A DNA stretch of 64,000 nucleotides. Source: Blastomonas sp. SL216. GTDB taxonomy: Bacteria > Pseudomonadota > Alphaproteobacteria > Sphingomonadales > Sphingomonadaceae. The notes under the pieces are model-generated. The model was given only the letters and a program-made list of their open reading frames with translations, was not told the origin of the DNA and searched no databases. Position numbers and translations under genes: made by a program. The DNA lies in contig CP113055.1 of the NCBI GenBank assembly GCA_026625625.1, positions 1,428,501 through 1,492,500 on the forward strand, read 5' to 3'. How positions within the stretch are numbered: the stretch's first letter is position 1; each line of letters begins with the position of its first letter. Positions 1 through 64,000 of the stretch are shown here, piece after piece.

Positions 1-16
1 ACTGAGCTACAGGCCC
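1..16 (-). tRNA. tRNA 5' end, truncated by window edge
   Basis: Read on the minus strand, the first 16 bases are GGGCCTGTAGCTCAGT. This matches the start of many bacterial tRNAs: a 7-nt acceptor strand, then TA at positions 8-9 and the GCTC arm of the D stem. The rest of the gene, including the anticodon, lies left of the window, so its identity cannot be read. No 16S rRNA lies upstream of it, so it is not the tRNA-Ile of an rRNA operon. Nothing else is visible between it and the gene ending at 114. Confidence 0.55.
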
Positions 17-113
17 GTCCCGGCTGTGCCAGAGGCGCGGTTAGCCCAGCGGGGGGCGGCATGGCAAGCGCGAAAAGCGCCATCGGCACTTTGGCGGGGG
101 ATACTGCGCCCCA

Positions 114-1103
114 TCAACGGACGATATTGGCGTCGATCTCGGAAATGTTGGTCGGCTTTACCCCGCGTTGCGCCAGATAGGACAGCACACGGTGCCACCA
201 GTCATAAAAGGCGGTCACGTCCTCATCCTTGCGGACATAGGGGGTATAGCCCGGCTTCAGCGACGGCGAATGGAACGAGAAGTTGAGGATCGGCAGGCCA
301 TCATCGAGCGCGATGTCGATCCCGCGGATCACCTCGGCCACGCTGATCCCTTCGGGTGTCAGCGAAATCCGCTCGAGTAGCCGCCCGCGCGCCATCAGCG
401 ATTTGGTGACGCCCGCCATCTGCGCCAGCGGGAAGAACGCGCCCTGCCGCCGCAACAGCCCCCAATAGACCGACGTCACCGGCAGTTCGACAATCCCCAG
501 CGACTTGTCCAGCCAGTAAGGCTCCAGCGGATATTGCGAGAAATCCGGACCTTCGGCCTTGCTGTAATCGAAATTTGCCCGGACGGAGGTGTCGAACCGC
601 ACCCCTGCCTCGCGCAGCAGGTTGAGCGTTTCGCCGCCAATGCCATAGCGCCCGGCGCGATAGGCGATAGGCTGCTTGCCGGTCACCTCGGTAATCGCAT
701 CGCGCAACGCATAGAATTTCGCCCGCTCCAGCGCCTTGGGCAGATTGCCGGCATAGGTGTTGCGCTGGGTGACTTCCTCCTCGAACGGCGGGTTGACCCA
801 GGGGTGCAGCTGTATGCCCACCTCGGCGCGGCCTTCGCGCACCAGCTGTCCATAGATTTCGCGCCCGCGCGGGTCGGAAATGATCGGCCAGTCGACAAGG
901 TACAGCGGCGTTACGCCATAGTCTTCGCACAGCTTCTGAAAGTCGGTGATCGCTTCGACCGCTTCAAGCGAATAGCCTTCGCGCTCGATGGGCCGGGTCC
1001 AGTCAAATTCTTCCTCGACATCCACCGTCACCAGATATCGCTGGCCGAAATCGGGTGAAAAGCGGACAAAGTCATCCTTGCCCGGCAATCTTGCAAAGGT
1101 CAT
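114..1103 (-). CDS. polysaccharide deacetylase family protein
   Basis: The 329-aa product resembles the NodB/CE4 deacetylase fold, which removes N- or O-acetyl groups from polysaccharides. It has an early acidic motif (VDVEEEFDW), a histidine motif (QLHPWVNPP), YRAGRYGIG and, near the C-terminus, FSFHSPSL. Together these resemble the metal-binding and catalytic motifs of the family. No signal peptide is evident. I chose the ATG at 1103 because the longer frame adds 17 residues without family character. It is probably an exopolysaccharide or cell-wall gene whose partners lie left of the window. The substrate is unknown. Confidence 0.8.
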   Translation of the reverse strand: MTFARLPGKDDFVRFSPDFGQRYLVTVDVEEEFDWTRPIEREGYSLEAVEAITDFQKLCEDYGVTPLYLVDWPIISDPRGREIYGQLVREGRAEVGIQLHPWVNPPFEEEVTQRNTYAGNLPKALERAKFYALRDAITEVTGKQPIAYRAGRYGIGGETLNLLREAGVRFDTSVRANFDYSKAEGPDFSQYPLEPYWLDKSLGIVELPVTSVYWGLLRRQGAFFPLAQMAGVTKSLMARGRLLERISLTPEGISVAEVIRGIDIALDDGLPILNFSFHSPSLKPGYTPYVRKDEDVTAFYDWWHRVLSYLAQRGVKPTNISEIDANIVR

Positions 1104-1178
1104 TCGCTTGTGTCTCGCAGCGTCGCAAACGATCGGCGCAGCACCCCCGGTCACCGCCCCGCGCGCACCCCTCCCGCT

Positions 1179-3119
1179 TTATGAGCGCGCGACCTCTGCG
1201 CTAATCCCGCCATCGGGCAAGGTCAAGCGCAGACCTTGGTCGTCGATCCGCAGCTGTCCGCCATGGCTGGCGAGCAGGTTGCGCACCAGGCGCAGACAGA
1301 AGCCCAGGCCCAGCAGCGGCCCGCCATCACCTGGCGCTGCATCGGCGCGATCGACATCGAGCAACGCATCCTCATCCAGCCCGGCGAGTGACTGCGGGCG
1401 AATGAACGCCAGGCTGATGCCCTGCGCATCATGCCCCAGCGCGACGGCCAGCACCTCGCCCGGCTGACAGCTGCCGATCAGCGCGCCGGCGAGGCGCGGC
1501 ACGATCCGATCGAGCGCCTGGGCCGACATGGCGACGATGGCACCATGCGGCACCGGGCCGATATCGAGCGCGGACCCCGAATAGTCGAGCAGAGGCTGGA
1601 CCCGGGCGGACAGGCGTTCGACCAGATCGGTCAGCGGCACATGGCCTTGCGGATCGTCGATCGCGTTGCGATCGAGCCGCAGCGCGGTGTCGAGATCATC
1701 GAAACCGCTGAGCAGCTGCCGCGCATCCTGCCGGATCCGCAGCGCCATCTCGCGATATTCGCTGAGCACGGGGCCGAACAGCTGCTGCTCGATAATCTCG
1801 GAAAAGCCCATGATCGCATTGAGCGGCGTGCGCAGCTCGTGCACGATCTGGCGCAGGCCATCGCGGCCCGCCAGCCCGGGGGCGCCATCGGGACCGGCGC
1901 TTTCCCACGCCATCGGGCGGCGCAGGGTGCCGCTATAACCGGTAAAGCGCCCGGTCGCGCGGTCGAAACAGGGGTCGGCATCGATGCGCCATTCGCCCGC
2001 GAGCGCGGCGGCGCTGCCCAGGTCCGCGCGGCCGCCACGGATCGGCATCCGGCGGCTGAACGCGGTCGACACCGCCGCATCGACGCCGCGATAGCCGGTG
2101 ATCGCTGGCTGGGCGAGCGACAGGCCGTGGACCATGCCCAGCATGATGCCGCGCGTGCTGGCGATGCTGCCATCCACGCCGGTCGCGAACTGGAAATGCT
2201 GATGGCCTTCGGGCCAAAGACCGGGCGCGCTGAACGGCTCTTCTGCAGGCTCGGCGGAGACAGGTTCGCTCGCCAATGCGCTGGCAGCTTCGCCAGCCGG
2301 TTCATCGGCCGGCTGTTCGGGAACCGCACCCTGGATCGCCTGTTCCAGTTCCTGCCATCCATCGCGGCTGCGCGCCGGGCTTTCTTCCATCGCCTGGCGA
2401 ATGCGGACCTCTTGCAAGGCCTCGATGCGCTTGACGATCTCGCCGATGCTCTGCGGGCCCTGATTGTCGGCGACCGGCGCGGGCGCAGGTTCGGGCTCCG
2501 GTTCCGCCTGAGGCTCCGGCTCCGGCTCTGGCGCAGGTATCGAAGCGTCTGCGGGCGGCGCTGTTTCAGCAGCGTCTTCAGCCTCAACGACCAGCGCTTG
2601 CGGAATGAAGACAGTCTCGGCCATCTCTTCCGGTGCCGCATCGGCTATGGCTTCGACGGAGATCACCGGCTGCGCCACCGCAGCAGGCAGCGCGGTGTCA
2701 TACAGGCCGAGCTGATCGAGCAGCGCCTGGGTGCGCGGGCCGAGGTCGCGGCGGTTGCGCAGGAAAGCGCGTGCACGCGTCGGCAGCGCCGGGACCAAAG
2801 CCGCCCATTGGCCATCGTCCAGCCGTGCCGCGCGCACAGCAGCGCTGGCGATATCGGGCTTTTCGGAGGCGAGATACTGGACGAGGACCGGCGAGACCAG
2901 CCGGCCCGACAGGCATTGCACGGTCAGCAAGCGATCGGCATCGCTGACCGTGGCGCGCAACTGATGGATGCGCGCCAACGCAGGCGCATGACGCTCGTCC
3001 ACATCGTCGCCGCCGATCTGCCCCAGAATGTCGACCAGCTGGCGATATTGCGCCACCGCTGCCGTCCCGGTGGGAACCGCACCGGCCAGCACGGTGGAGA
3101 GGCGGTCATCATAGCGCAT
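1179..3119 (-). CDS. soluble histidine kinase-like protein with degenerate ATPase domain
   Basis: The 646-aa product has no membrane segment. An alpha-helical N-terminal ~150 residues is followed by a long Ala/Pro/Glu-rich linker containing a run of EPEP repeats, then a HisKA dimerisation domain with the H-box HELRTPLNAIMGF (His about 427). The C-terminal ATPase half is unusual. The place where an N-box would sit reads LAGALIGSC with no asparagine, and no DxGxG box is visible. Only a G2-like LGLGFCLRLVRNLL helix remains. It may be a phosphotransfer scaffold rather than an active kinase (inference). The ATG at 3119 was preferred over a 49-residue upstream extension. No response regulator is adjacent. 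Confidence 0.75.
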   Translation of the reverse strand: MRYDDRLSTVLAGAVPTGTAAVAQYRQLVDILGQIGGDDVDERHAPALARIHQLRATVSDADRLLTVQCLSGRLVSPVLVQYLASEKPDIASAAVRAARLDDGQWAALVPALPTRARAFLRNRRDLGPRTQALLDQLGLYDTALPAAVAQPVISVEAIADAAPEEMAETVFIPQALVVEAEDAAETAPPADASIPAPEPEPEPQAEPEPEPAPAPVADNQGPQSIGEIVKRIEALQEVRIRQAMEESPARSRDGWQELEQAIQGAVPEQPADEPAGEAASALASEPVSAEPAEEPFSAPGLWPEGHQHFQFATGVDGSIASTRGIMLGMVHGLSLAQPAITGYRGVDAAVSTAFSRRMPIRGGRADLGSAAALAGEWRIDADPCFDRATGRFTGYSGTLRRPMAWESAGPDGAPGLAGRDGLRQIVHELRTPLNAIMGFSEIIEQQLFGPVLSEYREMALRIRQDARQLLSGFDDLDTALRLDRNAIDDPQGHVPLTDLVERLSARVQPLLDYSGSALDIGPVPHGAIVAMSAQALDRIVPRLAGALIGSCQPGEVLAVALGHDAQGISLAFIRPQSLAGLDEDALLDVDRADAAPGDGGPLLGLGFCLRLVRNLLASHGGQLRIDDQGLRLTLPDGGISAEVARS

Positions 3120-3416
3120 CGGCGGGGCAGCGGTCCTTGAAATCGGATCTTGAATTCTGGTTGGGCCAGGCACCTGCGATACACAGGACCTGCCCTCAGG
3201 AACAGGGATAGTCCGCGCAGCCCGCCTGCGAAAGGGCGCTTTTCGTCGCGTCGCAATGTGGGACAATTGCGTTACCGAATAATTATATTATAGATGGGTG
3301 GCGTCATGTTGCGGAAAATTTCCGCCTGACGCCCAATTACCGCAGGTTCAGCGCCGCAGCGATGCCACGCCATCGCACCGGTCTCGTTCCTGCCGGAGCA
3401 AGCCAGGGGAAAAATC

Positions 3417-3884
3417 GTGTCAAGTCTGGACCATATCGACCGGCAGTTGCTGACCCGGCTTCAGGAAGAAGGCCGGATCACCAATGTCGAGCTGGCAAGC
3501 CGTGTCGGGTTGACCGCGCCCCCTTGCCTGCGCCGCGTGCGCGCGCTGGAAGAAGCCGGAATCATCCGAGGCTATCATGCCGATATCGATCCCCAGAAAC
3601 TGGGCTTTGCGATCACGGTCTTTGCCATGGTCAGCCTCAAGAGCCAGGCCGAGAGCGATCTCAAGGCGTTCGAAGAGCATGTCAGCACGCTGCCCGAAGT
3701 GCGCGAGTGCCATATGCTCAACGGCGAGATCGACTTCATCCTCAAGATCGTCGCGCGCGACCTGCAGGAATTCCAGGCTTTCCTCACCTCCAAGCTGACC
3801 CCGGCCGCGAATGTCGCCAGCGTCAAGACGTCGCTGACCATCCGCACGTCGAAACAGCAGCCCGGCGTTCCGCTCGAAGAATAA
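3417..3884 (+). CDS. Lrp/AsnC family transcriptional regulator
   Basis: The 155-aa product has the usual Lrp length. An N-terminal winged helix-turn-helix (LLTRLQEEGRITNVELASRV) is followed by a RAM/AsnC ligand-binding domain from about residue 65 onward. The family binds amino acids and controls amino-acid metabolism; the ligand here is unknown. It starts with GTG at 3417, supported by AGGGGA six bases upstream. It is a single gene, closed by a strong terminator at 3904-3943, and it converges with the gene ending at 3967. Confidence 0.93.
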   Translation: MSSLDHIDRQLLTRLQEEGRITNVELASRVGLTAPPCLRRVRALEEAGIIRGYHADIDPQKLGFAITVFAMVSLKSQAESDLKAFEEHVSTLPEVRECHMLNGEIDFILKIVARDLQEFQAFLTSKLTPAANVASVKTSLTIRTSKQQPGVPLEE

Positions 3885-3903
3885 GCGGCTCGTTCAAGGC
3901 CAC

Positions 3904-3943
3904 AAAAAAGCAGGCCTGGCGCGATGCCAGGCCTGCTTTTTTT
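3904..3943. terminator. bidirectional intrinsic terminator
   Basis: A perfect 17-bp stem (left arm 3904-3920, five-base loop GCGAT, right arm 3926-3942) is flanked by A6 on the left and T7 on the right. It can therefore act on both strands. It sits between the Lrp gene (plus) and the repeat protein gene (minus), which converge here. Confidence 0.95.
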
Positions 3944-3966
3944 GTCTTGCGATCAGGCTGAAGCGA

Positions 3967-5304
3967 TCAGGCAGCCGGAGCTGCTGCGCCTGCACCCGCC
4001 TTCTGATCGACATACAGCACCCACAGCTTGGCAAGCGGCGCGCGAACGCCGCTCATGCCGCTGAGCGTCTGTCGCGCGGGGTCATATTTGCCCTGCGCGA
4101 TCTGGGCGATCGCCTGGACCATCTGTGCACGCTCGGTATCGGCAACGCCCTTGGTCAGCGCGATCCCGGCCAGTTCCTCGGCTTCGGCATATTGCTTGTT
4201 GGCGAGCAGCGCGTCTGCCGTTGCAAGCGTCACCGTCGCGGTCGCCTTGCCGCGCGAATCGCGCACCGATTCAGGCAAGGTGCCGACATATTCGCCGCGG
4301 TTGCTGTTGGCGGTCGTCAGCGCGTCCTTGAAATAGGCATTGCTGTCGGTGATGACGCCTGCAGCCTTGCCTTCCTCGATCACCGCGATGACTTCGGTCG
4401 GACGACGCGCAGCACCGGCAGCTTCGATATATTCCTGATAATCGGCAGCGCTGGACATGCCGCCGGTCATGCGCAGCAGACGCATCGCATCGAGGCTCTG
4501 TTCGCTGGTGAAGCCGCGATTGTCGCTCTGCATCGCGCGGATCACTTCGTTCCACGCGCCCTTGCCGGTATCGGCACGCAGCAGAAGCTGTGCAAAGGCG
4601 CTGCTGTCGGTCTTGGTGGCGCGGGCGATCTGGAAACCGCGCTTGGCCCAGCTTGCGGCATATTGCTTGTCGGCAGCCAGATTGCCTTCCACCGCGCGCT
4701 GCAGATAGGGCAGGCCCTGCGCTGCCAGCGGGGCGTTGGTGGCATCGATGCTGCGACCGCCGGACTTGGCAATGGCTTCACCGAAATGCGCTTCGGCCAG
4801 CTGGAACAGATTGACCGGGCTGTTCTGACCGGCCTGCACGGCGGCGGTCAGGAAGGTGCGGGCACGGGCGAAGTCATTCTTCACCAGCGCCTTTTCGCCG
4901 ATGAAGCTGTTGAAGGTGCGCATTTCGGCTTCGGTTGCCTTGCCGCTGGTCAGCGCCATTTCGACGCCCTTCATTTGCATCGCTTCATCGTTCTTCTTGA
5001 GGCCGATCTGCAGCGACATCTTGCCGGTGAGATATTTCTCGTCGGCGCTTGCCGCAACGGCAGCCGCTTCGGTCAGCTTGGCTTCGGCGGTGACGAAATC
5101 GCTCGCGCCAAAGGCGGTCTGCGCGGCGGCAAAGGCGTTGCGGAACTCGGGGCTCAGCTCCATCTGCGGCGCTTCTTCCTTGCCCTTCTTGCCCTTCTTT
5201 TCCTTCTGGGCGAAGGCGGCATCGACCGGCAGTGCCAGCGAAACCGCCGTGGTTCCGGCCAGGGCCAGCATCAGAGCCATGTTGAAACGGGAAATGCGAC
5301 GCAT
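3967..5304 (-). CDS. exported tetratricopeptide-like protein, function unknown
   Basis: The 445-aa product starts with a clear signal peptide (hydrophobic stretch, then DAAFAQ), followed by a Lys-rich patch and Ala-rich helical repeats. The repeats carry TPR-like spacing, such as DFVTAEAKLTEAAAVAA near the N-terminus and KQYAEAEELAGIAL near the C-terminus. It is probably periplasmic or envelope-associated and acts by protein-protein contact. The ATG at 5304 follows GGAGGATAAC, a strong ribosome site, which rules out the longer upstream frame. It ends at the shared terminator. No function can be assigned. Confidence 0.8.
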   Translation of the reverse strand: MRRISRFNMALMLALAGTTAVSLALPVDAAFAQKEKKGKKGKEEAPQMELSPEFRNAFAAAQTAFGASDFVTAEAKLTEAAAVAASADEKYLTGKMSLQIGLKKNDEAMQMKGVEMALTSGKATEAEMRTFNSFIGEKALVKNDFARARTFLTAAVQAGQNSPVNLFQLAEAHFGEAIAKSGGRSIDATNAPLAAQGLPYLQRAVEGNLAADKQYAASWAKRGFQIARATKTDSSAFAQLLLRADTGKGAWNEVIRAMQSDNRGFTSEQSLDAMRLLRMTGGMSSAADYQEYIEAAGAARRPTEVIAVIEEGKAAGVITDSNAYFKDALTTANSNRGEYVGTLPESVRDSRGKATATVTLATADALLANKQYAEAEELAGIALTKGVADTERAQMVQAIAQIAQGKYDPARQTLSGMSGVRAPLAKLWVLYVDQKAGAGAAAPAA

Positions 5305-5535
5305 GTTATCCTCCGAACTAAAACACGGCATTTTGGGGTGCCGATCATGTACAAGCCTTTGGCGGCTGGTTGATGAAGCCGTCCTTAATGACTCTGGCAG
5401 GAACGGACAACGACCTTTGCGGTTCCGGGCCAAAAAGCCCGCCGCGCGGCGATCTTGGCGTCATCACAGTGCCGGCCCCTCGCGCTCCAGCGATGGTCTT
5501 TGCATCGGTCCGTCGCTGGTCTATGCGCTGGCGCC

Positions 5536-6294
5536 ATGATCATCCTGCTTTCCCCCGCCAAATCGCTGGATTTCGATTCGCCTGCCCCCGCCATCGCGCC
5601 GACCCAGGCGCGCTTCGAGCCGGAAACCGAACGGCTGGTGAAATCCGCAGCACGCCTCAGCAAGGCGAAGATGAAGCAGATCATGCCGGTCTCGGACGCG
5701 CTGATCGACCTCAACTATGCCCGCTATCGCGGCTTTTACGACCAGCCAGAGCGCCCCGCTGCGTTCGCCTTCAACGGCGATGTCTATACCGGGCTCGAGG
5801 CCAGATCGCTGGAAGAGCCTGCGCTGGCCTTTGCGCAGGACCATGTGCGCATTCTGTCCGGGCTGTACGGGCTGCTGAGACCGTTTGACAGCATGCGACC
5901 CTATCGCCTTGAAATGGGGACGCGATGGGCGCCCCGGCACAATTCCCTGGTCGCTTTCTGGGGGGATAAGATCGCCGCGACAATCGCGCAGGACCTGTCC
6001 GCCAGCGGCGGCGACACGATCATCAACCTCGCCAGCCAGGAATATTTCGCTGCGGCCGACAAGGGCCTCACCCGGCGCGGCATCCGCGTGATCACCGCCG
6101 ATTTCCGCCAGCAGGGCCCCAAGGGTCCGCGCTTCGTCAGCTTCGATGCCAAGCGCGCGCGCGGCATGGCGGCGCGCTTCCTGTGCGAGAACCGGCACAC
6201 CGACCCCGAAGCGCTGAAGGGCTTTGACAGCGACGGCAATCGCTTCGATCCCGAGGCGAGCGACCACGACGTCTGGCGCTTCGTGCGCGCATGA
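5536..6294 (+). CDS. yaaA: YaaA family peroxide stress protein
   Basis: The 252-aa product belongs to the UPF0246/DUF328 family. It begins MIILLSPAKSLDF, the family signature, and contains LNYARYRGFYD and FNGDVYTGLEA as in E. coli YaaA. That protein limits free iron and oxidative DNA damage during peroxide stress. The ATG at 5536 places the signature at the N-terminus; the longer upstream frame lacks support. Its stop overlaps the next gene's start as ATGA, so the two are probably cotranscribed. Cytosolic. Confidence 0.93.
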   Translation: MIILLSPAKSLDFDSPAPAIAPTQARFEPETERLVKSAARLSKAKMKQIMPVSDALIDLNYARYRGFYDQPERPAAFAFNGDVYTGLEARSLEEPALAFAQDHVRILSGLYGLLRPFDSMRPYRLEMGTRWAPRHNSLVAFWGDKIAATIAQDLSASGGDTIINLASQEYFAAADKGLTRRGIRVITADFRQQGPKGPRFVSFDAKRARGMAARFLCENRHTDPEALKGFDSDGNRFDPEASDHDVWRFVRA

Positions 6295-6986
6295 GCCGCA
6301 ACACCGTCATCATCGGAGCCTCTGGCGGCCTTGGCTCGGCCTTCGTCCGCCAGGCCGGACAGCGCGGTGACACGGTGGTCGCGCTGGCCCGCAGCTTGGC
6401 AGGCAATGACCATATCGACCTGGAGGATGAGGCCAGCATCGCGGCGGCAGCGGCGCGGCTGGCCGATCGCGGCTTCGTACCCGATCAGGTGATCGTCGCC
6501 ACCGGCCTGCTCCATGCCGATGGCCGCGGGCCTGAAAAGAGCATGAAGGACCTGGATGCCGCCTGGATGGCGCGCAACTTCGCGGTCAACACCATCGGCC
6601 CTACTCTGGTCGCCAAGCATTTCGTTCCGCTGATGCCACGCAAGGCCCCTGCCCTGTTCGCCGCCATCGGCGCGCGGGTGGGCAGCATTTCGGACAATCG
6701 GCTGGGCGGCTGGTACGGCTATCGCGCGGCCAAGGCGGCGCTGCACATGACGATCCGCAACATCGCCATCGAATGGGGCCGCCGCAACGACCAGTCGATC
6801 GCGGTCGCGCTGCACCCCGGCACGGTCGATACCGCGCTCAGCAAGCCCTTTCAGGCCAATGTCGCAGACGGCAAGCTGTTCGACGCCGACCGGAGCGCAG
6901 CCATGATGCTGGACGTGCTGGCGGGGCTGAATCCGGCCGATTCGGGCGGTATCTTTGCCTTTGACGGCAGCGCAATTCAGCCCTGA
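6291..6986 (+). CDS. short-chain dehydrogenase/reductase (C-factor-like)
   Basis: The 231-aa SDR has the NAD(P)-binding Rossmann motif IGASGGLGSAF at residues 8-18. The catalytic YxxxK is present as WYGYRAAKAALH, and HPGTVDTALSKPF follows as in the CsgA/C-factor-like branch. The substrate is unknown. It overlaps yaaA by four bases (ATGA), suggesting translational coupling, and is followed directly by a rho-independent hairpin at 6992-7016. Confidence 0.88.
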   Translation: MSRNTVIIGASGGLGSAFVRQAGQRGDTVVALARSLAGNDHIDLEDEASIAAAAARLADRGFVPDQVIVATGLLHADGRGPEKSMKDLDAAWMARNFAVNTIGPTLVAKHFVPLMPRKAPALFAAIGARVGSISDNRLGGWYGYRAAKAALHMTIRNIAIEWGRRNDQSIAVALHPGTVDTALSKPFQANVADGKLFDADRSAAMMLDVLAGLNPADSGGIFAFDGSAIQP

Positions 6987-6991
6987 CGGTA

Positions 6992-7016
6992 AGGGGCATC
7001 CAAGCCCCTGTTTTTC
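6992..7016 (+). terminator. intrinsic terminator after the yaaA-SDR pair
   Basis: Arms AGGGGC (6992-6997) and GCCCCT (7004-7009) close a six-base loop, followed by GTTTTTC. It separates the SDR gene from gyrA. Confidence 0.8.
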
Positions 7017-7086
7017 TTGTTGAAAAATACCCGTAAAACGCCCGCAAAAGCTGGCTTTTCTGCAGGGTGTCGCCTAGAGCCGAGGC

Positions 7087-7119
7087 TGACGCGAAAGCGT
7101 CATAAAAGGCATAAAAGGC
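7087..7119 (+). promoter_or_regulatory. gyrA leader: GNRA hairpin and duplicated Shine-Dalgarno repeat
   Basis: TGACGC-GAAA-GCGTCA (7087-7102) is a perfect six-bp hairpin with a GAAA tetraloop. It is followed by two tandem copies of ATAAAAGGC (7102-7110 and 7111-7119), each offering an AAAGG ribosome site. An out-of-frame ATG at 7122 (ATG GAA TGA) ends by overlapping the gyrA start at 7127. This leader could modulate gyrA translation, but that is inference. Confidence 0.45.
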
Positions 7120-7126
7120 GCATGGA

Positions 7127-9823
7127 ATGAACGATACCACCGCACCCGCGGAACCCAGTGAAATCGAACGCATCGACATCGTCGACGAGATGCGGTCGAG
7201 CTATCTCGACTATGCGATGTCGGTCATCGTCAGCCGCGCCCTGCCCGATGTTCGTGACGGCCTGAAGCCCGTCCACCGCCGCATTCTCTTCGCCAGCCAG
7301 GAAGGCGGCTTTGTCGCCGGGCGGCCGTATCGCAAGTCCGCCAAGATCGTCGGCGACGTGATGGGTAACTATCACCCTCATGGCGACAGCGCGATCTACG
7401 ACGCCCTGGCGCGCATGACGCAGGACTGGTCGATGCGCGTGCCGCTGATCGACGGTCAGGGCAATTTCGGATCGATGGACCCCGATCCGCCGGCCTCGAT
7501 GCGATACACCGAAGCGCGCCTCGCCAAGGTCGCCAACAGCCTGCTCGACGATCTCGACAAGGACACCGTCGACTTCACCCCCAACTATGACGGATCGCGC
7601 GACGAGCCGCAGGTTCTGCCCGCGCGCTTCCCCAACCTGCTGGTCAACGGCGCTGGCGGCATCGCGGTCGGCATGGCGACCAACATTCCACCGCACAATC
7701 TGGGCGAAGTCATCGATGCCTGCCTCGCGTGGATCGACAACCCGATGATCGAGCTGGAAGATCTGATGAAGATCGTCCCCGGCCCCGATTTCCCGACCGC
7801 GCCGCTGATCCTGGGCCAGGCGGGCGTGCGCAACGCCTATTCGGTCGGTCGCGGATCGATCATGATGCGCGCGCGCCACAAGATCGAGGAAGGCCGCGGT
7901 GACCGCCGCTCGATCGTGCTGACTTCCATTCCCTTCCAGGTCGGCAAGAACAGCCTGGTCGAAAAGCTGGCCGAGGCCGCCAAGGAAAAGCGGATCGAAG
8001 GCGTCAGCGACATACGCGATGAATCGAACCGCGAAGGCGTGCGCGTGGTCATCGACCTCAAGCGCGATGCCACGCCCGATGTCGTGCTCAACCAGATCTG
8101 GCGGCACAGCCCGGCCCAGTCGAGCTTCCCCGCCAATATGCTCGCCATTCGCGGCGGTCGCCCGGAAGTTCTGCCGCTCAAGGAAATCATCGAGGCATTC
8201 GTCCGCTTCCGCGAGCAGGTGATCACCCGCCGCACCAAGTTCGAGCTCGCCAAGGCGCGCGACCGTGCGCATATCTTGCTGGGCCTGGTCGTTGCGGTCA
8301 CCAATATGGACGAGGTGGTGCGGATCATCCGCTCGTCCGCTTCGCCCGCCGAAGCCCGCGCCGCGCTGATCGCGCGGCAATGGCCGATTGCCGAAATCGC
8401 GCCCTATATCCGCCTGGTCGAGGCGATCGAGGCGGAGATCGAGGGCGATACCTATACGCTGAGCGACGTGCAGGTTCGCGCCATTCTGGACCTGCGCCTG
8501 CATCGCCTGACCGCCCTGGGCCGCGACGAAATCGGCAATGAATTGAAGGTGCTTGCCGCCAGCATCGAAGAGTATCTCGCAATTCTGGCCGACCGCGCCA
8601 AGCTGTACGAGGTGCTGCGCGAAGAGCTGATCGCGGTGCGTGACGAATTCGCCACCCCGCGCCTGTCGGAAATCGCGCCGGCTGCCGATGGCATCGATGA
8701 CGAAGACCTGATCGAGCGCGAGGAGATGGTCGTCACGGTCACGCTGCAGGGCTATATCAAGCGTACCCCGCTTGATGCCTTCCGCGCCCAGGCACGCGGC
8801 GGCAAGGGCCGCTCCGGCATGGCAACCAAGGACGAGGACGCCGTCACCAGCATGTTCGTCACGTCGACGCATACGCCGGTGCTGTTCTTCTCGACCCATG
8901 GCAAGGTCTATCGCCAGAAGGTGTGGCGCCTGCCCGAAGGTGGCCCGGCGACGCGCGGACGGCCGATGATCAACCTGTTGCCGCTCGCCACAGGCGAGAC
9001 CATCCAGACCGTGCTGCCGCTGCCCGAGGACGAGAGCACCTGGTCCAATCTGCACGTGATGTTCGCCACCGCCAACGGCACGGTCCGCCGCAACTCGATG
9101 GATGCGTTCACCAACATCCCGTCGAACGGCAAGATCGCGATGCGCTTTGACGAAGGGTCGGACGACCGGCTGATCGGCGTCGCGCTGCTGACCGAGGGCG
9201 ACGATGTGCTGCTCGCCACCCGTCAGGGCAAGGCGATCCGTTTTGCCGCCACCGATGTCCGCGAGTTCCAGAGCCGCACCTCCACCGGTGTGCGCGGCAT
9301 GACGCTGCGCGATGGCGACGAGGTGATCTCGCTCTCCATCCTGGGCGGATTTGCCGCCAGCACCGAGGAGCGCGACGACTATCTGCGCGCCGCACCGTGG
9401 AAGGGCAACGAGGCCGAACCGACGCTGAAGCCCGAGCGCGTGGCCGAATTTGCCGAAGCCGAACAGTTCATCCTCACCGTGTGCGCCAATGGCTATGGCA
9501 AGCTGTCCTCGGCCTATGAATATCGCCGCACCGGACGCGGTGGCCAGGGTATCACCAATATCGACAATATCGATCGCAACGGCCCAGTTCTGGCGAGCTT
9601 CCCGGCGCACCAGTCGGATCAGCTCATGCTGGTCACCGATCAGGCCAAGCTCATTCGCCTCAGCCTGTCGACCATGCGCGTCATCGGCCGCAATTCGGCA
9701 GGCGTGCGCCTGTTCAACGTTGCCGATAACGAACATGTCGTCAGCGCCGCACGCATCGCCGAAGAGGATAATGGCGACGAGCCGGGTGTGGACGTGGACG
9801 AGGCCGAAGCGCCGAGCGAATAA
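7127..9823 (+). CDS. gyrA: DNA gyrase subunit A
   Basis: The 898-aa product is the breakage-reunion subunit of gyrase, a type IIA topoisomerase that introduces negative supercoils. The N-terminal region carries [16 protein letters not shown]. The catalytic tyrosine is Y127 in [10 protein letters not shown], and the quinolone-determining segment [10 protein letters not shown] retains Ser88 and Asp92, the sensitive state. A C-terminal beta-pinwheel contains the GyrA-box-like QARGGKG, which favours GyrA over ParC. It ends with an acidic tail. It is monocistronic, preceded by a terminator and an unusual leader. Confidence 0.97.
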
Positions 9824-9826
9824 GGC

Positions 9827-10216
9827 TCAGCCGCGCGGCACGATATGATCGCGAAACCAGCGGGCGACCTCATCCTCGGTGAGGTCGCCTGCGGCGAGTG
9901 CCATCGTCATGACGACAAGCTCGGCCTCGGTGATTTCGAATGCCACGTCATTGAGCAGCAAAAAGGTCAGCGCGACCACAGCAGCGCTGCGCTTGTTGCC
10001 ATCGGCAAAGGGATGGTTGCGCGCCAGGCCAAAGGCATAGGCGGCGGCCAGATCAGCGGCGTCCGGCTCTCCATAAGCTGCGAGATTGAGCGGGCGAGCA
10101 AGTGCGCTTTCGACCAGCGCCGCATCGCGGATGCCGCTCAGTCCGCCATGTTCGGCAATCTGTTCGTCATGGAGCGCAAAGACGACATCCTGGCGTACCC
10201 AAATCCAGTCGGCCAC
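9827..10216 (-). CDS. Doc/Fic family toxin of a toxin-antitoxin pair
   Basis: The 129-aa product is close to the length of phage P1 Doc (126 aa). It carries the Fic/Doc catalytic motif HPFADGNKR (residues 68-76), preceded by LYDAAYAFGL-type helices. Doc toxins phosphorylate EF-Tu and stop translation. The start is GTG at 10216, one base after the antitoxin stop, so the two are tightly coupled. Its partner is an AbrB/MazE-type protein rather than Phd. It converges with gyrA, only three bases from its stop. Confidence 0.9.
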   Translation of the reverse strand: MADWIWVRQDVVFALHDEQIAEHGGLSGIRDAALVESALARPLNLAAYGEPDAADLAAAYAFGLARNHPFADGNKRSAAVVALTFLLLNDVAFEITEAELVVMTMALAAGDLTEDEVARWFRDHIVPRG

Positions 10217-10217
10217 C

Positions 10218-10445
10218 TCACTTGGCCAGTTCGCGCAGCGCGTTGCGATAACGCGCCATCACGTCACGGGCTGCCGACATCTGCTTGTCGAACTCGGGAT
10301 CAGCGGACTTGAGCGCGATGCCATCTGCCTGCTTGACGACGGACACCTCGTCGCCCTGCGACAGGTTGAGATGCGCCAGCACGTCCTTGGGCAGGATCAC
10401 CCCGGTCGAATTGCCGATCTTGATGAGCTTGAGGGGCTTGTTCAT
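10218..10445 (-). CDS. AbrB/MazE-type antitoxin
   Basis: The 75-aa product has a swapped-hairpin AbrB fold signature: LIKIGNSTGVILPKDVL, then LNLSQGDEV. A helical C-terminal tail (about residues 50-75) probably wraps the toxin. Such proteins bind the operon promoter and neutralise the cognate toxin. The ATG at 10445 was chosen because the 26 residues upstream do not fit the fold. It lies upstream of the Doc-like toxin in the same transcript. Confidence 0.88.
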   Translation of the reverse strand: MNKPLKLIKIGNSTGVILPKDVLAHLNLSQGDEVSVVKQADGIALKSADPEFDKQMSAARDVMARYRNALRELAK

Positions 10446-10476
10446 ACGAATGTTATAACACGCGGCTGCCCATGCT

Positions 10477-11148
10477 TCAACCTGCGACCCTCGGGTCCTT
10501 GTGGCGCAGGCTCTGGATGACACCGGTGCAGATCAGGAACTGCCCGAAATAATAGAGCGGCCAGATCAGCCAATCGGGGATGGCCGAGCCTTCCAGCGGC
10601 CCCAGCCGGGCGAAGATCAGCAGGTCCGACACCACGAACATCAGCGCGCCAAAGCCGACGCGATAGCGCGGGAAATCGCTGGTCCAGGCCATGGCCGCCA
10701 TCACGGCAAGGAACAGGCTGTACAGCGCGATGCCGCCCGCCCCGCTGCGGTCCATCGGCAGCGCCCAGGCGATCAGCACCACGCACGGCACCAGCAGCAG
10801 CGCAAACAGCCGCTGGCTGAACGTGACGCTGGCCCTCCGGTGCCGCGCATAGAGCCAGATCGCGACGACATGGCCGAACAGGAACGCGACCGCGCCATAG
10901 ATCATGTCGATCTCGATCAGCATGTCGCCGATCGCGCCCAGCGCCATTACCGCGCCGATCATGCGGCCATCAGCCGAATGGTGGCGGACCAGGGCAAAGA
11001 CCGCGAGAAACCCGACGCCCAGCCCCTTCCACAGCATCAGGTACAGCCCCGGGATCGGCGCATCACTGACAAAGAAATAGCTGATCGCTGCCACGAGGCT
11101 CACCAGTAGCCAAGGCCGCGATTCCGCCAGCGCGCGTTTGACGACCAT
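10477..11148 (-). CDS. YhhN family membrane protein (lysoplasmalogenase-like)
   Basis: The 223-aa polytopic membrane protein has about eight hydrophobic segments. The pattern of short TM helices, with [11 protein letters not shown] and [10 protein letters not shown] near the fifth and seventh helices, matches the YhhN/TMEM86 family. Characterised members hydrolyse the vinyl ether bond of lysoplasmalogens; the bacterial role is often uncertain. It is encoded just upstream of the antitoxin gene on the same strand, with a 31-base gap, and is divergent from trmFO. Confidence 0.85.
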
Positions 11149-11244
11149 GTATCTTCCCCCGTTTGCGTCCGTACCCCTGATGGCACCGAAGACCGATCAT
11201 GCGCAAGCTGGGCAAATGCCCTCACACACGCTATCTGCACGCGC

Positions 11245-12615
11245 ATGAGCAACAGCAGCGATTTTCAGCACCAGATTCACATCATCGGCGGCGGCCTGGC
11301 CGGATCAGAGGCGGCATGGCAGCTCGCGCAAGCAGGCATCAAGGTGCGCCTGTCCGAAATGCGCGGCAGCGGCGAGATGACGCCCGCGCACCAGACCGAT
11401 GGCCTGGCCGAGCTCGTTTGCTCGAACAGCTTCCGCTCGGACGATGCCGATCGCAACGCCGTCGGCCTGTTGCACCAGGAGATGCGCACGCTGGATTCGC
11501 TGATCATGGCATCGGCAGACAAGGCCAAGGTGCCCGCCGGCTCTGCGCTGGCGGTCGATCGCGACATCTTCTCCGAAATCGTCACCAAGGCCTTGGCCGA
11601 GCACCCGAATATCCGGATCGTGCGCGAGCGGATCGACAGCCTGCCCGGCGAAGGCCCGACGATCATCGCCACCGGCCCGCTCACCGCCATGTCGCTCGCC
11701 CAGTCGATCGGCGCGGCGACGGGCGAGGATGCGCTGGCGTTTTTCGACGCGATAGCCCCCATCGTCCACCGCGACAGCATTGACATGGACATCTGCTGGA
11801 TGGCGAGCCGCTGGGACAAGGTCGGGCCGGAGGGCGATGGCAAGGACTATATCAACTGCCCGATGGACAAGGACCAGTATCTGGCTTTCCATCGCGGTCT
11901 GATCGAGGGCGACAAGACCGAGTTCAAGGAATGGGAGAAGGACACGCCCTATTTCGAGGGCTGCATGCCGATCGAGGTCATGGCGGCGCGCGGGGTCGAT
12001 ACGCTGCGCTTCGGGCCGATGAAGCCCGTCGGGCTGGACAATCCGCGCACCGGGCGCTGGCCCTATGCGGTGGTTCAGCTGCGCCAGGACAACAAGCTGG
12101 GCACCTTGTGGAACATGGTCGGCTTCCAGACCAAGCTGAAGCACGGCGCGCAGGTCGAGCTGTTCCGCACCATTCCCGGGCTGGAAAAGGCCGAGTTCGC
12201 GCGGCTGGGCGGGCTGCACCGCAATACCTTCATCAACTCGCCGCGCCTGCTCGACGGGCAGCTGCGCCTGCGCAAGGCACCGCATATCCGCTTTGCCGGG
12301 CAGATTACCGGCTGCGAAGGTTATGTCGAAAGCGCCAGTGTCGGCCTGATGGCGGGGCGCTTTGCCGCCGCCGAACTGCAGGGGCGCTCGCTGGATACGC
12401 CGCCGGTAACCACCGCGCTCGGCGCGCTGCTTGGCCATATCACCGGCGGTGCGGAGGCGAGCGACTTCCAGCCGATGAACGTCAATTTCGGCCTGTTTCC
12501 GCCGCCTGAGGAGCCTGTCCACAAAAAGGCGCGCAAGGAAGCCTATACCAGCCGCGCCCGTACCGATCTGCAGGGCTGGCTGAACGGGACGGGCGAGGCT
12601 GTCGCCGCCGAATAA
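11245..12615 (+). CDS. trmFO: folate-dependent tRNA (uracil-54-C5)-methyltransferase TrmFO
   Basis: The 456-aa flavoprotein makes T54 in tRNA using methylenetetrahydrofolate and FADH2. The N-terminal FAD-binding motif is [13 protein letters not shown] (residues 13-25). The family segment [19 protein letters not shown] follows, and the catalytic-cysteine region reads [23 protein letters not shown]-terminal [21 protein letters not shown] block completes the family profile. Its stop directly abuts the stop codon of the convergent EF-hand gene (12615/12616). Confidence 0.97.
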
Positions 12616-13068
12616 TCAGCATTTGCAGCGCTGCACCGCGCGCTTGGGCTTGGTGGTGGCGAATTCCTCGGGCGACAGGCGGCCATTGCTGTCGCCATCG
12701 GCGCCGGCAAAGCGCTGCGACGTCGCGACCGCCCATTCCTCGAAGGTCAGCAGATTGTTGCCGTCCTTGTCGAGCGCGCGGAACGCCTTGGTCCGGCTGG
12801 CGAGCAGTTCCTCGCGGGTGATGATGCGATCACCATTGCGGTCGAACCGGGCAAAGCGGCGCTCTTCGCGGGTCATTTCGGTGGCCTGGGGCGGTTCGGG
12901 TCCGCGCATGGTTCCAGGATCAGCATTGGGCAGCCCGTCGTCCTGAAGCTCGGGCGGCGGTGCGGCAATATCGGCGAGCGCATCATCCCGTTGCTGCTGC
13001 GCGCGGATGAGGAAGAAGCCGCCGATCATCAGCGCGATGGCGGCCAGCCCGCCCAAAAGGATGCGCAT
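12616..13068 (-). CDS. membrane-anchored or secreted EF-hand protein
   Basis: The 150-aa product has an N-terminal hydrophobic segment (residues 3-22) that is either a signal peptide or an anchor. Three canonical EF-hand calcium loops follow in the C-terminal half: DRNGDRIITREE, DKDGNNLLTFEE and DGDSNGRLSPEE. It ends in a basic, cysteine-containing tail. It is presumably periplasmic and calcium-binding, with no catalytic domain. The function is unknown. Confidence 0.85.
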   Translation of the reverse strand: MRILLGGLAAIALMIGGFFLIRAQQQRDDALADIAAPPPELQDDGLPNADPGTMRGPEPPQATEMTREERRFARFDRNGDRIITREELLASRTKAFRALDKDGNNLLTFEEWAVATSQRFAGADGDSNGRLSPEEFATTKPKRAVQRCKC

Positions 13069-13111
13069 TGCCCTGCCCTCCTCACTTCGCTGGCGACGGG
13101 CGGCTGGCTTA

Positions 13112-13774
13112 TCAGCGCCCCGTCAGCCCGTGCCAGACCAGCCGGGCGAACACGCCCGGACTGCCCCAGGGACGATCCATCCGCCCCGATGCGATGTCAA
13201 GCTGCACCGCGCGCGTGATGATCGCCAGCGGGCGAAGCCTGCGCGGCAGGGCGATGCGCTTCAGCGCCGGGGTGTCGATCCCGGCCATAGCCGCATCCAG
13301 CACGGGCGTCCGCCGGTGGAAACGCAGCATGTCCCACAGCGCCCAGGCCCTGCCCGCCTGAGCGAGCGCAGCGCGGTCAGCCCCGCAATCGAGCGCGCAA
13401 AAGGCAGCGAACAGCGCGCCGCGACCGGCCGCAAATTCGGCCACGGCTTCGGCATCCTCTGCTTCCAGCGCCGCCTCCCAGCCACGGATCACCGGGCCAA
13501 GCGCCTCGGGCAAAGCCAGCCCTTGGGCCTCCAGCGGCAGCAGCGCGGCCAGCGCCGGATTGGCGGACGGGCGTTCGGCTGCGGGCTTGGCGATGACGTC
13601 ATGCCACCATTGCAGCCGGATCTGCGCCAGCATCGGTTCACGCGCCTGCAGCACGATGCCTGCCATCTGCGCATCGAAGGCGAACAGCGCCTGGCACCAG
13701 CTGCGCATCCTGGCATCACCATAGCCAGTGGCGAGCGTCACCAGCGGTGAGACGGGAGTTTCGGGCGCGACCAT
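13112..13774 (-). CDS. squalene/phytoene synthase family protein
   Basis: The 220-aa alpha-helical product contains AREPMLAQIRLQWWHDVI, the sequence typical of the NDUFAF6-like branch of the squalene/phytoene synthase fold. The paired DxxxD metal-binding motifs of true synthases are not evident. It may therefore be a non-catalytic or divergent member, for example related to respiratory complex I assembly (inference). The start at 13774 was chosen because the longer frame runs antisense through the TadG-like gene. It is divergent from that gene. Confidence 0.7.
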   Translation of the reverse strand: MVAPETPVSPLVTLATGYGDARMRSWCQALFAFDAQMAGIVLQAREPMLAQIRLQWWHDVIAKPAAERPSANPALAALLPLEAQGLALPEALGPVIRGWEAALEAEDAEAVAEFAAGRGALFAAFCALDCGADRAALAQAGRAWALWDMLRFHRRTPVLDAAMAGIDTPALKRIALPRRLRPLAIITRAVQLDIASGRMDRPWGSPGVFARLVWHGLTGR

Positions 13775-13900
13775 GGCTGCGCGATCCACGAAAATCTGCC
13801 GCGGATCAAGGTAAACATGGGCGTAACCATCTCCCTTTGAAGGCTGCTTACCATTGCGCGCGTAGAAGAATGGATACGTCGCAGGGGCACTATCCAGACC

Positions 13901-15901
13901 ATGACCATCCGCAACACCGAAAACCAGCGCCTTGAAAGCATCGCGCGGCCCGTCGCCGCAGCGGACGTGAAGCGCCCGGTGCTGAGCCGGCTGCTTGCGT
14001 CGAAACGCGGCAACGTGCTGCCCATCCTGGCCGCCAGCATCCTGCCGATGGCCGCGATGATCGGCGGCGCTGTCGACATGAGCCGCGCCTATATGGTCAA
14101 GTCGCGCATCCAGCATGCGTGCGATGCCGGCGTGCTCGCCGGACGCCGCGCCATGGCAGCCAGCACCTATTCGACCGCAGCGCAGAACCAGGCGCAGGAC
14201 TTTTTCGATATCAACTACAAGGCGGGCTATAACCGCACCACCAATGTGGTGTTCACCACCAGCAACCCCACGGGCAGCAGCAAGGTGCTGGGCAGCGCAT
14301 CGACGATCATGCCGACCACCATCATGGGCATGTTCGGCAAGCCTTCCCTGACCATCGCGGTATCGTGCGAGGCCGAGCTCAACCTCACCAATACCGACAC
14401 CACCTTCGTGCTCGACGTCACCGGATCGATGCTCGAGACGATCCCCAATGGCAGCGGCGGCAGCATCGTCAAGATCACCGCACTGCGCAATTCGGTGATG
14501 AGCTTCTACGATACGCTGGCCAACGCCTCGTCGGGCAGCAACGCGCGCGTGCGCTATTCGTTCGTGCCCTATTCGACCAACGTCAATGTCGGCGAACTGC
14601 TTTATGATGCCAATCAGCAGTGGCTGGTGGGCGGCAATTCGGGCGAGACCTGGCCTTATCAGACGCGCCGTCCGATCTGGAGTATCCCGGTCACCGAAAC
14701 CAATACGTCGGTTGATACCCAGAGCTCAGAGGTGCTGGAGACCTATGGCACAACGCTGAATATCGCGAAGTGCACGGATTATGGCAACAACGTCAATTTC
14801 GATCAGGCTACCGGCTGGAACTTCAGGCCGAACCCTCAGGGTTCACCCATTGTCGTGCAGAACGGCAATGTGAAGACCACGACCACCTATGTGCAGCACA
14901 CCCACAACGGCCAGGCGTGGCCCAATTGGACTTCATCCAATCGCCGCACCTGTGTGCGCAAGAAAACGACGACGGTCGAGACGACTACCACCACGACCAC
15001 GACCACCTACGTTCTGTCGCCGACCTGGCAAAGCGGGGCAACCTTCTCCTATTGGGAATATGGCCAGTTCAGCTTCCCGGTCGATGCCTTTCTCCGCTCG
15101 ATCAAGTCGGCCAATCCGGCCGTGACCACGCCGAGCGAAACCAACGGCAGCACCAGCCGCTGGGGCGGATGCATCGAGGAGCGCGACACGCTTGCCGCGT
15201 CCAACTTTGCCAGCACGTCCAGCGGCATCACCGCCGATGGCAGTGCGAACGCGCATGACCTCAATATCGATGCAGTCCCCACCAGCACGGCAACCAAATG
15301 GCGGCCCTATTGGGAGGATGTCTATTTCTACCGCAATGACGGCACCAGCATCAAGAATTACGGCGGCGGCTATACCGCCTGCCCCAGCAAGGCGACGCTG
15401 CTCGCGACGATGACGCGCGATCAGGTGCAGACCTATGTCAACGGTCTGGTCGCGGTGGGCGGCACCTATCATGACGTCGGCCTGCTCTGGGGCGCACGGC
15501 TTGCCTCGCCGCAGGGCCTCTTCCAGTCGACCGTCAACGCCAACCCCGGCAATGCCGGCTCGGTCAGCCGTCACATGATCTTCATGACCGACGGCCAGCT
15601 GACCAGCTATGACTTTGTCGCCAGCATGTACGGCGTGGAAATGTACGACCGGCGCGTCACCGGCGGCAGCAACGACCCGACCCAGCTTGAGCGCCAGCGC
15701 CGCCGCTATCTCGCGATCTGCGAGGCGATCAAGTCAAAGGGCATCCGCCTGTGGGTGATTGCGTTCGGCACCACGCTGACCGCCGACATGCAGACCTGCT
15801 CGAGCAGCGGCAGTTCGTTCACCGCATCGAACAGTTCGCAGCTTAACACCGCGTTCCAGAATATCGCCAAGCAGATTTCCGAGCTGAGGTTGACCAAGTG
15901 A
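13901..15901 (+). CDS. TadG-like pilus protein with von Willebrand A-type domain
   Basis: The 666-aa product begins with a TadE/G-type N-terminal helix (RGNVLPILAASILPMAAMIGGAVDMSRAY, spread over residues 37-64). A VWA-like domain follows, with the MIDAS-like motif DVTGSM (Asp172, Thr174, Ser176) and a second acidic motif FMTDGQL. In between lies a large variable region containing a run of nine threonines. It is anchored in the inner membrane with the VWA part outside. TadG-like proteins belong to tight-adherence (Flp) pilus systems. It heads a three-gene overlapping cluster. Confidence 0.85.
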   Translation: MTIRNTENQRLESIARPVAAADVKRPVLSRLLASKRGNVLPILAASILPMAAMIGGAVDMSRAYMVKSRIQHACDAGVLAGRRAMAASTYSTAAQNQAQDFFDINYKAGYNRTTNVVFTTSNPTGSSKVLGSASTIMPTTIMGMFGKPSLTIAVSCEAELNLTNTDTTFVLDVTGSMLETIPNGSGGSIVKITALRNSVMSFYDTLANASSGSNARVRYSFVPYSTNVNVGELLYDANQQWLVGGNSGETWPYQTRRPIWSIPVTETNTSVDTQSSEVLETYGTTLNIAKCTDYGNNVNFDQATGWNFRPNPQGSPIVVQNGNVKTTTTYVQHTHNGQAWPNWTSSNRRTCVRKKTTTVETTTTTTTTTYVLSPTWQSGATFSYWEYGQFSFPVDAFLRSIKSANPAVTTPSETNGSTSRWGGCIEERDTLAASNFASTSSGITADGSANAHDLNIDAVPTSTATKWRPYWEDVYFYRNDGTSIKNYGGGYTACPSKATLLATMTRDQVQTYVNGLVAVGGTYHDVGLLWGARLASPQGLFQSTVNANPGNAGSVSRHMIFMTDGQLTSYDFVASMYGVEMYDRRVTGGSNDPTQLERQRRRYLAICEAIKSKGIRLWVIAFGTTLTADMQTCSSSGSSFTASNSSQLNTAFQNIAKQISELRLTK

Positions 15902-16497
15902 TGCGCATGCCCGGATTTCTCAGGCGAGCAATCGGCGACCGGCGCGGGGTGACCGTGACCGAGTTCGGCCTGATCGCGCCCACGTTTCTCATGCTGCTGC
16001 TCGGCGTGTTCGACCTGGGCTATACCGTCTATGCCCGCGCTATCCTGGATGGCGCGGTGCAGAAGGCGGGCCGCGATTCCGCACTGGAAACCGGCACGCT
16101 AAACGTGGCCAATCTGGACGAGAAGGTGAGGACCAACCTGGGCGGGCTGGGTGAAGGGGCGACCTTCGCTTACACCCGCCGCAATTATCGCGACTTTGCC
16201 AAGGTCGGCCTGCCCGAGGATTTCGAGGACAAGAACAGCAACGGCAACCGCGATCCGGGCGAATGCTTCACCGATGAGAACCAGAACATGTCATGGGACC
16301 GCGACCTCGGCAAGGACGGGGTCGGCGGTGCGCGCGATGTCGTGCTCTACACCGTCAACATGACCTATCAGCGCAAATTTCCGCTCTATGGGCTGATCGG
16401 TGCCAGCAGCCAGGCGACCATCACGTCCGCCACGGTGTTGCGCAACCAGCCTTATGCCGACCAGAATGCCGAGACCAAGCAGGTGATCTGCACATGA
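15901..16497 (+). CDS. TadE-like pseudopilin
   Basis: The 198-aa product has a type IV prepilin-like motif RRGVTVTEFGLIAPTF at residues 15-30. This gives the G/x4/E-F pattern cut by the TadV prepilin peptidase, followed by one membrane helix. A polar, acidic mid-region (EDKNSNGNRDPGE) may bind calcium. It overlaps the TadG-like stop as TGATG, so the ATG at 15901 is preferred over the in-frame GTG three bases earlier. Presumably a minor pseudopilin. Confidence 0.85.
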   Translation: MRMPGFLRRAIGDRRGVTVTEFGLIAPTFLMLLLGVFDLGYTVYARAILDGAVQKAGRDSALETGTLNVANLDEKVRTNLGGLGEGATFAYTRRNYRDFAKVGLPEDFEDKNSNGNRDPGECFTDENQNMSWDRDLGKDGVGGARDVVLYTVNMTYQRKFPLYGLIGASSQATITSATVLRNQPYADQNAETKQVICT

Positions 16498-17369
16498 CGT
16501 TCGACATCCACACCGCCGCCGCCCCTGCCCCGGTCAAGCGCCGCTCGCTGCTGGCGCGCACCCGCACGGTTGCGCGCAGGCTTAAACGCGACCGGTCAGG
16601 CCTGGCCCTGATCGAATTCGCCTTTTCGCTGCCCATCTTCATGGGGCTGGGCTTTTACGGTGTCGAGGTCGCGAACCTTGCCATCACCCAGATGAAGATG
16701 AGCCAGGTTGCGCTCAACATGGCGGACAATGCCTCGCGTATCGGGACGCTCAACGCGACCCTGGGCGCCAAGGTGATCAACGAGGCGCAGATCAACGACG
16801 TGTTTCAGGCCGCCTCGATCCAGGCCGGTGCGGCGGGCATCTATCAGGATGGCCGCACCGTGCTGTCCAGCCTTGAGGTCAATGCCCAGGGCGGGCAGAC
16901 GATCATGTGGCAGCGCTGCAAGGGCATATTGTTCGAGGATTCGGACTATGGCCCGCAGGGCACCGGCGCGACCGGCACCGGCTTTGCGGGCATGGGCCCG
17001 CCTGCAGACCGCATCCAGGCCAGTACCGGCACCGCGGTGATGTATGTCGAGCTGACCTATATCTACCACCCGCTGTTCGGCGACATGTTCATGCAGGATC
17101 AGGAACTGCGCCAGGAGGCGGCTTACACGGTGCGCGACGCGCGCGAAATCGGCAAGCCGCCGACGAACAACGTATCGTCAGCGCGCCAGTCGACCTGCAA
17201 CAAATATGACGCGATCCTGCCGCAGACCAGCGATGCGCAGATTGCCTCCGCGCAGGCGGCTAATCAAGATGCCAGAAACAATGACATGAAGGACGGTGTG
17301 ATGGATGGCAACGCCGGTCAGGGCAACAACAAAGGGGTCTGCACCGGCCTGATCTGCACCAAGGTATAA
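16494..17369 (+). CDS. TadE-like pseudopilin
   Basis: The 291-aa product has a basic N-terminus, then SGLALIEFAFSLPIFMGLG (residues about 38-56). This again fits the G/x4/E-F prepilin-type cleavage pattern plus one membrane helix. The exported part is Gln/Asn/Gly-rich and ends in a flexible N/G-rich tail with two cysteines. It overlaps the preceding gene as ATGA. No other tad genes (ATPase, secretin, prepilin peptidase) lie in the window, so the machinery must be elsewhere. Confidence 0.83.
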   Translation: MTFDIHTAAAPAPVKRRSLLARTRTVARRLKRDRSGLALIEFAFSLPIFMGLGFYGVEVANLAITQMKMSQVALNMADNASRIGTLNATLGAKVINEAQINDVFQAASIQAGAAGIYQDGRTVLSSLEVNAQGGQTIMWQRCKGILFEDSDYGPQGTGATGTGFAGMGPPADRIQASTGTAVMYVELTYIYHPLFGDMFMQDQELRQEAAYTVRDAREIGKPPTNNVSSARQSTCNKYDAILPQTSDAQIASAQAANQDARNNDMKDGVMDGNAGQGNNKGVCTGLICTKV

Positions 17370-17399
17370 GGCTCGAAACTCGTAATCAGCAAGGCTGAA

Positions 17400-17429
17400 G
17401 GATGACCGGGCTGCACCGCCCGGCCATCC
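17400..17429. terminator. hairpin between convergent tad and pdh genes
   Basis: GGATG-A-CCGGGC, loop TGCACC, GCCCGG-C-CATCC form a long GC-rich stem between the TadE-like gene (plus) and pdhB (minus). There is no T-run, so termination activity is uncertain. Confidence 0.4.
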
Positions 17430-17444
17430 CTAGCATGTCCGGGC

Positions 17445-18830
17445 TCAGCCCTTGTAGGTCACCTTCTTGACCGCGGCGATCACGCGGGCGCTGTCGACCA
17501 GCGCCAGCTTTTCCAGGTTCGCGGCATAAGGCAGCGGCACGTCCTCGTTGGTCACGCGCAGCACTGGCGCGTCGAGATCGTCAAAGCCCTGCTCCATCGC
17601 CACCGCAATGATTTCCGACGCGATCGAGCAGACCGGCCAGCCTTCCTCGACCACCACCATGCGGTTGGTCTTTTTCAGGCTCTCCAGCACCGTCGCGGTA
17701 TCGAGCGGACGCAACGTGCGCAAATCGACCACCTCGGCCTCGATCCCCTCGCCCGCCAGCTTTTCGGCCGCTTCGAGCGCGATGCCGACGCCGATCGAAT
17801 AGCTGACGATGGTGACATCGCTGCCTTCGCGCATGATCCGCGCCTTGCCGATGGGCAGCACATGGTCTTCCAGCGCCGGCACATCGAAGGTGCGGCCATA
17901 GACCAGCTCGTTTTCCAGGAACACGACCGGGTCTTCGGTGCGGATTGCCGCCTTGAGCAGGCCCTTGGCATCGGCACTGTCATAGGGCGCGATGACGATC
18001 AGGCCCGGCACGCTGGCATACCAGGGGCCGAAATTCTGGCTGTGCTGAGCGCCGACGCGGCTCGCCGCACCATTGGGTCCGCGGAACACCACCGGGCAGC
18101 GCATCTGGCCGCCCGACATATAGTTGGTCTTGGCCGCCGAATTGATGACATGGTCGATCGCCTGCATGGCGAAGTTGAACGTCATGAACTCGATCACCGG
18201 ACGCAGGCCGCCCATCGCCGCGCCGGCACCGATGCCGGCAAAGCCATATTCGGTGATCGGCGTGTCGATCACGCGGCGCGCGCCGAATTCATCGAGCAGC
18301 CCCTGAGTGACCTTGTACGCGCCCTGATATTCGGCGACTTCCTCACCCATCACGAACACGCGGTCATCGCGGCGCATTTCCTCCGCCATCGCATCGCGCA
18401 GCGCCTCGCGGACCGTGGTCGGCACCATCTGCGTGCCTTCGGGCACCGCCGGATCGCTGACCTCAGCGCGCTTGGGCGTTTCGGGAATGATCTGGACATT
18501 CTCGGTCGGTGCCGCCTTGGCCGCTTCGGGTTCCGGCGCAGGAGCGGGAGCAGGCGCCGGGGCAGCGGCGGGAGCGGATGCATCCTCGCCCTCTCCAGCG
18601 ATCAGCGCGATCACCTCGCCCACCTTCACATTGTCGGTCCCGGCAGCAACCAGAATCTTCGACACGGTGCCTTCATCGACCGCCTCGAATTCCATTGTCG
18701 CCTTGTCGGTCTCGATCTCGGCCAGGATATCGCCCGAGGACACGGTATCGCCTTCCTTGACCAGCCACTTGGCCAGCGTCCCCTCTTCCATCGTCGGGGA
18801 AAGGGCAGGCATTTTCAGTTCGATGGCCAT
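17445..18830 (-). CDS. pdhB: pyruvate dehydrogenase E1 component, beta subunit with lipoyl domain
   Basis: The 461-aa product starts with a biotinyl/lipoyl domain, with lipoyl-lysine K43 in [12 protein letters not shown]. An Ala/Pro linker follows, then the transketolase-like E1 beta domain ([38 protein letters not shown]). With E1 alpha it decarboxylates pyruvate to feed acetyl groups to the E2 core. Fusion of a lipoyl domain to E1 beta is known in alphaproteobacteria. The ATG at 18830 overlaps the pdhA stop (TGATG). It is the last gene of the pdhA-pdhB pair. Confidence 0.97.
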
Positions 18831-19957
18831 CAATATTGCTCCACCAGCACATCGGTATACAGTTCGGACGGATCCGGCTCGGGCGAGGTTTCGGCAAAGT
18901 CTGCCGCTTCGCTGACGATCGTGCGGATTTCCTTGTCGATCGCCTTCATCGCGTCCTCGCTCACGCCCAGCTTGATCAGCTCGGCCTTGGCTGCTTCGAT
19001 CGGGTCGGACTTTTCCTTGACGTTCTGCACCTCTTCGCGGCTGCGATACTTGGCGGGGTCGGACATCGAATGACCGCGATAGCGATAGGTCTTCAGTTCC
19101 ATCAGCAGCGGACCATTGCCGCCGCGGACATATTCCAGCGCCGCCTCGGCCGCGCCGCGCACTTCGAGCACGTCCATGCCGTTGACCTGCATGCCCGGGA
19201 TGCGGAAGGAATCGCCGCGCCGGTAGAATTCGGTCTCGGCGCTGCCACGCGACACCTTGGTGCCCATCGCATAGCCGTTATTCTCGATCACGAAGATGAT
19301 CGGCAGCTTCCACAGCGCAGCCATGTTGAAGCTTTCATAGACCTGGCCCTGGTTCGCCGCGCCATCGCCGAAATAGGCCATGCACACGCCGCCATCGTCG
19401 CTGTACTTGTGCCCGAAGGCGAGGCCCGCGCCGAGCGGTACCTGCGCGCCGACAATGCCGTGGCCGCCATAGAATTTGTGTTCGGTCGAGAACATGTGCA
19501 TCGAACCGCCCTTGCCGCGCGAGATGCCCGCGCCGCGTCCGGTCAGTTCGGCCATGATGACCTTGGGATCAATGCCATAAGCCAGCATATGGCCATGGTC
19601 GCGATAGCCGGTGATCACGCTGTCCTTGCCCGGCTCCAGCGCCGATTGCAGGCCGACCGCGACCGCTTCCTGGCCGATATACAGGTGGCAGAAGCCGCCG
19701 ATCAGCCCCAGGCCGTACAGCTGGCCGGCGCGCTCTTCGAAGCGGCGGATGAGCAGCATTTCCTTGTAGAAATGCAGCAGCTCTTCCTGGCTCGCCTGAT
19801 AGCGTTCGGGCGTGCGCGGACGCGGGTGATTGCTGCCTTCTTCGGGCAGCACGGCCGCAGCGGCCTTTTCAGCCGGTGCCGCAGCGGGAGCCGCAGCCTT
19901 GGACCGGGATTTTGCAGGTGGTTTGCGAACGGGCTTTGCAGCGGGTGTCTTGACCAA
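18830..19957 (-). CDS. pdhA: pyruvate dehydrogenase E1 component, alpha subunit
   Basis: About 375 aa. The thiamine diphosphate motif runs from [13 protein letters not shown] to [13 protein letters not shown]. The phosphorylation-loop region [14 protein letters not shown] is present. A Lys/Pro/Ala-rich N-terminal tail precedes the enzyme domain. I prefer a TTG start at 19957, giving MVKTPAAK, because GAAAGG lies nine bases upstream. An ATG at 19993 gives a 12-residue longer form but has no good ribosome site. Translationally coupled to pdhB downstream. Confidence 0.95.
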
Positions 19958-20107
19958 GACGGAAAACCTTTCACGCTGAAGGATCAGTGCCATAAGGCAG
20001 GGGGAGGAATTGACCGCCTGTCTATAGAGGCACAGGCGCGGTTTACGCAACGGCCAAGGCGGTTTTTGCGCAATATTCCCGCAGCATCGAGGCGCAGGCA
20101 GCGCCGC

Positions 20108-20419
20108 TTATTTCAGCGGGACGATAACCTCGTCCGGATGCGCGACATTCAGTTCGCGCCGAACCAGCTCGCTCACCAGATCGGGATCGACCGCGCGCGG
20201 ATCGAGCAGATTGACCCGATTGCGCAGGGCATCGCGCTGTTTCTGCAGCCGCGCCAGTTCGACCTTCTGCACTTCCAGTCGCTGGCGATAATCGCCCCAG
20301 GCGAGCACGCCCGTCGGCCCCAGCAGCGCGTAAGCCGCAATGGCCAGCAGCGCGACGAGCGAGATGCCCGGCGCGATGGCCTGTTTTGCGGGTTTAATCA
20401 CGGGTTTGCGGGACGACAT
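20108..20419 (-). CDS. FtsB/DivIC family septum formation protein
   Basis: The 103-aa product has a short basic N-terminus, one membrane helix (about 19-40) and a coiled coil (about 43-70, RLEVQKVELARLQKQRDALRNR spread over it). The tail ends ELVRRELNVAHPDEVIVPLK, the usual FtsB/DivIC form. These bitopic proteins join FtsL and FtsQ in the divisome. It lies between eno and pdhA on the same strand, the usual location in this group. Confidence 0.88.
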   Translation of the reverse strand: MSSRKPVIKPAKQAIAPGISLVALLAIAAYALLGPTGVLAWGDYRQRLEVQKVELARLQKQRDALRNRVNLLDPRAVDPDLVSELVRRELNVAHPDEVIVPLK

Positions 20420-20437
20420 TAATCTCTTGAATCACAA

Positions 20438-20478
20438 TTGATTCGGGCTGGCAAGCCGAAACGGCCAGCCCGAATCAA
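20438..20478 (-). terminator. long hairpin between eno and the ftsB-like gene
   Basis: A perfect 14-bp stem has arms at 20438-20451 and 20465-20478 and a 13-base loop. On the minus strand it follows eno and precedes the ftsB-like gene. There is no clean U-tract (TTGTG follows), so it may be a partial terminator or an mRNA-stabilising hairpin. Confidence 0.55.
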
Positions 20479-20524
20479 ATATGCGATCAATGCCTCTCAA
20501 GTCGTGCGGCGAACCGCATGAACC

Positions 20525-22003
<1,479 letters not shown>

Positions 22004-22023
22004 TCAAGCTTGAGGAGGAATTC

Positions 22024-22653
22024 ATGTCCGAAGAAGAAACCAAGGCCGCCGCCGCGCCGAAAAAGCCGCGCGCCAAAAAGGCTGCGACCGGTGAAAGCGC
22101 GCCCAAGGCCGCGACCGCCAAGCGGACCACCAGCGCCAAGAGCGGCACCGCGGCCCCCAAGCGCAAGGCTGCGCCCAAGCCTGCAGAAGCGCCTGCCGAA
22201 CAGACGCCCACGCCCAACAGCGCGGTGCTGGTCTCGACCGGCGTCGCCGCAGCAGCTACCGGCGTTGCCGCGCAATCTTCCAGTGCCTTCCAGACCGTTT
22301 CCGAAAAGGTGAGTGCGATGATTCCCGAAGACATGACCGGCAAGGCCAAGGACGTGGCCAGCGACGTCAAGGACATGGCCTGCGATGCCGCGAACAGCGT
22401 GGCGCAGATCCTGAAGGACAGCGCCGGCGCGATCGACGACAATGTCGGCCCGAAATATGGCGACTATGCCCGCAGCGCCGCGCAGAGCGTCACCGACGTG
22501 GCCGAACGCATCCGCGCCAAGCCGGTCGAGGAAATCGCGGAGGATACGCGCGAATTCGTGCGCACCAAACCGGTGGCCGCCGCCGGTATCGCCGCAGTTT
22601 TCAGCCTGGTGCTCGCCAAGGTGCTGAGTTCGGTGTTCGGCAAGCGGCGCTGA
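22024..22653 (+). CDS. DUF883/YqjD-like membrane-anchored protein
   Basis: The 209-aa product has a Lys/Ala/Pro-rich, histone-like N-terminal 70 residues, a helical mid-region and a C-terminal segment (EDTREFVRTKPVAAAGIAAVFSLVLAKVL spread over residues 175-205). That last arrangement resembles the C-tail anchor of the ElaB/YqjD (DUF883) family, whose E. coli members tether ribosomes to the membrane in stationary phase. The start at 22024 follows GAGGAGGAATTC. It is the first of three genes resembling yqjD-yqjE-yqjK. Confidence 0.7.
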   Translation: MSEEETKAAAAPKKPRAKKAATGESAPKAATAKRTTSAKSGTAAPKRKAAPKPAEAPAEQTPTPNSAVLVSTGVAAAATGVAAQSSSAFQTVSEKVSAMIPEDMTGKAKDVASDVKDMACDAANSVAQILKDSAGAIDDNVGPKYGDYARSAAQSVTDVAERIRAKPVEEIAEDTREFVRTKPVAAAGIAAVFSLVLAKVLSSVFGKRR

Positions 22654-22677
22654 TCCGCTGACCGGAACCGCAATAGA

Positions 22678-23115
22678 GTGACACAGCCCCAATCCGAGAC
22701 CGTGCCCGTCCAGGGCGCGCCGGTTGATCCGCCTTCGCCAGAGGCAGAGGCGGATCAACCCGGTCTCATCGAACAGCTGCACGGCCTGTACGCCGATGGC
22801 CGTGCGATGGTCGATGCCGAAGTCAGCTTTCAGAAGGTGCGCCTCGCCGCCGCAGGTCGGCAGATCCGCGCTATGGCGCTGCTTGCCTTTGTCGGCCTGG
22901 TGCTGATCGTCTGCGCGCTCATCGCGCTGGTCGTCGGCACGATGATCGCGCTGGTGCCGCTGATCGGTGGCTGGGGCGCGATGGGGGCAACGGTGCTGGG
23001 CTCGCTGCTGCTGGCGGTGCTGACCTTCTGGCTGGCGGCGCGGCGGATCGGCAAGATCAGCGCATTGTTTGCCAGCGATACCAACGATGATGAAGAAGCA
23101 AAGGCCGGTGCATGA
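22678..23115 (+). CDS. YqjE-like (phage holin superfamily III) membrane protein
   Basis: The 145-aa product has a polar N-terminal third, an amphipathic helix and two strongly hydrophobic helices (about 65-90 and 97-122) separated by GGWGAMGA. This topology fits the DUF1469/YqjE family, which is called holin-like but is not phage-linked. It starts with GTG at 22678 and overlaps the next gene as ATGA. The function is unknown. Confidence 0.75.
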   Translation: MTQPQSETVPVQGAPVDPPSPEAEADQPGLIEQLHGLYADGRAMVDAEVSFQKVRLAAAGRQIRAMALLAFVGLVLIVCALIALVVGTMIALVPLIGGWGAMGATVLGSLLLAVLTFWLAARRIGKISALFASDTNDDEEAKAGA

Positions 23116-23486
23116 CCGAGGCGGCTGAACACCCTGTTCCCGAACATGAAGACGATGGCGCAGAGACCCTGGCCGAGGTCTCCGCACGCCGACTGGCGGC
23201 GCGCAGCCAGTGGCAAATGGCGCTGGCCCGCGCCAAGGATCGCTTTGCGCCCGCCAATCTGCGCGAAGAGGCGATAGACACCGCCGCCGAGAAGATCGGA
23301 TCGGCCGCCGACAAGGCAGCGGGGCTCGCCTGGGCGCATCGCGGCAAGATTGCGCTGGCCGGCCTGCTGGGCGGGCTGTTCCTGGCGCGCAAGCCGATTG
23401 CCAAGAATGCCGGGCCGCTTGCAGCCAGGGCCAAGGACGGAGTCAGCAAGGCCGCGGCGAAGCTGCGCAGGTCCGGCAAGCCCTGA
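23112..23486 (+). CDS. YqjK-like hypothetical protein
   Basis: The 124-aa product is Ala/Lys/Arg-rich and mostly helical, with one short hydrophobic stretch (KIALAGLLGGLFLARKP, about residues 79-95) followed by a basic tail. Its position directly after the YqjE-like gene, with an ATGA overlap, points to a membrane-associated partner. Assignment to a named family is tentative and rests mainly on gene order. Confidence 0.65.
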   Translation: MTEAAEHPVPEHEDDGAETLAEVSARRLAARSQWQMALARAKDRFAPANLREEAIDTAAEKIGSAADKAAGLAWAHRGKIALAGLLGGLFLARKPIAKNAGPLAARAKDGVSKAAAKLRRSGKP

Positions 23487-23646
23487 TTGCCGCAAAACCT
23501 GCCCGGCATCGCTGCAACAGGGCTGGAAAATCCCGCAAAAGCTGATTATGGCGCAGCCCCAGCGCATAGGGGGCCGCACGCACGACCCCTTGCTTGGAGA
23601 GGATGCCGCCAGGCATCCGGATCATCTGTCAGGGACGCACATTCAC

Positions 23647-23871
23647 ATGAGCAAACTTCATCTCGTCATGGGCGGACGCGTCAGCGACCCGCAAACCCTC
23701 GATTATTGCGAACTCGACAAGATGGACCTTGTCGGCGTCTATCCCGATTATGCGAGCGCGGAAGAAGCCTGGCGCAGCAAGGCGCAGGCTACTGTCGATG
23801 ACGCCGAAATGCGCTATGTGATCGTGCACCTGCACCGGCTGCTCGACCCGGAAGAAAACCCGGCCGGCTAA
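23647..23871 (+). CDS. DUF4170 family protein
   Basis: The 74-aa cytosolic product begins MSKLHLVMGGRVSDPQ and contains LDKMDLVGVYPDYASAEEAW and MRYVIVHLHRLLDP. This looks like the small DUF4170 family common in alphaproteobacteria. The start at 23647 is the only ATG that gives the conserved N-terminus. The function is unknown. It converges with the rhomboid gene, 12 bases apart. Confidence 0.78.
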   Translation: MSKLHLVMGGRVSDPQTLDYCELDKMDLVGVYPDYASAEEAWRSKAQATVDDAEMRYVIVHLHRLLDPEENPAG

Positions 23872-23883
23872 GGGCTTCGGCTT

Positions 23884-24561
23884 TCAGGGAATATCGTGAC
23901 GCGGCCGCCGGATCTGGTGGCTGCGCACGAGCGGCACCGCGAGCAGCAGCCCCGCCGCAAAGCCGCCGATATGCGCCCAGATGGCAATGCCCAGCGCAGT
24001 CCCGGCAAAGGCAAGCTGGCTGAGCAGGTTGATGCCGACCCAGGCCGCCATCAGCCACGCCATGTGCACGGCAAGCTGCGGTATCGGCCCGATCGCGGGC
24101 GGCTTGCGGCGTGAAAACAGCAGGAAATAGGCGGCCATCAGCGCAGAGATCGCGCCGCTTGCGCCGACCACTGGCACCATCGACACCGGATCGATGGCGT
24201 AATGCACCCCGGCTGCGGCGATGATCCCCGCACTATAGAGCAGCAGAAAGCGCTCCCAGCCCAGCGCCATTTCCACGATCCGCCCGATCACCACCAGCAC
24301 CAGCATGTTCATCGCGAGATGAAACAGACCGGCGTGGAGAAAGGCCGAGGTAACGGGGGTCAGCCAGACCGGCACAACCCAGGGATAATCCACCGGCAAG
24401 GCGCTGGAATGCCCGTACAGGCTGTCATGCAGCCGCGCCGCCCAGAAACCCCCTTCGATCTGCATGGGCTCGGTCCAGCCGGTGACAATACCCACCAGCC
24501 AGACCAGCACATTCAATATGACCAGCGCGTTGGTCGCCGACCCGCGCGGTATGGGGGGCAT
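23884..24561 (-). CDS. rhomboid family intramembrane serine protease
   Basis: The 225-aa polytopic protein has a rhomboid core. HLAMNMLVL carries the conserved His and Asn of TM2, VVGASGAISA carries the nucleophile Ser in GxSG, and WAHIGGFAAG provides the catalytic His. All catalytic residues are present, so it is likely active in cleaving membrane-spanning substrates. It lies three bases downstream of greA on the same strand and is probably cotranscribed with it. Confidence 0.93.
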   Translation of the reverse strand: MPPIPRGSATNALVILNVLVWLVGIVTGWTEPMQIEGGFWAARLHDSLYGHSSALPVDYPWVVPVWLTPVTSAFLHAGLFHLAMNMLVLVVIGRIVEMALGWERFLLLYSAGIIAAAGVHYAIDPVSMVPVVGASGAISALMAAYFLLFSRRKPPAIGPIPQLAVHMAWLMAAWVGINLLSQLAFAGTALGIAIWAHIGGFAAGLLLAVPLVRSHQIRRPRHDIP

Positions 24562-24564
24562 GGT

Positions 24565-25041
24565 TCAGATGAACTCGATCTTGGACACGAGATAGAACTT
24601 GTCGCCCGAAGGCACGCTCACCTCGACTTCGTCGTCGAGCTGGCGGCCGATCAGCGCCCGGCCCAGCGGGCTCGAATAGCTGATGCGGCCCTTGCGCGCG
24701 TCAGCCTCGGCTTCGCCGACGATCTGATACTTCACCGGCTTGTCGTCTTCGTCCATCAGCGTCACGGTCGCGCCGAACACGATCTTGTCGCCCGAAAGCG
24801 TGGTCGGATCGATGATCTGCGCGCGGCTCAGCTTGCCTTCGAGATCGGCGATGGTCGCCTCGACCTGGCCCTGGCGCTCCTTGGCGGCGTGATATTCGGC
24901 ATTTTCGGAGAGGTCGCCATGCGCGCGCGCTTCCTCGATCGCCTCGACGATCAGGGGGCGCTCTTCCTTGAGCGCCTTCAGTTCGCGCGAAAGCTTTTCA
25001 TATCCTTCTGCCAGCATGGGCAGCTTATCGACGGTTGCCAT
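24565..25041 (-). CDS. greA: transcription elongation factor GreA
   Basis: The 158-aa product has the standard GreA size. An N-terminal coiled coil (to about residue 75) with its tip at [18 protein letters not shown] carries the acidic pair that stimulates RNA polymerase to cleave backtracked RNA. The C-terminal FKBP-like domain includes [13 protein letters not shown]. It follows carB on the same strand after 107 bases. Confidence 0.97.
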
Positions 25042-25101
25042 TCGGCATATCCCTTCTTCCTTGGCCGACGCCCGGCCAATCGTCCGACAATAATGCCTTT
25101 A

Positions 25102-25122
25102 GCGGCCCGGAAATGGGGCCGC
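25102..25122 (-). terminator. possible hairpin between carB and greA
   Basis: Seven-bp arms GCGGCCC and GGGCCGC close a seven-base loop. There is no U-run. It could end carB transcription or belong to the greA leader. Confidence 0.3.
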
Positions 25123-25148
25123 ATCAGGGTAACGACTTGTCGGGGGGC

Positions 25149-28502
<3,354 letters not shown>

Positions 28503-28565
28503 TGTTGTCGTGCTCTCTTTAAAGGCGTGAATTTTGTGTCAGGGCGGGGGCAGCAACGGGCATCG

Positions 28566-28937
28566 TCAATGCACCGTGCCGGTCTGGGCTTCGCAGCCCC
28601 AGCCATCATATTCGAGGTCGAACAGCTGCTCGATCTGCAGGCAGAGTTCGGTGAGCGCGCGGATCGACTTTTCATCGACCGCCTGCACCCGCTCCAGGAA
28701 CAGCCAGGGATGGCCGCCCTCGGCATCATCCTCATGCCCCAGCTCGGTCAGCCCCAGCTCCTCCGCGGCTTCGGACAGGCGCTCCAGATTCTCCTCGGAC
28801 CCGCGAAAGCTCACGTCCACCGAACGGCGGATGCTCGCCTGGTCGCCATTGTCGGCCAGATTGCGCAGCACGTCCTGATCGGCGGCCCATTCCTGCTCCA
28901 TCCGGGCAGGATCGACGGGGGGGAGCTTGAGAGTCAC
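28566..28937 (-). CDS. RraB-like protein (ribonuclease E inhibitor family)
   Basis: The 123-aa acidic product contains DQASIRRSVDVSFRGSEENLERL and a C-terminal LFDLEYDGWGCEA, both typical of the RraB/DUF695-like family. E. coli RraB inhibits RNase E and so changes mRNA turnover. It starts at GTG 28937 and overlaps the carA stop (GTGA), so it should be translated with carA. A 63-base gap follows before carB. A role in regulating car mRNA is possible but not shown. Confidence 0.75.
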   Translation of the reverse strand: MTLKLPPVDPARMEQEWAADQDVLRNLADNGDQASIRRSVDVSFRGSEENLERLSEAAEELGLTELGHEDDAEGGHPWLFLERVQAVDEKSIRALTELCLQIEQLFDLEYDGWGCEAQTGTVH

Positions 28938-30112
28938 GCGGCGGTCGCCGGAGCCTTGAGGCCGCTCACAAACTTCTCGAACAGGTAGAAGCTGTCCTGC
29001 GGTCCCGGCGAGGCTTCGGGGTGATACTGAACCCCGAACGCATTCTTGTCGGTGAACGCGATGCCGCAATTGCTGCCGTCGAACAGCGATACGTGCGTCT
29101 CGACAACATTGGCTGGCAGGGTCGCGGCGTCGACCGCGAATCCGTGGTTCATGCTGGTGATCTCGACCACGCCCGTTTCCAGTCGCTTGACCGGATGGTT
29201 CGCGCCTCGGTGGCCCTGGTGCATCTTGGTCGTGCGCGCGCCGGCAGCCAGGCCGAGCAGCTGATGGCCGAGGCAGATGCCGAAGATCGGCACATCCCGC
29301 TCGAGCAGGCCCCGGATCACCGGCACCGCGTACACGCCGGTCGCGGCGGGATCGCCCGGGCCGTTCGACAGGAACACGCCCGCAGGCTCCAGCGCGAGGA
29401 TCTCATCGAGCGAGGTCTTGGCGGGCACCACGGTCACCTTCGCACCGGCCTCAACCAGCGAGCGGAAGATATTGTGCTTGGCGCCGTAATCGATGGCGAC
29501 GACATGGGGGCGTGTCCCCTCGCCCATTTCGGCATAGCCAGCCCCCAGCGTCCATTTGCCGCCCTGCCAGCCGCGCGTGTCGGCACCTGTGACCTCGATC
29601 GCCAGGTCCATGCCCTCGAGCCCCGGCCAGCCCTGTGCCAGTGCGAGCAGCGCGGGCATGTCGAACACGCCATCGGGCGCGTGGGCGATCACGGCATTGG
29701 GGGCGCCTGCTTCACGGATGCGGCGGGTCAGCGCGCGGGTATCGATACCCGACAGGCCGATCTGGCCGTTCGCGCCCAACCACTCGCTGAAATGCTGGAC
29801 GGAGCGGAAGCTGCTGGGGTTGGTCACATCCTCGCGCACGATGCAGCCCAGCGCCTGGGGGACATCGGCCTCGATATCCTCGGGGTTCGCGCCGACATTG
29901 CCGATATGCGGGAAGGTGAAGGTGATGATCTGCCCGGCATAGCTCGGGTCGGTCAGGATTTCCTGATAGCCGGTGATCGAGGTGTTGAAGCACACCTCGC
30001 CCGTCTTGGCCCCCGCGGCACCAAAGCCCCTGCCCCAGATCGCGGTGCCGTCGGCCAGCAGCAACAGGCCGGTCGCGCCTTGGGGTTGAGCGGAGGTGGT
30101 GGCGTGCGCCAT
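28934..30112 (-). CDS. carA: carbamoyl-phosphate synthase small subunit
   Basis: The 392-aa glutaminase subunit supplies ammonia to CarB. The N-terminal domain includes GEVCFNTSITGYQEILTDPS. The class I amidotransferase domain carries the nucleophile Cys in FGICLGHQLLGLA and the catalytic His and Glu in GVQYHPEASPGP. The ATG at 30112 follows AAGGAAG at seven bases; the 37-residue extension was rejected. It is the first gene of carA, rraB-like, carB and is divergent from the GatB/YqeY gene. Confidence 0.98.
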   Translation of the reverse strand: MAHATTSAQPQGATGLLLLADGTAIWGRGFGAAGAKTGEVCFNTSITGYQEILTDPSYAGQIITFTFPHIGNVGANPEDIEADVPQALGCIVREDVTNPSSFRSVQHFSEWLGANGQIGLSGIDTRALTRRIREAGAPNAVIAHAPDGVFDMPALLALAQGWPGLEGMDLAIEVTGADTRGWQGGKWTLGAGYAEMGEGTRPHVVAIDYGAKHNIFRSLVEAGAKVTVVPAKTSLDEILALEPAGVFLSNGPGDPAATGVYAVPVIRGLLERDVPIFGICLGHQLLGLAAGARTTKMHQGHRGANHPVKRLETGVVEITSMNHGFAVDAATLPANVVETHVSLFDGSNCGIAFTDKNAFGVQYHPEASPGPQDSFYLFEKFVSGLKAPATAA

Positions 30113-30337
30113 GGATCGTCTTCCTTGCGTTGCGTATTGAGTCGCGAATATGCCGGGCCGCAGGATATGGCAGGACAAGGCCGGGCCAAAGCCCCGTGAC
30201 GCTTCCTGCCGGACAGCGGCCAAATTGGCGGGTCACTAGGCGCGCCTGGCTTGCACGGTCAATCTATGAAAAACATTTTTATCCGGCTAGGTTGGAAGCT
30301 TGTTCCAAAATCCACGGGAAAAGAAAGGTTCGCGCGC

Positions 30338-30796
30338 ATGATTCGCGATTTGCTGAAAGCTGCGCAGGTGGCCGCCATGAAGGCAGGCGACAAGGAGCGT
30401 ACGGCCGCTGTCCGGCTTATCCTGGCCAAGATCAAGGACCGCGATATCGAGCTGCGCACCCAGGCCGCGCCGGCCGATGACGATGCGATGGTCACCGAGG
30501 TGCTGCAGAAGATGATCAAGCAGCGCCGCGAATCGATCGCGATGTACGAACAGGGCGGCCGCGCCGAGCTTGCCGCGCAGGAAGCGGCCGAGGTCGCGGT
30601 GATCGAGGAGTTCCTGCCCGCCCAGATGGACGAGGCCGCCGCTAGGGCCGCGATCGCCAAGGTGGTCGCCGATACCGGCGCTGCCAGCCTCAAGGACATG
30701 GGCAAGGTCATGGCCGAGGTAAAATCGCGCCACGGCAGCGAACTCGACATGAGCAAGGCCAGCGCCTGGGTAAAGGAGGCCCTGGCGGGGGCTTGA
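30338..30796 (+). CDS. GatB/YqeY domain protein
   Basis: The 152-aa product has the YqeY fold, related to the tRNA-binding tail of the amidotransferase subunit GatB. It contains MIRDLLKAAQVAAMKAGDKE, MIKQRRESIAMYEQGGR and VIEEFLPAQMDEA. The start at 30338 is backed by AAAGG nine bases upstream; the upstream 29-residue extension is unlikely. The gene precedes dnaG and rpoD, its usual position in alphaproteobacteria. Its molecular role is unclear. Confidence 0.92.
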   Translation: MIRDLLKAAQVAAMKAGDKERTAAVRLILAKIKDRDIELRTQAAPADDDAMVTEVLQKMIKQRRESIAMYEQGGRAELAAQEAAEVAVIEEFLPAQMDEAAARAAIAKVVADTGAASLKDMGKVMAEVKSRHGSELDMSKASAWVKEALAGA

Positions 30797-30839
30797 GCGA
30801 TCACGCCCCTTTCCGTTTGTCCCGAGGCAAGCCACTCGC

Positions 30840-32717
30840 ATGACCCTATCCCCGCAATGGCTGGACGAACTGCGATCGCGGATCACGCTGTCCACGCTGA
30901 TCGGGCGGCATGTGAAGGTGCAGCGCGCAGGCCGCGAGTACAAGGCGTGCTGCCCGTTCCATAACGAGAAGACGCCCAGCTTCACGATCAACGACGACAA
31001 GGGGTTCTACCATTGCTTCGGCTGCGGGGCGCATGGTGATGCGATCCGGTTCATGACCGATCACCAGGGGCTGGGCTTCATGGATGCGGTCAAGGAGCTG
31101 GCCGCTGAAGCGGGGATGAGCGTGCCTGCGCCCGATCCGCGCGCTGCCCGTCAGGCCGAGGCGCGGGCCTCGCTGCACGATGTCTGCCAGGCGGCGCAGG
31201 ACTGGTTCGTGGCGCAGCTGAACAGCGCTGCTGGCGAGGAGGCGCGCGCCTATCTGAAGAACCGGGGGCTGACCGCCGAGACCATCGCGCGCTTCGGCAT
31301 CGGTTTTGCGCCCGACAGCCGCATCGGCATCAAGTCGGCGCTCGGCAATCTCGACGAGGAGCTGCTGGTCGAGGCGGGATTGCTGATCAAGGTCGACGAC
31401 AAGGCCCCTTATGACCGGTTCCGCGGCCGGGTCATGATCCCGATCCGCGATCCGCGCGGGCGCGTCATTGCGTTTGGCGGCCGCATTCTGGGGGCGGGTG
31501 AGCCCAAATATCTGAACTCGCCCGACACGCCATTGTTCGACAAGGGCCGCACGCTCTACAATCTGCACCTCGCCGCTCCCGCCTCGCGCCAGACCGGGCG
31601 CGTTGTGGTGGTCGAAGGCTATATGGACGTGATCGCGCTGGCCCAGGCGGGCTTTGGCGAGTGCGTCGCGCCGCTCGGCACCGCGCTGACCGAGCACCAG
31701 ATCGAGCGGCTGTGGAAGATGGTCGATCGGCCCCTGCTGTGCTTCGATGGAGACAATGCGGGGCAAAAGGCCGCGATGCGCGCCGCGACCCGTGCGCTGC
31801 CGCTGCTCAAGCCCGGCCTGTCGCTGGGCTTTGTCTCGCTGCCGGGCGGCCAGGACCCGGACGATCTGGTTCGCGCATCGGGCCCACAGGCCTTTGCCGC
31901 GTGCCTTGATCAGGCGACCGGCCTGCTCGACCATCTCTGGACGCACGAGCTGAACGCGGCTCCGCTGCAAAGCCCCGAGGCACGCGCCGGGTTGAAGGCG
32001 CGGCTCAATGCGCATGCCGACACCATTGGCGATGGCGACATCAAGGCGCTGTATCGGCGCGAGATCGGCCAGCGCTTTTCCGACCTGTTCTTCGCAGCGC
32101 GTACGCCCTCCCCCGCCCGTCCGGCGCAGCAACGCGGCGGCAGCGGCGGCGGCAAGGGCTGGCAGCGGCGCGACGAACCCGTGCCGCCGAGCGAGGAGCT
32201 GCGCGCCTTCAGCCGTCAGCCGATGAGCGACCTGATCGTGCGCGGCGTTATCACTGGCCTCATCCACCGCCCGCACCTCATCGGGCAGCACAGCGAGACA
32301 TTGAGCGAATTCGTCACCCTGGCCGATCGCTGGGCTGCGCTGCTCGATGCGCTGATCGATGCAGCGCATAGCCACGCATCGGGCGCTCTTGATCCGCCTG
32401 CACTGATGACCATATTGCATTCCAAGGGGCTGGCAGACGCGGTGGACAGGCTGAAAACGGGCGGAACGCCGCCTTTTTCCTTCTGTTCCGCCTGTACCGA
32501 TCCAGCCGACCAGTTGCGCGAGGTGCGGATTGCAGAGGACTTTGCCGAAGCGATCGAAGTGATGATCACCCGCCCCAGGCTGGAGGCGGCGCTGCAGGAT
32601 GTGACTCGCCGTTTCGAAAATGACATGCAAGACGGTTTGTTTTTGGAGCAGCAGCAGCTAAGGGCAAGAAAGGATGCGTTTGACCAGCGCCTGATTGAAT
32701 TGGCAGAGCGAGGCTGA
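30840..32717 (+). CDS. dnaG: DNA primase
   Basis: The 625-aa product synthesises RNA primers at the replication fork. The CHC2 zinc finger has C38, H41, C59 and C62 (ACCPFHNEKTPSF and HCFGCGAHGDAI). The Toprim catalytic core shows VVVEGYMDVIALAQAG and CFDGDNAGQKAA. A Gly/Ser/Pro-rich linker near residue 430 precedes the helicase-binding C-terminal domain. It lies between the GatB/YqeY gene and rpoD. Confidence 0.98.
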   Translation: MTLSPQWLDELRSRITLSTLIGRHVKVQRAGREYKACCPFHNEKTPSFTINDDKGFYHCFGCGAHGDAIRFMTDHQGLGFMDAVKELAAEAGMSVPAPDPRAARQAEARASLHDVCQAAQDWFVAQLNSAAGEEARAYLKNRGLTAETIARFGIGFAPDSRIGIKSALGNLDEELLVEAGLLIKVDDKAPYDRFRGRVMIPIRDPRGRVIAFGGRILGAGEPKYLNSPDTPLFDKGRTLYNLHLAAPASRQTGRVVVVEGYMDVIALAQAGFGECVAPLGTALTEHQIERLWKMVDRPLLCFDGDNAGQKAAMRAATRALPLLKPGLSLGFVSLPGGQDPDDLVRASGPQAFAACLDQATGLLDHLWTHELNAAPLQSPEARAGLKARLNAHADTIGDGDIKALYRREIGQRFSDLFFAARTPSPARPAQQRGGSGGGKGWQRRDEPVPPSEELRAFSRQPMSDLIVRGVITGLIHRPHLIGQHSETLSEFVTLADRWAALLDALIDAAHSHASGALDPPALMTILHSKGLADAVDRLKTGGTPPFSFCSACTDPADQLREVRIAEDFAEAIEVMITRPRLEAALQDVTRRFENDMQDGLFLEQQQLRARKDAFDQRLIELAERG

Positions 32718-32725
32718 GACGGCCG

Positions 32726-32742
32726 GGACCCGGGGGTCCTTT
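32726..32742 (+). terminator. short hairpin between dnaG and rpoD
   Basis: GGACC-CGGG-GGTCC followed by TTT makes a weak terminator-like hairpin. About 80 bases later a TATAAT (32824-32829) lies upstream of rpoD. No convincing -35 at the right distance was found, so a separate rpoD promoter is only possible. Confidence 0.3.
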
Positions 32743-32882
32743 CCGATCATTGCCACCGCGCCAGATCGGCACACAGGTTGACGCGAAATATTTGAAACGG
32801 CCCCATGCGGCCTGATAAGACAGTATAATTCGCTCTGGCCGGGACGCGGGCCTTGGTGAAACAGGTGACAGGAATTACGGAA

Positions 32883-34895
<2,013 letters not shown>

Positions 34896-35033
34896 ATAAC
34901 TACGTCGAGCGCGATCTGCTGGCGCAGAATAGAATAGCCCCAGTCATTCGGGAAATGCTTTACGCTTTGCATCTTAATTATTGAACATTAGCCACACATT
35001 GAATTCGATACCAGCGCTCAACTGCGACATTAT

Positions 35034-35678
35034 TCAACAGTCCTGGCAGAAGCTTCGATCAATAATATCATTTGAGGCATCGTCCCAACCTCGAGCAATC
35101 ACTGCTGCTCGGCGATACTTGTTAGGATGACTGGATGTATCGCGCTCACTCCCTATTGCCAATATCGCCGCCTGCGCAGCATCGGATGATGATCCTAAAC
35201 GCTGTAGCGCTTGCCCACTCCAGTAGTCAGCGTTGAGCTCTCCACGATGGGAATCAGTATCAAATCCAGCAATATGGTGACCAACTTCATGCGCAATTAC
35301 TTGAATTGCACTCCACTCCGTGCCGACTTGATCATTTAGTCTATCAAGGAAGTCCACATCAATACCTAATATTTTTCGCCCACCTGCAACGGTAGCATAA
35401 GCATTATCCTCGTCCTCGGTAATCAATATTCTGAAATCGTAGTCGAGGCCAAGCTCCTCCAATATTCTACGGACGATTTGTGGAACTCCAGAGCGATCGT
35501 TACCACGAGCTTCTCGAGTAACAAATTCTCTTCCGTATGCCGTCCATCCGTCTTCAAGGGAAAACCCGCAAAATGGGATCGCCCTTTGCGCATATACTGG
35601 CGTAACCAATCCGCCGCAGCATAGATCCGCCCCGCAAATCAAGCCGGAGGTAGCGAATGCTCGTCGAGTCAACTTCAT
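35034..35678 (-). CDS. exported M48-like zinc metallopeptidase, undescribed small type
   Basis: The 214-aa product has a Tat-like N-terminus (LTRRAFATSG) and a hydrophobic stretch ending near VYAQ (residue 31). The zinc site is HEVGHH (His130, Glu131, His134). A downstream GELNADYWSGQAL offers Glu147 as third ligand in the ExxAD form, and SSHPNKYRRAAVI resembles the HP...R block of M48-type gluzincins. Cysteines at 37, 211 and 214 could form a disulfide. It is coupled to the upstream gene by an ATGA overlap. The GC content is lower than in its neighbours. The substrate is unknown; the partner protein is a candidate. Confidence 0.72.
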   Translation of the reverse strand: MKLTRRAFATSGLICGADLCCGGLVTPVYAQRAIPFCGFSLEDGWTAYGREFVTREARGNDRSGVPQIVRRILEELGLDYDFRILITEDEDNAYATVAGGRKILGIDVDFLDRLNDQVGTEWSAIQVIAHEVGHHIAGFDTDSHRGELNADYWSGQALQRLGSSSDAAQAAILAIGSERDTSSHPNKYRRAAVIARGWDDASNDIIDRSFCQDC

Positions 35679-36121
35679 CGCGGCGAGAATCCCCTAGGCG
35701 TGCTGGGTATGCGCAGAACTACCGTCCGATCCTCATCATCTACTTCAAGTTCTTCGATAGATTCCTCGTCAATGCCATTTTCGATATCGGAATCCGCCGG
35801 ATTCCGGCGCTTTCGATTTCTATCATCTGTGGAGGCACACATGCTCACTAACTGCTGATACCAGCCGTTAATCAAATAAGACTGATTAGCATACCATTGA
35901 TTTAATTGAAGTAATTGTGAGTTTCCGCAATATGCATTGTAACCACAGCGCATTGGAATACCCTGATAAAGCTCGGCATTTGCCACTTGATTGACCTGAC
36001 CGGCATAAGCCTGCAGTTGATAAAGAGCACTGCCGCAAGTCGTGGACTGAGCAGATGCGGGCGCATTTATCGCTGCAGCGATCATCGTTAACGCCAACAT
36101 GGATTTTATGCCGTGCTCCAT
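35675..36121 (-). CDS. small exported four-cysteine protein, unknown
   Basis: The 148-aa product has a signal peptide (residues 1-25, ending PASAQ). The mature middle is rich in Gln, Asn and Tyr, with cysteines at 29, 59, 65 and 95. A polybasic stretch RNRKRR (101-106), an acidic tail (109-131) and a final TVVLRIPSTPRGFSPR follow. The ATG at 36121 follows a GGGGGA site. I do not recognise the family. Its stop overlaps the start of the HExxH peptidase gene, so it may be a substrate, inhibitor or chaperone of that enzyme (inference only). Confidence 0.6.
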   Translation of the reverse strand: MEHGIKSMLALTMIAAAINAPASAQSTTCGSALYQLQAYAGQVNQVANAELYQGIPMRCGYNAYCGNSQLLQLNQWYANQSYLINGWYQQLVSMCASTDDRNRKRRNPADSDIENGIDEESIEELEVDDEDRTVVLRIPSTPRGFSPR

Positions 36122-36183
36122 CACTTCCCCCACAAGTTTCGCTTAAAAATATCAGGCCAGAAAATTATGTCGAGTCATTTGGG

Positions 36184-36246
36184 AACACCGTTAGGGTGTA
36201 CGACAATCACAAAATGGCAGCATAAATTCCGGGAACATCGAGTTCC
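36184..36246. promoter_or_regulatory. two dyads upstream of the island gene pair
   Basis: ACACC-GTTAG-GGTGT (36185-36199) and GGAAC-ATCGA-GTTCC (36232-36246) are inverted repeats with five-base arms and five-base spacers. Their centres are about 47 bp apart, and they lie 60-125 bases upstream of the start at 36121. They could be operators. On the minus strand a CATAAT lies near 36165, but no matching -35 was found. Confidence 0.3.
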
Positions 36247-36372
36247 TAGGCCACAATGGATGATCACCGGATCACAGTACTTGACACTAAAGTCAGATAG
36301 TTACCGTATCCTCTGCGTAAAAATCCAGATTTGATACGCTACTCAGCTGTATCGAACCCTCGCCCCACAAAC

Positions 36373-37191
36373 TCAAGCCCTTACCTCTCCCCCCGCCTGC
36401 ACTGTAGCCACACGCCCCCGCCCAGTCACTTCCGCAAACTTCGCATGGTATTTCGGGTGCTCGGTGCCCATCCACTTGTCCCACCAGGTGAAATACAGGC
36501 CATAATTGGTGTTGAACCCGCCATTGTGGTGCAGGTCGTGGTGGACGGTGGTGTTGATCCAGCGGGTCAGCGGGGAGGACAGCCACCAGCGCGGGAAGAA
36601 TTCGAAGCCCGCATGGCCCATCGCGTTGCGGATGATCTGGAAGTTGAGCCAGGTGAACATCACCCAGCCAGGCGTCGGCACGAAGAACTGCCAGAGCGGC
36701 ACGAACAGGAACATCACCGCCGCTTCCGGCATCGCGAAGCTGTACGCGGCCCAGGGCGTCGGCGTGATCGAGCGGTGGTGTGCACGGTGGAAATGCTTGA
36801 ACAGCCGGGGATGGTGCATGAAGCGGTGCGCCCAGTAGAAATAGGCGTCATGCGCGATGATGATCCCGGCCAGGATCACAAGATCGATGCCCAGACCGAA
36901 GCCCTTGCCGAACACGCTGTAGAGCAGCCCGACCTCCTTGCCCCAGATCAGGAAACACGCGCCGATCACATAGACGAACACCGACTGCAGCGACTGGAGA
37001 AACTCGCGGCGCATATCGGCGGCCGTCGCCTCACGCGCCTGAATCTTGCGCGCCCGGATCGCGGTGCGTCTGAGCAGCCACACGACCGCAAAGGTCACCG
37101 ATGCGGCGATGAAATAGCGGCCGAAATCAAAGGCGAAAATATGGTGGCCCTTGGCGAGGAGAATATCGAGGGGCGGGAAACCTGTGGTCAT
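36373..37191 (-). CDS. sterol desaturase / fatty acid hydroxylase family protein
   Basis: The 272-aa membrane protein has several hydrophobic helices and the histidine clusters of the family: HDAYFYWAHRFMHH, HFHRAHHRS and HHDLHHNGGFNTNYG. These bind a di-iron centre that hydroxylates or desaturates lipids. The substrate is unknown. It starts at ATG 37191. The upstream gene on the same strand is a membrane AraC regulator, 93 bases away, which may control it. Confidence 0.9.
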   Translation of the reverse strand: MTTGFPPLDILLAKGHHIFAFDFGRYFIAASVTFAVVWLLRRTAIRARKIQAREATAADMRREFLQSLQSVFVYVIGACFLIWGKEVGLLYSVFGKGFGLGIDLVILAGIIIAHDAYFYWAHRFMHHPRLFKHFHRAHHRSITPTPWAAYSFAMPEAAVMFLFVPLWQFFVPTPGWVMFTWLNFQIIRNAMGHAGFEFFPRWWLSSPLTRWINTTVHHDLHHNGGFNTNYGLYFTWWDKWMGTEHPKYHAKFAEVTGRGRVATVQAGGEVRA

Positions 37192-37284
37192 GCTCGGCTC
37201 CTGGTGGCAGCGGTCAGTGACCGAATGCCCGGCTTTGTGCCTTGATGCCCAGCTTTGCCCGAAAGCGGCTAGCCGATTTCGAAA

Positions 37285-38340
37285 TCAGCCAGTTGAACGG
37301 GCACGAAATTCGCTCGGCGTCATCCCTTCGGCCTCGCGGAATGCGCGATTGAACGGACCCAGCGAACCAAAGCCTGCATCGAGCGCGATGGTGATGATCG
37401 GCACATCCTTCTGTGCCGGATCGGCCAGCGCCGCCTTCACCTCTGCCAGACGATAGCCGTTGAGAAAGGCTGCAAAATTGCGGTGGCCAAGCTGGCCGTT
37501 GATGGTGCGGCGCAGCCTGTATTCCTGCTCGCCCAGCATTGCGGCGAGCTTGGCGATCGACAGCGTCTCGTCGCGGTGTGGCATCTCTGCCGCCATGTGG
37601 CGCAGAAGCTTTTCGGACAAGGGGTCGGCAATCGGCTCGGCAGCGGGCTTGACCGGGGCCACGGGCGCGGCAGCAGCGCCGAACAGGTCGGCCTGGCGCA
37701 TGCGCAGCATCACCGCGCAAAAGCCGAGCACCGCCAGCAGCGCTCCGCTCGCGACAACGCGCTTGAGTTCCAGCGTCCCGCCGGGGAGCGCCTTCGGATC
37801 AGCGACTTCGACGATCGCGATCAGGATGACATAGACGGCAATGACCCCCACCAGCAGCGGACGGATGCGACGCCGACGCTCGACCAGATCGCCCTCACGG
37901 CTGCGCCACACCTCCCACAATGCAGCAGCGGCAAAGGCCAGCATGAAAAGCCGGAAAAGGACGCGTGAGGCGAGCGCAACATTGCCATCGGACAAGCCTG
38001 TCAGCTGCACGACCAGTGTGTTGAGCACGGAGAGCAGCACCAGACCGGCGCTGATCGCCGTCACCTGCTTTTCGTCGTTGAACCACGCCTTGCCAAACAG
38101 CCAGAACAGGCCTGGCGTTGCGCCCGCGCCCAGCGAAAACAGCAGGCCGATGATGCTCCGCTCGTCACATAATCCGGACGTCACGATCAGATAGCTGCAG
38201 ATCGCAGCGTTCATCGCCACGGCCAATCGCGCTGGAACATCCTGCCAATGGTCGCGGACAAGGATCCAGCTCCAGAGAGCGAGAATTGCGATCGATCCGC
38301 CGCGTGCCATCTGATCGATCTGTTCGAAAGCCGTCATCAT
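37285..38340 (-). CDS. membrane-bound AraC family transcriptional regulator
   Basis: The 351-aa product has six or seven hydrophobic helices in the first ~230 residues. A Pro/Ala linker and a C-terminal AraC DNA-binding domain follow (SIAKLAAMLGEQEYRLRRTINGQLG, then IITIALDAGFGSLGPFNRAFREAEGMTPSEFR). This is the membrane sensor plus AraC layout: the membrane part would detect a lipid or envelope signal. Two adjacent ATGs (38340, 38337) are possible starts. No strong ribosome site was seen. Confidence 0.85.
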   Translation of the reverse strand: MMTAFEQIDQMARGGSIAILALWSWILVRDHWQDVPARLAVAMNAAICSYLIVTSGLCDERSIIGLLFSLGAGATPGLFWLFGKAWFNDEKQVTAISAGLVLLSVLNTLVVQLTGLSDGNVALASRVLFRLFMLAFAAAALWEVWRSREGDLVERRRRIRPLLVGVIAVYVILIAIVEVADPKALPGGTLELKRVVASGALLAVLGFCAVMLRMRQADLFGAAAAPVAPVKPAAEPIADPLSEKLLRHMAAEMPHRDETLSIAKLAAMLGEQEYRLRRTINGQLGHRNFAAFLNGYRLAEVKAALADPAQKDVPIITIALDAGFGSLGPFNRAFREAEGMTPSEFRARSTG

Positions 38341-38535
38341 GACAGGGCTGCCAAAGCCGGAAGGCCACGGCAAGCCGATTCCGAAATCGACCAGCAAGAG
38401 CAGTTTGCATCAGCCTCGCCCCATCCGGAATCGACCAGCCATTTTTCGAAATGAGCAGGCTTGGGGCGGGTCGCTCCCGTCACTGTGCCTCATCACCGGT
38501 CAGTCCAAGGATCGGCGACAATGAGGAGACTTGCG

Positions 38536-38871
38536 ATGACGAAGATTTTCACGGCACTGGCCCTGGCAGCGCTGACGATTCCGGCGATCGCCGCCCCTGC
38601 CCAAAACGCGCAGAGCATGCCGGTTCCGATCAACCATCTGGATCTGGCATCCACGGACGGCCAGAGGAGCCTTGCGCGGCGCATCCACCGTGCCGCCCAG
38701 GCGCTGTGCGCGATTCACGCCGTCGATAGCCTGCCACAGGCCCAGCGCTCGGAGCGCCGCTGCATCAGGGAAACGCAGATGCGCGCCCTGGCCGCGGCAA
38801 GAACCCAGCACGCCGCCCTTGCCGCTGTGCCCGCGCGGATGGTGCAGCCGGGTATCGCGACGGCGGAATGA
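38536..38871 (+). CDS. UrcA family protein
   Basis: The 111-aa exported product has a signal peptide (TKIFTALALAALTIPAIAAPAQ). The mature part carries [24 protein letters not shown] and a second conserved cysteine in RSERRCIRE, the two-cysteine UrcA pattern. The start at 38536 has GAGGAG eight bases upstream. UrcA proteins are periplasmic and of unknown function, common in sphingomonads and Caulobacterales. Confidence 0.8.
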   Translation: MTKIFTALALAALTIPAIAAPAQNAQSMPVPINHLDLASTDGQRSLARRIHRAAQALCAIHAVDSLPQAQRSERRCIRETQMRALAAARTQHAALAAVPARMVQPGIATAE

Positions 38872-39249
38872 ACAACGCGGCACGGTGCCCGATTCCCATC
38901 GGGGATGCGAGGCGCATCGCCCCTGTCGGCCAGGCTGACCGCAAGCCACGATGGCAGAGGCGGATGGTCGTGGCGATTCCCTTCCTGATCGGCGCGCCAT
39001 CCAAAAAATTATTCGCTGCCCTTTGCGTCAACTTGTCGGTCAGGAATACCGACGTAATTCCGCCAATTCGGCTCTAGTTTTGCAGCAATACCGCGCAGCA
39101 ATGCCAAAGGCGGAGCCATGTTGTCCCATAGTTCCGCCACGCACAGTAAAGAAAAATTTTACCACGCCCCAATAGCGATTCGTGTTGGGCGCTCCGTCTG
39201 GTGTCCGGCAGGGGGCCGGCCGACCGAGCGCTAAGGGGAAACACGATCC
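38872..39249. other. intergenic region upstream of TonB receptor gene
   Basis: 378 bases without a convincing gene. It holds an AT-rich patch (39147-39165) that may include the receptor promoter, a GC hairpin CCGGC-N5-GCCGG (39205-39219), and the ribosome site AAGGGGA at 39233-39239. A 69-codon frame starting at 38868 is probably spurious. No cobalamin-riboswitch motifs were recognised. Confidence 0.5.
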
Positions 39250-41781
39250 ATGGCCAAGACTGCATTTCTGATGGTCACGTCCTATCTGGCGCTTTCGACA
39301 CCGGCATGGGCCGAAACGGCTACCGCGTCTGCCTCTGCAGCTACGGCGTCCGATGCCGCAGCATTGGAAACGACCGATGCCGATGCTGCGCAGCAATCCA
39401 CCGACACTGCGGCCAAGCCGCCGCAGGAGATGTTCTCCACTGGCGTTGCCAAGGGCCGTGACCGGCTGGATAGCGCAACCTCGACCAGCGCGCTGCGCGG
39501 CGAAGACATCACGATCCTGGGCCCGCGCCCGATCGGCGAAGTGCTGCGCACCATGGCGGGCCTGCGCGTCGCGACCAGCATCGGCGAAGGCAATAACAAC
39601 TACACCGTGCGCGGGCTGCCGCTGGCGGCCGGTGGTTCGAAATACATGCAGATCCAGGAAGACGGCCTGCCGCTGCTGGAATTTGCCGATCTGTTCAACG
39701 TCGGCGCGGATGTCTATCTGCGCAACGACCTGACCGTGAACGCGATCGAGACGATCCGTGGCGGCTCTGCCTCCACCTTCGCGTCCAACTCGCCCGGCGG
39801 CCTGATCAACATCCTGTCGCGCACCGGCGAGGTCGAGGGCGGGTCGGTGCAACTCACCACCGGAGTCGATTTCGACACGAAGCGCGTCGATTTCACTTAT
39901 GGCGGCAAGCTGGGCGAAAACACCCGCTTCCAGATCGGCGGCTTCTACCGCCAGGGTGAAGGCCCGCGCAACAATGGCTTCGATGGCTGGAAGGGTGGCC
40001 AGATCAAGTTCAACATCACGCGCGAGTTCGAGAATGGCTATATCCGGCTGTATCTCAAATATCTCGATGACCGCTCGCCGACCTTTGCGCCCTATTTCGC
40101 CAACATCACCGGCACCAACGCCAATCCGCGCATCCGCAGCTTTCCCGGCTTCGACCTGCGCGATGACACCATCCTGTCCTCTTTCCTGGGCCCGATCATC
40201 ACGCTCGACCAGAACAACAACCCGGCCGCCTTCCCGGTCGCGACCGGCCAGAGCGCCGAATCCAAGTCGATCGGGCTGGAGGGCCAGTTCGAGGTCGCCG
40301 GTTGGACGATCACCGAACGCATGCGCTATGCGGCCAATGGCGGCGATTTCAGCCGCGGCTTCCCCAATACGGCCAACACCGTGTCGGCTTTTGCCGCAGG
40401 CCAGGGCGGGGTCGGCGCAACCGCGCGCTATGCCAGCGGGCCTCTGGCGGGCCAGCTGATCGATCCCAATGGGCTGATCAACGGCAACGGACTGCTGTCG
40501 CTCTATTTCTTCTCGTTCGTGCGCGCGCGTTCGCTCGACAATTTCACCAATGATGTCCGAGCCAGCAAGGTGTGGGAACTGCCCGGCGGCAAGCTGACCA
40601 CGACGGTCGGCGGCTATCTGGCGACGCAGGACCTCAACACCACCTGGCTGCACACCGCGATGAACATCGACGCCAATGGCGACAATGGCACCGCGCAGGT
40701 CGACATCTTCAACGCCGCAGGTCAGCCGCAGACGCTGAACGGCTATTTCGCCTTTGCCCGTGCGACCAGCCTGTTCCGCCGCGCGTTCGATGTGAACTAC
40801 AAGGTGTTCGCGCCTTATGGATCGGTGAACTATCATTTCGGCAAGATCGCGATTGGCGGCAGCCTGCGCTATGATATCGGGCGCGTGCGCGGCTCGCTGG
40901 TGGGGGCAGACCTCAACAACGGCAGTGTCGGCCTGATCACGCAGGACATCAACCGCGATGGCATCATCAACCCGGCCGAACGCCGCGTTGCCTTCCTGCC
41001 GTTCACCCAGTCCGCGCCGGTCAACTATAACTACGGCTATCTGAGTTATTCGGCGGGGATCAACTATCGCGCGGCAGAGCCCTTCTCGCTCTTCGCGCGC
41101 TACAGCAAGGGCGCGCGCGCCAATGCCGACAAGGTGCTGTTCACGCCGCTGATCAGCAATGCCACGGGCGACATCCGCAGCAACACCGACAAGCAGGACA
41201 ATGTGAAGCAGCTCGAAGGCGGCTTCAAGTTCCGCAAGGACGGCTTCACCTTCAACGCGACGGCGTTCCGCGTGACGGCAGCGGACCATAATGTGATCAA
41301 CGGCGCAGCCAATCGCACCGATCGGCGCTACCGTGCCACCGGCGTCGAAATGGAAGGCGGGGTGCACAAGGGGCCGTTCAGCCTGATGATCGGCGCAACC
41401 TATACCAAGGCCAAGATCACCCGCGACCTGCTCGATCCGACGCTGACCGGCAAGGAACCGCGCCACCAGCCCGACTGGACCTTCTTCGCGACGCCCTCGG
41501 TCGATCTGGGCCGCGCCGTGATCGGTGCCAGCATCGTCGGCGTGACCAAGAGCTTCTCGCAGGATTCGAACCTGCTGGTGATGCCCGGCTTCACCACGGT
41601 CGACCTGTTCGGCCAGGTCAAGCTGTTCAACGGCGGCAGCCTGCAGGTCAACGCCAACAACGTGTTCAACACGCTCGGCATTTTCGAGGTGAACCAGGCC
41701 AGCGTGCCAGCCAATGGCGTCGGCTTTGCCCGCGCGATCAACGGGCGGACGATTTCCGCCTCGTTGCGCTTCGACTTCTGA
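39250..41781 (+). CDS. TonB-dependent outer membrane receptor
   Basis: The 843-aa product has a signal peptide ending near PAWAE, a low-complexity Ala/Thr segment and a plug domain (ALRGEDITILGPRPIGEVLRTM, NNNYTVRGLP, IRGGSASTFASNSPGGLINIL, each approximate). A beta-barrel of repeated aromatic strands ends in the outer-membrane sorting signal SLRFDF. It takes up large substrates such as siderophores or oligosaccharides using TonB energy. The substrate is not evident. No FecIR-type regulator is adjacent. Confidence 0.95.
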   Translation: MAKTAFLMVTSYLALSTPAWAETATASASAATASDAAALETTDADAAQQSTDTAAKPPQEMFSTGVAKGRDRLDSATSTSALRGEDITILGPRPIGEVLRTMAGLRVATSIGEGNNNYTVRGLPLAAGGSKYMQIQEDGLPLLEFADLFNVGADVYLRNDLTVNAIETIRGGSASTFASNSPGGLINILSRTGEVEGGSVQLTTGVDFDTKRVDFTYGGKLGENTRFQIGGFYRQGEGPRNNGFDGWKGGQIKFNITREFENGYIRLYLKYLDDRSPTFAPYFANITGTNANPRIRSFPGFDLRDDTILSSFLGPIITLDQNNNPAAFPVATGQSAESKSIGLEGQFEVAGWTITERMRYAANGGDFSRGFPNTANTVSAFAAGQGGVGATARYASGPLAGQLIDPNGLINGNGLLSLYFFSFVRARSLDNFTNDVRASKVWELPGGKLTTTVGGYLATQDLNTTWLHTAMNIDANGDNGTAQVDIFNAAGQPQTLNGYFAFARATSLFRRAFDVNYKVFAPYGSVNYHFGKIAIGGSLRYDIGRVRGSLVGADLNNGSVGLITQDINRDGIINPAERRVAFLPFTQSAPVNYNYGYLSYSAGINYRAAEPFSLFARYSKGARANADKVLFTPLISNATGDIRSNTDKQDNVKQLEGGFKFRKDGFTFNATAFRVTAADHNVINGAANRTDRRYRATGVEMEGGVHKGPFSLMIGATYTKAKITRDLLDPTLTGKEPRHQPDWTFFATPSVDLGRAVIGASIVGVTKSFSQDSNLLVMPGFTTVDLFGQVKLFNGGSLQVNANNVFNTLGIFEVNQASVPANGVGFARAINGRTISASLRFDF

Positions 41782-41801
41782 TCCCCGGGGGGATGGGGAC
41801 G

Positions 41802-43487
41802 TCAGGCGCTCTCGGGAACCCCGGCAGCGCCTGATGGCGCATCGGCTAGCGCCGCCTGTCCTGCCGGCTCGCGCGGCAGGAACAGCGTCATCACCGTACC
41901 CTTCCCCACCTCGCTCTCGATGCTGAGGCCGCCGCCCGATTGATGGGTGAACCCGTGCACCATCGAAACGCCCAGGCCGGTGCCCTTGCCGACCTGCTTG
42001 GTGGTAAAGAATGGTTCGGCGACGCGGGCCAGCACGTCAGACGGCATGCCGGTGCCGGTATCGATGACGCTGATCGCGACATAATCGCCATCGGCAAGAT
42101 CGCCCAGCGCGTCAGGACCCGGTGCGCGCACCGCACGCGCGGCGATGCGCACCGTGCCGCCATCGGGCATCGCATCGCGCGCATTGATCACCAGGTTGAG
42201 CAGCGCCGATTGCAGCTGGGCAGCGTCCGCGATGATCGCACCGCAGCTGCCGTCCTCGTTCACCTCGACCGTAACTCCCGTTCCCGCCGACACCCGCAGC
42301 AACGGCTCGAGCTCGTGCAGGAATGCAGCAAGGTCGATCCGCTCAGGGTCCAGCCGCTGTTGCCGTGCGAACGCGAGCAGCTGCTTGACCAGCCCGGTGC
42401 CGCGCATCGCCGCATTGGTGCTCATGTCGATCAGCTTCAGCGCTTCGGGATCGTCGAGCCGCCGCCCGACCAGTGACAGCCCGCTCAGCACGGCGGCGAG
42501 GATGTTGTTGAAATCATGGGCGACGCCCGCAACCAGCCGGCCCATGGCCTCCAGCTTCTGGCTATGGATCAGCGCGTCCTGCGCAGCCTCACGCCGGGCG
42601 ATTTCCTCGGTCAGCTGGGCATTGGCCTCGTGCAAGGCCGCCGTCCGCCGCGCCACGGTGATCTCCAGATCGTCGGCCAGCGCGCGCAGCGCACGTTCAG
42701 CCTGCACGCGTTCCTCGATGATCGTGCCCGACGGGATGAGACCGGCGATCGCGCCTGAGGAATCGCGCAACGGGGCTAGCTGGAAATCGATGGTCATCAG
42801 CTGGTCACCGAGCCGCACCGGAACGTCATAGCGCACGACTTCACCGGCGCCCGCCGCGCCGATGGCTGCCTTCAGCCGTTCCTGCACCGCCGGATCGTAA
42901 GACCACCAGGGGGCCTCCCAGAACGGCCGCCCCGCCACATCGCCCAGTTCCAGCCCGGCCGCATCGAGAGGCGCGCGATTGGCATAATCGACATGACCGT
43001 CCAGCGTCAGCACGCCGACAAAGGCGAACAGCTGGTCGAGCACGCGGCGCAGCCGGTCCTCGCGCTCGCGAATTTCGCGTTCCTGGACGCGGCGGTCGGT
43101 GACATCCTCGCAGATGATGCCGATTCCGGTGACCTGGCCCTCGCCGACAAAGATCGGGTAGAATTGCTCGCGCCATTCGCGGATCTGTCCCGGATAAGCG
43201 AGCGTCGTGCCGGTGACGGTGACATCGCGCAGCGGTTCGCCGGTCTCGATGACCTTGAGCAGCATCGGCTCGGCCGTTGCGCGCAGATCGGGCACCAGAT
43301 CCCAGACCTTCTTGCCGACATGCTCCTCGGGCGAAAAGCCGTTCATGTCCGCGAGCGCGGGGTTGACGCGGACGAAGCGCAGATCGCGGTCCACCAGCCC
43401 CAGGCCCAGTGGCGCGCGCGCGTACAGCGCATCCAGCTCGGCCGCATGGGTAGCCTGCTGCAAGCGGGAAGCATCAGTCTGAACCAT
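41802..43487 (-). CDS. PAS domain sensor histidine kinase
   Basis: The 561-aa cytosolic product has two PAS domains (about 20-130 and 145-260), a short coiled coil, the HisKA H-box GVAHDFNNILAAV (His324), the N-box LLNLVINARDAMPDGG, the G1 box VIDTGTGMP and the G2 box GKGTGLGVSMVHGF. All catalytic boxes are intact. The HDFNN type is common in hybrid or one-off alphaproteobacterial kinases. No receiver domain and no neighbouring response regulator are present. The ATG at 43487 follows AGGGGCATCTT. It converges with the TonB receptor gene. Confidence 0.93.
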   Translation of the reverse strand: MVQTDASRLQQATHAAELDALYARAPLGLGLVDRDLRFVRVNPALADMNGFSPEEHVGKKVWDLVPDLRATAEPMLLKVIETGEPLRDVTVTGTTLAYPGQIREWREQFYPIFVGEGQVTGIGIICEDVTDRRVQEREIREREDRLRRVLDQLFAFVGVLTLDGHVDYANRAPLDAAGLELGDVAGRPFWEAPWWSYDPAVQERLKAAIGAAGAGEVVRYDVPVRLGDQLMTIDFQLAPLRDSSGAIAGLIPSGTIIEERVQAERALRALADDLEITVARRTAALHEANAQLTEEIARREAAQDALIHSQKLEAMGRLVAGVAHDFNNILAAVLSGLSLVGRRLDDPEALKLIDMSTNAAMRGTGLVKQLLAFARQQRLDPERIDLAAFLHELEPLLRVSAGTGVTVEVNEDGSCGAIIADAAQLQSALLNLVINARDAMPDGGTVRIAARAVRAPGPDALGDLADGDYVAISVIDTGTGMPSDVLARVAEPFFTTKQVGKGTGLGVSMVHGFTHQSGGGLSIESEVGKGTVMTLFLPREPAGQAALADAPSGAAGVPESA

Positions 43488-44075
43488 AAGATGCCCCTGC
43501 CTCAACGAATCGCAGGCCATGGGTGAGTAACCGCAGCACCCGCTATGCCCATGCTGATCTATGCGTCCCAATCACCGGACGTCCAATGAAATGTGAAACA
43601 CGCAGGCATTCACTTGCCGCCAAAGTAACGTGCCGAAACGATGCTCAATCGCCAGATATTGATGAATGTTAACAAGCATTTGGCTGTGAACTGAACGCGC
43701 GCATTAGCCTTGGCCTGTTCTATCAATCTGATCTGCAAGGCAAAAAGGGCATGACGAACTATCGCACATGGCCGTCGGGTAAATCCGCCCCTCAGGCGCC
43801 ATAGCCCGTTGACCAGTGATCGTGCAGCGGATGTTCGGTGCCGGACCTGTGATCGATCATCGGCAGGTGCACCGCGAAATTCCTGTCACAGGCTTGCGGC
43901 TCGATGGCATCGTGCCCGTATTGAAATGCCATCGCTCCAGTTCATGCCGACGCGGCACAAAATTGGCGCGGATGCACACGGCGGGAAACGAGACGAAGCC
44001 CGGACCGGCATAGACCACAATCTGATCGAAAGGCGTGTCTTGCCGCCTGTGGCTGGCGCGGGCATGGGAGAGGCC
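43488..44075. other. 588-base divergent intergenic region
   Basis: It lies between the PAS kinase (minus) and the Sel1-like gene (plus). A somewhat AT-rich stretch (43640-43700) could hold promoters. A 17-codon frame at 43751-43804, preceded by AAGGG, is the only small frame with a ribosome site. The longer frames crossing 43810-44060 lack family character. No structured RNA was recognised. Confidence 0.4.
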
Positions 44076-45308
44076 ATGCGCATCGTTCAATGGTTGGCCG
44101 CGATCGGCCTTGCTTTTCTGCTATCTGGCCCTGCCAAGGCCGAGCTCATCATGGCCGATGGTTCGGTCATCTCAAGAGAGGAAATCGCCAAGGCTGCCAC
44201 CGGCTGTACCGCCGGTCAGGCCCCGGCCTGCCTGATACGCGGGCTCGCCGCGCGTAACGGGGCCGCGCAACCTGTCGCCATCGATGAGGCCGCAGCAGCC
44301 TTGCGCAAGGCGTGCGAGGGCGGACTGGGCCTGGGATGTGCCGGAGAGGCCGAGATTGCCGCGCTTCGCCACGACCGGCGCAAGGACCCCAAGCTCGCCG
44401 CAGAGCGTTGGGCCAGGGCGCGCGGCCTGTTCACCGCAGCCTGCGATCAGGGCAGCGCGATCGCCTGCCACAATCTGGCCGACATGCTGGTGAACATCCG
44501 CGCGATGGCCGACACGCCGCGCGCCGCGACGCTCTATGCCAAAGCCTGTTTCGATCTGAAATTCGGTCCGTCCTGCCTGCAAGGCGCTGCCCTGGCCGGG
44601 CTCTCCAGCGCGCCTGCACATGATCCTGCGCTTGCCCAGCGCTTCGAGGCCGCGCTCGATCCCGCGCTGGACGCCGAATGCCAGCAAGGCCGGCCCGGAG
44701 CCTGCGCGGCGCTGGCCGAATGGCTCATCAGCCGTCCGGGGCTTGGCGACAAGGTGCGGATCGCGGCGCTCGCCGACACCGCCTGCAGCAACGGCGCTGG
44801 CCATGGCTGCGCATTGGCGGCCGATCTGATCCGGCGCGATGACCGCAGCGCCGAAGGATGGGACCGCCAGATCGAATATCTCGACCGCGCCTGCGCCCTG
44901 CAATTCGCCCGCTGCGCCCAGCTGGCCGAGGCGATGCGCGCACATCCCCCGATCCGCACACTGGATAGCGGCCTGCTCTTCCTGGCCGATATCAAGGCCT
45001 GTCTGGGCGATGTGCAGGAGCATTGCTGGCGGCTCTATGAGCCAGCGGCGCGGCTGAATGCGACCGAGCTGGAGCAGCTGGTGATGACCTTCGACCAGGC
45101 CTGTCTCAACCTGCCCCGCCCCAGCGCCGAATTGTGCGCCGCTGCAGCGAGCAACCATGTCGAGCGTGCCGAAGCCATGGCCGCCAGCGCGACCGCCGAC
45201 CGCGCCGAAGCCCGCAGGCTTTATCAGCGCGCGCTCGAACTGCCCGAAGACGCCACCGACAATGCAACCGCGCATGCCGAGGCCAAGGCGTTTCTGGCGG
45301 GCGCGTAG
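44076..45308 (+). CDS. exported cysteine-rich Sel1-like repeat protein
   Basis: The 410-aa product has a signal peptide (residues 1-22, ending GPAKAE). Helical repeats follow, marked by paired cysteines and Ala/Leu spacing, for example ACDQGSAIACHNLADMLVN, ACSNGAGHGCALAADLI and ACALQFARCAQLAEA. These look like Sel1-type repeats stabilised by disulfides, suggesting a periplasmic protein-binding scaffold. The start at 44076 follows GGGAG. The function is unknown. Confidence 0.75.
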   Translation: MRIVQWLAAIGLAFLLSGPAKAELIMADGSVISREEIAKAATGCTAGQAPACLIRGLAARNGAAQPVAIDEAAAALRKACEGGLGLGCAGEAEIAALRHDRRKDPKLAAERWARARGLFTAACDQGSAIACHNLADMLVNIRAMADTPRAATLYAKACFDLKFGPSCLQGAALAGLSSAPAHDPALAQRFEAALDPALDAECQQGRPGACAALAEWLISRPGLGDKVRIAALADTACSNGAGHGCALAADLIRRDDRSAEGWDRQIEYLDRACALQFARCAQLAEAMRAHPPIRTLDSGLLFLADIKACLGDVQEHCWRLYEPAARLNATELEQLVMTFDQACLNLPRPSAELCAAAASNHVERAEAMAASATADRAEARRLYQRALELPEDATDNATAHAEAKAFLAGA

Positions 45309-45310
45309 CC

Positions 45311-45340
45311 CGGGCCATTCACATGCTGACGCTAGGCCCG
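45311..45340. terminator. weak hairpin between convergent genes
   Basis: CGGGCC and GGCCCG arms enclose an 18-base loop between the stop codons of the Sel1-like gene and the SpoIIAA-like gene. There is no T-run; low confidence. Confidence 0.25.
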
Positions 45341-45347
45341 AGAATAA

Positions 45348-45794
45348 TCAGCGCGTGGCCCGGCGGGTGAGCGCGTCTGCGGGGAAGGCATCGTTCGCGC
45401 TGACGGGCGGTTCCGCGGCTTCGTCGTCATAGGACATCAACCATGCCTCGGCCTCGTCCATATCGGTGAAGAACCGTGCGGCACGGCCTTCGCTCGCCCT
45501 CACGAGCTGCATGCGCGCCAGCGACAAGGACACGACAAAGGCGAGCTTGCGCGAGCGATATTGCGGGTTTGACATCATCGCGGCGAAAGCCGGGACCATC
45601 TCCTGCGGCTGGATCTTCATGTCGCGCACATCGACCAGCGTCACATGCTGGTTGGGAGCGCTGGTCAGCTTGAGATGCGCCGCGTTGCGGGCCGCGACAT
45701 AGCGCTCGACGTCCGCCGCCTCAAAGAAACCACCAAGATAATGCCGAACGACGTTGGTTACCGGATCGGCTTCAACTTTAAAGTGCGCGTTCAT
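45348..45794 (-). CDS. SpoIIAA/STAS-like hypothetical protein
   Basis: The 148-aa soluble product has an alternating beta/alpha pattern (VRHYLGGFFEAADVERYVAARNAA, HVTLVDVRDMKIQPQEM, KLAFVVSLSLARMQLVRA, each partial). This resembles the SpoIIAA-like/STAS fold seen in many alphaproteobacterial proteins of unknown role. The C-terminal tail is acidic, then Ala-rich. It stands alone; no neighbour suggests a pathway. Confidence 0.6.
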   Translation of the reverse strand: MNAHFKVEADPVTNVVRHYLGGFFEAADVERYVAARNAAHLKLTSAPNQHVTLVDVRDMKIQPQEMVPAFAAMMSNPQYRSRKLAFVVSLSLARMQLVRASEGRAARFFTDMDEAEAWLMSYDDEAAEPPVSANDAFPADALTRRATR

Positions 45795-45970
45795 GCCCCC
45801 ATATTGACGGCAACGGGTGAAAAAATCGTAATCGACGGACGCCTGTACGAACGATTTTCTATCGCGTTGATTTCCAACCGCTGCAAGAGGCGCGGCAGCC
45901 AGCTATCGCCGTCCAGACCATTCGGCCCTGCATGGCAAAACCGGTGACGATCTGTGGTTATCGCGGCGGG

Positions 45971-47167
45971 TCAATAGAGCCTTGGGGCCCCAGCCGCTTC
46001 CCATGCCGCTTCATCCGCCCGGGTCAGCGCGTCGAGATCGCCCGGGGTGGCTGCCGCATCGTCGACCCATTCGCGCAACAGCGGGCCGCCGTTGATCACG
46101 TCGATGGCCAGCTTGCCGAGTTCATATTCATATGGGAAATCGCGCCACAGCGGGTAATCCGGATAGAGCGCACGGATCGCCTTGAAGCCCAGTGCCTGGA
46201 CGCGCCAGGGGCGGAAAGCCTGGTGATCGTAGAAGCGCCCCTCGGCATGGATATGCACGCCATGGCACAGCTGGCCGACATGCTTGTGGAAGGTCGGCTC
46301 GAACCAGATTTCGCGCAACGCACAGCCGGTGAGCCATTCGGGTGCGATTTCGTGCATCTTCGCGATCACATCGCGCGCGTTGATGTCGGGCGCGCCGAAC
46401 AGTTCGAGCGGGCGCGTGGTGCCCCTGCCCTCGCTCAGCGTCGTGCCTTCCAGCATCACCGTGCCGGCATAGGCGCGCGCCATGTTGACGTTCGGCGCGT
46501 TGGGGCTGGGATTGACCCAGAGCCGGTCGGTAGGCCAGCCAAAGCCAGGCGCCGCATAGGGCTGCCAGCCCTGCATCTCGATCACGCGGTAATCGACATC
46601 AAGGCGATAGTGCTTGATGAACCAATGGCCCATCTCGCCCAGCGTCAGCCCATGGCGCATCGGCATCGGCCCTGCACCGACAAAGCTCTCCCAGCCTTCG
46701 CGCAGCGTCAGCCCTTCGACCGGACGACCGGCCGGATTGGGTCGATCGAGCACCCAGACCGATTTGCCATGCTGGGCTGCGGCCTCGAGGATGTAGAGCA
46801 GCGTCGTGACGAAGGTGTAGATGCGGCAGCCCAGATCCTGCAGATCGATCAGCACGACATCGAACGTGCCCATCATCTGCCCGGTCGGGCGGCGCACCTC
46901 GCCATACAGGCTGAACACCGGGATGCCGTGCACCGGATCGGTGAAATCCGGGCTTTCGACCATATTGTCCTGCTTGTCGCCGCGCAGGCCGTGCTGCGGG
47001 CCGAACGCAGCGGAAAGCGTGATTTCGTCGAGCGCAGCCAGCGCGTCGAGCGAGTGGCGCAGATCTGCGGTGACCGAAGCAGGATGCGCAAGCAGCGCGA
47101 CGCGGCGACCTTTCAGCGGCGCGCGCAGATCAGGCTCTGCCAGAAGACGATCGATACCGAAGAGCAT
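45971..47167 (-). CDS. DUF1343 family exo-beta-N-acetylmuramidase (NamZ-like)
   Basis: The 398-aa product belongs to the DUF1343 family, whose Bacillus member NamZ removes terminal MurNAc from peptidoglycan fragments. Family blocks seen: GPQHGLRGDKQDNM, SLYGEVRRPT, LIDLQDLGCRIYTF, LDRPNPAGRPVEG and MLEGTTLSEGRGTTRPLE. No signal peptide is obvious, which suggests cytosolic turnover of muropeptides. The ATG at 47167 was chosen; the 20-residue extension lacks conservation. A DOMON-like gene lies 35 bases upstream on the same strand. Confidence 0.88.
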   Translation of the reverse strand: MLFGIDRLLAEPDLRAPLKGRRVALLAHPASVTADLRHSLDALAALDEITLSAAFGPQHGLRGDKQDNMVESPDFTDPVHGIPVFSLYGEVRRPTGQMMGTFDVVLIDLQDLGCRIYTFVTTLLYILEAAAQHGKSVWVLDRPNPAGRPVEGLTLREGWESFVGAGPMPMRHGLTLGEMGHWFIKHYRLDVDYRVIEMQGWQPYAAPGFGWPTDRLWVNPSPNAPNVNMARAYAGTVMLEGTTLSEGRGTTRPLELFGAPDINARDVIAKMHEIAPEWLTGCALREIWFEPTFHKHVGQLCHGVHIHAEGRFYDHQAFRPWRVQALGFKAIRALYPDYPLWRDFPYEYELGKLAIDVINGGPLLREWVDDAAATPGDLDALTRADEAAWEAAGAPRLY

Positions 47168-47202
47168 AGGACCTCGCGCTGCTTTATAAACGTGCGGGTT
47201 CT

Positions 47203-47724
47203 TTAGCCCAGCCGCGCGGCAAAACAATCGGGGTGATGAAAATCGGGCTTTCCGGCAGGATGGACAAGCGACCAGTAGCTCTTGCTGCCGTCTTTCGCCT
47301 CGATCACCGCAGTGATGGCAAGCCGCCAGGGTGCGGGGCCAAGCAGGTCGGCCAGCCCGGTCAGGTCGAACGTGGCGCGCCAGCAGCCGCCCTCACCTTC
47401 AATGACCGGATCGGTCGGCAGGGCGAGGTCGCGCATCCCGGCACGGTAGTCGTCGAACGCATAGGCGGCCCAGGCACCCGAGGGAGCGAGGTTGAACTCG
47501 GAATAGGTGGGACCGGTGGTCGATCCGATAAACGCCTCGAAGCAACTGTGCTGCCAGAGGCCATCGGTGCGGCCCTGTGCCGGGGCGGGCCAGAGGATGC
47601 GGCCTTCGGGGTCGGTGACGTGATAGGCGATGGCGAGCGCCTGGTTTTCCCATATGGACCAGTCAACCGAGAGCGCGAGGCCATCGGGTGCGGCGAAATC
47701 GGGATGGGGATGTAGTTGCGACAT
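47203..47724 (-). CDS. DOMON-like domain protein
   Basis: The 173-aa product is rich in beta strands and Trp/Tyr/Phe. It contains GLWQHSCFEAFIG and YSEFNLAPSGAWAAYAFDDYR, the pattern of DOMON-like carbohydrate- or heme-binding domains. There is no signal peptide. It sits just upstream of the NamZ-like gene on the same strand, so both may handle sugar fragments (inference). Confidence 0.72.
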   Translation of the reverse strand: MSQLHPHPDFAAPDGLALSVDWSIWENQALAIAYHVTDPEGRILWPAPAQGRTDGLWQHSCFEAFIGSTTGPTYSEFNLAPSGAWAAYAFDDYRAGMRDLALPTDPVIEGEGGCWRATFDLTGLADLLGPAPWRLAITAVIEAKDGSKSYWSLVHPAGKPDFHHPDCFAARLG

Positions 47725-47767
47725 ACTGACAGCATTTCAGACCAACCACCCGCAGTTCAACCTCTTT

Positions 47768-47849
47768 CGTCATTCCCGCGAACGCGGGAATCCCGCTTCT
47801 GCGCTGACAGAGAGGAAGAAGCGGGACCCCCGCCTTCGCGGGGGTGACG
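47768..47849. repeat. palindromic intergenic repeat (REP/BIME-like)
   Basis: An 82-base element is bounded by CGTCA and TGACG. It contains a left hairpin ATTCCCGCG-AA-CGCGGGAAT, inner arms TCCCGCTTCT and AGAAGCGGGA, and a right hairpin ACCCCCGC-CTTC-GCGGGGGT. This nested symmetry is typical of dispersed repeats in sphingomonad genomes. It lies between the DOMON-like gene and the desaturase gene, which are divergent. Confidence 0.8.
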
Positions 47850-47956
47850 AGTTGGGGCGATAAGGAGCCAAGCGAAAATGACGGAGTTGGCGGGGGATGA
47901 AGACGCTGCTAGACTGACGCAAACGTAAAGCGCGGACAGCGTATCGGGAGAGCATC

Positions 47957-48898
47957 ATGGCGCTGGTCAAGGCCGCCAATCCATCGCAGATTTTCGGGCG
48001 CGAGGTGTTTCGTGACCTCACGGCTGTGTCGCGCTGGAAAGGCCTGGCATTGGTCGCGCACGCATGGGTGGTGATCATCGCGCTCGCCTGGTGCGCGGCC
48101 TATCTGGGTACATGGTGGGCTTGGGCGATCGCGGTCGTGCTGATCGGCGGGCGGCAGCTGGGCCTGGCGATCCTGATGCACGAGGGTGCGCACGGCCTGC
48201 TGCATCCCAATCGCGCCGTGAACAACTGGGTCGGCCAATGGGTCACCGGTGTACCGATGGGGACCGATCTGCACGCCTATCGCACCTATCACCTGACGCA
48301 TCACCGTTATACGCAGCAGCCGGAGGACCCGGACCTGTCGCTGTCCGCGCCTTTCCCCACCACCCGCGCCAGCCTGGTGCGCAAGGTGTTTCGCGATCTT
48401 ACCGGCCAGACGTTCATCAAGCAGCGCGGCGCGCAGCTCGCCATGGCGATCAAGGGCTTCGCGCCGGGTGCCAAGGAGCAGAATCTGTTCATCGGAAAGG
48501 TGACGCTGCGTTTTCTGGGCGCGCAGATCGTGCTGCTGGCGCTGTCGTTCGCCACGGGCCTGGGCGCGCTGCCCTGGCTGATCTGGATGCTCGCGATGGC
48601 AACGACGTTCCAGCTGTACTTGCGCATCCGCAATATCGCCGAACATGCCTGCACGACCACGGGCAGCGAAGACCCGTTCACTCACGCGCGCACCACCTAT
48701 GCGGGCCTGCTGGAGCGCGCGACGGTTGCGCCCTACTGGGTCAATTTCCACAGCGAGCACCATCTGTTCATGGGCGTGCCGTGCTACAATCTGCCCCGCG
48801 CACACCGCATGCTGGTCGATGCGGGACATGCCGGGCGGATGACCATCGCGCCCGGCTATGCCACGGTCCTGCGGCAGGTGGTAAAGCCTGCCGCCTGA
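47957..48898 (+). CDS. fatty acid desaturase family protein
   Basis: The 313-aa membrane protein has four or more hydrophobic helices and the three histidine boxes of membrane desaturases: HEGAH, HLTHHRYTQ and HSEHHLF. These ligate a di-iron centre. It could act on fatty acids, carotenoids or sphingolipids; the family does not decide this. The start at 47957 is the first ATG after a repeat element. It converges with the PfpI gene. Confidence 0.9.
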   Translation: MALVKAANPSQIFGREVFRDLTAVSRWKGLALVAHAWVVIIALAWCAAYLGTWWAWAIAVVLIGGRQLGLAILMHEGAHGLLHPNRAVNNWVGQWVTGVPMGTDLHAYRTYHLTHHRYTQQPEDPDLSLSAPFPTTRASLVRKVFRDLTGQTFIKQRGAQLAMAIKGFAPGAKEQNLFIGKVTLRFLGAQIVLLALSFATGLGALPWLIWMLAMATTFQLYLRIRNIAEHACTTTGSEDPFTHARTTYAGLLERATVAPYWVNFHSEHHLFMGVPCYNLPRAHRMLVDAGHAGRMTIAPGYATVLRQVVKPAA

Positions 48899-48907
48899 CC
48901 TTTCGGG

Positions 48908-49477
48908 TCACACCATTTCGGTGCGTGCGCCCGCCTTTTCGCTGACCATGTCGGCGATCGCCTTGCTGAACGCGGGCAGATCATCGGGGCAGCGGCTGGT
49001 GATGAGGTTGCCGTCCACGGCCACTTCCTGGTCGACGACATGCGCGCCGGCATTCTTGAGATCGGTGCGGATTGACTTGTAGCCGGTCAGCGTGGCGCCC
49101 TTGGCAAGGCCCGCCTCGACCAGCAGCCACGGCGCGTGACAGACGGCGGCGATCGGCTTGCGCGCATCGGCGAACGCCTTGATCAGCGCCATCGCCTCCT
49201 CATCGACGCGCAGCAGATCGGGGTTGATCTGGCCGCCCGGAAGCACCAGCGCGTCATGTTGCTCGACCCGCGCGCCCGAAAGCGGTGCATCGACAGTGAC
49301 GCTCTGGCCCCAGTCATCACCCTTCCATCCCCTGATCTCGCCGCTTTCGGGCGAGACGATGGTGACGTTGGCGCCAGCGGCCTTGAGGTCGTCGCGCGGC
49401 TGGATGAGTTCGGATTCCTCGAAACCATGGGTAGCGAGGATGCAGATATTGCGGCCGGAAAGATCGGGAAGGCTCAT
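48908..49477 (-). CDS. DJ-1/PfpI family protein
   Basis: The 189-aa product has the class I glutamine amidotransferase-like fold. The nucleophile elbow is AAVCHAPWLL, with Cys followed by His, and THGFEESEL sits near the N-terminus, where Glu contacts the cysteine. This is the PfpI branch (stress-related protease, deglycase or glyoxalase claims). Cytosolic. The exact activity is unresolved. Confidence 0.9.
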   Translation of the reverse strand: MSLPDLSGRNICILATHGFEESELIQPRDDLKAAGANVTIVSPESGEIRGWKGDDWGQSVTVDAPLSGARVEQHDALVLPGGQINPDLLRVDEEAMALIKAFADARKPIAAVCHAPWLLVEAGLAKGATLTGYKSIRTDLKNAGAHVVDQEVAVDGNLITSRCPDDLPAFSKAIADMVSEKAGARTEMV

Positions 49478-49534
49478 GGGGGTTCTCCGTAATGGGGTTT
49501 CCCTTACCCTACGGATGCGGCCCGAACGCGTTCC

Positions 49535-50515
49535 CTAAAGCCACTTGGCCCATTTGAAACGGACATACAGCCCGATGCAGATCGTCACCATCGCGCCGAC
49601 CACGACGAAATAGCCGTAGCGCCAGCGCAGTTCGGGCATGAACTCGAAATTCATCCCGTAAATCCCGGCGATCGCGGTGGGCACGGCCAGGATCGCGGCC
49701 CAGGCGGCGAGCTGGCGGGTGATGACGCCCTGGCGCTGCTGTTCGAGCAGGCCGCTCGTTTCGATCACCGATGTCAGCGTATCGCGCAGGCCGGCGACGC
49801 GATAATCGGCGCGGCGGACATGATCGTGCAGGTCGCGGAAATAGGGATGTATGTCGGTATCGATCTGCGGCAGCTCCAGATGCATGCAGCGGTTGGCGAC
49901 ATCCTGCATCGGGCTCAATACGCGCTGCAGCCGGAACAGGTCGCGGCGCAGCGAGAACAGCTGCGAGGTTTCCTGCTTGTTGAGAAACGCATCGAGCGCG
50001 CGGTCCTCGATACCCAGCACCCGGTCCTCCAGCGCGTCGATCACCTCCAGATAGCCATCGACGATGAAATCGAGGATCGCATGCAGCACGAAATCCGCGC
50101 CACGCTTCAGCAGCCGCGGCGTCGCCTCCAGCTTGTGGCGCACGGGGCTGTGGTCACGCAGCGAGCCATGGCGCACGGTGACGATGAACTGGCGGCCCAT
50201 GAAGACCGCGGTATTGCCATAGGTGATCGCGGTGTTGCTGTCGCTTTCATCCAGATGCACGGTGCGCGCGACTGCGAACAGATGCTCGCCATAAGGCTCG
50301 ATCTTGGGCAGGTGCCGCCGGTCCAGCGCATCCTCCACCGCCAGCGGATGCAGACCCAGTTGCGATTGGATCGGCATCAGCTCGGCCTCGGTGGGCTCAT
50401 GCAGCCCGATCCACAGCAGGTCTGCCGGATCGTCGAGCGGCGGCAGCGGCTGGCTCAGGTCCAGATCGCGCGCCAGCTCGCCATCGCGGTACAGGCGCGC
50501 GGCGATGACGGTCAT
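49535..50515 (-). CDS. corA: CorA family divalent metal transporter
   Basis: The 326-aa product has a large cytosolic N-terminal domain and two C-terminal membrane helices. The signature IYGMNFEFMPELRW (GMN motif) lies at the end of the first helix, and a short basic cytosolic tail (RFKWAKWL) ends the protein. It forms pentameric Mg2+/Co2+ channels. Its start overlaps the lysK stop as ATGA, so it is translated after lysK. Confidence 0.95.
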   Translation of the reverse strand: MTVIAARLYRDGELARDLDLSQPLPPLDDPADLLWIGLHEPTEAELMPIQSQLGLHPLAVEDALDRRHLPKIEPYGEHLFAVARTVHLDESDSNTAITYGNTAVFMGRQFIVTVRHGSLRDHSPVRHKLEATPRLLKRGADFVLHAILDFIVDGYLEVIDALEDRVLGIEDRALDAFLNKQETSQLFSLRRDLFRLQRVLSPMQDVANRCMHLELPQIDTDIHPYFRDLHDHVRRADYRVAGLRDTLTSVIETSGLLEQQRQGVITRQLAAWAAILAVPTAIAGIYGMNFEFMPELRWRYGYFVVVGAMVTICIGLYVRFKWAKWL

Positions 50516-52104
50516 GCAGCCTCGACCGGTCGGCCGAGCGCCTCGGCGATCAGCTTGCGGGTGTTGGCAATGCCGTAGAGCGCGATGAAGCTGCCCATGC
50601 GCGGGCCCTGCTCGCTGCCCAGCAGTGTCTCGTACAAGGCCTTGAACCAGTCGCGCAGGTTGCCGAAGCCATAGGCCTCGTCCTTGCCGATGGCATAGAC
50701 GATGTTCTGGATATCCTCGGCAGAGGCATTCTCGGGCAGCTCGGCCAGCTCATTGTCCAGCCGGGTCAGCGCGTCGATTTCCTTGCCCTCGGGCCAGCGG
50801 CGCTTGAGCGTCGGCGCGATGAAATCGCGGCCATAGTTCACCGCATTCTCGATCAGCCCGTCGAGCTCGGGATGCGTTTCGGGCGACACGCCAGGCGCGT
50901 ATTTCTGGACAAAGCCCCAGACGAGATCCTTGTCGTCCATCCCGGGCAGGCTGACGACATTGAGCAGCAGGCCGAAGCTGACCGGCGGGCTGCCTTCGGG
51001 CACCTCGCCTGCGTGAATATGGTGCGCCGGATTGCCCAGGCGCTTGTCCTCGTCCTGCGTATGCCAGTTGTCGCGGAACTGGAAATATTCGTCGACCGCG
51101 CGCGGGATCACGCCCAGATGCAGCTGCTTGGCCGCCTTGGGTTCACGGAAGATATAGAAGGCTAGGCTGTTCTCGCTGCCATAGCGCAGCCAGTCCTCGA
51201 TCGACAGGCCGTTGCCCTTGGACTTGGAGATCTTCTCGCCCTTTTCGTCGAGGAACATCTCGTAGATCATGCCCTCGGGCTTCTGGCCGCCCAGCACGCG
51301 CGCGATCTTGCCCGATTGCACGCCGCTGTCGGTCAGGTCCTTGCCGTACATCTCGTAATCGACGCCAAGCGCAACCCAGCGCATGGCCCAATCGACCTTC
51401 CACTGCAGCTTCGCGCCGCCCGCCAGCACCGATTGCTCGATGGTCTCGCCCTCGTCCGTGAAGCGCACAATCCCGGCATCGGCATCGACCACCTCGACCG
51501 GCACCTGCAGCACCACGCCCGACTTGGCGCTGATCGGCATGATCGGCGAATAGGTCGCGGCGCGTTCGGCGCGCAGCGTCGGCAGCATGATGTCAAGGAT
51601 CGCCTGATAGTTGCGCAGCACCCCGCGCAAGGCATCGTCAAACGCGCCGCTCTGGTAGCGCTCGGTCGAGGACACGAACTCGTAATCGAAGCCGAACTGG
51701 TCGAGAAACGCGCGCAGCATCGCGTTGTTGTGATGCGCGAAGCTTTCGAACTTGCCGAACGGATCGGGGATCTGGGTCAGCGGCTTGCCCAGATGCGTCC
51801 GCAGCATGTCCGGGTTGGGCACATTGTCGGGCACCTTGCGCAGGCCGTCCATATCGTCGCTGAACGCCACCAGCCGCGTTGGCGCGCCGCCGGTGAGGGT
51901 CTCATAAGCGCGGCGGACGAGCGTGGTGCGGAACACCTCCTGGAACGTGCCGATATGCGGCAGGCCCGAGGGGCCATAGCCGGTTTCGAACAGCATCGGA
52001 CCTTGCGCATCGGGCTTGCCGGCCGGATAGCGTTTCATCAGCTTGCGCGCTTCCTCGAACGGCCATGCCTTGGATCGCATTGCTGCCTCGCGATACGCGC
52101 TCAC
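50512..52104 (-). CDS. lysK: lysyl-tRNA synthetase, class I
   Basis: The 530-aa class I LysRS is the archaeal-type enzyme also found in many alphaproteobacteria. The HIGH-like motif is GPSGLPHIGTF, and the KMSKS-like motif is EKISKSKGNGL. It charges tRNA-Lys. A GTG start at 52104 (MSAYREAAM) is preferred because AAGGA lies at good spacing; an ATG eight codons later is possible. It overlaps corA downstream and is divergent from the helicase gene. Confidence 0.97.
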   Translation of the reverse strand: MSAYREAAMRSKAWPFEEARKLMKRYPAGKPDAQGPMLFETGYGPSGLPHIGTFQEVFRTTLVRRAYETLTGGAPTRLVAFSDDMDGLRKVPDNVPNPDMLRTHLGKPLTQIPDPFGKFESFAHHNNAMLRAFLDQFGFDYEFVSSTERYQSGAFDDALRGVLRNYQAILDIMLPTLRAERAATYSPIMPISAKSGVVLQVPVEVVDADAGIVRFTDEGETIEQSVLAGGAKLQWKVDWAMRWVALGVDYEMYGKDLTDSGVQSGKIARVLGGQKPEGMIYEMFLDEKGEKISKSKGNGLSIEDWLRYGSENSLAFYIFREPKAAKQLHLGVIPRAVDEYFQFRDNWHTQDEDKRLGNPAHHIHAGEVPEGSPPVSFGLLLNVVSLPGMDDKDLVWGFVQKYAPGVSPETHPELDGLIENAVNYGRDFIAPTLKRRWPEGKEIDALTRLDNELAELPENASAEDIQNIVYAIGKDEAYGFGNLRDWFKALYETLLGSEQGPRMGSFIALYGIANTRKLIAEALGRPVEAA

Positions 52105-52147
52105 ACGTGTTTCCTTTTCGTTCCGATGTCGCCATATAGGGCGGGTG

Positions 52148-54985
52148 ATGATCGCTTCCCTAAACTTTCCAGCCCTGCATGCAAGCCATAGCGCGATCTG
52201 GTTCGCGCATCCGGGCGAGCCTGCGGTGCGCATCTCCAAGGGCGAAGCGATCAGCCGCGCGGCGGAGACTCCGCTGATCATGCTCAACGCGCCTCTGGTG
52301 GCGCAGCGCCTGGGCTATCCCGAGCTTTCGGGCCTCGATCTGCTCGAGCTGTTCGCGTTCATCCACCCCGCCCAGTTCATGGTGCCGACGCCGATGGGGC
52401 TGGTGCGCGCACTCAAACTCCCTTTCCCCTTCAGGGGGGAGGGTCGGGGAGGGGGGCACGCGCCGGAACTCGCGTTGCAGTCCCCTCTCCCAACCCTCTC
52501 CCCTGAAGGAGAGAGGGCGGATAGTCCCCTCCCCGAATCCGCCATTCCGGCCCTGCTCCATGCCGCCGCCGAGGCGCTGATCGCGACGCTGGAGCGGCCC
52601 GACTGGCCGCAGCGCGAAGGGGCGTGGACCGGGCTGCAGGCGCTGGCGCGGCTGCGCTGGCCATGGGCGGGCGTTGCTTCAAAAGCGTTGAAACAGCCCG
52701 AAAAGGCCGAACGCTGGCTGTTCTCGCGGCTACCCGAATGGGAGGAGCAGCAGCCCCGCCCGCAACCCCGCCAGATCACGCTCGCCGAAGCCGATGCCGA
52801 AGCGCAGCTCGAGGCGCTGACCGGCACGGGGGCGGAGCGGCGCGAAGGCCAGCGACAGTTCGCGCGCACCGCCGCGCACATCTTTGCCCCGCGCGAAAAG
52901 CGGCAGGAGCCGCACATGCTGCTGGCAGAAGCGGGAACCGGCATCGGCAAGACCTTGGGCTATCTCGCCCCCGCCTCGCTCTGGTCGCATGGCGCGGGCG
53001 GCACGGTGTGGATTTCCACCTATACCAAGGCGCTGCAGCGGCAATTGTCGCGCGAGACCGAGCGCATCTACGGCTCCGAGGCCGATTTCCGCAAACGCGT
53101 GGTCATCCGCAAGGGCCGCGAGAATTATCTGTGCCTGCTCAACCTTGAAGATGCCCTGCAGGGCGGTTTCCAGAACCGTGCCGCCGTGCTGGCGCAGCTG
53201 GTCGCGCGCTGGGCCGCGTACAGCCGCGATGGCGATATGATCGGCGGCGATCTGCCCGGCTGGCTGACCACGCTCTTCCGGCGCGCGGGCGTCACCGCGC
53301 TCACCGACCGGCGCGGCGAGTGCGTCTATGCCGGCTGCCCGCACTATCGCAAATGCTTCATCGAGCATGCCGCGCGCTCGAGCCAGAATGCCGATCTCGT
53401 CATCGCCAACCATGCGCTGGTGATGGTCAACGCGGCGCGCGCGCGCGAGCAGCAGGGCCGCCCGACGCGGATCATCTTTGACGAGGGCCATCATCTGCAC
53501 GATGCCGCCGATTCGATGTTCGCGGTGGCGCTGACCGGCCAGGAAACGGTCGAGATGCGCCGATGGGTGATGGGGCCGGAGGGCAAGTCGCGCGGACGCA
53601 GGCGGGGCCTGGCCGCGCGCCTGTCCGATGTCGCGTCCTATGACGAGCTGGGCGGCCGCGCGATCGAGGCGGCACGGATCGCCGCAGAGGCGCTGCCCGG
53701 CGAAGGCTGGCTCGCGCGCATCCGCGAAGGCGCGCCTTCGGGCGAGATCGAACAGCTGCTCGCCGCGATCCGGGGCACCGTCTATGCGCGCGACGAGAGC
53801 GGGGCGGAGGATGCCGGCTATGGCCTGGAGACCGAGCTTGCCGAACTCGATGGTCCGCTGATCGCCGCCGCGCTCGATGCCGCCCGCGCGATCGATGCGC
53901 TGCACGGGCCGCTGGTCGCGCTTGGGCGGCGGCTGGAAGTGCTGACCGAAGACCCGCCCGACTGGCTCGACGGCCAGGCGCGCGCGCGCATCGAAGGGGC
54001 GCTGGCATCGCTCGGCTGGCGGATCGACCTGCTCGCCGCCTGGGCCGCGCTGCTGGGGCGCATCGGCGGGCCGACCGATCCCGATTTCGTCGACTGGCTG
54101 GCGCTCGACCGGGTGGAGGGGCGCGAATATGACATGGGGCTGCACCGCCGCTGGCTCGACCCCGGCAAGCCGCTGGCCGAGGCCGTGATCAAGCCCGCGC
54201 ATGGCGTGCTGGTGACCTCTGCCACGTTGAAGGCGGGCGAGGACTGGGGCCCTGCCCTCACCCGCACCGGCGCGGTGCATCTGGAAAAGACGCCCGAACT
54301 GTTCGAGGCGCGCAGCCCGTTCGACTATGCGACCCAGGCCGAGGTGCTGATCGTCACCGACGTCAGGAAAGGCGACATGGCCGGGCTTGCCGGAGCCTAT
54401 GGGCGGCTGATCGAGGCCGCAGGCGGCGGCGCGCTCGGGCTGTTCACCGCGATCAAGCGGCTGCGCGCGGTGCATGGCCGCATCGCCGACCGGCTCGCGC
54501 AATCGGGGCTGCCGCTTTACGCGCAGCATGTCGACCCGATGGAAACGGGGACGCTGGTCGATATTTTCCGCGACGATCCGCGCGCCTCGCTGCTGGGCAC
54601 CGACAGCTTGCGCGACGGGGTGGATGTGCCCGGCGACTCGCTGCGGCTGGTGATCATGGAGGGCGTGCCCTGGCCCAAGCCCGATATCCTGCACCGCGCC
54701 CGGCGCGCGGCGGGCGGCGGCACGAAATATGACGACATGATCATCCGCGCGCGGCTGGCCCAGGCGTTCGGGCGACTGATCCGCCGCGCCGATGATCGCG
54801 GGCGTTTCGTCATGCTCTCTTCGGCCTTCCCGTCGCGCCTGCTCAGCGCCTTCCCGCCGGGCACGCCAGTGCGACGCGTGACGCTTTCCGAAGCTTTACA
54901 AGCGGTGCAATCTGGCGTTTCTGCGCAGGCGAACCAGGGCGCGCGATTCGATCCCGTGACGGGATCGGGGGGAGAGATGCAATGA
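52148..54985 (+). CDS. DinG/XPD-type ATP-dependent DNA helicase with embedded repeat
   Basis: The 945-aa superfamily 2 helicase has Walker A AEAGTGIGKT (residues 259-268) and the DEAH-like box FDEGHH. Iron-sulfur cysteines appear in YLCLLN and ECVYAGCPHYRKCF, as in XPD/DinG. C-terminal motifs include SATLKAGEDW, GTDSLRDGVDVPG and AQAFGRLIRR. It unwinds DNA in repair or R-loop resolution. The ATG at 52148 is 43 bases from the divergent lysK start. Residues about 90-130 derive from an inserted palindromic repeat. It overlaps the SixA-like gene (ATGA). Confidence 0.93.
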   Translation: MIASLNFPALHASHSAIWFAHPGEPAVRISKGEAISRAAETPLIMLNAPLVAQRLGYPELSGLDLLELFAFIHPAQFMVPTPMGLVRALKLPFPFRGEGRGGGHAPELALQSPLPTLSPEGERADSPLPESAIPALLHAAAEALIATLERPDWPQREGAWTGLQALARLRWPWAGVASKALKQPEKAERWLFSRLPEWEEQQPRPQPRQITLAEADAEAQLEALTGTGAERREGQRQFARTAAHIFAPREKRQEPHMLLAEAGTGIGKTLGYLAPASLWSHGAGGTVWISTYTKALQRQLSRETERIYGSEADFRKRVVIRKGRENYLCLLNLEDALQGGFQNRAAVLAQLVARWAAYSRDGDMIGGDLPGWLTTLFRRAGVTALTDRRGECVYAGCPHYRKCFIEHAARSSQNADLVIANHALVMVNAARAREQQGRPTRIIFDEGHHLHDAADSMFAVALTGQETVEMRRWVMGPEGKSRGRRRGLAARLSDVASYDELGGRAIEAARIAAEALPGEGWLARIREGAPSGEIEQLLAAIRGTVYARDESGAEDAGYGLETELAELDGPLIAAALDAARAIDALHGPLVALGRRLEVLTEDPPDWLDGQARARIEGALASLGWRIDLLAAWAALLGRIGGPTDPDFVDWLALDRVEGREYDMGLHRRWLDPGKPLAEAVIKPAHGVLVTSATLKAGEDWGPALTRTGAVHLEKTPELFEARSPFDYATQAEVLIVTDVRKGDMAGLAGAYGRLIEAAGGGALGLFTAIKRLRAVHGRIADRLAQSGLPLYAQHVDPMETGTLVDIFRDDPRASLLGTDSLRDGVDVPGDSLRLVIMEGVPWPKPDILHRARRAAGGGTKYDDMIIRARLAQAFGRLIRRADDRGRFVMLSSAFPSRLLSAFPPGTPVRRVTLSEALQAVQSGVSAQANQGARFDPVTGSGGEMQ
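52424..52540. repeat. palindromic repeat inserted in frame in the helicase gene
   Basis: Two inverted copies of a GC-rich unit (CCCCTTCAGGGG core plus GAGGGTCGGGGAGGGG, and in reverse CCCAACCCTCTCCCCTGAAGG) flank about 25 bases. The encoded peptide (such as SPLPTLSPEGERADSPLPE) is low-complexity and typical of translated intergenic repeats. The reading frame stays open through it. A related-style hairpin lies at 59777-59806. Confidence 0.75.
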
Positions 54986-55527
54986 AAAGGCTGACCTTGC
55001 TGCGGCACGCCAAATCGGACTGGCTGGACCGCAGCCTGCGCGATTTCGACCGTCCGCTCAACGCGCGCGGGATGAAGGGTGCCAAGGCCATGGGGCTGTA
55101 CGCGGCCGAGAAGAAGATGGTGTTCGACGCCGTCGTCGCCTCGCCCGCCGTGCGCGTGACCGAAACGATCGACCATTTCGAAGCCGCTTATGGCCAGACG
55201 CTGCACCCCGATTGGGACCGCCGCATCTACCTCGCCTCGTCGGTGACGCTGATCGACGTGCTGCGCGGCGTCGATGACAGCGCGAACCATGTACTGATGG
55301 TGGGGCACAATCCGGGGCTCGAGGATCTGGTGTTCGATCTTGTCCCCGATGACGGTTCCAGCCCGTTGCGCGATGTGGTGGAGGAGAAGTTCCCCACCGC
55401 CGCGCTCGCCATCATGGAACTGGGCATCGATCGCTGGGCCGATCTGGACAACCGCACCGCCAGGCTGATCGAAGTGACCCGCCCGCGCGATCTGGACCCC
55501 GATCTGGGGCCGCAGGACGACGACTGA
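54982..55527 (+). CDS. SixA-like histidine phosphatase
   Basis: The 181-aa histidine phosphatase family protein has RHA at LTLLRHAKSDW (phosphohistidine site), ASPAVRVTETIDHF, and the second catalytic His in VLMVGHNPGLEDL. The small size and this sequence fit the SixA branch, which dephosphorylates phosphohistidine proteins such as NPr or HPt domains. It overlaps the helicase gene as ATGA and is followed after four bases by a GNAT gene. Confidence 0.9.
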   Translation: MKRLTLLRHAKSDWLDRSLRDFDRPLNARGMKGAKAMGLYAAEKKMVFDAVVASPAVRVTETIDHFEAAYGQTLHPDWDRRIYLASSVTLIDVLRGVDDSANHVLMVGHNPGLEDLVFDLVPDDGSSPLRDVVEEKFPTAALAIMELGIDRWADLDNRTARLIEVTRPRDLDPDLGPQDDD

Positions 55528-55531
55528 CATC

Positions 55532-56062
55532 ATGGCAACGACACTGCCCGAAACCCGCCTGCGCCGCGCGGGGCCGGACGATGCTGCCAAGCTGGCGCTG
55601 CTGGGTTCTGCGACCTTCCTCACCGCCTTTGCGCATGACCATCCCGGGCAGGCGCTGATCGATCATTGCGCGATCGAGCATGGCGCAGCGCGCTATGCCG
55701 GATGGCTGGACAAGCCCGCTTACGCCTTCTGGCTGATCGAGACCCTGATCGGCGCGCCGGTTGGCTATGCGATGCTGAGCCCGCCTGAACTGGACATCAG
55801 CCCCGATCCGGGCGCGGTGGAACTCAAGCGCATCTATGCCCTGTCCGGCTGGCAGGGCGCAGGTCTGGGGCAGCGGCTGATGGAAGCCGTGATCGACGAG
55901 GCGCGCGCACGCGGCGCGCCGTCGCTGTACCTGTGCGTCTATACCAACAATCCCGATGCGCAGCGCTTCTACGCCCGGTTCGGGTTCGAGAAGGTCGGGC
56001 AGCAGCAATTCATGACCGGCAACGTGCCGTTCACCGACTGGATCATGCGCAAGGCGCTGTAA
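55532..56062 (+). CDS. GNAT family N-acetyltransferase
   Basis: The 176-aa product has GNAT motif A, LKRIYALSGWQGAGLGQRLM (acetyl-CoA pyrophosphate loop QGAGLG), and motif B, LYLCVYTNNPDAQRFYARFGFEKVG. The substrate is unknown. It is the third gene of helicase, SixA-like, GNAT, and converges with merR ten bases away. Confidence 0.9.
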   Translation: MATTLPETRLRRAGPDDAAKLALLGSATFLTAFAHDHPGQALIDHCAIEHGAARYAGWLDKPAYAFWLIETLIGAPVGYAMLSPPELDISPDPGAVELKRIYALSGWQGAGLGQRLMEAVIDEARARGAPSLYLCVYTNNPDAQRFYARFGFEKVGQQQFMTGNVPFTDWIMRKAL

Positions 56063-56071
56063 GCTTCCGGA

Positions 56072-56446
56072 TCAGGCGCTGGCGAGCGCTGCTGCCAATC
56101 GGTCGCGAATGGCGCGCAGGCCCTGGATGTCCACCGAAGAACCCGTCGGTGCAGCCGAGGGTGCGGGCGCCGGTGTTGCCGGGGCCTTGCCCGCCAGATA
56201 CTGGCGCGCGCCGCGTACGGTGAATCCCTCGCGGTTGAGCAGCCGATCGATCGTGCGCAGCATCTCGACATCCTCTGGCCGGTAATAGCGGCGGCCACCC
56301 GCGCGCTTCAACGGCTTGATCGTGTCGAACTGCGCCTCCCAATAGCGCAGGATATGCGGCTTGACCCCCAGCTCGGTCGAAACCTCGCCGATGGTGCGCA
56401 TCGCACCTTCGGCCTTGCTGGCCGGGGGCGAGAGCGGATCAGTCAC
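56072..56446 (-). CDS. MerR family transcriptional regulator
   Basis: The 124-aa product has a MerR winged helix ([22 protein letters not shown], then [15 protein letters not shown]) and a short Ala/Pro linker with a helical tail. There is no metal-binding cysteine set, so it is not a metal sensor of the MerR type. Its start overlaps the end of ihfA by eight bases, the usual gene pair in alphaproteobacteria. A later ATG (56401) would remove 15 residues. Confidence 0.9.
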
Positions 56447-56738
56447 CCGCCATGATCCTTTCCTTCATGATCTGGCTGGCGCGGAAGGTGAGCACGCGGC
56501 GCGGCGTGATCGGCACTTCAACCCCGGTCTTGGGATTGCGCCCTACCCGCTCGCCCTTGTCGCGCAGCAAGAAGGTGCCGAAGCCGGAGATTTTCACGTT
56601 CTCGCCGCGCTCCAGCGCATCGGTCATGTGGTTGAGCACCGATTCCACCATTTGTGCGGCATCGGCGCGCGACAGGCCGAGCTGATGGTTGATTGTGTCG
56701 GCCAGATCGGCCCTGGTCAAAGTCCCCACCGAACGCAT
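56439..56738 (-). CDS. ihfA: integration host factor alpha subunit
   Basis: The 99-aa HU/IHF fold protein contains [45 protein letters not shown] and [19 protein letters not shown]. The tip of the beta arm (GRNPKTG) intercalates into the DNA minor groove and bends it. As IhfA it pairs with IhfB. AGGAG lies about eight bases before the ATG at 56738, and a possible promoter (TTGCCA, 17 bases, TACTCT on the minus strand) lies just upstream. It follows fabH. Confidence 0.95.
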
Positions 56739-56856
56739 CGCCCCGTCTCCTAACCCGCTAAGGCGCGGAGAGTAGCGGATCGGCGATATAATGGCAAATC
56801 GGGGCTATGTAAAAACAGTGCGAATTGAGCGCATTGAACGACAAAATTGCGTGAGG

Positions 56857-57849
56857 TTAATAGCGGACTACGGCCGCACCCCAGGTAAGCCCGCCACCCA
56901 TCGCTTCCAGCACCAGAAGGTCGCCGCGCTTGATCCTGCCATCGCGCACCGCGGTGTCGAGCGCCAGCGGGACCGAGGCAGCCGATGTATTGGCATGCTG
57001 ATCGACAGTGACCACCACCTTTTCGGGCGACAGGTTCAGCTTGCGCGCGGTCGCATCGAGGATGCGGGCATTGGCCTGGTGCGGCACCACCCAGTCGACA
57101 TCGGCGCTGGTCATCCCGACGCGGTGCAGCACCTGCTCCATCACTTCTGCGAGATTGACGACTGCATGGCGGAACACCTCGCGCCCCTTCATCCGCACCT
57201 TGCCGACCGTGCCGGTGGTGGAAGGTCCACCGTCGACATAGAGCAGGTCGTGATGGCGGCCATCGGCATGCAGTTCTGTGGTCAGGATACCGCGCGGCGC
57301 GGAATCATCGGCTTCCGACGTCTCCAGGCCCAGCACGACTGCGCCCGCGCCATCGCCAAACAGCACGCAGGTGCCACGATCTTCCCAGTCGAGAATGCGG
57401 CTGAAGGTCTCTGCGCCGATCACCAGCGCCTTGCGCGCCATGCCGGTGCGCAGCATGCTGTCAGCGACGCTGAGCGCATAGAGAAAGCCCGAGCAGACCG
57501 CTGCGACATCAAATGCCATGCCGCCGGTCATGCCGATGGCGGCCTGCACCTTGGTCGCGGTCGCGGGGAAGGTGTGGTCGGGCGTGGCCGTTGCGAGCAC
57601 GATCAGGTCGATATCCGCGCCCTTGAGGTCGGCTGCCGCCAGCGCTGCGCGTGCCGCGCCAATCGCCAGCGTTCCGGTGGTCTCTTCCGGCGCGGCAATA
57701 TAACGCGCCTTGATGCCGGTGCGCTCGGTAATCCATTCGTCCGAGGTATCGACGGTTTCGGCCAGTTCGGCATTGGTGACCCGTCTGGCGGGCAGCGCCG
57801 ATCCCGTGCCCAGAATGACACTGCGTTCTGCCGGGCCTTGATGGTTCAT
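56857..57849 (-). CDS. fabH: beta-ketoacyl-ACP synthase III
   Basis: The 330-aa product starts fatty acid synthesis by condensing acetyl-CoA with malonyl-ACP. The catalytic Cys119 lies in [13 protein letters not shown], the His in [11 protein letters not shown] and the Asn in QHANTSAAS, the complete Cys-His-Asn triad. It overlaps the plsX stop (ATGA). It is part of rpmF-plsX-fabH-ihfA-merR. Confidence 0.97.
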
Positions 57850-58922
57850 TTGGGAAATTCGCCCGATCCGTTGGAGGCGACGCCGTTGCTGGCGATCGCG
57901 CTGGTATCAAAATCCTTGAGCACATCGCCGATGCGCTGGGTGATATTGTCCTCGACCAGCCGTGCGGCGACCTCGACCGCATTGGCCACGCCCTTGATGC
58001 TGGCCGATCCATGGCTTTTCACCACAACGCCGTTCAGCCCCAGGAACACCGCGCCATTATGGTTGTTGGGATCGAGATGGTGCTTCAGCAGTTCGGTCGC
58101 CGGGCGCGAGATCAGGAAGCCGATCTTGGATCGGAGCGAGGACTGGAAGCTGCGCTTGAGCAGGTCGGTGACGAAGCGCGCGGTGCCTTCCAATGCCTTC
58201 AGCGCGATATTGCCGGAAAAGCCGTCGGTCACGACGACATCGACATCGCCGCGCGAGATCTTGTCCGCCTCGGTAAAGCCCTGGAAATGCATCGGCAGAT
58301 GCGTGGCCGCGCGCAGGGCAGCCGCGGCATCGCGCAGCGCTTCGGTGCCTTTGGATTCCTCGGTGCCGATATTGAGCAGCCCGGTGCGGGGCTTTTCGAA
58401 GCCGAAGATGATCTGCGAATAGACCGCGCCCATGATCGCGAACTGCACCAGATTGCGCGCGTCGCATTCGGTGTTCGCGCCCAGGTCGAGCATCACCATG
58501 TCGGTGTCTTCGAGCGTCGGCAGCAGCGCGGCGAGCGCGGGCCGGTCGATGCCGGGCATCGTGCGCAAAGCCAGTTTGGACATCGCCATCAGCGCGCCGG
58601 TGTTGCCGGCGCTGACAGCAGCGCTGCAATCACCGGACTTCACCGCCTGGATGGCGAGGCCCATCGACGAGTTCTTGGACTTGCGCAGCGCCTGGCTCGG
58701 CTTGTCCTCACCCTTCACCACCTCTTCGGTGTGAAGGATTTCGGACGCAGCGCGCAGATTGGGGTGATTATCCAGGCCTGCCTTGATCTGCTGTTCGTCG
58801 CCGACCAGCAGAAAGGTGAAGCTGTCATGGCGGTGGCGAGCCTCGGCCGCCCCACCCAGCATCACGCGCACGCCTTCATCACCGCCCATCGCATCAATCG
58901 CGATCCGCGGCTTCATCGGCAC
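57846..58922 (-). CDS. plsX: phosphate acyltransferase PlsX
   Basis: The 358-aa product converts acyl-ACP to acyl-phosphate for phospholipid synthesis. Family blocks: [38 protein letters not shown] and [18 protein letters not shown] keep the GTG start at 58922 because GGGGGA lies seven bases before it; the ATG two codons later is 13 bases away. It lies between rpmF and fabH. Confidence 0.96.
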
Positions 58923-58965
58923 CGGTTAATCCCCCTGAAAAAGTGCAAAGACCGTCTGAAAAGGA

Positions 58966-59142
58966 TCAGGCGACTTCGAGCACCTCACGGCCGTTATAAT
59001 GGCCGCATGCGCCGCAGACATGGTGCGGGCGCTTCAGTTCACCACAGTTGGAGCATTCGCTGAACGCATCGATGGTCAGCGAATCGTGGCTGCGACGCAT
59101 GCCACGCTTGGAGGGCGAAGTTTTTCTCTTAGGAACAGCCAT
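58966..59142 (-). CDS. rpmF: 50S ribosomal protein L32
   Basis: The 58-aa product starts [20 protein letters not shown] and has the zinc ribbon pair CSNCGE and CGACGH (four cysteines), so it is the C+ form of L32. It is a component of the large ribosomal subunit near the peptidyl transferase centre. It is the first gene of rpmF-plsX-fabH-ihfA-merR and is divergent from the MAPEG gene. Confidence 0.97.
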
Positions 59143-59361
59143 GGCAGCCTGCTTACCTTAAATTGCTTGTCAATCAATGCGATGCTGCCAGGTCATTCCA
59201 TCAGGAAGCGACTGGCGCGGCCTGACGGGAGAGCGACAAGGCCCATTCGCGTGCGAAGGCGGGGCTATAGCGAAAATATCGTGCGTTGCAAGCTTTGTCG
59301 CGCTAATCCGCCACCGAAAGCGCCGCTGCGATGAGCCGGTGCACCAGAGGGGACGAACCAC

Positions 59362-59760
59362 ATGAACCTGCCGCTGACACTGACCATGGCCGCTGCCGCC
59401 GGATTGATCAACATCTGGCTCGCCATCCGCATCGGCCAGGTGCGCACCAGCCAGAAGGTGAGCGTGGGCGACGGCGGCAATGAATTCGTCATCCGCCGCA
59501 TGCGCGCGCAGGCCAATTTCGTCGAGTTCACGCCCTTCGTGCTGATCCTGATCGGCGCACTGGAATGCTCTGGCTATGCCGCAACCTGGCTGTGGGTGGT
59601 CGGCATCGTCTACATGATCGGCCGCCTGGCGCATGGCCTTGGCATGGATGGCGGCGCGTTCGGCATCGGCCGCACGCTCGGCACGATCACGACGCTGCTG
59701 ACGCTGCTCGGCCTTTCCGGCTATGCGGTCTATGTCGCGAGCGTGCTGCCGGTGGCTTGA
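59362..59760 (+). CDS. MAPEG family membrane protein
   Basis: The 132-aa product has four hydrophobic helices and the MAPEG pattern FVIRRMRAQANFVEFTPFVLILIG, including the conserved Arg and Glu region near helix 2. Members are glutathione- or lipid-related membrane enzymes; the bacterial substrate is unknown. It is a single gene, ending at a symmetrical hairpin terminator. Confidence 0.88.
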   Translation: MNLPLTLTMAAAAGLINIWLAIRIGQVRTSQKVSVGDGGNEFVIRRMRAQANFVEFTPFVLILIGALECSGYAATWLWVVGIVYMIGRLAHGLGMDGGAFGIGRTLGTITTLLTLLGLSGYAVYVASVLPVA

Positions 59761-59776
59761 GGGGCGCGCCGCCCCA

Positions 59777-59806
59777 CTCTCCCCTGCCGCTTGCGGGAGG
59801 GGAGAG
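59777..59806. terminator. bidirectional hairpin / repeat between convergent genes
   Basis: CTCTCCCC-TG-CCGC, TT, GCGG-GA-GGGGAGAG form a nearly perfect 14-bp stem with a two-base mismatch, between the MAPEG (plus) and MBL (minus) stop codons. It resembles the GC-rich intergenic repeat found inside the helicase gene. Confidence 0.65.
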
Positions 59807-59808
59807 AG

Positions 59809-60486
59809 TTAAGCCAGCACGTGGTCCGCGACGAAGCCGTTGCGCTGGCGCTCGAAACCGAAATTGCTGGTAGGCCCATGGCCAGGCACGAACACCGTGT
59901 CATTGCCCAGCGGCCAGAGCTTCTGGGTGATCGAATCGATCAGGTCCTGGTGATTGCCGCGCGGAAAATCGGTGCGGCCGATCGATCCCTGGAACAGCAC
60001 ATCGCCCACGATCGCGAGCTTCGACGGCGCGTGGTGAAACACGATGTGCCCCGGCGTGTGCCCCGGGCAATGGATAACGTCGAGCACCAGATTGCCGACG
60101 GTGACGGTATCGCCATCCTTCAGCCAGCGATCGGGCTCGAACACCGATCCGGCAATCCCATAATTGCGGCCATCGTCATCGAGCCGCGAGATCCAGAACC
60201 GGTCTTCCTCATGCGGCCCCTCGATGGTGAGGCCGAGTTCCTTCGCCAGCGTGCCGGTCTCGCCGCAATGGTCGATATGGCCATGCGTCACCAGCAGCTT
60301 TTCCAGCGTAACCCCGGCCTGTGCCACCGCGGCCTTGAGCTTGGGCAGATCGCCACCCGGATCGACCAGCGCCCCCTTCATCGTCTCGGTGCACCAGAAC
60401 AATGTGCAGTTCTGCTGCAGCGGCGTCACCGGAATGATCGCGGCACGAAGCGGCGGCTGGGCGGGATTTGCGGATGCGTCGGTCAT
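59809..60486 (-). CDS. MBL fold metallo-hydrolase (glyoxalase II-like)
   Basis: The 225-aa metallo-beta-lactamase fold protein has the zinc motif THGHIDHCGE, further ligands in CPGHTPGH and IVGDVLFQGSIGR, and a C-terminal GHGPTSNFG. This layout fits the short YcbL/GloB2-like hydroxyacylglutathione hydrolase group. Cytosolic. The start at ATG 60486 is the natural N-terminus. Confidence 0.9.
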   Translation of the reverse strand: MTDASANPAQPPLRAAIIPVTPLQQNCTLFWCTETMKGALVDPGGDLPKLKAAVAQAGVTLEKLLVTHGHIDHCGETGTLAKELGLTIEGPHEEDRFWISRLDDDGRNYGIAGSVFEPDRWLKDGDTVTVGNLVLDVIHCPGHTPGHIVFHHAPSKLAIVGDVLFQGSIGRTDFPRGNHQDLIDSITQKLWPLGNDTVFVPGHGPTSNFGFERQRNGFVADHVLA

Positions 60487-60523
60487 GCCAAGCTATGTGG
60501 CAAGGATGGCGGATGGGTGCAAG

Positions 60524-60907
60524 TCAGTCGTCTTCGATCGACCAGAGCGGTGCCTCGAGCGCTGTCGCGATTGCCCGGCGCAGCTTGGCGGCTCCGCGCG
60601 ACGCGCCGGATTCGATCTTGCTCAGCCAGACCTGGCTGCATCCGACCTTCGCCGCAAGTTCGGCCTGAGACAGGCCGCGATATTTGCGCCATGCGCCAAT
60701 CGGCGACATCTCGTCGTTGAGGATGAAAGCGAGCACTTCACCCGGCATGCCCCCCTCGCCCTGGCGGAGACGTTCGAGTTGGAGGGTGGCGGCGATCACA
60801 TCCTCGGCATCTTCGGCCAGTTCGCGCAGGCGCTCGAACTCGTCTGCGGTCAGCACGACCATCCTGGTGCCATCGGGCGCAGTAAAATGCTGCGGTTCGT
60901 ATCCCAT
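60524..60907 (-). CDS. XRE antitoxin with Phd-like N-terminus
   Basis: The 127-aa product has an N-terminal segment MVVLTADEFERLRELAEDAED that resembles Phd/YefM antitoxins. A C-terminal XRE helix-turn-helix follows (YRGLSQAELAAKVGCSQVWLSKIESG). It lies nine bases after the RelE-like toxin gene, so it is the second gene, as in HigBA-type systems. It is likely both a toxin neutraliser and an autoregulator. Confidence 0.85.
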   Translation of the reverse strand: MGYEPQHFTAPDGTRMVVLTADEFERLRELAEDAEDVIAATLQLERLRQGEGGMPGEVLAFILNDEMSPIGAWRKYRGLSQAELAAKVGCSQVWLSKIESGASRGAAKLRRAIATALEAPLWSIEDD

Positions 60908-60916
60908 TACCCAACC

Positions 60917-61180
60917 TCAATCATAAGCGCTGCCGCGCGAGGCGACCCGGACCACGTGCACGACAACCATGTCCTGGTTGAAGATCACCCGCCAATCGCC
61001 AACCCGCAAGCGCCAAAGCCGCTCTTCGCCCTGCAGCCGCTTGACCTGATTGGAAAGGCTGGCCGGGTCCTCTGCATATTGCGCCACCTTCGCCTGAATG
61101 CGTCTGGCGGTCGCATTGTCGATCGATCGCAGGGTCTTGAGCGCATCGCGGGCATAGATGATCTGACGCACGCCCAACAC
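60917..61180 (-). CDS. RelE/ParE family toxin
   Basis: The 87-aa product has a RelE-fold signature: YARDALKTLRSIDNATARRI at the N-terminus, then VKRLQGEERLWRLRVGDWRVIFNQ and a final VVRVASRGSAYD. RelE members cut mRNA on the ribosome; ParE members poison gyrase. The sequence of the C-terminal strand (WRLRVGDWRVIF, basic) favours the RelE mRNase type. The toxin precedes the antitoxin. Confidence 0.9.
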   Translation of the reverse strand: MLGVRQIIYARDALKTLRSIDNATARRIQAKVAQYAEDPASLSNQVKRLQGEERLWRLRVGDWRVIFNQDMVVVHVVRVASRGSAYD

Positions 61181-61216
61181 TATAACGAAACGTACAAAAA
61201 ACCAATAACCAATCGT

Positions 61217-61921
61217 TTAAACCCGCCGCCCCGCCCAGATCACGCGACCGACGATATGCACGCTCTCCGGCGCCAGATCGGGGAAGCTGGGGTAGAGCGC
61301 ATTGTCCGAGGTCACTGACAATCGCCCATCGGGACGGAACGCCAGCCGCTTGACGATTAGCGCGTCGTCCATGCGCAGCACATGGATGCCGTCGCGGCGG
61401 GGCGTGCCGGTGCCGCCGTGCATCGCGACCAGAATGTCGTCGCCATCGCTGAGCGTCGGGGCCATGGAATCGCCCTCGACGCGGATCATCGTCACTGCGT
61501 CCGATCCTGCGCCCAGACGCCGCAGCCAGGCCTCGTCAAAGGCAATCTCGGCAATAGGCGCCTCGTCATCGGCCAGCGCTCCAGGGCCTGCCGATGCCCC
61601 CACCGCGAGGCGCGGGATCAGCCGCATGCGCTGAGGCAGGCTGCGGAGTGCACCGCTGCGCGCCGGGCCGCGCATTGCCCTGCCCTGCCCTGGCGCAAGC
61701 GCCGCGTCAGGCGCGCCGAGCGCCTGTTCGCTGACGCCAAAGAATTGCGCGAGGATCCGCCGGTCGCGTTCGTCGAGCCTTTTGGGCGTGCCGCGCTTGA
61801 TGAATTGCTGGATATAGGCGGAATTCTTGCCGAGCAGCTGCGATACCCCGGCAAAGCTCACCCCACGCGCCGCGATCAATCGTTCCAGCGTCTGGCGAAC
61901 ATCCTGTTCCATAATGGACAT
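61217..61921 (-). CDS. S24/LexA-like phage-type repressor
   Basis: The 234-aa product has an N-terminal HTH (SFAGVSQLLGKNSAYIQQFIKRG) and a C-terminal S24 peptidase domain, with Ser152 in EGDSMAPTL and Lys191 in DDALIVKRLAF. Ala111-Gly112 (GASAGPG) is a plausible self-cleavage site. It would act as a cI/LexA-type repressor, released by RecA-stimulated autocleavage. The first ATG (61921) lacks a ribosome site; a leaderless start at 61912 is possible. It is divergent from two small genes. Confidence 0.88.
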   Translation of the reverse strand: MSIMEQDVRQTLERLIAARGVSFAGVSQLLGKNSAYIQQFIKRGTPKRLDERDRRILAQFFGVSEQALGAPDAALAPGQGRAMRGPARSGALRSLPQRMRLIPRLAVGASAGPGALADDEAPIAEIAFDEAWLRRLGAGSDAVTMIRVEGDSMAPTLSDGDDILVAMHGGTGTPRRDGIHVLRMDDALIVKRLAFRPDGRLSVTSDNALYPSFPDLAPESVHIVGRVIWAGRRV

Positions 61922-61945
61922 ATAGCATCTCGGCCGATTTTCTCA

Positions 61946-61989
61946 AGGATATTTCCTACAACCCACGAATCGCTTATAGGATTATTCCT
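61946..61989. promoter_or_regulatory. two palindromic operators in the repressor divergent region
   Basis: AGGATATTTCCT (61946-61957) and AGGATTATTCCT (61978-61989) share the arms AGGA-N4-TCCT; both continue with AC. The centres are 32 bp apart, three helical turns. The second overlaps a TATAGG that could be the -10 of the rightward small genes, and the first overlaps the -35 region. On the minus strand TTGAGA-N16-TATATG could serve the repressor gene. Confidence 0.7.
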
Positions 61990-62040
61990 ACGACTGTCCT
62001 GCGGGCCCTGCCCCGCCCCACGGCCCAAGGGAGAATGCCG

Positions 62041-62226
62041 ATGCCGCTGCTGCGCCTGGTCGAGAAATTCCTGCGCGAAACGGGGATGCCGCGCACCCGT
62101 TTCGGCCGCCTCTCCGCGCGCGATCCGCGCCTGGTCGATGATCTGCGCCGGGGACGCGAGCCGCGCGAGGCCTTGCGGAATCGGATAGAACATTTCATGA
62201 ACATATATCGACAGGAGCAGGCATGA
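62041..62226 (+). CDS. small basic protein divergent from the repressor
   Basis: The 61-aa helical product is very basic (MPLLRLVEKFLRETGMPRT, then DPRLVDDLRRGREPREALRNRIEHF). It could be a small DNA-binding protein with a helix-turn-helix-like core. I chose the second ATG (62041) because AGGGAG is seven bases upstream; the first ATG (62035) is too close. Its stop overlaps the next gene (ATGA). No named family was recognised. Confidence 0.65.
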   Translation: MPLLRLVEKFLRETGMPRTRFGRLSARDPRLVDDLRRGREPREALRNRIEHFMNIYRQEQA

Positions 62227-62555
62227 TTCACCAGAAAATCCGCCACGACCCCGCCACCGCGCTGATCCGCGCCGTGCTGACGCTCGCCCGGGGCCAGGCG
62301 CAGCTGGAGGAGCATCGCGGCACCAGCTGGGCCAGCGCGACCTTTACCGGGATGCGCCATGTGATGCGCGTCTCGCTATTGGGAGAGACGGGCGTGCGCA
62401 CCGGTGCATGGCTGGTCGGCACCCTGCCCGACCACGAATTCCATATCGCCGGTCATCTTGTCGCGGACATCACCGTCAGCGAGATTCATCGTCGCGCCGA
62501 AGGCACGCCCAGGATGACGCTGACCATCGAGGCGCTGACGGTCGAGGCGGACTGA
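62223..62555 (+). CDS. hypothetical protein coupled to the small basic gene
   Basis: The 110-aa product has mixed alpha/beta content with no membrane segment: MIHQKIRHDPATALIRAVLT, then SATFTGMRHVMRVSLLGE and a final RMTLTIEALTVEAD. AGGAG is five bases before the ATG. It is cotranscribed with the preceding gene and controlled, if at all, by the adjacent repressor operators. I do not recognise it. Confidence 0.65.
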   Translation: MIHQKIRHDPATALIRAVLTLARGQAQLEEHRGTSWASATFTGMRHVMRVSLLGETGVRTGAWLVGTLPDHEFHIAGHLVADITVSEIHRRAEGTPRMTLTIEALTVEAD

Positions 62556-62565
62556 CGTCCGCCTC
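62544..62565 (+). terminator. hairpin overlapping the stop codon
   Basis: GAGGCGGAC-TGAC-GTCCGCCTC is a perfect nine-bp stem with the stop codon TGA in its loop, followed by a C/T-rich tract. It probably terminates or protects the two-gene transcript. Confidence 0.5.
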
Positions 62566-62601
62566 TCCCCCTCCCCCTATCTCAGAAATTGCTGAAGCGG
62601 C

Positions 62602-64000
62602 CTATTGCCCCTTGGCTGCCAGCATCGCCGGGCGCGGGCCCAGCCAGTCGGCCATGGTCACGGTATCGCTGACCTTGTAGGGCCTGCCCGCCTTGTTGAG
62701 GAAAAGCTTCTCCATTTCCGAGCGGGTAAAGGGACGCGAGCCCAGACGTCCGAAGATCGCCATCTGCCCACCCGATTCATCGACCCCGCGGTCACGGTCC
62801 AACCCCTTGGCCACCGCCAGCGCCGCCGATGGCGTCCGCGCCCAGGCGATCAGATCGGGCCTGGGATCGGGCGAGAAGCCATAGAAATTCGGCTGGCTGG
62901 AGGGCGATGTCAGCTGCAGCACCTTCATGCCGTTGCGACCATCGGCGACATAGGCGAACAGCGTCGCGTTGGTCGACCCAACGATCACGTCCTCGGCATC
63001 GTTGAGCTGGCCGCCAGCATTGTAGCGCATATATTCGCGCGGGGCCTCCGGGTTGGTCATGTCGAGGATCACCAGGCCGTCCTGCTTGGCAGCGACATAG
63101 GCGAAGGTGCGGGCCAGGTAGAGCTTGCGCGCATTGGCCAGCCGGAAGGTGCCCGAGGGCACCGCCACCGGCGCTTCCAGCCGGGTGATGTCGAACAGCT
63201 TCACGCCTTCGGCATCGGTCACCCACAGGTAACGGAACTGCACCGCGCTCGCCCGCGCATCGGTGAGCGGCAGGACCGCCATCAGCTGCGGGTTGAGCTT
63301 GCTGTAATCATAGTCGCGCGGCGGATTGGCCGGGACGGGATCGGACAGCCGCACCACGACAAGCCCGGCATCGGCGGTGATATAGGCATAGTCGCCCGCC
63401 AGCGTGATGTGCCGCGCCCCCTTGAGCACATTGTCCGGGTTCCAGGTCAGCGTGCGCTTGAAGAAGTTGTTGCGGAACTCGCCATCGGCCAGCGTGTCGA
63501 TGTTCACCGCGATCAGGCCTTCGACGCTGTCGGTGACAAAGGCGTAATGATAGACCGCGTGGAACGGCTGTTCCTGATTGGCCTCGCGCATTTCCGGCGT
63601 GTTGCGGCTGGGCGCAATCGGCTGGGTCGTCGCGATCGCCATGCAGGTCGCGTTGGTCGTGTCGACATGCGTGTCATGGCCGAGCGACGAGAATGGTGCG
63701 CGGATGATGCGTTCGGAAAAGCCCTTGTTCCCGATCGAGGCGATGTCATAGGCGCGGAAACCGCCCTTGCCTTCCGCGACGAACATGTACTCGCCGCGGT
63801 TCTGCAGGCAGTTCACCGCGCCATCGGTGCCCTGCACGACATTGGCAAATTCCTCGCGCGCCTGCGTCTCACCCGACAGGCCATCGCTGAAGATCGGGCC
63901 ACGCGTCCAGTTCTTCAGCTCGCGGCCATTATCCTCGACATGCTGCTTGTAGTAATCGGGATAGGCATAGCGGTGCAGATACGATCCGATCACCGCCTGC
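62602..64000 (-). CDS. LVIVD repeat (beta-propeller-like) protein, N-terminus outside the window
   Basis: The last ~466 codons of a larger gene are seen; the frame is open at the window edge, so the true start lies beyond 64000. The product has repeated strands such as FAYVAAKQDGLVILDMTNPEAP, YAYITADAGLVVVRLSDP and LFAYVADGRNGMKVLQL, the LVIVD repeat of secreted beta-propeller-like proteins. NRGEYMFVAEGKGGFRAYDI near the N-terminal end fits. It is probably exported; the function is unknown. A valine codon (GTG) at 63993 is not the start. Confidence 0.8.
   Translation of the reverse strand, partial: QAVIGSYLHRYAYPDYYKQHVEDNGRELKNWTRGPIFSDGLSGETQAREEFANVVQGTDGAVNCLQNRGEYMFVAEGKGGFRAYDIASIGNKGFSERIIRAPFSSLGHDTHVDTTNATCMAIATTQPIAPSRNTPEMREANQEQPFHAVYHYAFVTDSVEGLIAVNIDTLADGEFRNNFFKRTLTWNPDNVLKGARHITLAGDYAYITADAGLVVVRLSDPVPANPPRDYDYSKLNPQLMAVLPLTDARASAVQFRYLWVTDAEGVKLFDITRLEAPVAVPSGTFRLANARKLYLARTFAYVAAKQDGLVILDMTNPEAPREYMRYNAGGQLNDAEDVIVGSTNATLFAYVADGRNGMKVLQLTSPSSQPNFYGFSPDPRPDLIAWARTPSAALAVAKGLDRDRGVDESGGQMAIFGRLGSRPFTRSEMEKLFLNKAGRPYKVSDTVTMADWLGPRPAMLAAKGQ

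Follow-up and report, generated by a model that had tools for sequence, protein, structure and literature searches.

Two overlapping genes in a 64,000-nucleotide stretch of the Blastomonas sp. SL216 genome (hereafter the window) encode a predicted exported M48-type peptidase and a predicted exported partner protein of no known family. Because the same pair recurs in distantly related bacteria, the two proteins very probably work together. We tentatively favour the view that they form a mobile cassette, in which an exported single-domain M48-type peptidase is carried along with its own exported regulator.

An AT-rich island beside rpoD

The original prediction had singled out a low-GC stretch directly after rpoD that carries only two genes with an ATGA overlap, and both parts of this description were borne out, the first by composition and the second by ORF coordinates. 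The island (1.48 kb) has a GC content of 0.477 (47.7%) against a window mean of 63.9%, which corresponds to a z-score of -5.5 among 62,524 sliding windows of equal size (mean 0.639, sd 0.030); the lowest value found outside the island at that size was 0.595. Its genes depart from the two flanking genes in GC3 as well, with 0.41 for the peptidase gene and 0.47 for the partner gene versus 0.84 for rpoD and 0.83 for the hydroxylase gene. The island lies between rpoD, which stops at 34895, and a gene of the fatty-acid hydroxylase family (PF04116) on the minus strand, which ends at 36373, and it holds nothing but the partner and peptidase genes, both on the minus strand. The features discussed below are the following:

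34896..36372, no strand: AT-rich island (GC and z-score; empty site in G246)
35675..36121, minus strand: partner gene, 148 aa with ATG as start (152 with a GTG further upstream), no known family (ORF, profile searches)
36050..36121, minus strand: partner signal peptide, aa 1-24, Sec-type, as read from the sequence
35837..36049, minus strand: predicted two-helix hairpin of the partner, aa 25-95, with C29, C59, C65 and C95 (AF2, cysteine spacing, alignment)
35729..35836, minus strand: variable linker of the partner, aa 96-131, with RNRKRR and most of the acidic stretch (low AF2 confidence)
35678..35728, minus strand: conserved C-terminal tail of the partner, aa 132-148, RTVVLRIPSTPRGFSPR (pairwise identity)
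35675..35678, minus strand: ATGA in which the stop of the partner gene overlaps the start of the peptidase gene, also in PET50 (L028) and G826 (L036)
35034..35678, minus strand: peptidase gene, 214 aa, M48-type, single-domain, Tat-like signal (ORF, Pfam, AF2)
35586..35678, minus strand: peptidase signal peptide with RR, aa 1-31 (N-terminus read by eye)
35397..35405, minus strand: N92-A93-Y94, weakly aligned with BepA N105-A106-F107 (hhalign)
35277..35291, minus strand: HEVGH zinc/catalytic motif, aa 130-134 (motif)
35226..35240, minus strand: ELNAD, aa 147-151, with the presumed third zinc ligand E147 (motif, alignment)
35109..35129, minus strand: HPNKYRR, aa 184-190, the HPx4R plug motif with H184 as presumed His switch (motif)
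35037..35048, minus strand: C-terminal CxxC, aa 211-214, in four of five members (alignment)

An empty site was found in the same-genus genome G246, known so far from this one genome. Its RpoD is 97% identical to that of the window, and the dnaG-rpoD block and the hydroxylase gene lie there in the same order, with 142 bp between the aligned blocks (L068 8943 to 9086) as compared with 1,525 bp in the window, where homology to G246 ends at 34893 and starts again at 36419. Two further same-genus genomes were unusable as controls, since the 15 kb around the hydroxylase gene of G281 had no rpoD match and the hydroxylase region of G207 lies at a contig end. In the family scan, the eight other same-genus genomes gave no peptidase match at E 0.001, and a search of the SL216 genome itself (3.86 Mb, one contig) returned a single one. 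Given the composition of the island, its loss in G246 seems to us less likely than its gain in the window genome.

We saw neither insertion machinery nor clear repeats at the island edges. A signature of site-specific insertion was considered and dropped: the longest spanning repeat pair measured 16 nt at 81% identity (34982 and 36398), and by eye its shared core was not found in the G246 empty site. A promoter scan returned 2 promoter-like sites, as compared with 1.9 in shuffles.

The pair in other genomes

Besides the window, we found the pair in Sphingopyxis sp. PET50 (L028), in a Rhodospirillales MAG (L029), in G826, a genome of the MAG's family (L036), and on a plasmid of Hymenobacter sp. 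GOD-10R (L030). The carriers span Alphaproteobacteria and Bacteroidota, and in five out of five the two genes are adjacent with the partner first. PET50 and the MAG were detected through the peptidase, which is 78% identical to that of the window in PET50 and 63% in the best segment in the MAG (peptide-pattern scan, genome contigs), and in both the partner ORF lay directly upstream. The Hymenobacter pair, whose genes overlap, was found among plasmid records with either protein, and G826 with the partner profile, which matched 2 of 75 genomes, the MAG included; here the peptidase gene follows directly downstream. The junction is ATGA in the window, PET50 and G826, a 14 bp overlap in Hymenobacter and a 1-bp gap in the MAG.

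The neighbourhoods differ. In the window the pair lies on the chromosome, in PET50 between a GGDEF protein and TonB-receptor frames, in Hymenobacter on plasmid NZ_CP141190.1 (L070), and in G826 amid ThiF, ParB, RTX-repeat and terminase-like ORFs (L037 2469-11065), a region that is possibly derived from a phage or plasmid. That the two genes are chance neighbours without a joint function is barely credible: adjacency in this window alone would prove nothing, but the same order was kept in every carrier, in two phyla and in different surroundings. The functional pair suggested by the original prediction is well supported: the co-occurrence that it asked to be checked is seen in all five carriers, and their peptidases cluster in a tree (see below).

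A phage integrase was considered for an ORF beside the G826 pair and dropped, as the ORF gave no Pfam match. The Hymenobacter plasmid carries, at 22707-35641, genes annotated as DUF262, phospholipase D family, DEAD/DEAH helicase, PAPS reductase family and DUF4007, which look like defence or DNA-modification clusters. Furthermore, a 416-aa hypothetical protein (L030 6594-7844) with hydrophobic N-terminal stretches and only sub-threshold Pfam matches is encoded 20 bp after the Hymenobacter pair; no counterpart was noticed beside the other pairs.

Between the window and PET50, identity is 78% for the peptidases and 82% for the RpoDs. For an accessory protein such a value is high, and it would fit horizontal movement without proving it. 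The pair has a GC content of 0.488 in the window and of 0.559 in PET50, where the 10.6 kb locus has 0.649, and in both it is AT-richer than its surroundings. In the three other carriers the values for pair and local DNA were 0.692/0.709, 0.419/0.420 and 0.719/0.672. Low GC is therefore not a hallmark of the module everywhere, as it holds in the window, partly in PET50 and not in these three. In a substitution count, synonymous sites were saturated or near-saturated and protein-changing sites differed less in both genes, with the exception of the partner's linker, which differs about equally at both kinds of site in the comparisons with the MAG and G826. These comparisons draw on five known pairs, two of which are fairly close (78%).

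Few genomes in the collections that we used carry the pair. Searches with the partner matched 1 of 298 genomes in the family (single sequence), 1 of 398 in the phylum, 1 of 385 in the class and 1 of 346 in the order, the single match being in each case the window's own genome; around the MAG they matched 2 of 75 (family) and 2 of 76 (order), namely the MAG and G826. The search sets overlap, and in several of them part of the first-look candidates was scored, so that weak relatives may escape. Peptidase-based plasmid searches returned 6, 6 and 5 records, with the partner present only in that of Hymenobacter.

The sporadic spread of the pair, the ParB and terminase-like genes near it in G826 and a plasmid with genes that by product name look like defence or DNA modification would all be in keeping with a pair for competition or defence, in which the peptidase would act against other cells or against phage entry and the partner would confer immunity. 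We consider this improbable. PADLOC gave no match at E 0.01 (peptidase best at E 0.029, peptidase_U41; partner none up to E 1), no delivery domain was matched in the pair, and there was no match in phage records (E 0.001 for the peptidase, E 0.1 for the partner) or in pattern-based scans of viral contigs.

The peptidase

The motifs and the profile support the prediction of an M48-like peptidase, which would be zinc-dependent. In the window protein, the Pfam M48 family (PF01435) scored 29.1 bits, above its curated cut-off of 20.3, and all five peptidases matched it at E 1 or better. All five also contain HExxH-x(30,140)-HPx4R, and HExxH-x(30,140)-H-P-x(4)-R is given as the M48 pattern in PMC7950410. 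At motif level, the third-ligand Glu is found within ELxAD in five of five. The predicted exported 214-aa protein with HEVGHH (aa 130-135), ELNAD and HPNKYRR had thus been described correctly, and its kinship to M48 is supported by the Pfam score together with the HPx4R motif. The cut-offs of YpfJ-type families were missed (PF04228, 17.6 vs 23.2 bits; NF050010, 23.2 vs 250 bits).

The mature enzyme is a bare catalytic domain of 183 aa. A twin arginine occurs in the signal of four of the five peptidases, that of the window included, and we read both the peptidase and the partner as probably exported. Among the AF2 models, made from three sequences, the best reached a pLDDT of 76.3 and a pTM of 0.79, the other four 45-57. 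The top Foldseek matches were BepA chains (6ait; probability up to 0.99, best E 0.044, none at 0.001), and hhalign of the peptidase against BepA gave 16% probability and E 0.0016. With the peptidase sequence profile no PDB chain was matched confidently, HtpX being the best at E 0.59.

Outside the pair, the family-level scan found a peptidase match in 24 of 396 other genomes. The ten strongest relatives (E 6e-15 or better) are 30-37% identical, and the others match over shorter stretches, at E 1e-4 or weaker; together with one plasmid locus, the ten make up the 11 nearest outside relatives, at 29-37% identity overall. Pfam M48 was above cut-off in 8 of these 11. A C-terminal TPM domain (PF04536, over cut-off) was likewise present in 8 (L003, L005-L007, L009-L011 and L031), and three (L002, L004 and L008) have a single domain. 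In the eight fusion relatives an M48-like domain with HE(I/V/L)(A/G)HH and HPx4R is joined to the TPM domain. We had also considered a fusion of partner and peptidase, but the long frames of the relatives proved to be TPM fusions in 8 of 8 scanned.

The M48-like relatives share HE(I/V/L)(A/G)HH and HPx4R with the paired peptidases; they differ in that most carry TPM, in their position in the tree and in their flanks. In a tree of 16 sequences, the five paired peptidases stand together on one side of a branch with support 100/100, although the tree has two long-branched rows and leaves 7 of its 13 inner branches unresolved. In the examined flanks of the 11 less related loci, the partner profile matched no ORF (at least 50 aa, E 0.001).

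The partner

The profile and structure searches proposed for both proteins led to M48 (Pfam) for the peptidase and to no family or fold for the partner. Pfam, run with all five partners, gave at best E 0.011 (DotA, in one of five members); with the window partner, NCBIfam gave no match and PHROGs at best E 0.35; a 4-row partner profile reached E 0.85 against PDB sequences, and the search of PDB folds E 2.2. Kinship with LprI (PF07007) was considered and rejected, the family being absent from the Pfam matches of the five partners up to E 10 and hhalign of the partner alignment against one LprI protein of the own genome giving 0.1% probability.

Four cysteines are aligned in all five partners, and the spacing C-x29-C-x5-C-x29-C is exact in four; the Hymenobacter partner has an insertion, a different spacing and two extra cysteines. 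In the AF2 model of the mature partner, helices at 5-35 and 39-72 bring the cysteines to matching ends, with an overall confidence of 70.7, near 90 in the hairpin and below 50 at 74-107. Disulfides C29-C95 and C59-C65 would follow from this arrangement, and several invariant Q, Y and W residues sit on the hairpin. Mean pairwise identity is 0.45 in the hairpin, 0.24 in the linker and 0.51 in the tail (aa 132-146), so the tail matches the hairpin in conservation and the linker does not. The tail follows the pattern V-x-(I/L)-x-IP-x4-G(F/Y), with V134, I138, P139 and G144 invariant and a second proline in four of five partners. It is because of this sequence pattern that we call the tail a strand; in the AF2 model it has a pLDDT of 68-69 and a two-residue bridge near its start only, with no real strand.

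The original prediction had described a protein of 148 aa with four cysteines, RNRKRR and an acidic stretch, all of which are present, the cysteines in the mature part. However, what is conserved are the cysteines and the tail: the polybasic stretch is confined to the window and PET50, the five partners do not share an acidic stretch, and we do not regard either as a functional signature.

Comparison with known systems

An operon of an exported metalloprotease and a co-encoded partner is of a known kind, and the M48 peptidase with this partner family appears to be a new form of it. The earlier claim that no described system has this pair holds insofar as we found no description of an M48 peptidase with this partner family in the open-licence papers searched; it does not hold for the organisation as such, known from bamI-mep72, aprA-aprI and the mtz-tim genes of Listeria.

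AprI is a beta-barrel inhibitor whose N-terminus enters the zinc cleft. AprA-AprI resembles our pair in combining an exported zinc metalloprotease with a co-encoded specific inhibitor (PMC3161968), and differs in that the enzyme is a serralysin secreted by the type I route and the inhibitor gene lies downstream. In BamI-Mep72 of Pseudomonas aeruginosa, the partner gene comes first and the exported metalloprotease second, and the partner has predicted unfolded regions; the two genes are co-transcribed, and BamI binds Mep72 and counteracts the toxicity of that enzyme (PMC4334185). Mep72 is a type II secreted metzincin with a carbohydrate-binding domain, and the likeness to our pair is one of organisation. 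As in operons of this type, our pair consists of neighbouring genes for a metalloprotease and a partner, both exported as read from the N-termini, and the two genes stay together in five of five carriers. Mtz-Tim of Listeria is likewise a pair of a secreted metalloprotease and an exported partner, and is phage-associated, but it comprises a metzincin and a TIMP-like lipoprotein, and the partner is reported to be cleaved (PMC8235301).

As for M48 peptidases themselves (BepA, LoiP, YcaL and HtpX; PF01435), the paired enzymes resemble them in HExxH, the downstream ExxAD Glu, the HPx4R plug, the weakly aligned N-A-(F/Y) of the edge-strand region and predicted export. They differ in being short, in having no TPR domain and in their co-encoded partner, and the distance from the first H to the E is 16-19 positions as against 65 in BepA.

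A proposed regulator in trans and its alternatives

M48 peptidases of E. coli watch over the assembly of the outer membrane and of membrane proteins, and their switching is an open question centred on the internal plug. No dedicated protein inhibitor is known to us for any M48 enzyme. An exported partner dedicated to one small M48 enzyme would give a simple handle on regulation from outside; such a pair would offer a new inhibitor or adaptor family, and would be a clue to its occurrence both in two phyla and on a plasmid as well as amid phage-like genes.

The original prediction had suggested a substrate, an inhibitor or a propeptide-like protein as the partner of the enzyme, and each of these may still apply. 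We propose that the partner, which we infer to be exported via Sec and to fold as a disulfide-stapled helical hairpin, binds the peptidase, and that the flexible linker would give the conserved tail its reach. The tail would add as a strand to the edge strand of the peptidase, in or near the zinc cleft, and would hold the enzyme off or aim it, acting as a propeptide in trans. Zinc peptidases take up their substrates through strand addition at the edge strand, as described for BepA, in which the His of the HP motif is a zinc-binding plug or switch. We favour blocking, because the tail has a conserved proline and BamI-Mep72 provides a precedent for a partner-first operon; the proline of the invariant IP, and the second one where present, would resist cutting of the tail. 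Once released by a redox change, a substrate or proteolysis, the enzyme would be free in the periplasm or in the extracellular space. Spelled out in full, as a horizontally moving stapled hairpin of a new family that places its C-terminal strand in an M48 cleft in trans and serves as an outside regulator atop the HP-motif plug, the proposal is one that we hold with slightly more reserve than the cassette with its own regulator as such. Moreover, the HP plug alone could control the enzyme, in which case the partner would not be needed.

A linker followed by a conserved tail is equally expected of a processed substrate, and this provides the main rival to a regulator: the partner may be a dedicated substrate that the enzyme cuts within the linker or the tail, setting free the hairpin, or a short peptide from the tail, as the active product. 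A flexible, variable linker beside a conserved end would suit such processing, and the Listeria metzincin Mtz reportedly cuts the TIMP-like protein encoded with it, whose release causes the effect (PMC8235301). On the other hand, the tail contains the proline, and no conserved cut site is present in the linker across the five partners. We regard the substrate as possible, albeit unlikely.

The partner might instead serve as an adaptor or specificity subunit and deliver targets to a very small peptidase without accessory domains. In BepA this is the task of the TPR domain, which contacts substrate and the Bam complex. The bare catalytic domain of the enzyme and the hairpin's invariant Q, Y and W residues would agree with such a role. 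However, our data indicate no third component or target, and the partner also resembles a compact inhibitor, for which reasons an adaptor seems to us decidedly unlikely. A regulator acting in trans thus stays our preferred, tentative reading.

Further observations on cysteines

In the signal region of the G826 partner (L036 1456-1917), the residues LAAC could form a lipobox, and this copy may be a lipoprotein. The G826 peptidase is the one member without CxxC. Just past the peptidase signal, C37 (35568-35570) is invariant in five of five, and in the presumed mature G826 enzyme it is the sole cysteine. A lone cysteine at this position would be better suited to a cysteine switch than to an internal disulfide; such a switch is described for Wss1, another small zinc peptidase.
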